Positions 1-64,000 of a stretch of 64,000 nucleotides of DNA are shown piece after piece (position 1 is the stretch's first letter; every line of letters begins with the position of its first letter). Both the position numbers and the translations under genes were made by a program. Source of the DNA: Actinomyces radicidentis (GTDB lineage Bacteria; Actinomycetota; Actinomycetes; Actinomycetales; Actinomycetaceae); contig NZ_CP014228.1 of the NCBI RefSeq assembly GCF_001553565.1, positions 62,001 to 126,000 on the forward strand. Reading direction: 5' to 3'. The notes under the pieces were generated by a model that had not been told where the DNA came from, did not search any database, and worked only from the letters and a program-made list of their open reading frames with translations.

Positions 1-365
1 CGGACGCCCGCGCGGAGTCACCCGGAGAGTCCCTCTCGCGGGTGCGCATGTGGCAGGCGGGACTGCCGGAGCCGGACCTGCAGCGCACCGTCATCGTGGA
101 GGGGCGGCGGTACCGCCTGGACTTCCTGTGGCACGGCGTCCGCGTCTGCGGGGAGTTCGACGGCCGCGTCAAGTACACGCGTGACGCCTTCGGGGTGGAT
201 CCGCAGGACGCGGTGTGGAGCGAGCGCCTGCGCGAGCAGGCCCTGCGCCGGGGCGGGCTCGCCGTCGCCCGGTGGACCTGGGACGAGGCGTGGTACCGCG
301 ACGGCGCTGCGATGCTGGCCGAGCTCGCCCGCCACGGCATCCGCCCGAACGGCCGCCGGTGGTAG
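1..365 (+). CDS. DUF559-type endonuclease-like protein, C-terminal part (cut by window edge)
   Basis: The reading frame is open from base 3 to the stop at 363-365, so only the last 120 residues are present; the GTG at 42 is probably internal. The visible part carries the conserved ESPGES segment just before an AGLPEP motif, then RLDFLW and CGEFDG, which resemble the core of actinobacterial DUF559 proteins (PD-(D/E)XK-like fold, related to very-short-patch-repair nucleases). Such proteins often carry an N-terminal AbiEi-like domain, which would lie outside the window. The next gene is orn on the same strand, separated by a strong hairpin. The family call is good; the biological role is unknown. 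Confidence 0.7.
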   Translation, partial: DARAESPGESLSRVRMWQAGLPEPDLQRTVIVEGRRYRLDFLWHGVRVCGEFDGRVKYTRDAFGVDPQDAVWSERLREQALRRGGLAVARWTWDEAWYRDGAAMLAELARHGIRPNGRRW

Positions 366-430
366 CACGCCGCGCCGGCCCACCGCCACCAGCCGGCCCA
401 CTGATGCCGCTGGGAACGTACGTCACCGCC

Positions 431-497
431 AAAGACAGACATCCTCGGCAAACTGCGACGCCGTCGCCGCCACAGTTTGCCGAGGATGTCTGCCTTT
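431..497. repeat. Large intergenic hairpin, 25-bp arms
   Basis: Arms at 431-455 and 473-497 are inverted copies with one mismatch, separated by a 17-base loop. The core arm reads GACATCCTCGGCAAACTG. It lies between the DUF559 gene and orn. It could terminate the upstream transcript, but the arms are longer and less GC-rich than the other terminators here and there is no T-run, so a mobile or REP-like repeat is also possible. Confidence 0.7.
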
Positions 498-530
498 GTG
501 CTGGGGGGCCGGACCAGCGCGTCCGCTCCC

Positions 531-590
531 TCGCCCACCGCCCCCTCGCCCACCGCCCCCTCGCCCACCGCCCCCTCGCTCACCGGGCCC
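531..590. repeat. 15-bp tandem repeat, four copies
   Basis: Four head-to-tail copies of TCGCCCACCGCCCCC, the last degenerate, sit directly upstream of the orn start. The array is not in a gene and lies where the orn promoter or leader would be. Confidence 0.75.
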
Positions 591-631
591 TCGCCCGCCC
601 CGGCGCTAGACTCCCCACCGTGAGTCGACAG

Positions 632-1252
632 ATGAGTACCTCAGATCCCCTGGTGTGGATCGACTGCGAGATGACCGGCCTGGACCTGAGCGCGGACGCG
701 CTCATCGAGGTCGCCGTGGTCGTGACCGACTACGAGCTCAAGCCGCTGGGCGAGGGCATCGACGTCCTCATCAAGCCGCCGGCCGCCGCCCTGGACCAGA
801 TGAACGACTTCGTGCGCAAGATGCACACCACCTCCGGCCTGCTCGACGAGCTCGAGGAGGGCCTCACGATGGAGGAGGCGCAGCGCCAGGTCCTGGACTA
901 CGTGAAGTCGCTCGTCCCGGAGGCCCGCACGGCGCAGCTCGCCGGCAACTCGGTGGGCACGGACAAGACCTTCCTCGCGCGCGACATGCCGGAGCTCATC
1001 GAGTACCTACACTACCGGATCGTCGACGTCTCCTCGATCAAGGAGCTGGCGAAGCGCTGGTACCCGCGCACCTACTTCCAGTCGCCGGAGAAGCACGGCG
1101 GCCACCGCGCGCTGGCGGACATCCTCGAGTCGATCGACGAGCTGCGCTACTACCGCGGCGTCCTCTTCCCGCAGGGCGAGGGCCCGACGAGCGAGGACTG
1201 CAAGGCCGTGGCGGAGGACGTCGTCGCTCACCCGACCGCGGACCTCATCTGA
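632..1252 (+). CDS. orn: Oligoribonuclease (3'-5' exoribonuclease)
   Basis: A 206-residue DEDDh-family enzyme that degrades 2-5 nt RNA oligomers to mononucleotides at the end of cytoplasmic mRNA decay; it also clears pGpG in organisms using cyclic di-GMP. ExoI is seen as WIDCEMTGLD (Asp11, Glu13), ExoII as AGNSVGTDKTFLARD near residue 110, and ExoIII as HRALADILES near residue 158, so all acidic ligands and the catalytic His are present. The length fits actinobacterial Orn. The in-frame GTG at 620 is an alternative start; the ATG gives the usual N-terminus. A hairpin follows the stop. Confidence 0.95.
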   Translation: MSTSDPLVWIDCEMTGLDLSADALIEVAVVVTDYELKPLGEGIDVLIKPPAAALDQMNDFVRKMHTTSGLLDELEEGLTMEEAQRQVLDYVKSLVPEARTAQLAGNSVGTDKTFLARDMPELIEYLHYRIVDVSSIKELAKRWYPRTYFQSPEKHGGHRALADILESIDELRYYRGVLFPQGEGPTSEDCKAVAEDVVAHPTADLI

Positions 1253-1279
1253 GCTGCGCCCGGGGTCCCGGGCACCATC

Positions 1280-1323
1280 CGACGACGCCGGCCGCCGCCT
1301 TCTCGCGGTGGCCGGCGTTGTCG
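1280..1323 (+). terminator. Hairpin downstream of orn
   Basis: Arms 1280-1293 and 1310-1323 pair over 14 bases with one G-T wobble. It lies about 30 bases after the orn stop without a clear T-run. The rest of the 1253-1574 gap up to tRNA-His holds the tRNA promoter and nothing else recognisable. Confidence 0.5.
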
Positions 1324-1514
1324 CGTCCGACGGCGCTCAGCGGTTGCCGCCCACTCTCGACGGCGGCCGCCGGTTCTCACTCATTGGCGGCGACGCCCCA
1401 GGCCCCGCCCACGCCCCCGAGCCGTGGCCGCATCCTTCGCCCGCCGCCTCCCCTCCCCGTACCTCCCCTGGCACAGGGCCCGCACCCCACGTGACGCAGT
1501 GCACGGGCGCCGGT

Positions 1515-1544
1515 TTGGCCCAGCCGGGCGCGACCCGATAAAGT
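1515..1544 (+). promoter_or_regulatory. Promoter of tRNA-His
   Basis: TTGGCC at 1515-1520, an 18-base spacer and TAAAGT at 1539-1544 place transcription start about 25 bases before the tRNA. The -10 hexamer is identical to those of both rRNA promoters in this window. Confidence 0.6.
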
Positions 1545-1575
1545 ACCGACTCGTTGCGGCACGTCCGCAGCGATG

Positions 1576-1651
1576 GTGGCTGTAGCTCAGTTGGCAGAGC
1601 GCTTGGTTGTGGTCCAGGAGGTCGCGGGTTCAAGCCCCGTTAGCCACCCCA
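1576..1651 (+). tRNA. tRNA-His (anticodon GTG) with encoded CCA
   Basis: Cloverleaf: acceptor GTGGCTG pairs with TAGCCAC, the D arm is GCTC/GAGC, the anticodon stem CTTGG/CCAGG encloses TTGTGGT (anticodon GTG), and the T arm contains GTTCAAGC. The discriminator is C and CCA is encoded at 1649-1651. A G at 1575 supplies the G-1 residue that histidyl-tRNA synthetase requires. The gene stands alone with its own promoter and terminator. Confidence 0.95.
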
Positions 1652-1658
1652 TCCGATT

Positions 1659-1690
1659 CCGGCTCCGGCACTTCGCCGGGGCCGGTTCTC
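1659..1690 (+). terminator. Intrinsic terminator after tRNA-His
   Basis: Arms 1659-1669 and 1675-1685 (11 bp, one wobble) with a 5-base loop are followed by the T-rich TTCTCGTTT, immediately after the tRNA. Confidence 0.75.
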
Positions 1691-1738
1691 GTTTCGCGGC
1701 ACCGACGCCGTTCCATCCCCACAGCTCAGAGGTGATCC

Positions 1739-2605
1739 ATGGATCGTCGAGACTTCATGCTCGTGCTCGCCGCCGGCACGGTGGCGGCAACCGCCTCCTG
1801 CTCGTCCTCGTCCCGGGCGCCCGAGGCCTCGTCCGGAGGCTCCGGCGCCGCCTCGTCGACGCCGTCCGCCTCGGCGAGTCCGACGCCGACGCCGACGCCG
1901 AGCCCCACCCCGTCGCGCAGCGCCCTGTGGTTGCAGGACGGCCCTCCCCCGCTGCCCGGCCCGCAGGAGCTGTCGGGCGTGATCACGGGTCTGCCGGAGG
2001 CGGTCGGGAACACGGTGGCGCTGACGATCGACGACGGGGCCGACTCCTCGGTGGTCGACGCGTACCTGGACTTCGCGAAGGAGTCGGGGGTGCGCCTCAC
2101 CTTCTTCGTGACCTCCTCGTACCCGGGGTGGACGGACTGCAAGGCGAAGATGATGCCGCTGGTGGAGTCCGGGCAGGTGCAGCTGGGGAACCACACGGTG
2201 ACGCACGCGGGGCTGACGCAGATCAGCGAGTCGGAGATCATCTCGGAGGTGTCCGGCTGCGAGACCTTCCTGCGGGACACCTGCGGCGTGACGGGAGCGC
2301 CCTTCGTGCGTCCGCCGTACGGGTACCGGAGCTCGTGGACGGACTCGGTGTGCGCGAAGCTCGGGTACACGTCGCCGACGCTGTGGTACGGCTCGTTCGG
2401 TGACTCGGGGCTGCTGACGGAGGACGTGCTGCTGGACCAGGCCCGTCAGTGGCTCCTGGCGCAGCACGTCGTCATCGGGCACGCGAACTTCCCGACGGTG
2501 ACGCACCTGTACGGCCAGATCATCGACATCCTGCGCGAGCGCTCGTTGCTCACCGCGACGCTCGACGACGTCTTCTTCGGCCCGGGTCACGACCGGCACG
2601 TCTGA
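1739..2605 (+). CDS. Polysaccharide deacetylase (NodB-type) lipoprotein
   Basis: This 288-residue predicted exported protein removes N- or O-acetyl groups from a cell-wall or capsular glycan. It begins with an RR-containing signal and a lipobox ending at Cys21, then a Ser/Thr/Pro linker (about residues 22-60) with a TP repeat. The catalytic NodB domain shows TIDDG (96-100; catalytic and metal Asp), NHTVTH (151-156; metal-binding His pair), RPPYGYR (191-197) and a late GHANF motif with the C-terminal His. The gene stands alone after tRNA-His. The substrate (peptidoglycan, chitin-like or capsule) cannot be told from sequence. Confidence 0.88.
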   Translation: MDRRDFMLVLAAGTVAATASCSSSSRAPEASSGGSGAASSTPSASASPTPTPTPSPTPSRSALWLQDGPPPLPGPQELSGVITGLPEAVGNTVALTIDDGADSSVVDAYLDFAKESGVRLTFFVTSSYPGWTDCKAKMMPLVESGQVQLGNHTVTHAGLTQISESEIISEVSGCETFLRDTCGVTGAPFVRPPYGYRSSWTDSVCAKLGYTSPTLWYGSFGDSGLLTEDVLLDQARQWLLAQHVVIGHANFPTVTHLYGQIIDILRERSLLTATLDDVFFGPGHDRHV

Positions 2606-3004
2606 GCAGGGACTGCGGGCTCGGGTCTCGCGGCGCCCGGTGCGAGCGCTGGGGCGGGCCGCCTCCGAGTCGTCCGTGCAGGCGCTCCGTGCGGCTGCGC
2701 CGACGCCCCGACGACGCCGTCAGCACGAGGAGCACGCATGAGCCGGCGGGGCACGCCTCCCGTCGTGCGGCTGCGCTGCTCGCCGGCCCGCGCCGCCGCC
2801 GAGCGCAGCGCCTCCGTCGAGCCGCCCCGGCCGACCCCGCCGAGGACGTCTCCGGCATGTGGTGGTCGGCGCCGTCACGATTCCTGCCGACGACGACGCG
2901 CCGTCTCACCGGAGGCTATCCCGTCGGCGTGTGGTGGTGCGAGGAGGACGGGTACGGCCCGCTGCGCGCCACCACCACCGCTACCGCCAGGGCCGCGCGC
3001 CCCG
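2606..3004. other. Gap of about 400 bp between convergent genes, no gene seen
   Basis: This is GC-rich sequence between the deacetylase stop and the LysR stop. Long open frames occur on both strands, but they have no family resemblance and extend antisense into neighbours, as expected by chance at this GC content. No convincing hairpin or RNA was found. Confidence 0.4.
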
Positions 3005-3961
3005 TCAGCCCACCCAGCCGCGCTGCGCGATGACCTCGAGCACGAGGTCGACCGCGGGCCCGTAGGGCGGCGCGCCGGCGGTGCACACGGAGACGACGCG
3101 CTTCTGCGCGCGCACGGGTCGCGTCCGCACGCCCGGGTGCGTGAAGGCCTCGAGCGCCATCCTGGGCAGGAGCCCCACCCCGCCGCGGGCGGCGACGAGC
3201 GCCTGGACGGCGACGTAGTCGTCGCTGGCGTAGCCGACGACGGGCTCGAAGCCGGCGTCCGCGCAGGCGCTCGTGAGGTGGGCGCGGCAGCGCTCGCAGC
3301 CCGTCACCCAGGTCGCGTCCCGCCAGGGTCCGAGGTCGGCGACCTCGTCGGCACCGTCGGCGACCTCGTCGGCACCGCCGCCGACGGCGCCCGCCCCAGC
3401 CTGGGCGTCCCCGCCCCCGGTGCCGGCGCGTGCCGCTGCGGGCTCGATGAGGTGGAGGAGGTCGTCGCCGAGGTCCAGGCGCCGGACCGCGTCGTCGTCG
3501 GAGCCCTCGGGGTAGGAGAAGGTGAGGGCGAGGTCGACGTCGCCGCGTCGCAGCATCTGCAGCGCCTCGGGCGGCTCGGCGTCGACGACCTGGAGCTCGA
3601 GGCCGGGCGCCCGCTCGGCGAGGGCGGCGAGGACGGCGGGCACGACGACGGCGACGGCGGAGGGGAAGGCGGCGAGGCGGACGACGCCGGAGGCGAGGTC
3701 GGTCATCGACTGGAGCTCGCGCTCGACGCGGTCGAGGGAGGCGAGGAGCGCCCGTCCCTGGTCGGCGAGGTAGCGGCCCTCGTGGGTGAGGCGGAGGCGG
3801 CGGCCGACGTGCGTGACGAGGACGGCGCCGGTCTCGGACTGGAGCCGTTGGAGGTGGTGGGTGGCGGTGGCCTGGGCGTATCCGAGTCCGTCGGCGGCGC
3901 CGGCGAGCGTTCCCTCCTCGTCGAGCGCCACGAGGACGCGGAGGCGGTTGACGTCGATCAC
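3005..3961 (-). CDS. LysR-family transcriptional regulator
   Basis: A 318-residue regulator with an N-terminal winged HTH (about residues 4-62; the recognition region includes AQATATHHLQRL) and a C-terminal effector-binding domain. An Ala/Gly/Asp-rich low-complexity insertion at about 176-210 contains a tandem ADEVADG/ADEVADL pair inside the effector domain, which is unusual. It is divergent from the threonine/serine dehydratase with an 82-base spacer, the classic arrangement for a LysR protein controlling its neighbour and itself. The inducer is unknown. Confidence 0.88.
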   Translation of the reverse strand: MIDVNRLRVLVALDEEGTLAGAADGLGYAQATATHHLQRLQSETGAVLVTHVGRRLRLTHEGRYLADQGRALLASLDRVERELQSMTDLASGVVRLAAFPSAVAVVVPAVLAALAERAPGLELQVVDAEPPEALQMLRRGDVDLALTFSYPEGSDDDAVRRLDLGDDLLHLIEPAAARAGTGGGDAQAGAGAVGGGADEVADGADEVADLGPWRDATWVTGCERCRAHLTSACADAGFEPVVGYASDDYVAVQALVAARGGVGLLPRMALEAFTHPGVRTRPVRAQKRVVSVCTAGAPPYGPAVDLVLEVIAQRGWVG

Positions 3962-4043
3962 GCACCCACACTACGACATCATCGATTGGTTTGCTCGAAT
4001 CTTTCGTCTGGACCGATCGATCCGGGCTCGTCACGATGGAGCC

Positions 4044-5105
4044 ATGACAGCCATCGCCGCCCCCGCACGCAGCACGTCCGCCGCCCCCTCCGACGCCGCC
4101 GCCACTCCGCGCCACGTCGAGCGCGGCATCGAGCACGACCTGCCGGTCTCCTTCGACGGCGTCCTGCGTGCCGCGACGGCGCTCTCCGGCGTCCTGCCGG
4201 CGACGCCGAGCTGGCGCTACCCGCTCCTCGACGAGATGGCCGGCTGCGAGGTGGTCGTCAAGCAGGAGAACGTCCAGCCGACCGGCGCGTTCAAGGTGCG
4301 CGGCGGCATGGCGCTCGTCGCCGGGATGGTCGAGCGCCTGGGCAGCGGGCTCCCCGAGGGTCTCGTGACGGCGTCGACGGGTAACCACGCCCAGTCGATC
4401 GCCTACGCGGCGCGGGCGCACGGGCTGGGCGCCGTCATCGTCATGCCGTCGTGCGCTCCGGAGGTCAAGCGACGGGCGGTCGAGGCGCTGGGCGCACGGG
4501 TGGTCATCGAGGACGGGACCGTGACGGACGCCGTGCGGGCGGCCCGCGAGCGCGCGGCCGGCGCCGGCTGGTACTTCGTGAGCCCCTGCGAGGAGCCGGA
4601 CATCATCCACGGGCACGCCACGGTGTACCTGGAGCTGCTGCGCGAGCACCCGGACCTCGAGGCGGTGTACGTGCCGGTCGGCTCGGGCTCGGGCGCGGCG
4701 GGCGCGTGCCTCGTGCGCGACGCGATCGCGCCGTCCTGCCGGATCATCGGGGTCCAGTCGGCTCAGGCGCCGGCGGCCTGGCGGGCCTGGCGGGAGGGGC
4801 GTCCGGTGGAGGACGTGTGCACGACGCGCGCCTCGGGCCTGGCGGTGGCGGCGTCCTCCGGTCTCCCCCAGCGCGTCATGCGCGGCGCCCTGGACGACTT
4901 CATCCTCGTCGATGACGACGCGATCGACGACGCGCGCCGCCTCCTGGCGTCTTGCGCGCACACGCTCGCGGAGGGTGCGGGCGCCGCCTCGCTGGCGGGT
5001 CTGCTCGCGGACGGGGATCGTCCGCGCCGGTGCGCCGTCGTGGTGTCGGGCGGTGTCGCCGACGCCGCGGAGCTGGCGGACCTGGGTGCGCCGTCCCGTC
5101 GCTGA
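4044..5105 (+). CDS. PLP-dependent threonine/serine dehydratase
   Basis: A 353-residue fold-type II PLP enzyme that deaminates threonine to 2-oxobutyrate (or serine to pyruvate). The Schiff-base Lys84 is in PTGAFKVRGG, STGNHAQS (111-118) binds substrate, and the phosphate loop is GSGSGAAG (214-221). There is no C-terminal ACT regulatory domain, so it resembles catabolic TdcB-type or short IlvA enzymes and would not show classical isoleucine feedback. It is divergent from a LysR gene and faces the cimA-like gene. Catabolic versus biosynthetic use is not settled by sequence. Confidence 0.87.
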   Translation: MTAIAAPARSTSAAPSDAAATPRHVERGIEHDLPVSFDGVLRAATALSGVLPATPSWRYPLLDEMAGCEVVVKQENVQPTGAFKVRGGMALVAGMVERLGSGLPEGLVTASTGNHAQSIAYAARAHGLGAVIVMPSCAPEVKRRAVEALGARVVIEDGTVTDAVRAARERAAGAGWYFVSPCEEPDIIHGHATVYLELLREHPDLEAVYVPVGSGSGAAGACLVRDAIAPSCRIIGVQSAQAPAAWRAWREGRPVEDVCTTRASGLAVAASSGLPQRVMRGALDDFILVDDDAIDDARRLLASCAHTLAEGAGAASLAGLLADGDRPRRCAVVVSGGVADAAELADLGAPSRR

Positions 5106-5135
5106 GCCGGACGACGCGCAGCCGGCGCGTCCCGC

Positions 5136-6839
5136 TTACCGCGGCTCCACGCCCGCCCGGATGAGCCCCACCACGTGCCCGTCGGTCAGCGCCTCCCAGG
5201 AGGCCTCGATGATGTCGGTGCCCACGCCCACGGTGGACCAGGTGCGCTCGCCGTCGGTGATGTCGACGAGGACGCGCACGATGGCCTGGGTGCCGCGCTC
5301 GGAGTCGAGGATGCGCACCTTGAAGTCGGTGAGCTCGAAGCCGCGGATCTCGGGGTAGGTCTCGGCGAGCGCGTCGCACAGGGCGTGGTCGAGGGCGTTG
5401 ACGGGGCCGTTGCCCTCGCCGAGGACGGCGTGGCGCCGCCCGCCGACCCACATGCGCACGGTGGCCTCGGACTCGGACTCGGTGGCGCCGTCGATGGGGA
5501 GGAGCTCCTCCCCCGGCGCGGGCCGCGCCGCCACGGAGGCGCGCCAGGACTCGACGCGGAAGTACTCGGGCAGGTCGCCGCGGGCCTGGCGCAGCAGCAG
5601 CTCGAAGCTCCCGTCGGCGGCGTCGTAGGCGTAGCCGCGGGCCTCGTGCTCCTTGACGGCGGTGGTGACGCGGCCGAGGAGCTCGGAGTCACCGTCGGTG
5701 TCAATGCCGAGCTCGCGTGCCTTGAGCTCGATGGAGGCGCGCCCGGCCATCTCGGAGACGAGCATGCTCATGGTGTTGCCGACGCGCGCGGGGTCGATGT
5801 GCTGGTAGAGGTCGGGGTCGACCTTGATGGCGCTGGCGTGGAGGCCGGCCTTGTGGGCGAAGGCCTTGGCGCCGACGTAGGGCTCGCGGCCCGACGGTGC
5901 TCGGTTGGCGATCTCGCCGACGCGGCGGGAGACGCGGCTGAGCTCGGCCAGCCTCCGGGCCCGCCCGTCGTCGTCGCCGGGCAGGGCGGTCCAGCCGGTC
6001 TTGGTCTCGAGGTTGGCGACGAGGGTGAGGAGGTTGGCGTTGCCGGTGCGCTCGCCGAAGCCGTTGACGCAGCCCTGGACCTGGCGGGCGCCGGCGTCGA
6101 CGGCGGCGAGGGCGCCGGCGACGGCGAGCCCGGAGTCGTCGTGGGTGTGGATGCCGATCGCGCACGCCTCGCAGCCGGCCTCGTCGAGGGCGGCTCGCAG
6201 GGACCGGACGGCGTCGGCGATGCCGCCGGGGAGGGTGCCGCCGTTGGTGTCGCAGGGGATGACGGCGGTGGCGCCGGCGCGGGCGGCCTCGAGGGCGACG
6301 TCGACGCCGTAGCCCGGGTCGTGCGCGAGGCCGCCGAAGTAGTGCTCGAGGTCGACCATGACCTCGCGTCCGGCCGCGGTGAGCACCTCGACGGTGTCGC
6401 GCACCATACGGAGGTTCTCCTCGCGGGTGGTGCGCAGGGCGCGCTCGACGTGGACGGGGTCGGACTTGGCGACGACCGTGACGACGGGGGCGCCGGAGTC
6501 GATGAGGCCGCGGACCTGGGCGTCCTCGGCGGCGGGGGCTCCGGCGCGGCAGGTGGAGCCGAAGGCGACGAGCCTGGCGACCTGAAGGTCGAGCTCGGTG
6601 CGGGCGCGCTCGAAGAGCTCGGTGTCCTTGGGGATGGCGCCCGGCCAGCCGGCCTCGATGTAGGCGACGCCGAGCTCGTCGAGGAGGCGGGCGACGGCGA
6701 GCTTGTCGTCGACGGTGAAGGAGACGGACTGCTGCTGGGCGCCGTCGCGCAGGGTGGTGTCGTAGACGGCGACGGCGGGCCGCGTGCTGCCCGCCGGGCT
6801 GCTCGTCGGCTCGTTCGGCCGACTGCTGGTGTGTGCCAT
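5136..6839 (-). CDS. cimA: Citramalate synthase-type enzyme (2-isopropylmalate synthase family)
   Basis: A 567-residue enzyme with an N-terminal TIM barrel starting at DTTLRDGAQQQ (about 27-37), a metal site in GIHTHDDSGLA, a GERTGNANL segment and a C-terminal LeuA-type dimer/allosteric domain (about 430-567). This long form matches the citramalate synthase branch, which condenses pyruvate and acetyl-CoA into the threonine-independent isoleucine route, more than LeuA. The ATG at 6839 is preceded by GAGGAGG at good spacing; a longer frame exists upstream but is unlike the family. The gene follows ilvE on the same strand. CimA versus a second LeuA is inferred from the overall pattern only. Confidence 0.82.
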   Translation of the reverse strand: MAHTSSRPNEPTSSPAGSTRPAVAVYDTTLRDGAQQQSVSFTVDDKLAVARLLDELGVAYIEAGWPGAIPKDTELFERARTELDLQVARLVAFGSTCRAGAPAAEDAQVRGLIDSGAPVVTVVAKSDPVHVERALRTTREENLRMVRDTVEVLTAAGREVMVDLEHYFGGLAHDPGYGVDVALEAARAGATAVIPCDTNGGTLPGGIADAVRSLRAALDEAGCEACAIGIHTHDDSGLAVAGALAAVDAGARQVQGCVNGFGERTGNANLLTLVANLETKTGWTALPGDDDGRARRLAELSRVSRRVGEIANRAPSGREPYVGAKAFAHKAGLHASAIKVDPDLYQHIDPARVGNTMSMLVSEMAGRASIELKARELGIDTDGDSELLGRVTTAVKEHEARGYAYDAADGSFELLLRQARGDLPEYFRVESWRASVAARPAPGEELLPIDGATESESEATVRMWVGGRRHAVLGEGNGPVNALDHALCDALAETYPEIRGFELTDFKVRILDSERGTQAIVRVLVDITDGERTWSTVGVGTDIIEASWEALTDGHVVGLIRAGVEPR

Positions 6840-7004
6840 CTCCGGGGCCTCCTCGTGCTCCCGCGCGGGCGGGGTCCCGGCGGCCGCGTCAGTGTGCCAC
6901 GGGGCGCGCGGGTGGCGCGGTGGCGCCCGGTGCGTGATCGGCCGCACCGGTGAGGACCTCGTGTGCGGGCGCCCCGACGCTCCGCGCAGGCCCGTCTGCG
7001 TGGG

Positions 7005-8165
7005 TCAGACCAGGCGGTACATCCAGTCGTACGGGTCCTCGTAGCGGCCGTACTGGATGCCGGTGAGGCGGTCGTGGATCTGGTGGGTGACCTCCTGGCC
7101 GGAGATCGTCACGTCGAAGCCCTCGCCCTTGAGGTGGCCGAGGGGGACGACCACGGCGGCGGTGCCGCAGGCGAAGACCTCGGTCACCTTGCCGGACTCG
7201 ATGTCCGCGAGCAGGCCCTCGAGGCTGATGGTGTCCTCGACGACCTTGCGGCCCTCGTCCTGGAGGAGGCGGATGATCGCGGAGCGGGTGTTGCCCTCGA
7301 GGATCGTGCCGGTCAGGTGCGGGGTGCGCACGGTGCCGTCGGCGTCGACGACCATGATGTTCATGCCGCCGAGCTCCTCGAGGTTCTTCTCGGTGACGTC
7401 GTCGAGGAAGCAGACCTGGTCGCAGCCCTGCTCGGCCGCCTGCTGCTGGGGCAGGAGGCTGGAGGCGTAGTTGCCGCCCGTCTTGGCGAAGCCGGTGCCG
7501 CCGCGGCCGGCGCGGTGGAAGTCCTGGGCCACCCAGATGCTGATGGGCTGGAGGCCGTGGGTGAAGTAGGCGCCGGACGGGGAGGCGATGACGTAGTAGT
7601 CGACGACGCCGCCGGCGTGCACGCCGAGGAAGGCCTCGGAGGCGAACATGTAGGGGCGCAGGTAGAGGGACTCGCCGTCGCCGGAGGGGACCCACTCCTG
7701 GTCGGCGCGCACGAGGTCGACGAGGGAGGCGATGAAGTCCTCCTCGGGGAGCTCGGGCAGCGCCAGGCGCCGGGCGGAGACGTTGAGGCGCGCGGCGTTG
7801 TAGCGAGGACGGAAGGTCCAGATGGAGCCGTCGGCGTGACGGTAGGCCTTGATGCCCTCGAAGACCTCCTGGCCGTAGTGGAGGACGGCGGCCGCCGGGG
7901 ACAGGGAGATGTCGCCGAAGGCGACGGTCTCCTGGCTCCCCCAGCCCTCGCCGCGGGTCCAGCGGGCGTGGGTCATGTGGTCCGAGAAGACCTTGCCGAA
8001 GTGGAGGTCGGTGAGCGCCTGGGCGCGCTCGGCCTCAGTGGCGGGGTGCGCGTTGGGCACGAGCGGGAAGCGACCGGCGAGCTCGTCCGCGGCGGGGACG
8101 GGGACGGCGGCGGCCTTGGCCAGCGGGGTGACGAGCGAGTCGGGGGTGGAGGCGGCGTCAGACAT
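7005..8165 (-). CDS. ilvE: Branched-chain amino-acid aminotransferase
   Basis: A 386-residue fold-type IV PLP aminotransferase that performs the last step of Ile, Leu and Val synthesis, moving an amino group from glutamate to the 2-oxo acids. The Lys that binds PLP is K228 in GFAKTGGNYA; HYGQEVFEGIKAYR and LRPYMFASE are family signatures. The start ATG has GAGG close upstream. It lies 165 bases before the cimA-like gene on the same strand, so the two may be cotranscribed. Confidence 0.95.
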   Translation of the reverse strand: MSDAASTPDSLVTPLAKAAAVPVPAADELAGRFPLVPNAHPATEAERAQALTDLHFGKVFSDHMTHARWTRGEGWGSQETVAFGDISLSPAAAVLHYGQEVFEGIKAYRHADGSIWTFRPRYNAARLNVSARRLALPELPEEDFIASLVDLVRADQEWVPSGDGESLYLRPYMFASEAFLGVHAGGVVDYYVIASPSGAYFTHGLQPISIWVAQDFHRAGRGGTGFAKTGGNYASSLLPQQQAAEQGCDQVCFLDDVTEKNLEELGGMNIMVVDADGTVRTPHLTGTILEGNTRSAIIRLLQDEGRKVVEDTISLEGLLADIESGKVTEVFACGTAAVVVPLGHLKGEGFDVTISGQEVTHQIHDRLTGIQYGRYEDPYDWMYRLV

Positions 8166-8239
8166 GACCTCAGGCTACTGCGAGGCCCACCGACCGGACG
8201 GACAAGGCTCACATAGCGACCCAGACTCGACACGCTAGT

Positions 8240-9042
8240 GTGTTACTTGTGCCCCGCACACCCCATGCACGCCAGACGTCTAGCGCTGCCACACGCGCTC
8301 ACAAGCGCGCCGCCCCCGCCGTCGCGGCGACACTGATCGTTCTGAGCGCCGCCGCATGCGGCATCGTCGGGAGCGGAACCAGCAAGGCCACGAAGGCGGC
8401 CCCCACCACGTCCGGCACCCCAGTCACGGTGTCGCTGGAGCTCCCCACTGCCGCCTCCGGCACGACACAGCCCTCGCCCAGCACGATCACGTTCGGGGCC
8501 CCGGTCATCGCCGGCTACGGCCGCCCGTCGTCCACGGCGACGGAGGCAACGGACGGAACCACCGCTGAGGCGACGTCCGCCGACGAGGAGACTACTGACG
8601 CGACGTGGAGCTCCCGGACGACGCGCTGCCCCTCACCGCCTAGGTGTCCTCGAGCTCGGCTCTGCTCGTGTCGGGAGCGGATGACCGCCAGCTGTCACGC
8701 GCTGCAGCCGAAGCTGCGCTCGACAGCTACGACGATGACGCCAGCACCGGCTCGAGCGAGGCGACGATCGGGACGTCCACGCCCTACGCGGGTATCAGCA
8801 CCGCCTTCACCGCGAGCCTCGACGGGCAGGACGCTGACGGACGCTCCTTCACCCGCGTCTGGGGAGCGGACGGAGCGTCGCTCAAGGCCACGGAGATCTG
8901 TCCGGCCGGCGCCTTCGACGAGGCCGCCTGGAGCCTCGCGCTTGAGGGGACCGAGGTCAGCGGAGTCTCCACGACCTCCACGTGGCCTGGCGGAGAGCCC
9001 ACCCCCTCGCCGGAGGCCTCTGAGGGCTCGACCGCGTCCTGA
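8240..9042 (+). pseudogene. Broken lipoprotein gene (frameshift plus in-frame stop)
   Basis: The 5' part starts at GTG 8240 and encodes a basic N-terminus, a hydrophobic stretch and a lipobox ending SAAAC, then a Thr/Ser-rich linker. Near 8600 the protein-like sequence moves to another frame (DVELPDDALPLTA), meets TAG at 8641, and continues with a plausible secreted domain to the stop at 9042, ending in a Pro/Ser/Thr tail. No single frame covers it. It is therefore read as a decayed exported protein of unknown function, or a sequencing error. Alternatively the 3' part may be translated from GTG 8644, but it would lack a signal peptide. Confidence 0.55.
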
Positions 9043-9066
9043 GGAGTCGGTCCCGCCCTGGCTCCC

Positions 9067-9567
9067 TCAGTACTGGGACAGGGGGGTCGCCGTCGGCGTA
9101 GGCGTCGCCGAGGGTCCGGCGACCGCAGCCTCATAGGTGGCCACGAGCGCCTCATAGCTGCTCAGCGCGACCTCGATGGCGTCCACGTACTCGCCCTCCA
9201 GCGCGGTCTCCACGACGTCGTGGTCGATCGTCAGCTGGTCCCCGGCCCAGGCGGCCAGGAAGGGCCGGATCTCGTCGGCACGGCGATCGAGGCCGTCGAG
9301 CGTCGAGGCCCTCTCGACGCGCACCTCGTTGAGGAGCTGCGCCGGCGCTGCCGAGGCGATGGCGGGCGCCTGTTCCGCGATGTTCTCCACAGCACCCGCG
9401 ACACCCGCACTAGCGGAGTCGCTCGCCGCCGTCGCCGCTGCCGCGATGAAGTCCTCCGGAGCCGCCGTCGTCGTCGACTCCGCAGCCCCGTTTTCGCACG
9501 CTGCGAGGGACGCGAGGACGAGCAGTCCGGTCCCAGACAAGGTGAGTGATCTGAGCATCATACGCAT
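9067..9567 (-). CDS. Small lipoprotein of unknown function
   Basis: A 166-residue protein with a signal peptide and lipobox LAAC (Cys at about 24), then an Ala-rich helical mature part and a C-terminal TPTPTATP-type tail. The tail resembles that of the convergent broken lipoprotein, whose 3' end is 25 bases away. The Met codons two and three residues in are alternative starts. It follows ugd on the same strand but a strong hairpin separates them. No family was recognised. Confidence 0.65.
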   Translation of the reverse strand: MRMMLRSLTLSGTGLLVLASLAACENGAAESTTTAAPEDFIAAAATAASDSASAGVAGAVENIAEQAPAIASAAPAQLLNEVRVERASTLDGLDRRADEIRPFLAAWAGDQLTIDHDVVETALEGEYVDAIEVALSSYEALVATYEAAVAGPSATPTPTATPLSQY

Positions 9568-9602
9568 GCCAGCAATTTAGTGGCACTGCCCCGGCATGGG
9601 AA

Positions 9603-9641
9603 CGCGGGCCGGGTGCGAGATCCCTCTCGCCCCGGCCCGCG
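9603..9641 (-). terminator. Strong hairpin between ugd and the lipoprotein gene
   Basis: Perfect 11-bp outer arms (9603-9613 and 9631-9641) enclose a further 5-bp stem (9615-9619 and 9626-9630). No T-run is present, as is common in high-GC genomes. Confidence 0.65.
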
Positions 9642-9679
9642 CCGTGAGTCGTGCGGGGACGCCGCGGCGTCCGCCCGTC

Positions 9680-10900
9680 TCAGTCGCGACGGAAGAGGTC
9701 GCGCGTGTAGACCTTGTCAGAGACGTCGGTGAGCTCGTCGTTCCAGCGGTTGGCGACGATGAGGTCGCAGCGCGCCTTGAACTCGGAGAGCTCGTGGATG
9801 ACGGGCCAGCCGTAGAACTCGTCGACCTCGAGGGTCGGCTCGTAGATGACGACCGGGATGCCCTTGGCCTTGAGGCGCTCCATGACGCCCTGGATCGAGG
9901 ACTCGCGGAAGTTGTCGGAGCCCGTCTTCATGGTGAGACGGTGGATGCCGACCACGGGGTGGGCGGTGCCGCCGTAGACGAGCTCGACGACGCGGTGGAG
10001 GATCTCCTCGGCGATGAAGTCCTTGCGGACGTCGTTGGCCTCGACGATGGCGCCGATGAGGCTCTGGGGGACGTCCTGGTAGTTCGCGAGGAGCTGCTTG
10101 GTGTCCTTGGGCAGGCAGTAGCCGCCGTAGCCGAAGGACGGGTTGTTGTAGTGAGAGGAGATGCGGGGGTCGAGGCCGACGCCCTTGATGATCGAGGTGG
10201 CGTCCAGCCCGCGGGTGCCGGCGTAGGTGTCGAGCTCGTTGAAGAAGGAGACGCGCAGGGCCAGGTAGGTGTTGGCGAAGAGCTTGACGGCCTCGGCCTC
10301 GGTGGAGCGCATGATGAGAACGGGGACGTCCTCGGCGCGGGCGCCCTCGACGAGGAGCTCGGCGAAGGTCCGGGCGGAGGCGGCCAGGGACTCCTGGTCC
10401 GCGGCGTTGGCGGGCACGCCCACGATGATGCGGCTCGGGTAGAAGTTGTCGTGGAGGGCGCTGCCCTCGCGGAGGAACTCCGGGGAGAAGAGGATGCGGG
10501 CGCCCGGGAAGCGCTCGGTGACCTCGGACGCGTAGCCGACCGGGACGGTCGACTTGATGATGATGGTCGCCTCGGGACGGGCCGCGAAGGCCGCCTCGAC
10601 GACGCTCTCGACGAGCGAGGTGTCGAAGTAGTTCGTCGCCGGGTCGTAGTTCGTGGGCGTCGCGACGAGGACGAACTCGGCGCCGTCGTAGGCCTGCGCC
10701 GGGTCGGTCGTGGCCGTGAGGTCGAGCGAGCCGGAGGCGAGCTGCTCGGAGATGTCCGCGTCGACGATCGGCGAGGTGCCGCCGTTGATGAGCTCCACCT
10801 TGCGGGCGTTGACGTCCAGCGCGTGGACCTCGTTGTGCTGAGCCAGCAGCACGGCCAGCGACAGGCCGACGTAACCGGTGCCGGCGACGGCGATCTTCAT
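9680..10900 (-). CDS. ugd: UDP-glucose 6-dehydrogenase
   Basis: A 406-residue enzyme that oxidises UDP-glucose twice with NAD+ to UDP-glucuronate, a precursor for capsule or wall polymers. The N-terminal Rossmann motif is AGTGYVGLS (6-14), the catalytic Cys262 is in [15 protein letters not shown], and a central helix and C-terminal UDP-binding domain follow. The MKIAVAG start matches the family; the frame extends eight codons further up. It sits inside the branched-chain amino-acid region but has no role there. No glycosyltransferases are adjacent, so its polymer is unknown. Confidence 0.93.
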
Positions 10901-10969
10901 CCGGGTTCCTCTCAGTGCTCTCACACGGACCGTTGCACCCTACAGCAGGACGCCGCCGCCGAACCCGCC

Positions 10970-12043
10970 TCAGGACAGCAGTGCGGAGACGATCGCGTCA
11001 CCGATCTCGCGCGTGGAGCGCACGAGCGGGCTGCCGGCCCGGTTGGCCTCGGCGCGCGCGGCCATGTCGGCGTCGACGGCGGCCTCGACGCGGGCGGCGG
11101 CCTCGGGCTGCCCGATGTGATCCAGGAGCATGGCGACGGCGGAGATGGTGGCCGTCGGGTCGGCCTTGCCCTGGCCCGCGATGTCGGGGGCGGAGCCGTG
11201 GACGGGCTCGAACATGGAGGGGAACTCGCCGACGGGGTTGAGGTTGCCGGAGGCGGCCAGGCCGATGCCGCCGGTGACGGCGCCGGCCTCGTCGGTGAGG
11301 ATGTCGCCGAAGAGGTTGTCGGTGACGATGACGTCGAAGCGGGCCGGGTCGGTCACCATGTAGATGGTGGCGGCGTCGACGTGGCTGTAGTGGACGGCGA
11401 CCTCGGGGAACTCCTCCCCCACGGCCTCAACGGTGCGGCGCCACAGGTGGCCGGCGTTGACGAGGACGTTGTGCTTGTGGACGAGGGTGAGGTGCTTCTT
11501 GCGGGCCTGGGCCTTCTCGAAGGCGTAGCGGACGACGCGCTCGACGCCGAAGGCGGTGTTGACGCTGACCTCGGTGGCGATCTCGTGCGGGGTGCCGACG
11601 CGCACCGCGCCGCCGTTGCCGCAGTAGAGGCCCTCGGTGCCCTCGCGGACGACGACGAAGTCGATGTCGCCGGGGCTCGCGAGCGGCGTGGGGACGCCCG
11701 GGTAGTACTTCGAGGGCCGCAGGTTGACGTAGTGGTCCAGGGCGAAGCGCAGGCGCAGGAGGAGGCCGCGCTCGAGGGTGCCGGAGGGGACGGAGGGGTC
11801 GCCGACGGCGCCGAGGAGGATGACGTCCTGCGCCTTGATGGCCTCGAGGTCCTCGTCGGTGAGGGTCTCGCCGGTGCGGTGCCAGCGGTCGGCGCCGAGG
11901 TCGAAGGTCGTGGGCTCGATGGTGACGTCGGTGCCGGCGAGGGCGGCGTCGAGGACCTTGAGACCCTCGGGCACGACCTCCTTGCCGATGCCGTCGCCGG
12001 GGATCACTGCGAGCTTGATGGTCTTCTGGGAGGACTCAGTCAT
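10970..12043 (-). CDS. leuB: 3-isopropylmalate dehydrogenase
   Basis: A 357-residue NAD-dependent decarboxylating dehydrogenase of leucine synthesis; homologues also act on 3-methylmalate in the citramalate route to isoleucine. It starts [10 protein letters not shown], has substrate arginines around [17 protein letters not shown], the metal site [13 protein letters not shown] and the NAD-binding loop [18 protein letters not shown]. leuA, leuC and leuD are not in the window. A terminator-like hairpin separates it from ilvC upstream, so it probably has its own promoter. Confidence 0.96.
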
Positions 12044-12061
12044 GGGACCAGGCTACGCAGA

Positions 12062-12101
12062 GCGGCCACCATCCGAGACCCGGGGTCCGGATGGTGGCCG
12101 C
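12062..12101 (-). terminator. Terminator after ilvBNC
   Basis: Perfect 14-bp arms (12062-12075 and 12088-12101) enclose a short GACC/GGTC inner stem. It lies about 50 bases after the ilvC stop and just before leuB. Confidence 0.75.
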
Positions 12102-12151
12102 TTGCGAGGGCGCGCCGTGGGGCGCCGCGATCGGTGACGGTGCGTCAGCGA

Positions 12152-13708
<1,557 letters not shown>

Positions 13709-15493
13709 TCACTCCTCTTCCCACTGGGGGCTCATGCCCCGCGCGTACTGGATCTCGTCGTTGGACACGCCGGCGGCCACCATGGGCCAGACCTGGGAGT
13801 CCGCGGAGCAGATGAAGTCGATGACGACCGGGCGGTCGTTGATGGCGTTGGCCTGCGCGATGACGTCGTCGACGTCCTCGAGGCGCTCGCAGCGCAGCCC
13901 GACGGCCCCGTAGGCCTCGGCCAGCTGGACGAAGTCGGGCACCCGCTGCGTCCCCGCACCGGTGTGGAGGTCCGTGTTGGAGTAGCGCTGCCCGTAGAAG
14001 AGCGTCTGCCACTGGCGGACCATGCCGAGCGAGGAGTTGTTGATGATCGCGACCTTGATCGGGATCTCGTTGAGGGTGCAGGTGGCCAGCTCCTGGTTGG
14101 TCATCTGGAAGCAGCCGTCGCCGTCGATGAGCCAGACCGGGCGGTCCGGCGCGCCGACCTTGGCGCCCATGGCGGCGGGCACGCCGTAGCCCATGGTGCC
14201 GGCGCCCGCGGAGGTGAGCCAGGTGTGCGGCTCGTGGAAGGACAGGTAGTGGGCGGCCCACATCTGGTGCTGGCCGACGCCGGTGACCCAGATCGTGTCC
14301 TCGCTCGCGCCCTTGTCGAGGTGCGTGAGCACCTCCTGGGGCTGGAGGAGGCCGTCGTCGGTGTCGGTCCACGACGTCGGGTAGGTGATGCGGATGTGCT
14401 CGACCTCGGTGAGCCACTGGTCGATGTCGGCGCGCTCCTCCTCGGCGAACTGGCGCTCGCAGGCCTTGGTGAGGGCGGGGACGACGTCCTTGAGGTCGCC
14501 GACGATCGGGACGTCCGCGGTGCGGATCTTGGAGATCTCGGCGGGGTCGACGTCGACGTGGATGACCGTGGCGCGGCGGGCGAAGGTGTCCGGCTTGCCG
14601 GTGACGCGGTCGTCGAAGCGGGCGCCGAGGCAGACGATGACGTCCGCGCGCTGGAGGGCGCCGACGGCGGCGACGGTCCCGTGCATCCCGGGCATGCCGA
14701 GGTTGAGCGGGTGGCCGCTCGGCAGGACGTCGAGCGCGGTGAGCGTCGTCGTGAAGGGGGCGCCGATGAGCTCGACGAGGGCGAGGAGGTCCTCCTGGGG
14801 GACGTCGGCGCGGTCGAGGCCACCGCCCAGGTAGAGGACGGGGCGCTCGGCGGAGGCGATGACCTCGGCGGCCTGGGCGAGCTTGCGCTGGTTGGGGCGG
14901 CCGGGCAGGGCGTAGCCGGGGAGCTCGAGGGCGCCGGCGGGCACGTACTCGATCTCCGTGGTCTGGGCGTCCTTGGTGACGTCGATGAGGACGGGGCCCG
15001 GGCGGCCGGTGGCGGCGATGCGGAAGGCCTCGGCGACGCGGGTCGGGATCTCCTCCGCCTTGGTCACGAGGAAGGAGTGCTTGACGAAGGGCATCGTCGC
15101 GCCGACGATGTCCGCCTCCTGGAAGGCGTCGGTGCCGATGGCGGCGGAGCCGACCTGACCGGTGATGGCGACCATGGGCACGGAGTCCATGTGGGCGTCG
15201 CCGATGGCGGTGATGAGGTTCGTGGCGCCGGGGCCCGAGGTGGCGACGCAGACGCCGACGCGCCCCGTGGCCATGGCGTAGCCCTCGGCCGCGTGACCGG
15301 CGCCCTGCTCGTGGCGGACGAGGACGTGGCGGATCCGGGAGCTCGAGAGCAGCGGGTCGTAGAACGGCAGGATGGCGCCTCCGGGCATGCCGAAGATGTC
15401 GGTGACGCCGATGTCCTCGAGCGCTCGCACGAGGGCCTGGGCGCCTGTCATCACCTGCCGGTCCTGGGTCGTGGAGGCGTCGGAGCGTTCCAT
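13709..15493 (-). CDS. ilvB: Acetolactate synthase large (catalytic) subunit
   Basis: A 594-residue ThDP/FAD/Mg enzyme that condenses two pyruvates, or pyruvate with 2-oxobutyrate, in the first common step of branched-chain amino-acid synthesis. The catalytic Glu62 is in [14 protein letters not shown], the central FAD-binding domain contains [11 protein letters not shown], and the ThDP motif is [12 protein letters not shown]. The start ATG is set by AGGAGGG five bases upstream. It is first in ilvBNC. The 5' region shows no clear leucine/valine-rich attenuator peptide. Confidence 0.97.
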
Positions 15494-15746
15494 CGATGCC
15501 CTCCTGTCCGTGTGGGTGGACCGACTCCGTGTCGGTGATGGGAACGTTACGCACATGTGTCACTAGGAGGGCCGTTGTCTCGCATCGTGGAATCACGGCT
15601 CAGTCCCCGAGATGGGAGGGCGTGCTCCACCCCGGACCGAAGTCCGCCCTTCGTGCACCTTACGGACGGCACAATTCTGCGGGAAACCAGCAGACTCACC
15701 CGCCCCGCAGCGTCGCGGGGCGCACGAAAGGCCGGGCAACGTCGTC

Positions 15747-17360
15747 GTGGTCATCGCACTCCTCTCCCACCTCGCGGAGAACGCCGTCCTCACCCTCTTC
15801 CTGCTCATCGGCATCGGGATGCTCGTCGGGCACGTCAAGGCGAAGGGGGTGAGCCTGGGCGCCGCCGCGGTCCTCTTCACGGGGATCCTGCTCGCGGCCT
15901 TCGCCGCCTCCAAGGGCGTCGTCATCGAGATCCCCGCCCCCATGGGCACGCTGGGCCTGGCGATCTTCACCTTCGCCATCGGCATCCAGTCCGGGCCGAA
16001 CTTCTTCCACGTCATCAGGACCGCCGTCGGCCCGCTCGCCGTCATGCTCGTCGCCTTCATCGCCGCGGCGGCCACCGGCTACGGCGTCGGCAGCGCCCTG
16101 GGTCTGAGCCCCGCGATGATCGCCGGCGCCTACGCCGGTGCGCTGACGAACACGCCGTCGCTGGCAGCCGCGGGCAACGCCGCCACACTCGCCGGGAACG
16201 CCGACGGCGCCGCGATCGCCACCGTCGGCTACGCCGTCGCCTACCTCTACGGCGTCATCGGGATGCTCGTCTTCTGCCTCCTGGCGCTGCGCTACCGCCG
16301 CTCGGACCGGGACGCCCCCTCGCCGCTCGTCAACCGGACCGTGCGAGTCGAGCGCGCCGACTCCCCCATGCTCGGCGACCTCCTGGAGACGATCCCCGGC
16401 GAGCTGCGCTTCTCGCGCCTGCGCCGCGGCGAGACCGGGCCGATCACGAGGCCCAGCCGTGAGGACCGCCTCTACAAGGGCGACCTCGTCACCGTCGTCG
16501 GCACGCAGGACGCCGTCGGGCACGTGATCACGGCACTCGGCCACTCCTCGTCGCACTCCCTCATCGAGGACCGCCGCTACCTCGACTTCCGACGCATCAC
16601 GGTCTCGGACCCCAAGCTCGCGGGCCGCACCATCTCCGACATCGACGTCGACCACAAGTTCGGCGCCACCATCTCCCGCGTGCGCCGCGGCGACGTTGAC
16701 ATGGTCGGCACGCCCGACCTCGTCCTCCAGCAGGGCGACCGCGTGCGCGTCGTCGCCCCGACCGGCCGCATCAGCGAGATCTCAAGGTTCTTCGGCGACT
16801 CGGCCCGCGGCCTGGCCTCGATCAACCCGATCGCGCTGGGCCTCGGCATGGCGCTCGGCATCGTCATCGGCGAGTGGAAGTTCCTCACACCGACCGGCTC
16901 GACCTTCTCCATCGGCTCGGCGGCCGGCACGCTCCTCATCGGGCTCCTCTTCGGCCGGATCGGGCGCATCCGCGGATTCGTCACGGCGCTGCCCTACACG
17001 GCGACGGCCGTGCTCTCCGAGTTCGGACTCCTCATGTTCCTCGCGCAGGCGGGCACGAAGGCCGGCGGCCAGATCGCCCACGCCTTCACGGGCGGCGACT
17101 GGTGGAAGATCCTCATCACCGGCTTCGTCATCACGACGATCGTGGGGCTCGCCCTCTACGCCTCGATGCGCTGGGGCTTCCACATGGGCGGCACGCGCCT
17201 GGCGGGCCTCATCGGCGGCGCGCAGACCCAGCCGGCGGTCCTGGCCTTCGCCAACGAGCGCACCGGATCGGACCCGCGCGTGGCCCTGGGCTACGCAATG
17301 GTCTACCCCGTGGCGATGATCGTGAAGATCTTCATCGCGCAGTTCCTCGGCGGGCTCTGA
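15747..17360 (+). CDS. Aspartate:alanine exchanger-family transporter with RCK_C domain
   Basis: A membrane protein of about 537 residues. The first half has six hydrophobic helices including the family signature FAIGIQSGPNFF and AGALTNTPSLAA; a cytosolic TrkA_C (RCK_C) domain at about 245-365 includes RRYLDFRRITVSDPKLAG; the second half has further helices with LIGGAQTQPAVLAFAN. Members exchange or export carboxylates or amino acids such as aspartate, alanine or succinate; the substrate here is unknown. The start is uncertain: GTG 15747 is closest to the first helix, but the frame is open back to 15612. It is divergent from ilvB and convergent with the ThrE-type gene. Confidence 0.85.
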   Translation: MVIALLSHLAENAVLTLFLLIGIGMLVGHVKAKGVSLGAAAVLFTGILLAAFAASKGVVIEIPAPMGTLGLAIFTFAIGIQSGPNFFHVIRTAVGPLAVMLVAFIAAAATGYGVGSALGLSPAMIAGAYAGALTNTPSLAAAGNAATLAGNADGAAIATVGYAVAYLYGVIGMLVFCLLALRYRRSDRDAPSPLVNRTVRVERADSPMLGDLLETIPGELRFSRLRRGETGPITRPSREDRLYKGDLVTVVGTQDAVGHVITALGHSSSHSLIEDRRYLDFRRITVSDPKLAGRTISDIDVDHKFGATISRVRRGDVDMVGTPDLVLQQGDRVRVVAPTGRISEISRFFGDSARGLASINPIALGLGMALGIVIGEWKFLTPTGSTFSIGSAAGTLLIGLLFGRIGRIRGFVTALPYTATAVLSEFGLLMFLAQAGTKAGGQIAHAFTGGDWWKILITGFVITTIVGLALYASMRWGFHMGGTRLAGLIGGAQTQPAVLAFANERTGSDPRVALGYAMVYPVAMIVKIFIAQFLGGL

Positions 17361-17392
17361 GGGACGCCCCTCCCCCGGCTGGACACGACATG

Positions 17393-17434
17393 ACGACGGC
17401 GCCGCGGCCCTGGTGAGGGCCGCGGCGCCGTCGT
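17393..17434. terminator. Bidirectional terminator, 19-bp perfect stem
   Basis: Arms 17393-17411 and 17416-17434 with a GGTG loop lie between the convergent exchanger and ThrE-type genes. Confidence 0.85.
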
Positions 17435-17462
17435 GGTCGCGCGGCTGGGCGTCAGTGCTGCG

Positions 17463-18890
17463 TCACTCGTCGAGCTCGATGCCGTCCTCGACGATGACCT
17501 GCGGGGTCGCCGTGTTCCGGGCAGCGTCGGGCGTCGGGCCGCCCACCTCGTCCTCCGGCAGGATGACACGCACGGAGGTGGGGGTGTCGTGCCGCCAGTT
17601 GTGATCCGTGAGGATGCGGGCGAGCGCCAGGCCGACGCCGATCGCGGTGATGACGAAGAAGACCTCGGCGAGGTTCGACGCCGCCGAGCCGACGGCCACG
17701 TTCGCGTCCACGGTCGTGTTGTTGAGCGCGGAGACCGCCCGGTAGAAGGGCACGCCGGGAATCATGATGACGACGGCGGGCACGGACAGCGCCACTCGCG
17801 ACAGGCTCGCCCGGTTGACGAAGAGCTGCGCGAGGAGGCCGATGGTGACGGCCGCGATGCCGACCGCCATCTGCCAGGGGACATTGAAGCAGTCGATGAG
17901 CAGGAGGCGCCCCGTGTTGGCCAGCGCGCCGACGATGGCGGCGAGCACGCAGGCCCGCGTGCCGGCATTGAAGAGCATGGCGAAGCCGTAGGCGGCGATG
18001 AAGGAGCAGAAGCAGCGCAGGAGGTTGAGGACCCAGCCGGTCGGGTAGGCGGTCGTCGTGGCGTCCACCTGCCAGTTGAAGACGTAGGTGACGCTCCACA
18101 CCGCGACGCCCGCGGCCGCCATGGTCACCACGACGTAGGCGCCCCGGGAGATCGCGGAGGAGAAGTCCTGGCGCGCGAGGTCGAGCATGGACGTCACCAT
18201 GGGAAACCCGGGGATGAGGAAGAGGATCGCGGAGATGATCCCTCCCTGGTGGTTCCCGGTGACGAGGCCGCCAGCGCTCAGGCCCGCCACGACGGCCATG
18301 TACACCGAGGAGGCGACGACGCCGCAGACGAGCCAGGTGAAGAAGTGCTGGTACTTCCGCTCGAGCATCTGGCGCCGCACCCACTGACCGATGAAGGCCG
18401 CGAGGAGCACGGTGAGGCACTCGACCCAGCCGCCCTTGTTGAGGAAGCAGAATCCCGCGCACGCGACGCCGGAGGCGGCGGCGTTGAGGAAGTCCCCGTA
18501 GAGCGTGCGCATGTGGTCGATCTCGTCGAGCTTCTCGTTGAGGTGCTCGACGGTCTCGTGAGCGTGGAGGTCGTGGACGATGCGGCGGAGCGCCTCGAGC
18601 TTGTCGACGTTGACGCCCACTCCCCTCACCTCGCAGGCCTCCGTGCGGAATCGGTCTCCGACGTAGGAGGAGGCGACGATCTCCGTCATCGTCACGGTGG
18701 CCTCATGGCGGTCGAGGCCGACGGCGGATGCCGCTCGGGCCATCGAGGACTTGATGCGGTAGGAACCAGCGCCGGCGGCGAGCATCATGCTTCCCAGCCG
18801 TAAGACGACGGCCGACTGGAGCATGAGCCGGTCCGCGTCCAGCGCCGGATCCGGGTCGTGCGAATCGAAGGGCTCAACGGAATGACTCAC
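17463..18890 (-). CDS. thrE: Threonine/serine exporter (ThrE family)
   Basis: An inner-membrane protein of about 475 residues. The N-terminal DUF1212/ThrE domain contains RLGSMMLAAGAGSYRIKSSM and the conserved FLNKGG; ten or so hydrophobic segments follow, with LIPGFPMVTSMLDLARQDF and, in the second half, VMIPGVPFYRAVS, a ThrE_2-like repeat of the same design. It uses ion gradients to export threonine and serine. The GTG start is a best guess; the frame extends 26 codons upstream. The last 60 residues are an acidic cytosolic tail. Confidence 0.88.
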   Translation of the reverse strand: MSHSVEPFDSHDPDPALDADRLMLQSAVVLRLGSMMLAAGAGSYRIKSSMARAASAVGLDRHEATVTMTEIVASSYVGDRFRTEACEVRGVGVNVDKLEALRRIVHDLHAHETVEHLNEKLDEIDHMRTLYGDFLNAAASGVACAGFCFLNKGGWVECLTVLLAAFIGQWVRRQMLERKYQHFFTWLVCGVVASSVYMAVVAGLSAGGLVTGNHQGGIISAILFLIPGFPMVTSMLDLARQDFSSAISRGAYVVVTMAAAGVAVWSVTYVFNWQVDATTTAYPTGWVLNLLRCFCSFIAAYGFAMLFNAGTRACVLAAIVGALANTGRLLLIDCFNVPWQMAVGIAAVTIGLLAQLFVNRASLSRVALSVPAVVIMIPGVPFYRAVSALNNTTVDANVAVGSAASNLAEVFFVITAIGVGLALARILTDHNWRHDTPTSVRVILPEDEVGGPTPDAARNTATPQVIVEDGIELDE

Positions 18891-18974
18891 TGCGCCATCG
18901 TCCCTGCTCGATACGGCTCCGTACAGGCCTGAGGACCTAGGCCGAGAGGCGTGTCGCGTTCCGAGCACGAAAAG

Positions 18975-19019
18975 GGCCGCCGGCAGGACCGCCCTTGCGG
19001 GGCGGCCCTGCCGGCGGCC
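18975..19019 (-). terminator. rRNA operon terminator
   Basis: Arms 18975-18994 and 19000-19019 (20 bp, one mismatch) are followed on the minus strand by TTTT. It lies just after the 5S gene. Confidence 0.9.
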
Positions 19020-19033
19020 TCTTCACGTGTGTG

Positions 19034-19151
19034 CTCGGCGGTGTCCTACTCTCCCACACCCTAGCGAGTGCAGTACCATCGGCGCTGGGAGTCTTAGCTT
19101 CCGGGTTCGGAATGGGACCGGGCGTGAACCCTCCCGCTATGACCACCGAGA
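19034..19151 (-). rRNA. rrf: 5S ribosomal RNA
   Basis: On the minus strand the sequence reads CTCGGTGGTCATAGCGGGAG at the 5' side and GGACACCGCCGAG at the 3' end, which pair as helix I. The internal CCATTCCGAACCCGGAAG is the 5S loop B-C signature. Ends are estimated to a few bases. Confidence 0.95.
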
Positions 19152-19270
19152 CGACCAAACAGGCAACACACGGTCGTCGGAAAAACCACTATCCAACATG
19201 TCACACAACCCCGCCAGGTGAGGCTCGAGCCGTGACCGGCCGGCCCCCCCCTGTTGTTGTTCGGGGTTGG

Positions 19271-19304
19271 TGGGTTGGTCGTGAACCGCACAGTGGACGC
19301 AAGC
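19271..19304 (-). other. Pre-23S processing stem, 3' arm
   Basis: This segment after 23S can pair along all 34 positions (four as G-U wobbles) with 22551-22584 before 23S, looping out the 23S rRNA. That is the double-stranded stalk expected to be cut by RNase III. Confidence 0.75.
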
Positions 19305-19350
19305 GCAAAAGATCATTTCATCCCCCTGCCACGAACGTGGCCGGGGGGCG

Positions 19351-24440
<5,090 letters not shown>

Positions 24441-24670
24441 AACTTGTCAAGAACAACCCACAATAGCCAAGGCCCCAGCAGGGCAGCCACGCAGGAAGCC
24501 AAACAATAAACAACTCAGAGAAAAAACATCTCCAGGCTCAACCCACCCCGCAACCGACGAGGAAGCCGGGGTGAGCAAACCAAAACAAAACAAACAAACC
24601 AAACAACCAAACCACCCCACAACAGGGCAGCACCAGCCATCCAGAATGCTCACTATGGCATAAAAAACAT

Positions 24671-24695
24671 GACACACTATCGAGTTCTCAAACAA
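24671..24695 (-). promoter_or_regulatory. rRNA leader boxA-type antitermination motif
   Basis: The minus strand reads TTTGAGAACTCGATAGTGTG, close to the element found in actinobacterial rRNA leaders that binds the Nus antitermination factors. It is in the leader between the promoters and 16S. Confidence 0.65.
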
Positions 24696-24759
24696 CACAC
24701 CCACCCGGCTCTCATTGCTACGTTTCCGTAACAACTCGCTCCGGCGAGCGACCTACACA

Positions 24760-24788
24760 ACTTTAAGGATCCGTTCGCCTGATGTCAA
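24760..24788 (-). promoter_or_regulatory. rRNA promoter P2 (proximal)
   Basis: On the minus strand: TTGACA (24783-24788), a 17-base spacer, TAAAGT (24760-24765). The -35 and spacing are at consensus. A short CGCTC/GAGCG hairpin follows the predicted start. Confidence 0.85.
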
Positions 24789-24891
24789 CTTCGAGGAATT
24801 GCTCTCGGTCACATCGGAGGAGGCCTCCATGTTGTGCGTTGCGTTGCCGTGCCAGGCTTTCGCGGGCCTGCCGTGCGGCGCAACGGGCTGT

Positions 24892-24922
24892 ACTTTAGGC
24901 AGCCGCCCCCCTACCGGGTCAA
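24892..24922 (-). promoter_or_regulatory. rRNA promoter P1 (distal)
   Basis: On the minus strand: TTGACC (24917-24922), a 19-base spacer, TAAAGT (24892-24897). The -10 is identical to P2 but spacing is long, so it may need activation. It lies 132 bases upstream of P2. Confidence 0.6.
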
Positions 24923-25062
24923 ACCGAGAACGCATGATCCGAGCCACAGCTCGTCACGCCGCCGTCGCCGCCCGTTCACCCTCCCGGGGCGAGCCCCGCA
25001 AGGCGCTGGGACGACGGTCCCGACTCCGCCACTGTCGTCGGACAACCGCCCGCAACACACCC

Positions 25063-25088
25063 ATGCAAGATCTGCACAGTCCTTGCAT
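25063..25088. promoter_or_regulatory. Inverted repeat ATGCAAG-N12-CTTGCAT
   Basis: Perfect 7-bp arms lie 100 bases upstream of the DoxX-like gene, with a third CTTGCA-like half site and a GCACGTGC palindrome just beyond. It may be an operator; nothing identifies the regulator. Confidence 0.35.
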
Positions 25089-25187
25089 GCTCAACTTGCA
25101 CGTGCTGCACTACGGCTCCGGTTCAATTCAACCCTCAACATTCCCAGCGGGCCCACCCCAGGTCCGCGCGATATCCAAGGAGACACA

Positions 25188-25745
25188 GTGGCCTCCACTG
25201 ACACCATGGCCAAGGACGTCGTCCGCGGCGAGGACCGAGTCACCTCCGCCGCCGGCCGCAAGGTCCTCGCGGTCCTGCGCATCATCATCGGCTTCTACTT
25301 CCTGTGGGCCTTCATCGACAAGACCTTCGGCTTCGGCTTCGCCACCGCTCACGAGAAGGCCTGGATCCGCGGGGGCACCCCCGCCCAAGGCTTCATCAAG
25401 TTCGTCGCCGCCAAGAGCCCCTTCAGCGGCTTCTTCAACCTCTTCGCCAACTCCTTCGGCGACATCCTCTTCATGCTCGGGCTCCTGGCCATCGGCACCG
25501 CCCTCATCCTCGGCATCGGCCTCAAGGTCACCTCCGTGGCCGCCCCGCTGCTCCTCCTCTTCATGTACCTCGCCGAGTGGCCCATCGCCACGGGCGGCAC
25601 CGAGGACGCCGCGACCAACCCGATCGTCGACGACCACTGGGTCATGGCCTTCGCCATCATCTTCTTCATGCTCGTGCGCGCCGGCGACACCTGGGGCCTC
25701 GGCAAGTGGTGGCGCGGCCTCGTCGACGAGTCCTGGCTCCGCTGA
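25188..25745 (+). CDS. DoxX-like integral membrane protein
   Basis: A 185-residue protein with about four transmembrane helices: VLAVLRIIIGFYFLWAFI, a segment ending in LGLLAIGTALILGIGL, APLLLLFMYLAEWP and WVMAFAIIFFMLVRAGD. The layout and the FYFLWAFIDKTFG region match actinobacterial DoxX/DoxD-like proteins, some of which take part in thiol or oxidative-stress redox complexes. AAGGAG lies five to six bases before the GTG start. It is divergent from the rRNA operon. Function is inferred from family only. Confidence 0.75.
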   Translation: MASTDTMAKDVVRGEDRVTSAAGRKVLAVLRIIIGFYFLWAFIDKTFGFGFATAHEKAWIRGGTPAQGFIKFVAAKSPFSGFFNLFANSFGDILFMLGLLAIGTALILGIGLKVTSVAAPLLLLFMYLAEWPIATGGTEDAATNPIVDDHWVMAFAIIFFMLVRAGDTWGLGKWWRGLVDESWLR

Positions 25746-25786
25746 CCCCTCCCCCACCCGCCGCGGCGATCCCGTGGCACCACGCA

Positions 25787-25821
25787 GAACCCCGGTCGAG
25801 CAGCTCGCTCGACCGGGGTTC
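25787..25821. terminator. Bidirectional terminator, 15-bp perfect stem
   Basis: Arms 25787-25801 and 25807-25821 with loop AGCTC lie between the convergent DoxX-like gene and malic enzyme gene. Confidence 0.85.
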
Positions 25822-25868
25822 TCCCGTACCCGTGCCGCGGGCTCCGCAGAGACCGCGCCGGTCCGTCG

Positions 25869-27257
25869 TCAGGACTCAGAGGCCAGACGACGGACCGCCG
25901 AGGCGACGGCGTCGGCGACCCTCGTGTCGAAGGCGCCCGGGATGATGTAGACGGGGCTCAGATCCTCGTCCGGGATGACCGAGGCGATGCCCTCGGCCGC
26001 CGCGCGCAGCAGCTCCACCGAGATGTCCGTGATGCCCGTGTCGAGCAGGCCGCGGAACAGGCCCGGGAAGGCCAGGACGTTGTTGATCTGGTTCGGGAAG
26101 TCCGAACGGCCCGTCGCCACCACCGCGGCGCGGTCGGCGGCACCGATCGGGTCCACCTCCGGTGTCGGGTTCGCCATCGCGAAGACGATCGCGTCCTCCG
26201 CCATGACGGAGAGGTCCGCCGGCTCGAGGATGTTGCCCGAGGAGACGCCGATGAGGACGTCCGCGCCGGCCAGCCCCTCCTTGAGCGAGCCCGTCACGCC
26301 GCGCCGGTTCGTGTGCTCCGCCAGCCAGCGCCGGTGCTCGTTCATCCCCTCCGTGTGGGCGGCGTCGAGCGCCCCGGAGCGGCCGTAGCCGACGATGTCG
26401 GTGGCTCCGGACGCCATGAGCAGCCTGGCGATCGCCGATCCGGCGGCGCCGACGCCGGACAGGACGATCCGCACGTCCTCGATCCGCTTGCCCACCACCT
26501 TGAGCGCGTTGATGAGCGCCGCCAGCGTCACGATCGCGGTGCCGTGCTGGTCGTCGTGGAAGACGGGGATGTCGAGCTCCTCGCGCAGGCGCGCCTCGAT
26601 GTCGAAGCACTTCGGGGCCGCGATGTCCTCGAGGTTGATGCCGCCGTAGGCCGGGGCGATCGCCTTGACGATCGCGATGATCTCCTCGGGGTCCTTCGTG
26701 TCCAGCGCGACCGGCCAGGCGTCGACCCCGCCGAACTGCTTGAACAGGACCGCCTTGCCCTCCATGACGGGCATCGCCGCCGCCGGGCCGATGTCGCCCA
26801 GTCCGAGCACGGCGGTTCCGTCGGTGACGACGGCGACCGTGTTCTTCTTGATGGTGAGCTGGCGGGCGCGCTCGGGGTGGTCGTGGATCGCCTTGCAGAC
26901 GCGGGCCACGCCGGGCGTGTAGACGCGAGCGAGGTCGCGCCGGTTGTTGATCGGGTAGCGGGGGCTGATCTCGATCTTGCCGCCGACGTGGGCGAGGAAG
27001 GTCGAGTCACCGACGTTGTGCACCTCGACGCCGTCGATCGCCTTGAGGGCCTCGACGAGCTCGGTGCGGTGGCGGGAGTCGCGCGTGTCCGCGGTGAGGT
27101 CGACGGTGAGGCGGTCGCCGTCGGTGTCCGCGACGTCGACGCCGTTGACGATGGCGCCGACGCTCGAGGCCGTGTCGACGAGGGTGGTCACCGCCTTCTG
27201 CGAGGCGGGCACCGAGAGGTGCAGGGCGACGGTGTAGCTGGGGCTGGGCTGCGCCAT
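25869..27257 (-). CDS. Malic enzyme (NAD(P)-dependent, decarboxylating)
   Basis: A 462-residue enzyme that converts malate to pyruvate and CO2. An N-terminal segment of about 80 residues resembles an ACT-type domain, followed by the short bacterial malic-enzyme core: [24 protein letters not shown], the metal and catalytic region [11 protein letters not shown], the nucleotide fold [16 protein letters not shown], and NPTPEVDP plus [19 protein letters not shown] four bases before ATG fixes the start. Cofactor preference cannot be read safely. It lies alone between terminators. Confidence 0.93.
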
Positions 27258-27381
27258 GGGGCTCCTTCGTGGGCGGGCGGCACGACGTCGTGCGGTCCTG
27301 GTGGGGTCCTTCGGCACGAGCCTACCGGCGTTCGGGCGGCGGCGACCGGGACAGCGGTCCGGGAACCGGCGTCCGCCGCGT

Positions 27382-27417
27382 ACGACGGACGGGCCGGGCA
27401 CGACGGACGGGCCGGGC
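27382..27417. repeat. 18-bp perfect tandem repeat, two copies
   Basis: ACGACGGACGGGCCGGGC occurs twice head to tail (27382-27399 and 27400-27417); the second copy forms one arm of the gatB terminator hairpin. Confidence 0.7.
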
Positions 27418-27440
27418 CCCGTGAGGAGCCCGACCCGTCC
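27405..27440 (-). terminator. Hairpin downstream of gatCAB
   Basis: Arms 27405-27417 and 27428-27440 pair over 13 bases with one mismatch, in the 308-base gap between gatB and the malic enzyme start. Confidence 0.6.
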
Positions 27441-27507
27441 GGGTGGTGCTGGTGCTGAGAACTGCGGTACGACCGAGCTCAGCGCATGGTGCGACCGAAC
27501 TCGCGAG

Positions 27508-27547
27508 CAGGATGTCCCGATCTCGAGGTCAGGATGTCCCGATCTCG
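27508..27547. repeat. 22-bp direct-repeat pair, copy A
   Basis: CAGGATGTCCCGATCTCG occurs twice with a 22-base period, 18 bases after the gatB stop. TCGCGAG flanks the array on both sides. A 37-base core differs by one base from a second array at 45044-45080. Confidence 0.8.
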
Positions 27548-27565
27548 CGAGAAGGGGCGGGGTGG

Positions 27566-29062
27566 TTACTGGGCGACACGCTCCATGACGAGCTCGCGCA
27601 CGCGCCTGGCGTCCGCCTGCCCCTTCGTCGCCTTCATGACCGCGCCGACGATCGCGCCGGCCGCCTGCACCTTGCCGCCGCGGATCTTGTCCGCGACGTC
27701 CGGGTTGGCGGCGAGGGCCTCGTCCACCGCGGCCAGCAGCGCCGAGTCGTCCGAGACGACCTCGAGGCCGCGGGCCTCGACGACCGCCTCCGGGTCGCCC
27801 TCGCCGGCGAGCACGCCCTCGAGGACCTGGCGGGCCAGCTTGTCCGTGAGGCGACCGTCGTCGACGAGCTTCTGCAGCTGCGCGACCTGCTCCGGCGTCA
27901 CCGGGAGCTCCTCGAGGGAGGTCTCCTGCTCCTTGGCCTTGCGGGCGAGCTCGCCCATCCACCACTTGCGGGCCGCCTGGCCGGAGGGGCCGGCCAGCGT
28001 CGTGGCCTCGATGAGCTCGAGCGCGCCGGCGTTGACGACGTCGCGCATCTCCTCGTCCGCGAGGCCCCACTCCTCCTTGAGGCGACGGCGCTTGGCGGCC
28101 GGCATCTCCGGGAGGGACTGGCGGATCTCCTCGACCCACTCGCGGCTCGGGGCCACGGGGACGAGGTCCGGCTCCGGGAAGTAGCGGTAGTCGTCGGCGT
28201 CGGACTTGACGCGACCGGGCTTGGTCGTGCCGTCGGCCTGGCCGTGACGCGTCTCCTGGAGGACCGTGCCGCCTGCGGCGAGGATCGCCGCCTGGCGCTG
28301 GATCTCGTAGCGGATGACGCCGTCGATCCCGCGGAAGGTGTTGACGTTCTTCGTCTCCGTGCGGGTGCCGAGCGGCGCGTCCGGGGACTCGCGCAGAGAC
28401 ACGTTGACGTCCGCGCGGACGTTGCCGCGCTCCATGCGGGCCTCGGAGACTCCGAGGGCCCGGAAGATGTCGCGCAGGGTGCGCACGTAGGCGCTGGCGA
28501 CCTCGGGGGCCTTCGCGCCCGCCCCGATGATGGGATGGGAGACGATCTCGACCAGCGGCACGCCGGCGCGGTTGTAGTCGACCAGCGAGTGGTCGGCGCC
28601 CTCGATGCGGCCGTCGGCGCCGCCGATGTGCGTGTTCTTGCCGGCGTCCTCCTCCATGTGGGCGCGCTCGATCGGCACCGTGAAGAAGGAACCGTCCTCG
28701 AGCTCGACCTCGAGGGCGCCCTCGTAGGCGATCGGCTCGTCGCTCTGGGAGGTCTGGAAGTCCTTGGCGAGGTCCGGGTAGAAGTAGTTCTTCCGGGCGA
28801 AGCGGCAGGACTCGGCGATGGAGCAGCCCAGCGCAAGACCGATGCGGATCGCGTACTCGACGCCCTTCTTGTTGACCACGGGCAGGGCGCCGGGCAGGCC
28901 GACGCTCGTGGGGGTCACGCGGGAGTTGGGCTCGCCGCCGAAGGTGTTGGGGGCAGCGTCGAACATCTTGGTCGCGGTGCCGAGCTCGACGTGCACCTCG
29001 AGCCCGATGACGGGGTCGAAGCGCTCAACGGCCTCGTCGTAGTCCATGAGCTCATCAGCCAT
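27566..29062 (-). CDS. gatB: Aspartyl/glutamyl-tRNA amidotransferase subunit B
   Basis: A 498-residue subunit that binds mischarged Glu-tRNA-Gln or Asp-tRNA-Asn and activates the acyl group with ATP. The catalytic cradle begins [10 protein letters not shown] and includes [11 protein letters not shown] and [13 protein letters not shown]; the C-terminal GatB_Yqey tail ends [20 protein letters not shown]. It is third in gatC-gatA-gatB, three bases after gatA. Confidence 0.97.
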
Positions 29063-29065
29063 GGC

Positions 29066-30595
29066 TCAGGCCTCCTTCTCGTTCAGCTCGGGGGCGCGGT
29101 CCAGCAGGTGGCCGCCCCAGGACTCCTCCAGCGCGGCCTCCAGGACGGCGCCGACGCGGTAGAGGCGGTCGTCGGCCCGCTGCGGGGCGAGCACCTGGAA
29201 GCCGACGGGCAGGCCGTCGTCAGAGAGCCCCGAGGGCAGGGACATGCCGGGGACGCCGGCGAGGTTCGCCGGGATGGTCGTGACGTCCATGGCGTACATG
29301 GCCATGGGGTCGTCCTTCTCGCCGAACCTGTAGGCGGTGGTCGGCGCAGTCGGTGAGACGAGGACGTCGTACGTCGACCAGGCGGCGGCGAAGTCGCGCT
29401 GGACGAGGGTGCGGACCTTCTGGGCGGAGCCGTAGTAGGCGTCGTAGTAGCCGGCCGAGAGCACGTGCGTGCCCAGGATGATGCGGCGCTTGACCTCGTC
29501 GCCGAAGCCGGCGCCGCGGGTAGCGGCCATGACCGTCTCCGCGGTGACCGGGCCCTCGCCGGGCTCGACGCGCAGGCCGTAGCGCATGCCGTCGTAGCGG
29601 GCGAGGTTCGAGGAGACCTCCGCGGGCATGATGAGGTAGTAGGCGTCCAGCGCGTACTCGAGGTTCGGCAGCGAGACCGTCTCGATGGTCACGCCGGCGG
29701 ACTCGAGCAGCGTCAGGGCCGCGTGGAAGGAGTCCACGACGCCCGGCTGGTAGGCCTCACCGCCGTCGAGCTCGGCGATGACGCCGACCCGCAGGCCCGT
29801 GAGGTCGCGCCCGGCCTGGGCGGCGCGCACGACGTCGGCCATGCCGCGCGGGGCGTCGGACAGCGACGTCGAGTCCAGCTCGTCGTAGGAGGCGATGACG
29901 TCGTGGAGGAGGGCCGTGTCCAGGACGGTGCGGCCCATGGGGCCGGGGGTGTCCAGGGACGAGGCCATGGCGATGACGCCGAAGCGGGAGACGGTGCCGT
30001 AGGTCGGCTTGACACCGACGGTGCCGGTGACGGCCGCGGGCTGGCGGATCGAGCCGCCCGTGTCCGTGCCCAGCGCGATCGGGGCCTCAAAGGCGCCGAC
30101 GGCGGCCGCGGAGCCGCCCGAGGAGCCGCCGGGGATGCGGCCGAGGTCCCAGGGGTTGGCGGTGCGTCCGAAGGCGGAGTGCTCGGTGGAGCCGCCCATG
30201 GCGAACTCGTCGAGGTTCGTCTTGCCGAGGATCGGCAGGTGGGCGGCGCGCAGGTTCGCGACGGCGGTCGCGTCGTACGGCGGGACCCATCCCTCGAGGA
30301 TCCTCGAGGCGGCGGTCGTGACCTGGCCGCGGGTGACGAAGAGGTCCTTGACGGCGACCGGCACGCCGGTGAGCTCGCCGACTCCCTCGCCGGAGCGGCG
30401 GGCCTCGTCGGCGGCGTCCGCGTCAGCCAGGGCCTTCCCGGCGGAGACGTCGAGGAAGGCGCCCACGGCGCCGTCGACGGCGGTGATGCGGTCGAGGTGC
30501 GCCTGGGTCAGCTCGCGGGAGGAGACCTCCCCGGCGGCCAGGGCGGCGGCCTGCTCGGCCGCGGTGCACTTGATAAGGGTCGAGGCGTCGGTCAT
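29066..30595 (-). CDS. gatA: Aspartyl/glutamyl-tRNA amidotransferase subunit A
   Basis: A 509-residue amidase that frees ammonia from glutamine for GatB. The Ser-cisSer-Lys triad is visible: Lys83 in VAVKDLF, Ser158 in [11 protein letters not shown] and the nucleophile Ser182 in [11 protein letters not shown]. Its start overlaps the gatC stop as ATGA. Confidence 0.97.
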
Positions 30596-30897
30596 GAGGC
30601 GGAGTCCTCTCCCAGGATCTGCGGCACGAGGAACATGGACTCCTCGCTGGCCGGGGCGCCGGCGAGCAGCTCGTCGACGTCGAGGGTCGGCCCCGCGACG
30701 TCCTCGCGCAGCACGTTGGTCAGCGGAACGGGGTGCGAGGTGGCCGGCAGGTCCAGCGTGACCACGCTCGTGACCCGGGCGAAGGAGGACGCGACGGCGT
30801 CCAGCTCACCAGCCAGGCGCGTCACCTCCTCGTCCGTCAGGGCCACGCGCGCGAGCGCCGCGACGCGGGCGACCTCGTCCTTGGAGATGGCAGACAT
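30592..30897 (-). CDS. gatC: Aspartyl/glutamyl-tRNA amidotransferase subunit C
   Basis: A 101-residue structural subunit that wraps the GatA-GatB interface. It shows [20 protein letters not shown] at the N-terminus and the DPxx-like loop before [11 protein letters not shown] near the C-terminus. The ATG chosen gives the normal length; the frame is open further upstream. It is the first gene of gatCAB, divergent from the L,D-transpeptidase. Confidence 0.95.
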
Positions 30898-31026
30898 GGG
30901 GCGAGTGTATCCACCCGGCCGGGCGGCGCCGTCATCCGCGTGACACCTCGGACGGCGGGCTCCTCGCATCGCGGGGACCACCTCCTCCCCATGCACCACC
31001 TCACACGGCCTCACCCGCGAGGATGA

Positions 31027-31055
31027 TTGACATCGCAGCGACCTGCCGGTGTCAT
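31027..31055 (+). promoter_or_regulatory. Candidate promoter of the L,D-transpeptidase gene
   Basis: TTGACA at 31027-31032, a 17-base spacer and TGTCAT at 31050-31055 lie 80 bases upstream of the ATG. Confidence 0.5.
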
Positions 31056-31134
31056 GGTCCGGTGCCCCGCATCTCGCGGGCGCTACGGACAGGACGGCCC
31101 GCTACCCGGCGGGCCCGTCCGGGACAAGGACACC

Positions 31135-32889
31135 ATGCGCAGCGAGGACCTCCCCCAGAGCAGCACGCGCCCCTCCGACGACGAGACCGCCGTCCTGAGC
31201 TCGCCCTACGGCGACGCCGCAGGATCGCGCCCGGCCGCGTCCTCCGAGGCGCCCGCCGACCGCGTCTCCCGCACGTCGATCATCCCCACGAGCGGCGCGA
31301 CGGCCGCCAGCGCCCCCGAGGCGGCCGAGACGACCGTCGTCCCCGTCGTCGCCCCGGCCGCCGAGACGACGACGCTCGCCGCCGTCACCCCCGACGAGGC
31401 GAGGGACGCCGAGGACGGCGGCTCGCACGCCGGCACCTGGGACGACGAGGCCGAGGAGACGCCGCGACGTCGTCGCCGCTGGCCCTGGATCGCCGCCGCC
31501 GCGCTCATCCTCGTCGGCGTCGTCGGAGGCGGGGCCTACGCCTACTCCGAGCACTACACCGACGCCGCGACGCCCGGCACGACCGTCGCCGGGACGGACG
31601 TCTCCGGCATGACCCGCGCCGAGATCGTCTCCCTCGTCGAGGACGAGGCCGCCAAGAGCGAGGTCACCATCACCGGTGACGCCACCGCCACCGCCTCCCT
31701 CGCGGACCTGGGCACCACGGTCGACGCGGAGAAGACCGCCGACGCCGCCATGGCCGCCTCCGGGAGCGTGACCGGCCGCTTCAAGGCCCTCGTCGACCAC
31801 ACGAGCGTCGACGTCGTCACGAAGACCGACGTCGCCACCGCCCAGGAGTACGCGCAGTCCCTCGTCCCCGCGGACAAGACCGCCGCCAGGAACGCCTCCG
31901 TCGTCCTCTCGGACGACGGCACCAGCTTCGTCATCACGAACGCCGTCAACGGCACGAGCCTCGACGCCTCCGCCATGGAGGAGGCCGCGAAGGCCGCCGC
32001 GCAGGACCTCACCTCCAAGTCGATCTCGGTGAAGTACTCGACCACCCCGCCCGCCGTCTCCGACGAGGACGCCCAGAAGGTCGCCGACGCCGCGAACGCG
32101 CTCGTCGCCCAGGACGTCACCGTCAGCAACGAGGACGGCTCGAAGACCTTCACCCCCGACGAGGCCACCAAGGCCTCCTGGGTGACCGTCACCGCCCAGG
32201 ACGGCGCCGCCCCGACGCTCGGCGCCAACGGCTCCAAGATCGGCGAGTGGGTCGCCACTGAGGGCGCCACCCTCAACGTCGACGCCGTCACCGGCGTCCG
32301 CAACGTCAACTCCAAGGGCGACGTCGTCGAGACCGTCACCGAGGCAGTCGACGGCACGAAGGTCGCCAACATGGACGAGATCGCCACCGCGCTCACCGAG
32401 GCCTTCCCCAAGGGCCAGGGCTGGACCGGCACCTTCAAGACCGAGACGACGAAGGCCGAGTGGAAGGAGCGCACCATCGCCGACGGCGCCGAGAACCTCG
32501 CGTACCAGGCCGCCGAGGGCGAGAAGTGGATCGACATCGACCTCAGCAGCAAGACCGTCACCGCCTACGCGGGCTCGACGGTCGTCCGCGGCCCGGTCAG
32601 CGTCGTCGACGGCGCCTCGGCCACCCCGACCGTCACCGGCACCTTCCACGTCTACCTCAAGTACGCGTCGCAGACGATGCAGGGCCAGAACGCCGACGGC
32701 TCGGACTACAAGACCGAGGGCGTCCCGTGGATCAGCTACTTCTACGAGGGCTACGCGCTCCACGGCGCCCCGTGGCGCTCGAGCTTCGGCTACTCCGGCT
32801 CCCACGGCTGCCTCAACATGCCCGTCTCCGACGCCAAGTGGTTCTACGACTGGGACGAGGTCGGCACGACCGTCGTCAGCCACTACTGA
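31135..32889 (+). CDS. L,D-transpeptidase (YkuD domain), membrane anchored
   Basis: A 584-residue wall cross-linking enzyme that makes 3-3 peptidoglycan links. A disordered Ala/Glu-rich cytosolic segment of about 115 residues is followed by RRRRR, one transmembrane helix (117-137), two VanW/PG_binding_4-like repeat regions (about 150-430), and a C-terminal YkuD domain. The active site is GYSGSHGCLNMPVSD with His557 and catalytic Cys559; YALHGAPWR supplies the upstream His. AAGGA before the ATG sets the start. The long N-terminal tail may be a regulatory or phosphorylated region. Confidence 0.92.
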   Translation: MRSEDLPQSSTRPSDDETAVLSSPYGDAAGSRPAASSEAPADRVSRTSIIPTSGATAASAPEAAETTVVPVVAPAAETTTLAAVTPDEARDAEDGGSHAGTWDDEAEETPRRRRRWPWIAAAALILVGVVGGGAYAYSEHYTDAATPGTTVAGTDVSGMTRAEIVSLVEDEAAKSEVTITGDATATASLADLGTTVDAEKTADAAMAASGSVTGRFKALVDHTSVDVVTKTDVATAQEYAQSLVPADKTAARNASVVLSDDGTSFVITNAVNGTSLDASAMEEAAKAAAQDLTSKSISVKYSTTPPAVSDEDAQKVADAANALVAQDVTVSNEDGSKTFTPDEATKASWVTVTAQDGAAPTLGANGSKIGEWVATEGATLNVDAVTGVRNVNSKGDVVETVTEAVDGTKVANMDEIATALTEAFPKGQGWTGTFKTETTKAEWKERTIADGAENLAYQAAEGEKWIDIDLSSKTVTAYAGSTVVRGPVSVVDGASATPTVTGTFHVYLKYASQTMQGQNADGSDYKTEGVPWISYFYEGYALHGAPWRSSFGYSGSHGCLNMPVSDAKWFYDWDEVGTTVVSHY

Positions 32890-32908
32890 GCCGCGACCGG
32901 CGCTCAGC

Positions 32909-32946
32909 ACGGGGCCCCGGTGACCTGATGGTCACCGGGGCCCCGT
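32909..32946. terminator. Bidirectional terminator, 17-bp perfect stem
   Basis: Arms 32909-32925 and 32930-32946 with loop TGAT separate the convergent L,D-transpeptidase and ligA genes. Confidence 0.9.
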
Positions 32947-32971
32947 CGTCGCTCTCGCGGGTCGCGCTCGC

Positions 32972-36456
<3,485 letters not shown>

Positions 36457-36573
36457 GCGCCCAGCCTGGCACGGGGCTCGGGCGCGGCTCCACAGGCGTC
36501 GCCGTGCGAGGTGGGCCCGGGGGCGTTCACAGGGGCTCGGCGGCGGGGTGCGGCGCCGGGCGAGGCTGCGCGG

Positions 36574-39500
36574 GTGCCCTCCCTCGCAGCCCTCTCCCCC
36601 GCCGTCGCCCGCCCGCACCCGGATGAACCGCACCGGACGTCACCGGGCGGGACGCGGGCGGCGCTCGAGGCCCTCACCGCGGACCACCACCTCGCGGTCC
36701 TCGAGGGCCCCGACGCGGGCCTCGTCGTCCCCCTCGTCGACGGACGCGACGTGGGCCGGGGCGCTGTCCTCACGGACCCGGCGCTATCCCGGACGCAGCT
36801 GCGAGTGCGCCTGCGCGGGGGCCGGGTCCTGGTCTCCGACCCGGGGTCCCGCAACGGGACCGTGATCCTGCGCCGCGGTCGGGGACGGCGCCGCCTCGGC
36901 TCCGCGCCGACTCGGCTCGTGCCGGGCGACCGCGTCCGGGCCGGAGGGACCGTCCTCGAGCTGCGCACCCGGCCCACCGCGCTCGCCGTGCCCGTCCCAC
37001 CGGGCGACCGCACGGCGCGGTGGGCGGTGCTCGTACCCGTCGTCGCGGTGCTCGCGATGGCGGGCGTCGCCGTCGTCGGCACCCTCACCGGCTCCCGCGG
37101 GCTGCTGGGGTCGCTCATGGTCGTCCCGATGCTGCTCATGGCGGCGTCGCGCCTCGTGCCGGCGCTCGGCGGCCGCGGGCGAGGCGCCCGCGCGACGGCG
37201 GGGTGGCGGGGACGGCGCGGCCGCGAGCCGGACCCCGCGGGGATGCTGCTGGCGGTCGCCTCGGGGAGAGGACGCGCCCCGGTCGGCGACGGTCCCGCTG
37301 CCGGCGCGGGCTCGGCGGGACGTGACGGCGAGACGATCCGAGCGTGGGCGGGGCGTCGGCGCCGCCGGTCCGTCATCGCCATCGGTCCCGGCGACGCCGT
37401 GGCCCTGCGCGGCCCCGGCGCCTCGCGGGCGCTGGCGTGGTGGGTGGCGCAGGCGGCCGCTCGCGGCGACGTGGTGCTCGGCGCGGCGCAGGACGGGCTG
37501 CGGCTGCGCTGGCCCCGTGACGGCGGCTGCGCGACGGTCGTCGCCGTCGAGGCCCCGCCGCCGGGGGCCGCCGACGCCCTCCGGGACACGGTCGTCACGG
37601 CCGGTCCGCTCGACGGGACGCCTGCCGCCGCGGGCCCGGGTTCCGCGGTCGACCCGGTCCGCGCCCGGGGTGCCGAACAGGGCACGAGGTCCGAGCCGCG
37701 TCAGCCCGCAGCACTCGGTGCGCACCTGGTGCGGCGCGACCTGCCCGCCTCCGTCAGCCGCGTCCTCGACGGGAACGACCCCGGGATCCCGCTGACGGAG
37801 CGCTGGATGCGGGCCGTGCTCGACCTCGCGCTCACGGAGGACCGGTCCGAGGCCCCCGACTCGGGCCTGCCCGGCACCGTCCGCCTGAGCGGGGTCACCG
37901 GCGAGATCGACCGCGAGCGCGTCGCCCGCTCGTGGTCCCGCCACGACGAGGACCTCCTGCCGGCCGTCCTCGGCGTGCGGGAGGGCGGTGCCCTCCGCGC
38001 GGACCTCGTCGCCGACGGGCCTCACGCGCTCCTGGCCGGGACGACGGGCTCGGGCAAGAGCGAGCTGCTCACCTCCTGGGTCCTCCAGCTGTGCCTGGCG
38101 CAGCCGCCCGAGCGCCTCGCGCTCGTCCTCGTCGACTACAAGGGCGGTGCGGCCTTCGACCCGCTGCGCGGCCTGCCGCACGTGGCGGGGGTCCTCACCG
38201 ACCTCGACCCCGCCGGGACGTGGCGCGCCCTGTCCTCGCTGAGGGCCGAGGGCCGGCGCCGTGAGCGGGTCCTGGCGAGGGCCGGGGCGAAGGACGTCGG
38301 GGCCCTCCCCCGACCCGACCGGCTGCCCCGCCTCGTGGTGGTCGTCGACGAGTTCGCGACGCTCGCCGCCGAGCACCCCGACGTCCTGGACGCCCTGGTG
38401 CGCGTGGCGGCGCAGGGGCGCAGCCTCGGCATCCACCTCGTCCTGGCCACGCAGCGCCCCCAGGGCGCCGTGACGCCGTCGATCCGCGCGAACACGACGC
38501 TGCGCGTGTGCCTGCGCGTCCTCGACCCCGCCGACTCCCGCGACGTCCTCGGGCACGACGGCGCCGCACGGCTCGAGCGGGTCCCAGGCCGGGTCCTGGT
38601 CGCAGGCGCCGCCGAGGACGCCGGCCCACGACCGGCGCAGGCGCCGTGGGCCGGCCGGGAGCGCGACGTCGCCGCGGCGGTCCGCGAGATCGCGGCGGCG
38701 GCCCGAGGGCGGGGCCGGCCCTTCCGCCCGTGGGCGGCGCCGCTCCCCTGCCTCGCGCGGCGAGCGGCGCCGTCGGACCGGCGCCGTCGCGGTCCGGTGC
38801 TCCTCGCCCTCACGGACCTGCCCGAGGAGCAGCGGCTGGGACGGTGGTCGTGGGAGCCGACCGATCCCCTCCTCGTCCTGGGCTCGTCGAGGTCGGGGCG
38901 GACCTCGGCGCTGGGGTCCGCGGCCCGCGGTGCCGCCCTGCGCGGTCTGGTCCCCCAGCTGTGCGGGGCGGCGTGGGAGCGGCTCGGGGCGACGGCGTGG
39001 ACGCCGGGGACGGTGGTGGGGCCGCGCGACCCGCGGCGCCTCGCTCGCCTCTGGCGCCTGGCCCTCGACGGCGACCTCGCCGGCGACCTCCTCGTCCTGG
39101 ACGACGCGGAGTCCCTCGTCGTGGCGGTCGACGAGCAGCTCGGCCCCGGTGAGGGGCAGGCGATGCTCGACGCACTCGTGCGCACCCTCCCGTCGCTGGG
39201 GACCGGGCTCGTCGTCTCGGCCTCGCTGGGAGCGGCGACGACGCGCTGGGCGGGCCGGCTGCCGACGCGGCTCGTGCTGGGCGCGCCCGAGCCGGCGCAG
39301 GCCTCGGTCGCCGGGCTCCCGCGCGGCGTCACCACCGGTCGGCGCCCGGGCGCGGGCGTCCTACTCGAGGTCTGCGGGACGACGGCCTGCCAGGTGGTGC
39401 TGCCGGGCAGGGGCGAGGGGTACCGCGGACCGGACGGCGGGTCGCACCGCCGTCTGAAGCCCCTGCCCCTTGCCGCCGCCCCGGTCCACGGCTCGTGGGC

Positions 39501-39945
39501 CGTGGGAGGGGACGGGGCCGCGGCCCTCGCCGTGCCCGCCGGGAGCGTCCTCGTCGTCGGCCCGCGCGGCTCGGGGCGGAGCACCGCCCTCGCGGCGCTG
39601 GCTCGGGCGCGGCGGGAGACCGGGCTCCCGGAGGCGCTTCTCCTCGACGACCTCGACCTCGCCTCCCCACAGGAGCAGTCTCGGGTCGAGGAGGCGCTGG
39701 CGGCGGGGCGGACGGTCCTCGCCGCGGCGACGACCGAGCGCTGCGCCGGGACCTACCGAGGCCCGCTGGCGGTGCTGCGCGAGCGCGCGGACCTCCTCGT
39801 CCTGCGTCCCGGGAGCGGGCCCTCGGCGCAGGTGGCGGGGACCCCGCTGCGCGCCGTCGTGGACGTCCGGGCGCCGGCGGCGCCGGGGCGGGGTGCGCTC
39901 GTCGCCCGGGGCACCGCGGTGCCCGTCCAGGTGGTCCACAGGTAG
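36574..39945 (+). CDS. FHA-membrane-FtsK/SpoIIIE ATPase, EssC/EccC-like, orphan
   Basis: A 1123-residue protein (GTG start, best guess). An FHA domain spans about 40-130: VGRG, LSRTQ and DPGSRNGT. Two transmembrane helices at about 150-170 and 176-198 follow. Then come three ATPase-like modules: D1 has Walker A GTTGSGKSEL (Lys495) and Walker B VVVVDEF (Asp592, Glu593); D2 has GSSRSGRT near 770 and D3 has GPRGSGRST near 997, both with Arg instead of the Walker Lys. FHA plus two helices plus tandem FtsK domains is the plan of EssC, the motor of type VII secretion. No WXG100, EccB, EccD or mycosin gene lies nearby. The gene is divergent from the SRAP gene. Confidence 0.85.
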   Translation: MPSLAALSPAVARPHPDEPHRTSPGGTRAALEALTADHHLAVLEGPDAGLVVPLVDGRDVGRGAVLTDPALSRTQLRVRLRGGRVLVSDPGSRNGTVILRRGRGRRRLGSAPTRLVPGDRVRAGGTVLELRTRPTALAVPVPPGDRTARWAVLVPVVAVLAMAGVAVVGTLTGSRGLLGSLMVVPMLLMAASRLVPALGGRGRGARATAGWRGRRGREPDPAGMLLAVASGRGRAPVGDGPAAGAGSAGRDGETIRAWAGRRRRRSVIAIGPGDAVALRGPGASRALAWWVAQAAARGDVVLGAAQDGLRLRWPRDGGCATVVAVEAPPPGAADALRDTVVTAGPLDGTPAAAGPGSAVDPVRARGAEQGTRSEPRQPAALGAHLVRRDLPASVSRVLDGNDPGIPLTERWMRAVLDLALTEDRSEAPDSGLPGTVRLSGVTGEIDRERVARSWSRHDEDLLPAVLGVREGGALRADLVADGPHALLAGTTGSGKSELLTSWVLQLCLAQPPERLALVLVDYKGGAAFDPLRGLPHVAGVLTDLDPAGTWRALSSLRAEGRRRERVLARAGAKDVGALPRPDRLPRLVVVVDEFATLAAEHPDVLDALVRVAAQGRSLGIHLVLATQRPQGAVTPSIRANTTLRVCLRVLDPADSRDVLGHDGAARLERVPGRVLVAGAAEDAGPRPAQAPWAGRERDVAAAVREIAAAARGRGRPFRPWAAPLPCLARRAAPSDRRRRGPVLLALTDLPEEQRLGRWSWEPTDPLLVLGSSRSGRTSALGSAARGAALRGLVPQLCGAAWERLGATAWTPGTVVGPRDPRRLARLWRLALDGDLAGDLLVLDDAESLVVAVDEQLGPGEGQAMLDALVRTLPSLGTGLVVSASLGAATTRWAGRLPTRLVLGAPEPAQASVAGLPRGVTTGRRPGAGVLLEVCGTTACQVVLPGRGEGYRGPDGGSHRRLKPLPLAAAPVHGSWAVGGDGAAALAVPAGSVLVVGPRGSGRSTALAALARARRETGLPEALLLDDLDLASPQEQSRVEEALAAGRTVLAAATTERCAGTYRGPLAVLRERADLLVLRPGSGPSAQVAGTPLRAVVDVRAPAAPGRGALVARGTAVPVQVVHR

Positions 39946-40209
39946 TTGACGACGGGACCATCGCCGCCACCGGCGCCGTCGTGTCACGATGTCATCACGG
40001 GACGTCCAGAAGTGTTGAGAAATCAAGGATTCGCGGCTGTGAGCATCACGACAGGTGCTGGGCGCAGGTCTCACCGCTGACCCCTTGTCCGGGAAAACGA
40101 CGCGTGTGAAAGTTGGGCCAGGACGCGGTCACTCACCGTTCAGATCCCGGCTCCCCCGGGTTGGTCGACGGCAGGTGGCACCGCAGCAGAACCACACGAA
40201 GGAGCCCTC

Positions 40210-40458
40210 ATGGACTGGCGCAGTCAGGCCGCATGTCTCACCGTCGACCCCGAGCTCTTCTTCCCCGTGGGCAACACCGGTCCGGCCATCGCCCAGATCG
40301 CCGAGGCCAAGGAGGTGTGCGCCCGCTGCGACGTGGTCGACACCTGCCTCAAGTGGGCCCTCGAGAACGGTCAGGACGCCGGCGTCTGGGGCGGCATGAG
40401 CGAGGACGAGCGCCGCTCCCTCAAGCGCCGCGCCGCCCGCGCCCGCCGCTCCTCCTGA
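40210..40458 (+). CDS. whiB1: WhiB1-type iron-sulfur transcription factor
   Basis: An 82-residue Wbl protein that binds a [4Fe-4S] cluster through Cys9, Cys37, Cys40 and Cys46 and works with the housekeeping sigma factor. The DPELFFPVGNTGPA start, GVWGGMSEDERR turn and basic C-terminus match WhiB1 (WblE in Streptomyces), an essential NO-responsive member. GAAGGAG precedes the ATG. The gene lies beside pdtaS, tail to tail, the same arrangement as Rv3219/Rv3220c in Mycobacterium tuberculosis. Its last 48 bases are tandemly duplicated after the stop. Confidence 0.95.
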   Translation: MDWRSQAACLTVDPELFFPVGNTGPAIAQIAEAKEVCARCDVVDTCLKWALENGQDAGVWGGMSEDERRSLKRRAARARRSS

Positions 40459-40505
40459 GCGCCGCTCCCTCAAGCGCCGCGCCGCCCGCGCCCGCCGCTC
40501 CTCCT
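40408..40505. repeat. 49-bp perfect tandem duplication across the whiB1 stop
   Basis: Bases 40408-40456 are repeated exactly at 40457-40505, and eight bases of a third copy follow. The second copy lies after the TGA at 40456-40458 and is not translated in the whiB1 frame. Confidence 0.95.
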
Positions 40506-40531
40506 GAGCGCCGAGCCCTCCAGCGCCGAAA

Positions 40532-40565
40532 GGAGCCCCCGCGGACCACGGTCCGCGGGGGCTCC
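40532..40565. terminator. Bidirectional terminator, 16-bp stem
   Basis: Arms 40532-40547 and 40550-40565 lie between the convergent whiB1 and pdtaS genes. Confidence 0.85.
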
Positions 40566-40591
40566 CTCACGTCCGGGGCAGGTCGTCCGGC

Positions 40592-42049
40592 TCAGGCGCT
40601 CAGCAGCCTCGCGTGGATGACGACGTCCGTGCCGCCGCCCTCGGCGGGCAGCCAGTCGATCGTGCCGCGCAGCTCACCGCGCACGAGGGTCGTCACGATG
40701 CGGGTGCCGAGGCCCCCCATGATCGTGCCCTCCTCCACGCCGGCACCGTCGTCGATGACGTGGATCGTCAGGTCGGTCCCGCGGCGCTCGGCCCGCACGG
40801 TGACGACGCCGTCGCGGTCCTCGAGACCGTGCTCGACGGCGTTCGTCACGAGCTCGGCGAGGACCGTGGCGAGGGCCTGGGCGGCGTCGGCGTCGATGAT
40901 CCCGAAGCCGCCCTCCAGGTGCGTGGTCACCGACCCCGACGACGTCGCCACCGTCGCGGCAAGGCGCAGGATCGAGGAGAAGACCTCGTCGAAGTCGACG
41001 TGCTCGTCCACGTTCTGGCTCAGCGCCTCGTGCACGGTCGCGATCGTGTCCACGCGCCGCTCGGCCTCGGCCAGCGCCTCCCGGGTCTCGTCGTTGGTCG
41101 CGCGGCGCCCCTGGAGGCGCAGGAGCGCGGAGACCGTCTGGAGGTTGTTCTTGACGCGGTGGTGGATCTCACGGATCGTCGCGTCCTTGTTGAGGAGGAC
41201 CTGCTCGCGGCGGCGGATCTCGGTCACGTCCCGCACCAGGAGGCACGCGCCGGCGCGCTCGCCGTGGCAAGCGAGCGGGATGGAGCGCAGGGAGAGGAAG
41301 ACCCCGCCGACCTCGATCTCGGTCAACCACGCCTGGCGCCCCATGAGGACGACCGCCATCGTCTCATCGACCGGGGTGCGCTCGGGGATGATCGTCGTGA
41401 CGGCCTCGGCGAGCTGGGTGCCGGTGAGCTCGCCCGTGACGCCCAGGCGGTGGAAGCAGGAGCGGGCGTTCGGGGAGGCGTAGACGATGACGCCGTCCGT
41501 GTCGAGACGCACGACGCCGTCGGCGACGCGGGGCGTGCCGTGGCGCAGGCCCGTGGCCGCGCCCTTCACGGGGAAGGACCCCTCGGCGATCATGGCGCAC
41601 AGGGCGTCGGCGATCGACTCCATCGGCTGCTCGACCAGACGGCCGGCGCGCAGGACGCCGACGCTCGTCTCACGGGTGATGACGGCGAAGGCCCGCCCGT
41701 CGCGGACGACGGGGACGTACTGCTCGCGCACCGCCGTCGTGCCCGTCCACTCCGGATCCGGGGCGACCTGCGTCTCGGCGCTCTCCAGGGTCCGGAGGGC
41801 GAGCTCCTCGCGGGCGCTCGGCATGCGCAGGCCCAGGACGTCCTCGAGGTGGACGGTCGTGCCCGTCGAGGGACGGCAGTGGGCGATGGCGACGAAGCGC
41901 CCCGACTCGGTGCGGGCCCACAGCACGAGGTCGGACACCGACAGGTCGGCGATGACCTGCCAGTCCCCCACCAGCTGGTGGAGCCAGTCGAGGTCGGCGG
42001 GGTCGAGCTCGACGACGCCGCGGAGCGAGGAGGGCAGCAGGGTAGGCAC
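40592..42049 (-). CDS. pdtaS: PdtaS-type cytosolic sensor histidine kinase
   Basis: A 485-residue soluble kinase with an N-terminal GAF-like domain (about 1-150), a PAS domain (about 175-280), a HisKA_2 dimerisation helix with the phospho-acceptor His in IREIHHRVKNNLQTVSALL (about 293-312) and an HATPase_c domain (ELVTNAVEHG as N box, DDGAGVEEG as G1). PdtaS phosphorylates PdtaR, an ANTAR RNA-binding antiterminator; pdtaR is not in this window, as in mycobacteria where it is unlinked. Mycobacterial PdtaS senses copper and NO. Confidence 0.92.
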   Translation of the reverse strand: MPTLLPSSLRGVVELDPADLDWLHQLVGDWQVIADLSVSDLVLWARTESGRFVAIAHCRPSTGTTVHLEDVLGLRMPSAREELALRTLESAETQVAPDPEWTGTTAVREQYVPVVRDGRAFAVITRETSVGVLRAGRLVEQPMESIADALCAMIAEGSFPVKGAATGLRHGTPRVADGVVRLDTDGVIVYASPNARSCFHRLGVTGELTGTQLAEAVTTIIPERTPVDETMAVVLMGRQAWLTEIEVGGVFLSLRSIPLACHGERAGACLLVRDVTEIRRREQVLLNKDATIREIHHRVKNNLQTVSALLRLQGRRATNDETREALAEAERRVDTIATVHEALSQNVDEHVDFDEVFSSILRLAATVATSSGSVTTHLEGGFGIIDADAAQALATVLAELVTNAVEHGLEDRDGVVTVRAERRGTDLTIHVIDDGAGVEEGTIMGGLGTRIVTTLVRGELRGTIDWLPAEGGGTDVVIHARLLSA

Positions 42050-42111
42050 GGGGGCAGCGTACCGGGGCGCTCGAGGACCCGCCGGGCCGGTCCGTGGCAG
42101 GATCCTCCCCC

Positions 42112-42606
42112 ATGAGGAAGTCCGTCACGTTCACCTACCCGGCCGACCCCGCCCGCGTGGCCTCCATGCTCGCGGACCCGGCCTACCAGCGCCGCCGCGC
42201 GGCCAGGCTCGGGCTCGACGACGCCGACGTCGACGTGACGCCGAGCGGCGAGGGCTTCACCGCCACCCTCTCGGGCACCGTCCCTCCCACCCGCCTGCCC
42301 TCCGCCGCACGGCGCTTCGTGCGCTCGGCGCTCTCGTTCACCGTGACCGAGTCCTGGGGCGGGCCCGGCGCCGACGGCACGCGGACCGGTGCCCTCGACG
42401 TCGCCGCCACGGGCGCCCCCGTGCGCGCCTCCGCGACCGGACGCCTCACCCCCGTCGCGGCGGGCACCGCCGTCACCTACGACGTCGACCTGTCCGTCTC
42501 CGTGCCGCTCGTCGGCCGCTCCATCGAGGACAAGGCGCTGTCGATGAGCGGGCGCGTCGTCACCGACGAGGAGAAGCGCGGCGCCGACTGGCTCGCCGCC
42601 CACTGA
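42112..42606 (+). CDS. DUF2505 family protein (START/SRPBCC-like)
   Basis: A 164-residue protein starting MRKSVTFTYPADPARV, a pattern typical of actinobacterial DUF2505, predicted to adopt a helix-grip lipid-binding fold. VTESWGGP and a C-terminal WLAAH are visible; there is no signal peptide. It starts 62 bases from the divergent pdtaS start. Function is unknown. Confidence 0.82.
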   Translation: MRKSVTFTYPADPARVASMLADPAYQRRRAARLGLDDADVDVTPSGEGFTATLSGTVPPTRLPSAARRFVRSALSFTVTESWGGPGADGTRTGALDVAATGAPVRASATGRLTPVAAGTAVTYDVDLSVSVPLVGRSIEDKALSMSGRVVTDEEKRGADWLAAH

Positions 42607-42772
42607 GCGCACCGGGTATCACCGCAGTCGGCCCGACCGACCGCCGGGCCGCCGTCGGGACGCGCTCCCCGCTGAGTCCGCGGGATATTCCCGCGGCGGC
42701 GCCATTCAGCCGCTCGCGCATGACGGCGCGTAGCGGTGGTCGGTTCAGCGGCGCCGTGCCACCATTCGGGTC

Positions 42773-43234
42773 ATGAGTGAGCAGACCAGCACCCCGCGCC
42801 CCGACGACATCATCGAGCCCACGGAGAAGAACTCCGTGTGGGCCGAGCGCACCGGCACCCGCCAGTACCTCGCCCACAACGGCAACGGCGCCGAGGTGCG
42901 CGTCGGCATGGGCCCGGGCGAGTTCTCCCCCGGCGAGCTCCTCAAGATCGCCCTGGCCACGTGCAACACGCTCTCCGCCGACCACCGCCTCGCCAAGGCC
43001 CTCGGCGAGGACTTCGAGGCGAACGTCATCTGCGCCTCCATCAAGAACGAGGAGGAGGAGCGCTACTCCGACCTCGACGTCCAGATCATCACCGACCTGT
43101 CCGGCCTCGACGCCGGCAAGCTCGCCACGCTCACCGAGCGCGTCGAGGGCGCCATCGAGCGCGGATGCACCGTCGGCCACACCCTCGAGCACGGCGCGGG
43201 CGTCCGCCTGCACCTGCTCAACGACGAGGACTGA
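42773..43234 (+). CDS. OsmC/Ohr-family peroxiredoxin-like protein
   Basis: A 153-residue thiol peroxidase fold. The peroxidatic Cys64 lies in [14 protein letters not shown] and the second Cys132 in [13 protein letters not shown], the two active-site cysteines of OsmC proteins that reduce organic hydroperoxides. Whether it is OsmC-like or Ohr-like is not clear. An EcsC-like gene follows 93 bases downstream. Confidence 0.88.
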
Positions 43235-43327
43235 GCCCCGTCACCGTCGCCCCCCCGAACGGGCCCGGCGACGACGGCTGCCCCGCCGCGGCGACCACCC
43301 CACGACCAGCACGACCAGGGAGGCACC

Positions 43328-43999
43328 ATGACCATGAAGCCCACCGCCCTCGAGCGAGCCCTCGACAAGGCCATCGCCGTCCCGGCGCGCAAGATCGAGG
43401 AGAACGTCGCCCACCTGCGGCGCGAGAACCCCAAGGCGGAGGTCGCCGAGCTCGTCGACCTCGCCGCCGCGCGATTCCGCAACGAGGCCGGACTGACCTC
43501 CGGCGCCGTCGGGGCCTCCGCCGCTCTGCCCGCGATCGGCACGGGCTCCGCCGCCGCCCTCACCGTCGGCCAGACCGCCGTGTTCCTCGGCTCCGCGGTC
43601 AAGTACGTGCTCACCGTGGCCGAGCTCCAGGGCCTGCGCGTCGTCGACGTCGACAAGCGCCGCGCGCTCGTCCTGTCCGCCCTGCTGGGCGAGGAGGGCG
43701 CCGAGACGATCCAGGGCTCGCTCGGCCTGACCTCGCTGTTCTGGGCCGCCCAGCACCTCGCCGGCATGCCGATGCCGACCGTCAAGGGCATCAACAAGCA
43801 GCTCACCAAGCGGATGGCCAAGCGCGCCGCCGTGCGCGGCGGTGCCCTCGCCGTCGGCCGCCTCGTGCCCTTCGGCATCGGCGCCGCCATCGGCTGGTCC
43901 GGCGGTCGGGCGCTGGCCAACCAGGTCATCGACGGCGCCCGCGCGGCCCTCGGCCCGGCACCGATCGACGTCGACGACGTCGAGGTCATCGAGGCCTGA
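43328..43999 (+). CDS. EcsC-like membrane-associated protein
   Basis: A 223-residue protein with an N-terminal helical part ([16 protein letters not shown]), a glycine/alanine-rich hydrophobic centre ([16 protein letters not shown] through [15 protein letters not shown]) and a second hydrophobic segment ([21 protein letters not shown]). The order resembles EcsC-domain proteins of unknown function. GGGAGG lies four bases before the ATG. The family assignment is by appearance only. Confidence 0.65.
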
Positions 44000-44091
44000 G
44001 CCCCACCCGGCAGCACCACGGCGCGGACGGTCCGGCGACCGCGAGCCAACCCCGCTCGCAGGCTCCGGGCCGCCCGCGCTACGTTGGCGCC

Positions 44092-44994
44092 GTGAGCACC
44101 CCGAGCAGCCCCAGCACGACCAGCGCCCAGACGCCCGCGGTCGGCCGTTACCCGACCCTCGCCGAGATGGGCCTGACCCCGCCCGACGGCGTCGACGTTG
44201 CCTACGAGGAGCTCCTCGCCGAGGTCCTCGCCCACGGCACCCCCAAGGGCGACCGCACGGGCACGGGCACCCGCTCGCTCTTCGCCCGGCAGCTGCGCTA
44301 CGACCTCTCCGCCGGCTTCCCGCGGATCACGACGAAGTTCGTCGCCATGAAGGCCGTCAAGGGCGAGCTGCTCTGGTTCCTCCAGGGCGCGAGCAACGTC
44401 CGATGGCTCCAGGAGCGCGGCATCACCATCTGGGACGAGTGGGCCGACGCCGACGGCGAGCTCGGCCCCGTCTACGGCGTCCAGTGGCGGTCCTGGCCCT
44501 CGCGCGACGGCGGCACGATCGACCAGATCACCGGCGTCATCGAGACGTTGCGGAAGGATCCCGACTCGCGCCGCATGCTCGTCTCCGCCTGGAACGTCTC
44601 CGAGCTCGACCGCATGGCGCTCGCGCCGTGCCACGCCTTCTTCCAGCTCTACGTGGCCGACGGCCGTCTCTCGCTGCAGGTCTACCAGCGCAGCGCGGAC
44701 ATGTTCCTCGGCGTGCCCTTCAACATCGCCTCCTACGCGCTGCTCACCCACATGCTGGCCCAGCAGGCGGGCCTCGAGGTCGGCGAGCTCGTGTGGACGG
44801 GCGGGGACTGCCACGTCTACGACAACCACGTCGAGCAGGTCCGCGAGCAGCTCTCCCGAGTCCCGCAGGCGCACCCCTTCCCGACGCTGCGGCTCGAGCG
44901 GGCGGAGTCGATCGACGCCTACACGATGGACGGCATTGACGCCTCGGCCGGCTACGAGCACCACCCCGTGATCAAGGCCCCGGTGGCGGTGTGA
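44092..44994 (+). CDS. thyA: Thymidylate synthase
   Basis: A 300-residue enzyme that methylates dUMP to dTMP using methylene-tetrahydrofolate, producing dihydrofolate. The catalytic Cys180 is in [19 protein letters not shown] near 57, the phosphate-binding RRM and [20 protein letters not shown] are also present. The Ser/Thr-rich first 20 residues extend beyond the usual start. dfrA, which recycles the dihydrofolate, follows. Confidence 0.97.
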
Positions 44995-45043
44995 GCGGGG
45001 CCGAGCAGCTCGGAGCCGGGTCGGCGTCCGGTCCCGGCGCCAC

Positions 45044-45080
45044 GATGTCCCGATCTCGCGGTCAGGATGTCCCGATCTCG
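45044..45080. repeat. 22-bp direct-repeat pair, copy B
   Basis: GATGTCCCGATCTCG occurs twice with a 22-base period, 50 bases after the thyA stop and before the likely dfrA start. It matches copy A near 27510 except for one base. Confidence 0.8.
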
Positions 45081-45107
45081 GGGACTGCAGCGCCCGGGGG
45101 GACCCGG

Positions 45108-45686
45108 GTGGGGGCGATCTGGGCCCAGGACCCCAGCGGGATCATCGGCGCCGACGGCACCATGCTGTGGCGGGTGCCCGGCGACTTCGCGCACTTCAGG
45201 GCGACGACCCTCGGCGGCGTCATCGTCATGGGCCGCACCACCTGGGACTCGATCGGGGCCGCCCTGCCCGGGCGGACGAGCGTCGTCCTCACCCGGCGGC
45301 CCGGGTGGAGCGCCGACGGCGTCGCCGCCGTCGCGGGCGGCCTGCCCGAGGCGCTCGGGCGCGCCCGTGAGCTCGCCGCCGCCCTGCCCGAGGACCCTCG
45401 CGACGAGGCCCACCGTCCGCTCCCCCGCACCTGGGTCATCGGCGGCGGCACCGTCTACCGTCAGGCGCTCGAGGAGCGTCTCCTCGACGAGGTCCTCGTC
45501 TCCACCATCGACGTCGACGCCGCCTGCGTCGCCCGCGAGCGCGGCCTGCCCGGCTCCGCGCTCGTCCGCGTGCCCACGCTCGAGGCGCCCGAGTGGGTCC
45601 GTGACGCGGCGACCTCGGACCCCGACGGCGCCTGGCGCGAGTCGCGCGGCACCCGGTGGCGGCTCGACCGCCTCACCCGCTCGTGA
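45108..45686 (+). CDS. dfrA: Dihydrofolate reductase
   Basis: A 192-residue NADPH-dependent enzyme that regenerates tetrahydrofolate. Core motifs: GAIWAQDPSGIIGADG, MLWRVPGDFAHFR (the acidic Asp), IVMGRTTWDSI and WVIGGGTVY. The frame is open back to a GTG at 44991 that overlaps the thyA stop as GTGA, giving a 39-residue extension that translates the 22-bp repeat. The GTG at 45108, with a G-rich stretch upstream, gives the normal N-terminus and is preferred, with some doubt. Confidence 0.9.
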   Translation: MGAIWAQDPSGIIGADGTMLWRVPGDFAHFRATTLGGVIVMGRTTWDSIGAALPGRTSVVLTRRPGWSADGVAAVAGGLPEALGRARELAAALPEDPRDEAHRPLPRTWVIGGGTVYRQALEERLLDEVLVSTIDVDAACVARERGLPGSALVRVPTLEAPEWVRDAATSDPDGAWRESRGTRWRLDRLTRS

Positions 45687-47173
45687 GCGCCGGCCCGGAG
45701 ACCGGGGTCGCAGGGGCCGCGCCGGAGCCGGAGCGCCGCGCCCCGCGCGCCTCCCTGCTCGCGAACCCGACGCTGCGCGCTCTGCTGGCGATCTGCCTGT
45801 TCACCTACGTCGCGCAGAACATGCTCAACGTGTCGATCGCCCCGCTCGCCCGTGCGCTCGGCCTGCGGGAGTGGATCGTGGGCCTGGCCGTCTCCTCGGC
45901 CGCCCTCTTCGTCACCCTGCTCTCCCAGTTCTGGGGGCGGCGCTCCATCGCCTGGGGACGCCGCCGCGTCCTGCTCACCTCGTTGACCCTCGCGGTCATC
46001 GCGGGCTCGCTGTTCTCCGGGGCCGTCGCGCTGCGCGCCGCCGGCGCCCTCGGGGCCACGGCCGCGGCCCTCGGGATCGTCGTCGCCCGCGGCCCCTTCT
46101 TCGGCTCCGCCGTCTCCGCGATCCCGCCGACGGGTCAGGCCCTCGTCGCCGAGATCACCCCCGCCGAGGAGGACCGCGTACGCGGGATGGCGGCCTTCTC
46201 GGGCTCCATCCAGCTCTCCATCGTCATCGGCTCGGTGGTCTCGAGCGCGCTGGGGGCCTGGTCGATCTACGCGCCCGTCCACGCGACGCCGGTCTTCGTC
46301 GTCATCGCCCTCGTCATCGGGCTCGTCGGGATCCCGCGCGACGGCACCGAGCCGCACCGGCGCCGTCGCCGGATGAGGCGGGCCCTGCGCCGCCCGGTGA
46401 CGGCGGACCCCGTCACGACAGCCAGGGACGCCCCGAGCGCCGCGGCGCTCGCCGCGCCCGCGGGCCCCGGTGCGACCGTGCTCCCCGAGCCGGCGACTCT
46501 CGAGTCCGCCCTCAGCGAGGCGGGCCCCAGCGGGGCCGGCACCGTCACGGCGGGCGGTCCCGTCTCCCCCGCCGCGCGCCCCGCGGCCCGTGCTCTCCCG
46601 CCGCGCGTGTCCTGGACGGACCCGCGGCTGCTGCCCTGGATCGGGGCGGCCTTCGGCATGTTCTTCACCTCCGGCGTCGTCCAGATCATCGCGGGCTTCA
46701 TCGTCCAGGACCGCCTGGGGCTCAGCCCTCAGCGGGCCGTCTCGGTCACCGCGGTCATGCTGCTCGCCAACGCCGCGGGCGCCATGCTCACCCAGCTCGT
46801 CGCGGTGCCCCGCCTGGGCTGGCGCCCGCAGCGGCTCGTGCGCACGGGCGTCACCCTCGCGCTCGTCGCGCTCGTCGTCCTCGCCCTCGCGCCGAGCCTC
46901 CCGCTCATGGCCGGCGCGACCTTCTGCGTGGGGCTCGCCGCCGGGCTCACCAGCCCGGGCTTCACCGCCGGGGGCTCGCTGGCGGTGAGCGGGCCCGAGC
47001 AGGGCGGCGTCGCCGGGATCCTCAACGCGACGGGCTCCCTCACCTGGATCTTCGCGCCGGTGACGGCGACCACCCTGTACGGCTGGCACCCGATCGCACC
47101 CTTCGTCCTCGCCGGCGCCGTGCTCGCGGTCTCCGTGACGACCGCCTGGACGGCAGGGTCGCTCAGGCCCTGA
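45683..47173 (+). CDS. Major facilitator superfamily transporter
   Basis: A 496-residue membrane protein with about 12 helices in two halves, joined by a long, disordered basic then Ala/Pro-rich loop (about 225-310). The GRRSIAWGRRRVLL loop between helices 2 and 3 is the MFS motif A region. GTG overlaps the dfrA stop (GTGA), so it is translated with thyA-dfrA. The substrate is unknown; drug or metabolite export is usual for this type. Confidence 0.85.
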   Translation: MSAGPETGVAGAAPEPERRAPRASLLANPTLRALLAICLFTYVAQNMLNVSIAPLARALGLREWIVGLAVSSAALFVTLLSQFWGRRSIAWGRRRVLLTSLTLAVIAGSLFSGAVALRAAGALGATAAALGIVVARGPFFGSAVSAIPPTGQALVAEITPAEEDRVRGMAAFSGSIQLSIVIGSVVSSALGAWSIYAPVHATPVFVVIALVIGLVGIPRDGTEPHRRRRRMRRALRRPVTADPVTTARDAPSAAALAAPAGPGATVLPEPATLESALSEAGPSGAGTVTAGGPVSPAARPAARALPPRVSWTDPRLLPWIGAAFGMFFTSGVVQIIAGFIVQDRLGLSPQRAVSVTAVMLLANAAGAMLTQLVAVPRLGWRPQRLVRTGVTLALVALVVLALAPSLPLMAGATFCVGLAAGLTSPGFTAGGSLAVSGPEQGGVAGILNATGSLTWIFAPVTATTLYGWHPIAPFVLAGAVLAVSVTTAWTAGSLRP

Positions 47174-47225
47174 GCGCGCCGCCCCGGGCCGACGGCGGCG
47201 TCGGCGCGGGGCGGCGCCCGGACGC

Positions 47226-47274
47226 GACGCGGCCCCGGGGACGACGGCGTGAAGCCGGTGCCCGGGGCCGTGTC
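47226..47274. terminator. Terminator hairpin
   Basis: Arms 47226-47239 and 47261-47274 (14 bp, one wobble) separate the convergent MFS and ABC-operon genes. Confidence 0.75.
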
Positions 47275-47294
47275 CGCGGTGGGACGACGGACGA

Positions 47295-48272
47295 CTACTT
47301 GAGCAGGCCCTGCTTCGTGAGCCAGGCCGTGGCGATGGTCGCCGAGTCCTTCTCGTCGACCGTGGACTCCGAGTTGAGCGAGCGGAGCTCGTCCGTCGTC
47401 AGCTTGGCCTGGACCGCGTTGATCGCGTCGACGGCCTTCGAGTCGAGGCCCGCCGCAACGAGCGGGGTCACCTGCTCGGGCAGGACGAGGTTCTTCGGGT
47501 CCTCGAGGACGACGAGGTCGTTCTTCTCGATGGCAGGGTCGGCCGTGTAGATGTCGGCCACCTGCACGGTGCCGTCGGTGAGGGCCTTGACGGTGAGCGG
47601 GCCGCCGGAGTCCTCGACGGGGGTGACGGAGGCGTCGACGCCGTAGACCTCCTTGAGGCCGTCGGGGCCGTAGGGGCGGGTGGCGAACTCGGAGTTCGCG
47701 GCGATGGTGACGGTGCCGCCGAGCTTGGCGAGGTCCGCGATGGAGGACAGGCCCTTCGAGCTCGCCTCGTCCTTGGTCACCGTGTAGGAGTCCTGGTCGG
47801 TGGCCTCGGCGGGGTCGAGGACGGTGAGGCCGTCCGGGAGGGCCTCCTTGAGAGCCGTCTGGATCTCGTCGCCGCTCGTGGCGTCGGAGTCCTTGACGTA
47901 GTACTGGAGGAGGTTGCCGCCGTACTCGGGCATGACGTGGATCTTGCCGGACTCGAGCTCGGGCAGGTACACCTCGCGCTGGCCGATCTGGTACTGGCGG
48001 GTCACCGTGAGTCCCGCGTTCTCGATGACCTGGGCGTAGAGCTCGGCGATGATCTCGTTGGAGTAGTACTGCTGCGAGCCGACGACGATGCTGCCGGGGG
48101 CGGCGGAGCCGGACGCGCCCGAGGTGACGGCGTCGGAGGAGCTGGACAGCGGGTCGGAGTCTCCCCCGCCGCAGGCGGCCAGGGTCGCGGCGGCGGCGAG
48201 GGCGCCGGCGCCTCCGAGGACGGCGCGGCGCGTGAGCGCGCGAGGCTGCCGGTGGTTGCTGGGAGCGGTCAT
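47295..48272 (-). CDS. Glycine betaine/quaternary-amine ABC transporter, substrate-binding lipoprotein
   Basis: A 325-residue OpuAC/ProX-type binding protein. The N-terminus has RR and lipobox LAAC (Cys at about 34), then a Ser-rich linker. The mature domain starts IVVGSQQYYSNEIIAELYAQ and includes the hinge DSGGPLTVKALTDGTVQVAD, typical of choline/betaine binders of the OsmF/OpuC class. It is the last gene of a four-gene operon joined by ATGA overlaps. Whether the ligand is glycine betaine, choline or carnitine is unknown. Confidence 0.9.
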   Translation of the reverse strand: MTAPSNHRQPRALTRRAVLGGAGALAAAATLAACGGGDSDPLSSSSDAVTSGASGSAAPGSIVVGSQQYYSNEIIAELYAQVIENAGLTVTRQYQIGQREVYLPELESGKIHVMPEYGGNLLQYYVKDSDATSGDEIQTALKEALPDGLTVLDPAEATDQDSYTVTKDEASSKGLSSIADLAKLGGTVTIAANSEFATRPYGPDGLKEVYGVDASVTPVEDSGGPLTVKALTDGTVQVADIYTADPAIEKNDLVVLEDPKNLVLPEQVTPLVAAGLDSKAVDAINAVQAKLTTDELRSLNSESTVDEKDSATIATAWLTKQGLLK

Positions 48273-48946
48273 GGGCGTTCCTTCCGGTTGCGCGCGCCGG
48301 CCGGGGTGACGGCGCGCTGGATGAGGATGAAGACGATCTCGGAGACGAGGGCGAGGGCGATGACGAGGACCGCGGAGGCCAGCATCATCGCGTAGTCCTG
48401 AGTCTTGAGCCCGAGGAACATGAGGCGGCCGAGGCCTCCGGCGCCCGTGTAGGCGGCCAGGGTCGCGGTGGCGATGACCTGGAGGCTCGCCGAGCGCAGG
48501 CCCCCGACCAGCAGGGGTGCTCCCAGCGGGACCTCGACCCGGGTGAGGACCTGGGCCTCGCTCATGCCGGAGGAGCGGGCGCCGTCGACGGCGACGCGCG
48601 AGGCGGACTCGATGCCGGTGTAGGCGCCGGTGAGGACGCTCGGCAGGGCGAGGATGACGAAGGCGAGCATCGGGGCGGTCAGCCCGATGCCGAGCGCGAT
48701 CCCGAAGAGGGTGACCAGGCCGAGGGTGGGCAGGGCGCGGGCCGAGCCGGACAGCGCCGCGGCGGCGTCGCGACCGCGGCCGGTGTGCCCGACGAGCCAT
48801 CCGAGCGGGACGCCGATGACGGCGGCGATCGCGACGCCCAGGAGGGAGTAGCCGACGTGCTGGGCGAGGAGGGTGCCGATGCCGAGCGCCCCGGACCAGT
48901 GGGAGCCGTCGGCGACGTAGGCGAGGGCGGCGAGGAGGTAGCTCAT
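48269..48946 (-). CDS. Quaternary-amine ABC transporter permease (second)
   Basis: A 225-residue membrane protein with five or six helices. The EAA loop is GARSSGMSEAQVLTRVEVPLGAP, matching OpuC/OsmY-type permeases. It overlaps both neighbours by ATGA, so stoichiometric coupled translation is likely. Confidence 0.9.
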   Translation of the reverse strand: MSYLLAALAYVADGSHWSGALGIGTLLAQHVGYSLLGVAIAAVIGVPLGWLVGHTGRGRDAAAALSGSARALPTLGLVTLFGIALGIGLTAPMLAFVILALPSVLTGAYTGIESASRVAVDGARSSGMSEAQVLTRVEVPLGAPLLVGGLRSASLQVIATATLAAYTGAGGLGRLMFLGLKTQDYAMMLASAVLVIALALVSEIVFILIQRAVTPAGARNRKERP

Positions 48947-49593
48947 GCGCGGGCCCCCTTCGCACCGGCCGTCCACGGCAGGACGAGGCGTCCGGCGAGC
49001 AGCACCACGAGGTCGAGGAGGAGGGCGAGCGCGGCGGTGACGAGGATGCCGGTGACGATCTCCGCGGTGAGGCCGCGCTGGAAGCCGTCGGTGAAGAGGA
49101 ATCCGAGGCTGCGCACGCCCAGGACCGCGCCCACCGTGGTGAGCGAGATCGTCGAGACCGTGACGACGCGCAGGCCCGCGAGGATCGTCGGGCCGGCCAG
49201 CGGCAGCTCGACGGCGAGGAAGCGGCGGGTGCGACCCATGCCCATGGCGGCGGCGGCGTCGACGACGGCGCGGTCGACGGACTCGAGGGCGTCGACCGTG
49301 GCCGGCACCAGAAGTGCGAGGCCGTAGAGGGTGAGGGCGACGACGACGTTGACCGTGTCCCGGATCCCCGTGCCGAGGATGACGGGGAGGATGACGAAGA
49401 GTGCGAGCGAGGGGATCGCGTAGAGGAGGGAGGAGCCCGACACGAGGACCCCGCGTAGCCACGGGACGCGCTGGGCGAGCCGGGCGATGGGGATCGCCAG
49501 GACCAGGCTCGCGGCGATCGCCGGCAGCGCCTGGGCGAGGTGGGCGCCCAGGTAGGAGGCGATGAGCGGCAGGTTCGCGGCGACCCAGCTCAT
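48943..49593 (-). CDS. Quaternary-amine ABC transporter permease (first)
   Basis: A 216-residue membrane protein; the EAA loop is AAAAMGMGRTRRFLAVELPLAG. It pairs with the other permease as a heterodimer in the membrane. Start ATG overlaps the ATPase stop. Confidence 0.9.
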   Translation of the reverse strand: MSWVAANLPLIASYLGAHLAQALPAIAASLVLAIPIARLAQRVPWLRGVLVSGSSLLYAIPSLALFVILPVILGTGIRDTVNVVVALTLYGLALLVPATVDALESVDRAVVDAAAAMGMGRTRRFLAVELPLAGPTILAGLRVVTVSTISLTTVGAVLGVRSLGFLFTDGFQRGLTAEIVTGILVTAALALLLDLVVLLAGRLVLPWTAGAKGARA

Positions 49594-50531
49594 GCGGACT
49601 CCGCGCCCGCCGGGTGACCGTCGGCCGGGCCGGCGGCGTTCGTGGTGCCGCCGCCCCGGCTGGCGACGGCGTCGGTGGCGTCGGCGACCTCGCGCAGGCG
49701 GCGGGCGCGGGCGGCGTCGTCGAGGCCGAGGAAGCGGATGACGAAGTCGTCGGCGGGGTGCTCGAGGAGCTCGGGGCCGGTGCCGCGCTGGGCGATCTCG
49801 GCTCCCTCGCGCAGCAGGATGATGTCGTCGCCCAGCGCCAGGGCCTCGTCGACGTCGTGGGTGACGAAGAGGACGGTCTTGGCGAGCTCCCCCTGGAGGC
49901 GCCAGAGCTCGTGCTGGAGCTCGCGGCGCACGAGCGGGTCGACGGCCCCGAAGGGCTCGTCCATGAGGAGGACGCCGGGGTCGGCGGCGAGGGCCCTGGC
50001 GACGCCGACGCGCTGCGCCTGGCCGCCAGAGAGCTGGTGCGGGTAGCGGCGGGCGAGGGAGGCGTCGAGGCCGACGAGCTCCATGAGCTCGCGGGCGCGA
50101 TCGTGGGCGTCGGCCCGGGAGGCCCCGGACAGGCGCGGGACGAGGGCGATGTTGTCGATGACGCGGCGGTGCGGGAGCAGGCCGCCGTTCTGCATGACGT
50201 AGCCGATGGAGCGGCGCAGGGCGACGGCGTCGCCCCGGGTGACGTCCTCGCCGTCGATGAGGACGCGCCCTGAGGTCGGCTCGACCATGCGGTTGACCAT
50301 GCGCAGGAGCGTGGTCTTGCCGCAGCCGGAGGAGCCGAGGAGGACGGTGATGGCGCCGGGGCGGAGCTCGGCGCTGAACGCCTCGACGGCGGGGCGGGCG
50401 CCGGGCGCGCCGCCCGGGTACCGCTTGGTGACGGCGTCGAAGACGATGGTGCTCGCGGACGGGCCCGTGGGCGCGGCGTCCTGAGCGCTGGTGGTGGTGC
50501 CGTCGGTCGGTCCGACTCGGGTCGAGGTCAC
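49590..50531 (-). CDS. Quaternary-amine ABC transporter ATP-binding protein
   Basis: A 313-residue ATPase with Walker A GSSGCGKTTLL, Q loop VMQNGGLLPH, signature LSGGQAQRVGVARAL, Walker B VLLMDEPFGAVDP and H loop FVTHDVDEAL. There is no CBS domain at the C-terminus, which instead ends in a disordered Gly/Ala tail, so the ionic-strength sensor of OpuA is absent. GTG start with an AGGGGG site. It is the first gene of the operon and is divergent from padR with an 89-base spacer. Confidence 0.93.
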   Translation of the reverse strand: MTSTRVGPTDGTTTSAQDAAPTGPSASTIVFDAVTKRYPGGAPGARPAVEAFSAELRPGAITVLLGSSGCGKTTLLRMVNRMVEPTSGRVLIDGEDVTRGDAVALRRSIGYVMQNGGLLPHRRVIDNIALVPRLSGASRADAHDRARELMELVGLDASLARRYPHQLSGGQAQRVGVARALAADPGVLLMDEPFGAVDPLVRRELQHELWRLQGELAKTVLFVTHDVDEALALGDDIILLREGAEIAQRGTGPELLEHPADDFVIRFLGLDDAARARRLREVADATDAVASRGGGTTNAAGPADGHPAGAESA

Positions 50532-50583
50532 TCGTCCCCCTTCCGCGCTCGCCCTGGCAGCGAGGCGCTTCCACCGTAGCAGC

Positions 50584-50614
50584 GTTTCCGAGTTAGTGCG
50601 ACTCGATGTATTGT
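50584..50614 (+). promoter_or_regulatory. padR promoter with candidate operator
   Basis: A TTCCGA -35-like element, 17-base spacer and TATTGT -10 at 50609-50614 lie six bases before the padR GTG, so the message would be leaderless. CGAGT-N7-ACTCG (50589-50605) is a perfect inverted repeat that fills the spacer and could be the PadR operator, also in reach of the divergent ABC operon. Confidence 0.45.
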
Positions 50615-50620
50615 GCTGGC

Positions 50621-51199
50621 GTGCTCGACCTCAAGATCCTCGGATTCCTCGACGACGGCCCCCTCCACGGCTACGAGCTGCGCCGCCGCATCAACGAGCT
50701 CGGCGGCCCCGGCTCCCACCTCTCCGAGGGCGCCCTCTACCCCGCCCTCGCGCGTCTCGAGAAGGCCGGGATGCTCACCCGCACCGAGGCGCCCGGCGCG
50801 CGGGGACGCGCCCGGAAGGTCCTCACCATCACCACCGCCGGCCGCGAGCGCCTCCACGAGCTCCTCCGCGAACCGAGCGAGTCGGCGATCGCCTCCATGC
50901 CGAGCTTCCTCGAGCACCTCGCCTTCCTCTCCCACCTGCCCGACGCCGCCGCGAGGCGCGCGGTCCTCGAACGCCGCCTGGACGTCCTCACCGGCGAACC
51001 GCCCGCCTTCTTCTACGACGACGGGCGCCCCCGCCGCGCCTCCCAGGAGGAGGATCCCTACCGGCTCGGCATGATCCGCGTGGCAGGGGCCTCGCGACGG
51101 GCCGAGATCATCTGGCTGCGCGAGATGCTCGCCGCCCCCGCCGAGGCGGTCCGCCCGGCCGCGCCCGGCGGCGCGACCACCACCCCCGAGGAGAGCTGA
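50621..51199 (+). CDS. PadR-family transcriptional regulator
   Basis: A 192-residue repressor with an N-terminal winged HTH: LKILGFLDDGPLHGYELRRR, SEGALYPALARLEKAGML and the wing region (to about 85), then a C-terminal helical dimerisation domain (about 90-190) with SFLEHLAFLSHLPD. An ATG is also in frame five codons upstream, but it would overlap the -10. The stop is one base before the oxidoreductase ATG, so the two are coupled. Confidence 0.9.
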   Translation: MLDLKILGFLDDGPLHGYELRRRINELGGPGSHLSEGALYPALARLEKAGMLTRTEAPGARGRARKVLTITTAGRERLHELLREPSESAIASMPSFLEHLAFLSHLPDAAARRAVLERRLDVLTGEPPAFFYDDGRPRRASQEEDPYRLGMIRVAGASRRAEIIWLREMLAAPAEAVRPAAPGGATTTPEES

Positions 51200-51200
51200 G

Positions 51201-52139
51201 ATGAGCACGAGCACCACCCCGAGCACCATGCGCGCCGCCGTCCTCACGGCGCCCGGCATCGAGAACCTCACGGTCACCGACGTCCCCGTCCCCGCCCCGC
51301 GGCCGGGCTGGGTGCGGATCAAGGTCATGGCCTTCGGCCTCGACCGCTCCGAGTACCACTCGGTCACCGGCCAGGCCGGCGGCATGTCCTACGCGCGCGT
51401 CCTCGGCATCGAGGCCAGCGGAGTCGTCGACCTCAACCCCGACGGCGTCCTCGCCCCGGGCACGCAGGTCGCCACGATGATGGGCGGGATGGGGCGCGCC
51501 TTCGACGGCGGCTACGCGCAGTACGTCGTCGTGCCCCGCGCGCAGGTCCTCCCCTTCTCCTCCGACCTGGACTGGGCGACGATCGGCTCGGTCCCCGAGA
51601 CCCTCCAGACCGCCCACGGCTCCCTCACGACGGGCCTGGACCTGCCCGCCGGCGGGACGCTCCTCGTGCGCGGCGGGACGTCCGCGCTCGGTCTGGCGGC
51701 CGGCGCGCTGGCGCGCGACCGCGGATGCCGGGTGCTGGCCACCTCTCGTCACGAGGCGGGCCTGGCGGCCCTCGCCGAACGGGGCCTCGAGCCGGTCCTC
51801 GACGACGGCGACGTGGCCGGGCGGGTGCGCGAGCTCGTGCCGGGCGGCGTCGACGGCGTCCTCGAGCTCGTCGGCGTGCCGACCCTGCGCGACTCCCTGC
51901 TCGCCACCAGGGTGCACGGGACCGTGTGCTTCGCCGGGATGCTCTCCGACTCGTGGACGATCCCGACGTTCTACCCGATGGACTGGCTGCCCAACGGCGT
52001 GCGCCTCACCGCCTGCTCGGGTGAGTCGAGCGACCTGCCGGCCGCGGAGCTCCAGCGGGTGCTGGACCGAATCGCCTCCGGTGCGCTCAACCTCCTGCCG
52101 GTGCGCTCCTACCCGCTGGAGGAGATCGTGGCCGCTCAG
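51201..52139 (+). pseudogene. Zinc-type alcohol dehydrogenase-like oxidoreductase, 5' part, split by IS110
   Basis: An MDR-superfamily NADPH-dependent oxidoreductase (quinone-oxidoreductase branch): MRAAVLTAPGIENLTV N-terminus, GIEASGVVDLNP, nucleotide-binding LLVRGGTSALGLAAG, and no zinc-ligand pattern. The reading frame is intact to CAG (Gln) at 52137 in EEIVAAQ, where the IS110 element begins; translation then runs into IS sequence and stops at 52280. The missing C-terminus is found beyond the IS at 53676-53732. Loss of the last 18 residues may or may not abolish activity. The padR operon context suggests a stress or xenobiotic response. Confidence 0.9.
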
Positions 52140-52269
52140 ACGCTATGGGGGTGCGCGAGGCCGTCGTGGTCTTGTGGGCCAGGGCCTCGCGTATGCAACC
52201 TTCGTGGATCACCACCGAGGCGGTCGTTAGGGGACCGCTGCGGGGTGCCGACATGCATAGGAGACCCTG

Positions 52270-53376
52270 GTGATTACTGAGCGTACAAGCCTGGGGCTGG
52301 ACGTTCACGCCCGCAGCGTGAGTGCCGCCGCCATCGATACCCTCACCGGCGAGGTGATCCAACGCCGCCTGGACGGCGAGTACAGCCACACCATCGACCT
52401 GGCCTCACGCCTGGCCGCCGAGCACGGACCACTGCTGATCACCTACGAGGCAGGCCCCACCGGCTTCGGACTGGCCCGCGAGCTGACCGCCGCGGGCCAC
52501 CGGGTGCAGGTCGCCGCACCCTCGAAGCTGGCCCGCCCCGCCGGACAGCGGGTCAAGACCGACCGCACCGACGCGATGTTCCTGGCCGAGTGCGCCCTGA
52601 ACGGCACGATCACGCCCGTGCGCATCCCTACCCTGGCCCAGGAGGGCGCCCGCGACCTGGTGCGATCCCGCGACGACGCCCGCACCGACCTCATGGCCGC
52701 CCGCCACCGCCTGTCCAAGATGCTGCTGCGCCGCGGATGGGTCTACCCCGGCAAGACCACCTGGGGACCCGCCCACGACGCTTGGCTGCGCGCACTGCGC
52801 CGCGAGGACGTCCCCGCCCTGGGCGCCGGCGCCACCGCGGCCTTCGACGACGCCTACGACACCGTCACCCACACCCTGGCACGACGCGACCGCCTCGATA
52901 CCGCCATCGCCGCCCTGGCCGCCGACAGTGAGTTCACCCCCGTCACCGCCCGCCTGTCCTGCCTGAGAGGCATCTCCACACTGACCGGCTTCGCCCTCGC
53001 CGTCGAGATCGGCGACTGGCACCGCTTCACCGGCGCGACCATCGCCTCCTACCTCGGACTGGTCCCCTGCGAGCACTCCTCGGGCCAGACCCGCACCCAG
53101 GGCGGCATCACCAAGACCGGCAACACCCACGCCCGACGTCTCCTGACCGAAGCCGCCTGGCAGCACAAGAGCCCCTACCGCCCCGGCCCCGCCCTGCGAG
53201 CCGCATGGGCCAAGGTCCCCGGGGACGTCGCCACCCGGGCCGACACCGGCAACAGGCGCCTGAACAGGCGCTGGCAGACCCTGGCCAGCCACCACAAACG
53301 TCACACGATCGCCAACACCGCCATCGCCCGGGAGCTCGCAGGCTGGTGCTGGTCCCTGGCCGTCATGGACCACTAG
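52270..53376 (+). CDS. IS110-family transposase (DEDD recombinase)
   Basis: A 368-residue enzyme with an N-terminal RuvC-like DEDD domain: Asp11 in LGLDVHARS, Glu in TYEAGPTGFG, and KTDRTDAMFLAE with paired Asp. The C-terminal Transposase_20 domain contains GISTLTGFALAVEIGDW, FTGATIASYLGLVP and TGNTHARRLLTEAAW with the conserved Ser/Thr region. It is full length, so the element may still be mobile. GGAG precedes the GTG start. IS110 enzymes use a bridge RNA made from a noncoding end to choose donor and target. Confidence 0.95.
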   Translation: MITERTSLGLDVHARSVSAAAIDTLTGEVIQRRLDGEYSHTIDLASRLAAEHGPLLITYEAGPTGFGLARELTAAGHRVQVAAPSKLARPAGQRVKTDRTDAMFLAECALNGTITPVRIPTLAQEGARDLVRSRDDARTDLMAARHRLSKMLLRRGWVYPGKTTWGPAHDAWLRALRREDVPALGAGATAAFDDAYDTVTHTLARRDRLDTAIAALAADSEFTPVTARLSCLRGISTLTGFALAVEIGDWHRFTGATIASYLGLVPCEHSSGQTRTQGGITKTGNTHARRLLTEAAWQHKSPYRPGPALRAAWAKVPGDVATRADTGNRRLNRRWQTLASHHKRHTIANTAIARELAGWCWSLAVMDH

Positions 53377-53675
53377 AACGCCCACAGACCGCGCTGACCG
53401 GCACCACCAGGGCCCAGAGGGGAAGCAGCGTGAGGAGGACACCGGCGATTCGACTGTGAGCACCCCCAAGGGCACGCTCGACCTCAGACAAGCCAGCTCC
53501 TCCCACCGAAACCAGCGTCATGCGGCACACAGACCCGCGCATATCAGACTGACCACGCGTCGACACCAGACACGCCACCCCCACCCCACCGGCCAACGCC
53601 GAAGAGGGGGCACCCACCGGCCAGTGGATGCCCCCTCTTCACCCTGCCACTTGACAGGAAACCCCTACATATCAG
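53377..53675 (+). ncRNA. Right noncoding end of IS110 element, candidate bridge RNA
   Basis: A 299-base region without a gene between transposase stop and element end. A stem with 12-bp arms (53601-53612 and 53629-53640) and a shorter inner CCAC/GTGG stem is present near the end. By analogy with IS1111-type elements the bridge RNA could be here; in IS110-type elements it would be in the left end. No guide loops were matched to the target. Confidence 0.4.
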
Positions 53676-53732
53676 TCGGACATGGCCCGCGGCGGCCCGC
53701 CCGCCAAGCTCGTCGGCCTGCCCTGGGCCTGA
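53676..53732 (+). pseudogene. Oxidoreductase, 3' remnant beyond the IS
   Basis: Reads SDMARGGPPAKLVGLPWA then TGA, in frame with the 5' part once the IS is removed. The GGPPAKLV segment is the usual C-terminal strand of this oxidoreductase family. Confidence 0.85.
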
Positions 53733-53785
53733 GGCGCCCGGTTCATCGGACCCACGGCGCGCGGTGAGGCGCCCCGGCTCCGTCG

Positions 53786-54754
53786 TCAGGTCTTGACGCG
53801 GCAGTAGCCCTCGATGAGGCGGTCGTTCTCGAGGATCATGGCCGGGGCGTCCGTGCTGGCCGGGTCGGCGTCGTACTTGCGCATGAGGTAGTCGCTCACC
53901 TGCTGGCGGCGGGAGAAGACGGTGGCCTGGTAGGGCTCCTGGAAGGCGAGCTTCTCGACGAGGAGGAGCGTGCCGTCGGTGCGCTCGATGAGGACGCCGG
54001 TGTGCCCGATGAAGAGCTCGGGCTTCTCCAGCTCGGTGTACATGACGACCGAGATGAGGCTGAGCGGGCCGGCGGTGAAGGAGACACCGCGGGAGCGCCA
54101 GGCCTTCTGGAGGGTGGCGAGCTGGGTCGCGACCTTCTTCGTGCGGGTGGTGAGGACGGCGGTCCACACGGAGTCGAAGCGGACGCGGTCGCGGGCGCTG
54201 GGGACGGCCGCCTTGTCGACCTTGATGGCGTCGTGATCCATGAAGAGGTCGTCGTACAGGGGCGCCTTGGGCGAGGCGGTCCCGGCGACCTTGATGATGG
54301 AGCTCGCGAGCGTGTAGGCGGTGAGGCGGCAGTTGTAGCCGGGGAAGTCGGGGTGCTTCGCGGTCCAGTCGTCCTGCATGGCGTAGGCGTCGTACCGGGC
54401 GGGCTGCTTGGCGAGCGAGCGGAAGCCGGTGGCGAGGCCCGTGGTGCCGACGGCGGCGTAGACCTGCTCGGCGTGGTTCATGGTGACGGTGACGCGCTCG
54501 GCCGGGACGCCGGCGGCGACGAGCTGGCGGCGCACGGCGTCGCGGGAGGCGGCCGAGGCGAGGTTGGTGAAGGTCCCGACGGTGAGGCCGTCGGTCGGCA
54601 CCGTGCGGTGGGCGGCCTGTGGCAGCGACGAGCCCTTGGTCGAGGTGCGGGCCGCGGCGAGGTCGGCGCGGGCCTGGGCGGCGGAGGTGCCGAGGGCGGC
54701 GGCACCGCCGGCGACGGCGGTGAGGGAGAGCAGGGCGCGGCGGGAGATGTCCAC
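53786..54754 (-). CDS. DUF4300-like exported protein
   Basis: A 322-residue protein with a twin-arginine-like signal (ISRRALLSLTAVAGG to about residue 30). The mature part has VTVTMNHAEQVYAAVG, YNCRLTAYTL, DDLFMDHDAI and FIGHTGVLIERTDG, an order reminiscent of DUF4300 lipoproteins of Firmicutes. Role unknown; the conserved Cys and His suggest a papain-like or transglutaminase-type fold, which is inference. The GTG start is preferred; the frame continues upstream. It lies next to the IS. Confidence 0.7.
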   Translation of the reverse strand: MDISRRALLSLTAVAGGAAALGTSAAQARADLAAARTSTKGSSLPQAAHRTVPTDGLTVGTFTNLASAASRDAVRRQLVAAGVPAERVTVTMNHAEQVYAAVGTTGLATGFRSLAKQPARYDAYAMQDDWTAKHPDFPGYNCRLTAYTLASSIIKVAGTASPKAPLYDDLFMDHDAIKVDKAAVPSARDRVRFDSVWTAVLTTRTKKVATQLATLQKAWRSRGVSFTAGPLSLISVVMYTELEKPELFIGHTGVLIERTDGTLLLVEKLAFQEPYQATVFSRRQQVSDYLMRKYDADPASTDAPAMILENDRLIEGYCRVKT

Positions 54755-55101
54755 AGTGGTTCCGTTCGAGGTCGGTGAAGAGCTGCGAGCAACGTACGGT
54801 CGCGCCCGGCCGTCGGCGTCGGCCCGCGGGGCGAACCTCGCCGCCCCCGCCCTCCTCCCCCGGACGGAGGGAGCGCCCGTCCCCGAGAGGAGGGCGCCGG
54901 CCCACAGGCGGTTGCCGTTCGTCGCCATGTCCCGCATGGAGACGTGGACGGTCGCCCCGGCCCACAAGGTCGAGGAAGAGCATCGAGGTGTTCACGCGGG
55001 ACGATCGTCGATGTCCTCCCCGAGCGCGGCGGCGCTCATGGGATTGCGCGCTGTGGCCTTTCCCTCGCTGCGGCCCGACGTCGTCGGCCGTGCTCACCGG
55101 C
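54755..55101. other. Gap of about 350 bp, no gene seen
   Basis: GC-rich sequence between the DUF4300-like and DUF1304 genes. It should hold the promoter of the former; no clear hexamers, RNA or repeats were found. Confidence 0.4.
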
Positions 55102-55527
55102 TCAGCCGACCAGGTAGGAGGCGAGCAGGCAGATGAGAGCGAGCGCGGGCAGGGCGCCCTGCTTGGCGGCCGCGGCCCGGTGCTCGGCGGACTTGGCCGC
55201 GAGCGCGATCGCGGCGCCGAGCATGGACGCGCAGCCGAAGACGACGAGGGCGAAGCCGGCCCAGACGAGGCCACCGCCGGCGGTCCAGGCCAGGACGGTG
55301 CCGAGGACGACCTCGACGGCGAGGAAGAGGTTGTAGAAGCCCTGGTTGTAAGCGTAGAAGGCGTGCGGCCGGGCCTCCTCCGCCGTCCCGCCGAAGGTCT
55401 TGCGGGCGAGCGGCCCTTCCCAGGCGAAGGACTCCATCCAGAAGATGATGACGTGGAGGGCGCCGGCGAGGAGCGCGGCTGCCAGGCCGCAGGCGGCGAG
55501 GACGACGGCGGGGGTGACGGTGAGCAC
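55102..55527 (-). CDS. DUF1304 membrane protein
   Basis: A 141-residue protein with four transmembrane helices; the HVIIFWMESFAWE after helix 1, the ARKTFGG loop and YNQGFYNLFLA in helix 2 are DUF1304 signatures. GTG start, three bases after the SGNH-hydrolase stop, so the two are cotranscribed. Function unknown. Confidence 0.9.
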   Translation of the reverse strand: MLTVTPAVVLAACGLAAALLAGALHVIIFWMESFAWEGPLARKTFGGTAEEARPHAFYAYNQGFYNLFLAVEVVLGTVLAWTAGGGLVWAGFALVVFGCASMLGAAIALAAKSAEHRAAAAKQGALPALALICLLASYLVG

Positions 55528-55530
55528 GGG

Positions 55531-56367
55531 TCAGGAGGCCTTCCGGGTCGGGGCGGGGTCCTCGGCCGCGGCGGGGTCGGCGTCATCGAGGGCGAGGGAG
55601 GTCGTGACGGCGTCGGCGACGGTGCCGGAGGCGAGCTCGTAGCCGACGCCGGAGGGGTGGAAGCCGTCCTCGGCCCAGAAGCCCTCGTTCGGCACCATCT
55701 CGGAGAAGTCGATGTAGGGCACGCCGCGCTCGGCGCACAGACGGGCCGAGACCTCGGTCTGGGCGGCGGTGCGCTCGAGGAGGACGGAGCGCAGGACGGG
55801 CATGAGCGACGGGCTGCGGTAGAGCTGGCCTGCGGAGCAGGCGACGACGTGGCGGGCTCGCGCGGCGGCGGCGTCGAGGACGGCCGTGAAGTCCTCGGTC
55901 CACTCCTCCGTGGAGCGGCGGGCGAGGAGGTCGTTGGAGCCGGCACACACGAAGAGGACGTCGGCGGAGTCGACCTCGGGCATGAACGTGTAGCGGACGC
56001 GGCGCATGGTGGAGCCGAGACGGGCGTGGGTGGCCCAGGTGACGTCACGGCCGGAGGCGGCGGCGACCTTCTCGGCGATGCGCGGGATGAACGAGTCGGC
56101 CTGGTCGGCGACGCCGGAGCCCGCGACCAGCGAGTCGCCGACGGCGACGAGGCGCAGCGGCGGCTCGGCGCGCTCGGGGCGGGCGGCGTCGGTGGGGAGG
56201 CGCCGGCCGTCGGGGGTGATGAGGCCGGTGCGCTCGCCGGGGGGCTCGGGGGCGAGGCGGACGCAGCGCTGGGCGATGGCGGCCTCGGCCGCGGCGACGG
56301 GGGTCCTCAGGTGCCGGATACGGGCGACGTGCGGCGGGAAGGACTGCGCGATTTCCTCGGTGTTCAC
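55531..56367 (-). CDS. SGNH/GDSL-family hydrolase
   Basis: A 278-residue esterase/lipase with block I AVGDSLVAGSG (catalytic Ser79), a Gly/Asn oxyanion block CAGSNDLLARR, and block V AEDGFHPSGVGY with the Asp-His pair. No signal peptide, so it is probably cytosolic. GTG start. It is divergent from the alcohol dehydrogenase with only 27 bases between the start codons. Confidence 0.9.
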   Translation of the reverse strand: MNTEEIAQSFPPHVARIRHLRTPVAAAEAAIAQRCVRLAPEPPGERTGLITPDGRRLPTDAARPERAEPPLRLVAVGDSLVAGSGVADQADSFIPRIAEKVAAASGRDVTWATHARLGSTMRRVRYTFMPEVDSADVLFVCAGSNDLLARRSTEEWTEDFTAVLDAAAARARHVVACSAGQLYRSPSLMPVLRSVLLERTAAQTEVSARLCAERGVPYIDFSEMVPNEGFWAEDGFHPSGVGYELASGTVADAVTTSLALDDADPAAAEDPAPTRKAS

Positions 56368-56394
56368 GTGTCACAAGTCTAGGTCGGAGGTCCC

Positions 56395-57495
56395 GTGACG
56401 ATCGATGGCGCACGGCGAGACGCGGGACACCCCGACGCGGGAGAATGGGCGCGCCTGCACCGCAACGACACCACCACCCGGTTCCACCGCACCACCATCA
56501 CCATCCCCGAGCCCGGCCCGCACGACGTCTACTTCGACGTCAGGTACGCCGGCATCTGTCACTCCGACATCCACACCGCCCGCGAGGAGTGGGGGCCGGC
56601 GAGGTTCCCCCTCACGCCCGGGCACGAGATCGCCGGCGTCGTCTCCCGCGTCGGCGAGGCCGTCACCCGCTTCAAGGTCGGTGACAAGGTCGGCGTCGGC
56701 TGCATGGTGAACTCGTACGGCGAGTGCGAGATGTGCCGCGCCGACCAGGAGCAGTTCTGCACGGGCACCCCGGGCGGCCTTCCCAGCACCCTGTGGACCT
56801 ACGGCGACGACGCCGACGGCAACCCGACGGCAGGCGGCTACGCCCAGGGATTCACGGTGAGCGAGGACTTCGCCTGCCGGATCCCCGACGAGATCCCCTT
56901 CGAGGCCGCCGCCCCGCTGCTGCGCGCCGGGATCACGACCTACTCGCCGCCCAGGCGCTTCGGCGCGGGCCCGGGCAAGCGCGTCGCCGTCGTCGGCATG
57001 GGAGGGCTCGGGCACATGGCGGTCCAGCTCTCCGCCGCCATGGGCGCGGAGAGCGTCGTCATCTCCCACGGCCGTTCCAAGGAGGCCGACGCCCGGCGCT
57101 TCGGCGCCACGGAGTTCCACGCGACGAGCGAGGAGGGGACGCTCGAGTCCCTGCGGGCCTCCTTCGACCTCATCATCTGCACCGTGAGCGCGGACGACCT
57201 CGACTACGGCGGTCTCATCGGCACGCTCAAGCCGCTCGGCACCTTCGTCGACGTCGGCCTGCCGGAGGCCCCGACGACGCTGCACCTGTCGTCTCTCGTC
57301 ATCGGCTCGAAGGCCCTGGCCGGCTCGAACATCGGCGGCATCGCGGAGACCCAGGAGATGCTCGACTTCTGCGCCGAGCACGGCGTGCACCCGCAGGTCG
57401 AGGTCATCTCCGGCGAGGAGATCACGGCCGCCTACGACGCCGTCGTGGACTCCAGGGTCCGCTACCGCTACGTCATCGACACCTCGACCTTCTGA
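56395..57495 (+). CDS. Zinc-dependent alcohol dehydrogenase (YahK/CAD type)
   Basis: A 366-residue NADPH-dependent aldehyde reductase or alcohol dehydrogenase. Catalytic zinc ligands are in GICHSDIHTA and TPGHEIAG; the coenzyme motif is VGMGGLGHMAVQL. The structural-zinc loop reads NSYGECEMCRADQEQFC, with Tyr replacing the first of the four Cys ligands, so structural zinc may be lost. GGAGG before the GTG fixes the start. Substrate unknown. Confidence 0.92.
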   Translation: MTIDGARRDAGHPDAGEWARLHRNDTTTRFHRTTITIPEPGPHDVYFDVRYAGICHSDIHTAREEWGPARFPLTPGHEIAGVVSRVGEAVTRFKVGDKVGVGCMVNSYGECEMCRADQEQFCTGTPGGLPSTLWTYGDDADGNPTAGGYAQGFTVSEDFACRIPDEIPFEAAAPLLRAGITTYSPPRRFGAGPGKRVAVVGMGGLGHMAVQLSAAMGAESVVISHGRSKEADARRFGATEFHATSEEGTLESLRASFDLIICTVSADDLDYGGLIGTLKPLGTFVDVGLPEAPTTLHLSSLVIGSKALAGSNIGGIAETQEMLDFCAEHGVHPQVEVISGEEITAAYDAVVDSRVRYRYVIDTSTF

Positions 57496-57530
57496 GCGTC
57501 TCCGCCCCGAGGAGCACGACCTCCGTGACG

Positions 57531-57575
57531 GCCGTCGGGCCCGGACCGTCCCCACGACGGCCCGGGCCCGACGGC
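57531..57575. terminator. Bidirectional terminator, 14-bp perfect stem
   Basis: Arms 57531-57544 and 57562-57575 lie between the convergent alcohol dehydrogenase and the small gene. Confidence 0.8.
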
Positions 57576-57616
57576 GTCTGCGCGCCGGCGGCGCCCCGTG
57601 CGAGGGGAGGCGCTCC

Positions 57617-57787
57617 TCAGAAGGCCTCGATCTCGATCGAGCCGGTGAGGACGTCGCGGAGGTAGGCGGCGCGGTCGCCGTGGCGGGCTCGGAGCACCTC
57701 GGCGGAGGTCGCGGTGAACCAGCCGTCGAAGACTTCGGCGACGGCGGCGGTGGTCTGAGTGAGGGCGGCGGCGAGGCGGTTGAGCAT
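57617..57787 (-). CDS. Small protein of unknown function (56 aa)
   Basis: The frame encodes MLNRLAAALTQTTAAVAEVF followed by DGWFTATSAEVLRARHGD and an acidic end. CAGGAG lies nine bases before the chosen ATG; another ATG is three codons upstream, too near the site. The sequence is amphipathic with a helix-like N-terminus. It is divergent from the first DeoR gene with a shared 143-base region, which suggests regulation by DeoR. No family recognised. Confidence 0.55.
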   Translation of the reverse strand: MLNRLAAALTQTTAAVAEVFDGWFTATSAEVLRARHGDRAAYLRDVLTGSIEIEAF

Positions 57788-57930
57788 CGTGATCATCTCC
57801 TGGTTACCCGGGATCGCGTTGGGATCTCGACGTCTATCCCTGCGATGACTCAACGGTAGGTGAGCATATGATCGTCCGGAATCTTCATTTCGCAGAGAAG
57901 TGATCACACGGTCGACCCGAGGAGACGACG

Positions 57931-58713
57931 ATGACGAGCACCAGCCCCGGCGCACACACCGAGCGCAAGCGGCAGATCCTGCGGGCCCTCTCCCCCACGA
58001 CGGCGCTCTCCGTGAACGCGCTCGCCCGGCTCACCGGAGTCTCGGGCGTGACGATCCGCCGAGACCTGGCCTCACTCGCCGCCGAGGGACTCGTCACCCG
58101 CGTCCACGGCGGAGCCCTGCGCGCGCCCCTGCGCGGCGCCCCTCAGCCGATCAGTCTGCGCCGCACGGAGGACGTCGAGGCTAAGCGGGTGCTGGCCCGG
58201 GCGACGGCGGCGATGATCGAGGACGGGGAGAGCGTCATCATCGACAACGGCACGACCTGCGAGCTCGTGGCCGCCGAGCTCGTCGGGCGCGACATCCGGG
58301 TGCTGTGCCTGTCCCTGTCAGCTGCCGTCACCCTGGCCTCCACGCCCGGCCCGATCGTCTCCGTCCCCGGCGGCGCGGTCGAGACGGACACCCTCGCCAT
58401 GCTGACCACGCCGGCCGTCGACGCCGTGCGCCGCTTCCGGGCCGACGTCGGCGTGCTCGGCGCCTGCGCGACCTCGCTCGCGAGCGGACTGACCTGTACC
58501 GAGGACTACGACGCGACGCTCAAGGCGGCGATCATCGCCTCGAGCGCACGACGCCTCATGCCGGCGACGCCCCGAAAGCTGACGCGATCCTCGACCTACC
58601 GCTTCGGCGACCTCGCGGACCTCGACGCCCTCCTCACGACCAGCGAGGTCGACGGGGAGACGGTCGCCGACCTGCGCGAGGCGGGCGTCGCCGTGGAGCT
58701 CCTCGAGGTCTGA
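57931..58713 (+). CDS. DeoR-family transcriptional regulator (paralog 1)
   Basis: A 260-residue repressor: N-terminal DeoR HTH (about 12-65, with VNALARLTGVSGVTIRRDLASL and RVHGGALRAP), then a sugar-phosphate-sensing DeoRC domain with IEDGESVIIDNGTTC and EDYDATLKAAI. It is closely similar to the second DeoR gene 0.7 kb downstream, so the two arose by duplication. GAGGAG lies before the ATG. The ligand, probably a phosphorylated sugar, is unknown; no sugar-use genes are adjacent. Confidence 0.92.
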   Translation: MTSTSPGAHTERKRQILRALSPTTALSVNALARLTGVSGVTIRRDLASLAAEGLVTRVHGGALRAPLRGAPQPISLRRTEDVEAKRVLARATAAMIEDGESVIIDNGTTCELVAAELVGRDIRVLCLSLSAAVTLASTPGPIVSVPGGAVETDTLAMLTTPAVDAVRRFRADVGVLGACATSLASGLTCTEDYDATLKAAIIASSARRLMPATPRKLTRSSTYRFGDLADLDALLTTSEVDGETVADLREAGVAVELLEV

Positions 58714-58739
58714 GCGAACGGACGGCCTCACGGGCACGA

Positions 58740-58770
58740 CGGCGCCCCGCACCGGTGGTGCGGGGCGCCG
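58740..58770. terminator. Bidirectional terminator, 14-bp perfect stem
   Basis: Arms 58740-58753 and 58757-58770 with loop GGT lie between DeoR paralog 1 and the convergent VOC gene. Confidence 0.9.
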
Positions 58771-58825
58771 CTCAGGGAACCGGGGCGGCGGAGCACTCCC
58801 ATACCCGCCTCCCGGGAGCTCGGGG

Positions 58826-59266
58826 TCAGCAGGTGGGACGCAGGGCGACCTCGTCGCTGTAGTCGCCGGCGAGGATCTCGACGGTGTTGCCCTCGGGGTC
58901 GAGGACGGAGGCCTCGTAGTAGCCGTCGCCGGTCTCGCAAGGGCCGTCGACGACGCGGACGCCGGCCTCGGTCATGTTGGCGGCGAGGCGGTCGACCTGC
59001 TCGCGGTCGTCGAGCTTGAAGGAGACGTGGGCCCAGCCCAGGCCCTTGTCCTTGCCGAGGGCGGCGACATCGGGGCGGGTCATGAGCTCGAGGCGGGTCC
59101 CGCGGCGGTCCTCAAGGGCGTCGGCGAAGTGGAGGATGTGGGTGCGCAGTCCGGTCTCGGGGTTCTCGTAGAGGCCGTTGGAGTGGCCGTTGAACCAGTG
59201 CGAGTAGAAGTCGCGGGCGTCGTCGAGGTCGGCGACCCAGATGGCGGCGTGGTCGATGTGCGGCAT
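58826..59266 (-). CDS. VOC-family (glyoxalase/dioxygenase-like) protein
   Basis: A 146-residue vicinal-oxygen-chelate protein with two beta-alpha-beta-beta-beta modules: HIDHAAIWVADLDDARDFY (metal His), THILHFADALEDRRG, WAHVSFKLDD (metal His) and DPEGNTVEIL (metal Glu). AAGGAG seven bases before ATG. It is similar in size to lactoylglutathione-lyase-like proteins; a specific reaction cannot be stated. It sits between the two DeoR genes and is divergent from paralog 2. Confidence 0.87.
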   Translation of the reverse strand: MPHIDHAAIWVADLDDARDFYSHWFNGHSNGLYENPETGLRTHILHFADALEDRRGTRLELMTRPDVAALGKDKGLGWAHVSFKLDDREQVDRLAANMTEAGVRVVDGPCETGDGYYEASVLDPEGNTVEILAGDYSDEVALRPTC

Positions 59267-59292
59267 GATGACTCTCCTTCGCCCAGCCCGTC

Positions 59293-59307
59293 CGATCGTT
59301 CGATCAC
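59293..59307. promoter_or_regulatory. DeoR-type operator-like site 1
   Basis: CGATCGTTCGATCAC in the VOC-DeoR2 intergenic region, just upstream of the VOC start. It matches site 2 except for one base. Confidence 0.5.
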
Positions 59308-59364
59308 TCGGACTGGATCCTGATCTCTCAACGGTTCTGCGGCGACTTGCTGCCTCCGTCCGCG

Positions 59365-59439
59365 TTGACATCAAAGGTATGCGATCATTCGATCACCGTC
59401 ACCGATCGGTCGACGGCAAAACGATCAGTTCGTCATCAC
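59365..59439 (+). promoter_or_regulatory. DeoR2 promoter and operator-like sites
   Basis: TTGACA at 59365-59370 with a 17-base spacer leads to a weak TTCGAT -10 at 59388-59393. The -10 is overlapped by CGATCATTCGATCAC (59382-59396); CGATCGGTCGAC (from 59403) and CGATCAGTTCGTCATCAC (from 59422) follow. This placement fits autorepression. Confidence 0.5.
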
Positions 59440-59450
59440 CGGGAGGTTCC

Positions 59451-60227
59451 GTGCCCACCGCCCCCGAGGAGCGTCGCCGCAGCCTCGTCTCAGCCCTCTC
59501 CCCCACCGAGGTGCGAAGCGTCAACGCGCTGTCCCGGCTCACCGGGGTCTCCGTCATCACGATCCGCCGCGACCTCGCCCAGCTCGCCCACGAGGGGCGG
59601 GTCATCCGCGTCCACGGAGGCGCGCTGCGCGCCCCTCACCGCGGCTCCCTGCGCCCCGTCGCGCAGCGCCGCACCGAGGACGTCGAGGCCAAGCGCGTCC
59701 TGGCGCGCGCCACGGCGGCCCTCATCGAGGACGGCGAGAGCGTCATCATCGACTCGGGCACCACCTGCGAGATGGTGGCGGAGGAGCTCGCCGGCCGCGA
59801 CATCCGGGCCCTGTGCCTCTCGCTCGGCGCCGCCGGGGCCGTTTCCTCGCAGCGCGGCGCGGCCGTCACGGTCGCGGGCGGCCTCGTCGACCCCGAGTCC
59901 GGCTCCCTGTTCTCCACGGAGGCCGTCGACGCCGTGCGCCGATTCCGCGCCGACGTCGCCGTGCTGTCCACCTGCGCCGTCTCCCTCGCGGACGGCCTCA
60001 CCGTCATCGAGTCCGACGACGCCACGATCAAGCGGGCGATCCTCGCCTCCGCGTCCCGAGCCGTCCTGCCGATCGCGCCGCGCAAGATCGCGCGGACCCA
60101 CACCTACCGCTTCGGCGACGCCTCCGACCTCGACCTGCTCCTCACGACGAGCGACATCGACCCCGACGAGCTGGAGGCCCTGAGAGAGGCCGGCGTCGAG
60201 GTGCAGGTCCTCGACGTCGGCCTCTGA
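59451..60227 (+). CDS. DeoR-family transcriptional regulator (paralog 2)
   Basis: A 258-residue repressor with the same layout as paralog 1: VNALSRLTGVSVITIRRDLA and RVHGGALRAP in the HTH, then IEDGESVIIDSGTTC and SDDATIKRAIL in the effector domain. The ribosome site GGAGG sets the GTG start. Divergent from the VOC gene, with operator-like repeats between. It may regulate VOC and itself, with possible cross-talk with paralog 1. Confidence 0.93.
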   Translation: MPTAPEERRRSLVSALSPTEVRSVNALSRLTGVSVITIRRDLAQLAHEGRVIRVHGGALRAPHRGSLRPVAQRRTEDVEAKRVLARATAALIEDGESVIIDSGTTCEMVAEELAGRDIRALCLSLGAAGAVSSQRGAAVTVAGGLVDPESGSLFSTEAVDAVRRFRADVAVLSTCAVSLADGLTVIESDDATIKRAILASASRAVLPIAPRKIARTHTYRFGDASDLDLLLTTSDIDPDELEALREAGVEVQVLDVGL

Positions 60228-60293
60228 GGGGGCTCGGCGGATCAGCCGCGCCGGGCGCCGCAGCCGCCCAGCGCGATCGCGCGGGGCGGTCGC

Positions 60294-61730
<1,437 letters not shown>

Positions 61731-61783
61731 GGGACCAGGCTAGTTCCGACGGCGCCGCCCGGGGCGGGGACGGGTGTCCTAGT

Positions 61784-61819
61784 CGCGGGGCCGGGCGCGA
61801 GTGGGCACCCGGCCCCGCG
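61784..61819 (-). terminator. Terminator after the PNP-permease operon
   Basis: Perfect 12-bp arms 61784-61795 and 61808-61819 lie just after the nucleoside phosphorylase stop on the minus strand. Confidence 0.8.
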
Positions 61820-61825
61820 GCGCGG

Positions 61826-62725
61826 TCAGGCCTGCGCGACGGCGGAGACGACCGCCTCGATCCCGGCGCGCAGGGTGCCGTGGGCCCGTGCCGCCAGGCG
61901 CACGACCTCGTCGGGGTCGGTCGGCTCGGTGGCGAGGGACAGGTCGGACACGACGCTCATGCCGGCCACGCGCACGCCCAGCTGGTGCAGCGCGATGGAC
62001 TCGAGCACCGTGGACATGCCGACGCAGTCGGCGCCCGCGGCGGCGAGCAGCCGCGTCTCGGCCATCGTCTGGTACTCCGGGCCGCGCACGGCGGCGTAGA
62101 CGCCGCTGCGCTGCGTGAGGCCGCCGAGGACCGCCGCGAGCCCCGGGTCCCAGACGTCGCGCACGTCGACGAAGACGGTCCCGTCGAAGGGCGAGGCGCC
62201 CGTGAGGTTGAGGTGGTCGGTCACCGTCATGACGTCGCCGAGCCGCCAGTCCCGCAGGCAGCCGTTGGCGTTGACGAGGACGGCCGCGCGCACGCCGGTG
62301 GCGGCCGCGGCCCTCGCGAGGGCGACGACAGGGGCGCTCCCCCGCCCCTCGTACACGTGGGTGCGGCCGTAGGCGACGAGAACGCGCACGGTCCGCTCGC
62401 CGTCGTCGGTCCGCACCCGACGCTCGTGGCTCGTCAGGCGGTCGACGTGCCCGGGGGCGACGGGCGCGCTGACGCCGGGCAGGTCCGACAGGGGCAGGGA
62501 GGCGACGGGCTCGCCCCAGCCATCCAGGGCGCCGTCGGCCCCGGATCCGAGGACGACGAGGAGGTCGTGGCGCTCGGCGCCGGTGCGGCGGGCGATCTGG
62601 TGGGCGGCCTCGAGGGCGGGCCGGGGTCCGGTCTCGCCCCCGGACTCGGCGAGGGCGGCGAGCAGATCAGGGTCGACGACGCCGTCGGGAGCGGGCACCG
62701 GCGCCGAGGAGGACGCGGCGCTCAT
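61826..62725 (-). CDS. Purine nucleoside phosphorylase (trimeric type)
   Basis: A 299-residue salvage enzyme that splits inosine or guanosine with phosphate. Signatures: VVLGSGADGALDGW (phosphate loop), YGRTHVYEGRG, NANGCLRDWRLGDVM, GPEYQTMAETRLL and GMSTVLESIALHQLG. Asn in SLATEPT-type positions cannot be placed with confidence, so base specificity is open. The ATG overlaps the permease stop (ATGA), so the two are cotranscribed. Confidence 0.93.
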   Translation of the reverse strand: MSAASSSAPVPAPDGVVDPDLLAALAESGGETGPRPALEAAHQIARRTGAERHDLLVVLGSGADGALDGWGEPVASLPLSDLPGVSAPVAPGHVDRLTSHERRVRTDDGERTVRVLVAYGRTHVYEGRGSAPVVALARAAAATGVRAAVLVNANGCLRDWRLGDVMTVTDHLNLTGASPFDGTVFVDVRDVWDPGLAAVLGGLTQRSGVYAAVRGPEYQTMAETRLLAAAGADCVGMSTVLESIALHQLGVRVAGMSVVSDLSLATEPTDPDEVVRLAARAHGTLRAGIEAVVSAVAQA

Positions 62726-64000
62726 CGGACGGCCCCGGTGGCGGCCTCCTGGCGGCGGACGCGGCCCGCGCCGAGGAGGAGGTGGCCGACGAGCCCGATG
62801 AGCAGGGAGGCGAGGACGCCGAGGTTGGCGTAGGCCCAGTCCCCCTCGCGGCCGCCGATCGGGCCGAGGAGGTAGCCCTGCCAGGAGAGCCAGGAGGCGG
62901 AGGAGTTGACGACGAGGCCCCAGCCGATGACCGAGCCGAGGACGACGAGGCCGATGGCCTCCCAGTTGACGGAGCCGTACACGCCGTCGGGCGTGAACAG
63001 GGCCGCCTCGTCGTAGTCCTTCCGGCGCAGGGCTGCCTCGGCGAGCATGACGCCCGCCCAGGCCGCGATGACGACGCCGAGGGTCGTGAGGAAGCCCTGG
63101 AAGGGGCCGAGGAAGTCGGAGGCGCCGAGGATGACGGCGATCGTGCCGACCGTCATGATCGTGGCGTCGATGGAGGTGGCGACGTGGCGCTTGACGGGAA
63201 GGCCGGTGGCGAGCAGCGACAGGCCCGAGGAGTACAGGTCCATGATGATGCCGCCGGCCAGGCCGAGGATGGCGACGACGGCGAAGGGCACGAGGAACCA
63301 CGTCGGCAGGATCGTCGTGAGGGCGCCGATGGGGTCGGAGTCGATGGCGGTGCCGAGGTCGGCGTCGGAGCCGACGAGGAGCGTTCCGGCGACGAGCAGG
63401 ACGACCACGGGCAGGGACGAGCCGATCGTCGTCCAGGCGATGACGCCGCCGGTGGAGGCGGTGCGCGGGAGGTAGCGGGAGTAGTCGGCGGCCGCGTTGA
63501 CCCAGCCGAGTCCGAAGCCGGTGGCGACCATGACGAGGGCGCCCACGACTGCCGCGGTCGAGCCAGGCGGGAGCGAGCTGATGACGCCCCAGTGGACGTG
63601 CCCGGCGACGAGGACGAGGTAGACGACGGTGAGGACGCCGGTGGCCCAGGTGATCCAGGTCTGGACCTTCATGATCGTGTCGAAGCCGAGGATGCCGGCG
63701 GAGGCCGCCAGACCGACGGTGAGGAGGAAACCGACGACCTGGGCGCCGTGCTCGTTGTGCCAGCCGAGCGCCTGGAGGACGGTGGCGGAGGCGAGCGTGG
63801 CGGTGACGCACAGGACCGTCTCCCAGCCGACGGTGAGGATCCAGGAGATCCCGGCGGACAGCCGGTTGCCGTTGTAGCCGAAGGCGGCGCGGGACAGGGC
63901 GAGGGTGGGGGCGCTCCCCCTCTTGCCGAGCACGGCGATGAAACCGCACAGGAGGAAGGAGACGACGACGCCGAGGACGCCGGCGAGCACCGCCTGCCAG
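62722..64000 (-). CDS. NCS1-family nucleobase permease, N-terminus beyond the window
   Basis: At least 426 residues with about 11 hydrophobic segments; the frame stays open through base 64000, so the true start lies beyond. ALSRAAFGYNGNRLSAGISW is the NCS1 signature helix region, and GFGLGWVNAAADYSRYLPR and GIIMDLYSSGLSLLA are further cytosine/purine-permease motifs. Coupling to purine nucleoside phosphorylase suggests a role in uptake of nucleobases (hypoxanthine, guanine or cytosine) or nucleosides. Confidence 0.9.
   Translation of the reverse strand, partial: WQAVLAGVLGVVVSFLLCGFIAVLGKRGSAPTLALSRAAFGYNGNRLSAGISWILTVGWETVLCVTATLASATVLQALGWHNEHGAQVVGFLLTVGLAASAGILGFDTIMKVQTWITWATGVLTVVYLVLVAGHVHWGVISSLPPGSTAAVVGALVMVATGFGLGWVNAAADYSRYLPRTASTGGVIAWTTIGSSLPVVVLLVAGTLLVGSDADLGTAIDSDPIGALTTILPTWFLVPFAVVAILGLAGGIIMDLYSSGLSLLATGLPVKRHVATSIDATIMTVGTIAVILGASDFLGPFQGFLTTLGVVIAAWAGVMLAEAALRRKDYDEAALFTPDGVYGSVNWEAIGLVVLGSVIGWGLVVNSSASWLSWQGYLLGPIGGREGDWAYANLGVLASLLIGLVGHLLLGAGRVRRQEAATGAVR

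Follow-up and report, generated by a model that had tools for sequence, protein, structure and literature searches.

The locus examined here raises two questions: what an inserted transposable element has done to the gene that it interrupts, and what directed the element to that position. The gene lies in a window of 64,000 nucleotides from Actinomyces radicidentis, the window being the whole stretch of DNA that was analysed. Elsewhere in the window a complete 5S-23S-16S ribosomal RNA operon is encoded on the minus strand (19033-24440), and it explains a stretch of low G+C content. The analysis indicates with good confidence that an RNA-guided transposon of the IS110 family, with a stop-codon word as its target, entered the 3' end of an oxidoreductase gene adjacent to padR. 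Taken by itself this lesion, one oxidoreductase cut by an insertion sequence, is ordinary.

The interrupted oxidoreductase gene

The 5' part of the gene (zinc-type dehydrogenase/oxidoreductase, PF00107 and PF08240) comprises 313 codons on the plus strand at 51201..52139. The initial annotation had read the open frame as stopping at 52139 with CAG (Gln313) and picking up at 53676 with TCG (Ser), with TCAG on the plus strand at both junctions (52136-52139 and 53672-53675), and this reading was confirmed. The cut-off 3' end, 18 codons and a stop, occupies 53676..53732 on the same strand, its TGA being at 53730-53732. When the flanks were joined in silico, an enzyme of 331 amino acids followed by a stop was recovered, with the expected C-terminus AAQSDMARGGPPAKLVGLPWA. 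The element can be removed exactly, as had been proposed, but not as one copy of TCAG plus 1536 bp; the period of 1536 bp is the total removed, 4 + 1532.

Comparison with uninterrupted homologs supported the joint. Of the 29 genus loci fetched and searched, 25 could be aligned over the joint, and each of these continues through it without a gap. Beyond the joint every one of these homologs has a tail of 16-18 residues containing the motif GKLVG[LM]P, which in the window enzyme reads AKLVGLP. The TCG that follows TCAG belongs to the target: without it the enzyme would fall one residue short of each of the 25 homologs, and the reading frame therefore fixes what the target contributed. An empty site from the same species was not found, the DNA of the best near-full-length homolog in the genus being 80% identical, and the exact predicted empty-site word GCTCAGTCGGAC was seen in none of the other genomes. 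The 939-bp gene piece had DNA matches in 45 of 49 genus genomes (its own included), a large part of which were short and are probably spurious, and in its own genome there was no second near-full-length match to the gene.

A padR-like regulator gene (PF03551, 66.4 bits) lies just upstream at 50606..51199 on the plus strand, and a padR homolog was present within the fetched flank at 21 of the 29 genus loci. Control of the oxidoreductase by PadR may be inferred from this adjacency. The insertion had been described as disabling the enzyme or shortening it by 18 residues. The tail is indeed lost, but the product is not merely shorter, since the frame gains 46 codons from the element to reach 359 residues; in the list of open reading frames it remains open to 52280, overlapping the transposase start at 52270. 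Deprived of its conserved 18-residue tail and carrying 46 residues encoded by the element, the oxidoreductase has probably lost its function. The open hybrid frame does leave room for a 359-residue product that is still active, or the gene may be dispensable and the event neutral, but such an outcome is unlikely given that all 25 homologs that span the joint in the alignment conserve the tail missing from the hybrid. On the side of dispensability, only parts of the oxidoreductase gene match at 4 of the 29 genus loci (L046, L047, L048, and L049), none of them at contig ends, so that the gene may be dispensable in some species. These four loci retain padR. At one other locus (L027) the oxidoreductase matches as two pieces, perhaps because of a frameshift.

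The element, its copies and its ends

The element occupies 1536 bp on the plus strand (52140..53675), as delimited by copies in the same genome. Its transposase gene (52270..53376, plus strand) has a GTG start and encodes 368 amino acids. The annotation as IS110 was upheld by a match to NF033542, the NCBI model of IS110-family RNA-guided transposases, at 200.5 bits (cutoff 140), and the protein contains the N-terminal DEDD domain PF01548 (47.1 bits) and the C-terminal domain PF02371 (61.4 bits). The SG motif of the transposase, S271-G272, is invariant in A1. Profile matches in PDB were to the C-terminal parts of the ISCro4 and IS621 transposases (E 1.7e-9 for IS621). The short left non-coding end (52140..52269, plus strand), which starts ACGCTATGGGGG, gives 130 bp upstream of the transposase gene, as against approximately 299 bp downstream. 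Within the downstream part is a 40-base hairpin at 53601..53640 (plus strand), a near-perfect inverted repeat detected as an opposite-strand self-match of 90%. A TTGACA word resembling a -35 box at 53651-53656, inside the right end, recurs in relatives, and a promoter might be formed if the ends were circularised.

Other copies of the element were sought, as had been suggested, and seven further full copies with identical TCAG ends were found in the 3.05-Mb single-contig genome. Over 1540 bp each has between 0 and 5 differences from the window copy, and this identity of at least 99.6% supports the view that the insertion was recent. All eight full copies have one pair of ends, which places the element boundaries where they had first been drawn. 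A ninth copy, which is not full, spans the contig origin. This copy stops at an internal word, CATATCAG, which was considered as an alternative right end and rejected, because an ISL3 element (end GGCTCTTCGCAGTT; PF01610 and PF14690) cuts the copy there; the internal word is the donor guide described below. The contig itself starts inside a copy of the element, and a 429-amino-acid open frame of IS110 transposase type adjoins the copy cut by ISL3 (end of L087 and L088:1-3400). Plasmids yielded three partial records, none of them a near copy covering most of the element, and the protein relatives on plasmids were about 61% identical or less among the matches listed (30 of 638 records matched). 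One relative was found on a viral contig. A search of the 13 genomes behind the TCAG-type loci yielded few extra close copies, which were left out of the counts.

TCAG borders all eight full copies on both sides (left and right words at 52136..52139 and 53672..53675 in the window), and the three letters that follow the right TCAG are TCG in six copies, GCG in one, and CCG in one. A relative in genome G032, 80% identical in DNA, has the same ends. Flanking words of this kind could in principle be an ordinary 4-bp target duplication made by a DDE-type transposon. That origin is very improbable, because a duplication would vary from site to site and TCAG is one constant word over all copies, because the transposase carries DEDD and IS110 domains, and because five copies of a relative in genome G156 (56% identical protein) have GAAG at the left junction and TCAG at the right. 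These observations favour instead insertion by an IS110-type element at a short core common to donor and target, and long terminal inverted repeats are absent from the eight full copies and from the G156 copies. The initial annotation had taken TCAG as the target core. It is the common word at both ends of the window element, but only AG is common to both junctions of the G156 relative, and from these alignments the recombination core is probably AG rather than TCAG.

The predicted guide RNA

The non-coding region downstream of the transposase gene contains a predicted guide (bridge or seek) RNA with approximate ends at 53427..53590 (plus strand), delineated from an alignment of 46 such regions and their consensus structure. 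On the same strand within it are the right-target guide TTCGACT at 53449..53455, which is the complement of AGTCGAA (the six-letter form TCGACT begins at 53450), the left-target guide CCTCAG at 53482..53487, which equals the left target, and the donor guide CATATCAGAC at 53540..53549, which equals the right and left ends of the element joined.

Relatives were obtained from a scan of genome contigs, and 80 were kept of at least 535 confirmed. The table of guides and junctions had 81 rows (the 80 relatives and the one on the viral contig) plus 10 elements from the A. radicidentis genome, G032, and G106, or 91 in all, the guides of these 10 being entered by hand from the sequence. L185 and L186, whose right ends were not found, were dropped, as were elements in which an end or a guide could not be read, leaving 67 right and 70 left pairs.

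Across these pairs the region holds guides for both target strands and for the donor, and guides and targets agree. The target also reaches further to the right than the TCAG first proposed, as the second and third letters to the right of AG match the guide in all 67 elements; for letters one to five the matches are 51, 67, 67, 56, and 21 of 67. When the right side was reduced to 58 distinct pairs, 228 of 290 letters matched, compared with a permutation mean of 101.1 and maximum of 141, and none of 5000 permutations reached the observed total. On the left side, the guide agrees with the two letters that precede AG in 65 and 68 of 70 elements, and 103 of 160 letters matched in 40 distinct pairs (permutation mean 74.7, maximum 108; 1 of 5000 reached it). 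The permutation support is weaker on the left than on the right. The G156 relative, whose target is CGAAG/TCCGC, has the guides GCGGAC and CTCGAAG at the corresponding positions, matching its own target. Its copies (L093, L097, L099, L101, and L103) are found within an interspersed repeat, cgaagtccgctc, and represent a natural case in which the guide has been redirected to a target other than a stop word. At L133 and L163 the left flanks, AACAAG, do not match the elements' own guides as those of the other relatives do, perhaps because of another left end or a rearrangement.

In the consensus structure of the 46 guide regions the two target guides lie on opposite strands of one internal loop and the donor guide adjoins a second hairpin. 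Paired letters occupied 95.9% of cells, and there were 77 double-change cells, compared with 18.6 in shuffles and 10-30 when partners were slid, counts that are biased towards the structure, as they were made on the alignment that yielded it. A single guide RNA folded alone was unremarkable (z -1.16; 26 of 200 shuffles folded equally well). An Rfam match of the region to MIR3627, obtained at a lax threshold, scored 21.6 bits, below the gathering score of 64, and was taken as chance.

These features suggest how the site might have been chosen. The downstream non-coding region would be transcribed into a guide RNA with an internal loop, each strand of which would pair with a different strand of the target: one would spell the left half CCTCAG and the other the right half AGTCGA. 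Such an RNA would most likely select CTCAG-TCGA. Recombination at the common AG would then insert the element and leave TCAG at both ends. Since the right end of the element is ATATCAG, a host gene converging on it would keep or regain its TGA stop, and most copies would leave the coding sequence intact; the constancy of this word in distant relatives is partly by construction, as right ends were located by the word ATATCAG. In the window the same word would have been used within the body of a gene on the sense strand, with loss of the tail.

Stop-codon positions and comparison with known systems

On the opposite strand the target reads TCGAC-TGA-GG, in which a TGA stop stands together with the codon before it. 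Neither the guide RNA nor the positions of the sister copies at stop codons had been recognised in the initial annotation. In the A. radicidentis genome, six of the eight full copies (own3 to own8, loci L003-L008) have immediately to their right an open frame that is 247 codons long or more and terminates at the core TGA. Chance long open frames are common in G+C-rich DNA, and the frames were therefore checked against Pfam. Five of the six contained a family: amino-acid kinase, YflT-domain protein, ABC ATPase, glycerol-3-phosphate dehydrogenase, and GDSL hydrolase. In the YflT-domain frame the domain is not C-terminal, and the frame downstream of own5 had no Pfam family. The G032 copy sits behind a frame resembling nicotinate phosphoribosyltransferase. 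Ten further downstream proteins (10 of 13, with L111, L113, and L119 left out) included nine with a Pfam family, bringing the total to 15 of 17 with the six of seven earlier frames. In several of these the domain ends near the inferred C-terminus (DeoC at 318 of 323, MOSC at 311 of 314, PTS_IIB at 185 of 189, and aldehyde dehydrogenase at 315 of 330), and in a ROK protein it ends away from it, at 237 of 330. Two of the copies, own5 and own8, share 77 identical bases on the left (loci L083 and L086) and differ on the right, possibly one half of a terminator-like interspersed palindromic repeat near gene ends.

A coding-frame classifier called a stop position, the TGA that ends a convergent gene, for 17 of the 22 TCAG-guided insertions, 5 of 8 in the A. 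radicidentis genome and 12 of 14 elsewhere; L186 had been dropped from this group (17 of 23 with it included), and L141 lacked a right end. The same classifier called stop positions at 15 of 73 comparable TCAG[TCG]CG sites in the same loci (one-sided Fisher 2e-6 against 17 of 22), at 105 of all 774 TCAG sites there (7e-11), at 1 of 19 [CT]TCAG[TC]CG sites, and at 383 of 2640 random positions. The five insertions not called stop positions were own1, own2, own4, L111, and L119. Among TAG-guided relatives the excess was only weak: of the 27 elements that could be read on both sides, 14 were called, compared with 26 of 88 sites (p 0.03). Of the genic insertions, own2 interrupts a gene of the tyrosine-phosphatase family, the 3' piece of which matches the profile from position 19, and the window copy lies inside the oxidoreductase gene, where the same word is read on the sense strand (CAG TCG).

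The excess at stops could also have arisen after insertion. If the guide targets a short TCAG-xCG word as such, selection may have purged insertions within genes and left those at gene ends as survivors. This account is a substantial possibility, to which we give a little less than an even chance. Sites of the form TCAG[TCG]CG without an element are already called stops in 15 of 73 cases, and loss of the others would increase that proportion; two of the eight full copies in the A. radicidentis genome lie inside genes, so genic insertion does occur. Against it, 77 of the 78 left guides of relatives keep a stop word (TCAG 13, CTAG 58, TTAG 5, ATAG 1) and right guides have 38 distinct 7-letter forms among 75, although the 78 left guides share descent, some being from one genome, and are not 78 independent events. 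The G156 copies have no stop word in the target and are outside the count of 78. Survivorship under purifying selection may add to the stop-codon bias or explain anything from part to much of it. As for guide-directed targeting of stops, we hold the chances to be about equal that in this actinobacterial clade the left guide is kept on stop words (TCAG, CTAG, and TTAG) while the right guide drifts and the right-end TCAG returns the stop, a safe-harbour mode of insertion of which the window copy would be a misfire.

If that is true, a selfish element whose RNA guide is programmable has evolved to target sites where its host is spared, in that the guide reads the stop and the end of the element rebuilds it, and tools for RNA-guided insertion might find natural safe sites at gene ends. 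The guide-target pairs are a natural set for a clade of IS110 elements with a downstream guide, and should be useful for studying pairing rules and tolerance of mismatches.

RNA-guided targeting by IS110 and IS1111 elements is already known (PMC11208160, PMC11187229). In the portions of the open-access literature drawn on here, including PMC12500396 and PMC2194683, there was no report of an IS110 or IS1111 element that targets stop codons. IS900 of Mycobacterium avium subsp. paratuberculosis is likewise an actinobacterial IS110-family element without terminal repeats; the part of PMC8141618 used here does not report stop-codon targeting for it. The IS481-family elements ISLxc2 and ISLxx4 have a target, NCTAGN, that contains a stop word, but as described in excerpts of PMC2516522 their transposase is of another family and takes its own stop from the target, and no guide RNA is involved.

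Likenesses are also found among the guided elements. According to the sections of PMC11208160 consulted, IS621 shares the DEDD and PF02371 transposase domains and guides for two target strands, and its core dinucleotide CT is the same pair as AG read on the other strand. In IS621, however, the guide region is upstream and the targets are of the REP type, whereas here the guide is downstream and the targets are stop-codon words. Excerpts of PMC11187229 describe a long downstream non-coding region in IS1111 elements and in some IS110 members. Our element resembles the seekRNA elements of the IS1111 group (ISEc11 and ISPa11) in having the longer non-coding region downstream, in guide order, with the top-strand complement (TCGACT, 53450) located 5' of the top-strand match (CCTCAG, 53482), and in the motif GL-P----SG, present here as GLVPCEHSSG. 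It differs from them in its target and in its subterminal repeat, of which only TATG/CATA is exact by eye, approximately 4 bp. The IS1111 group is defined by subterminal inverted repeats of 7-17 bp (PMC11208160, in part), and because the repeat is below that range the element would, on its sequence, be filed only in the broad IS110 family.
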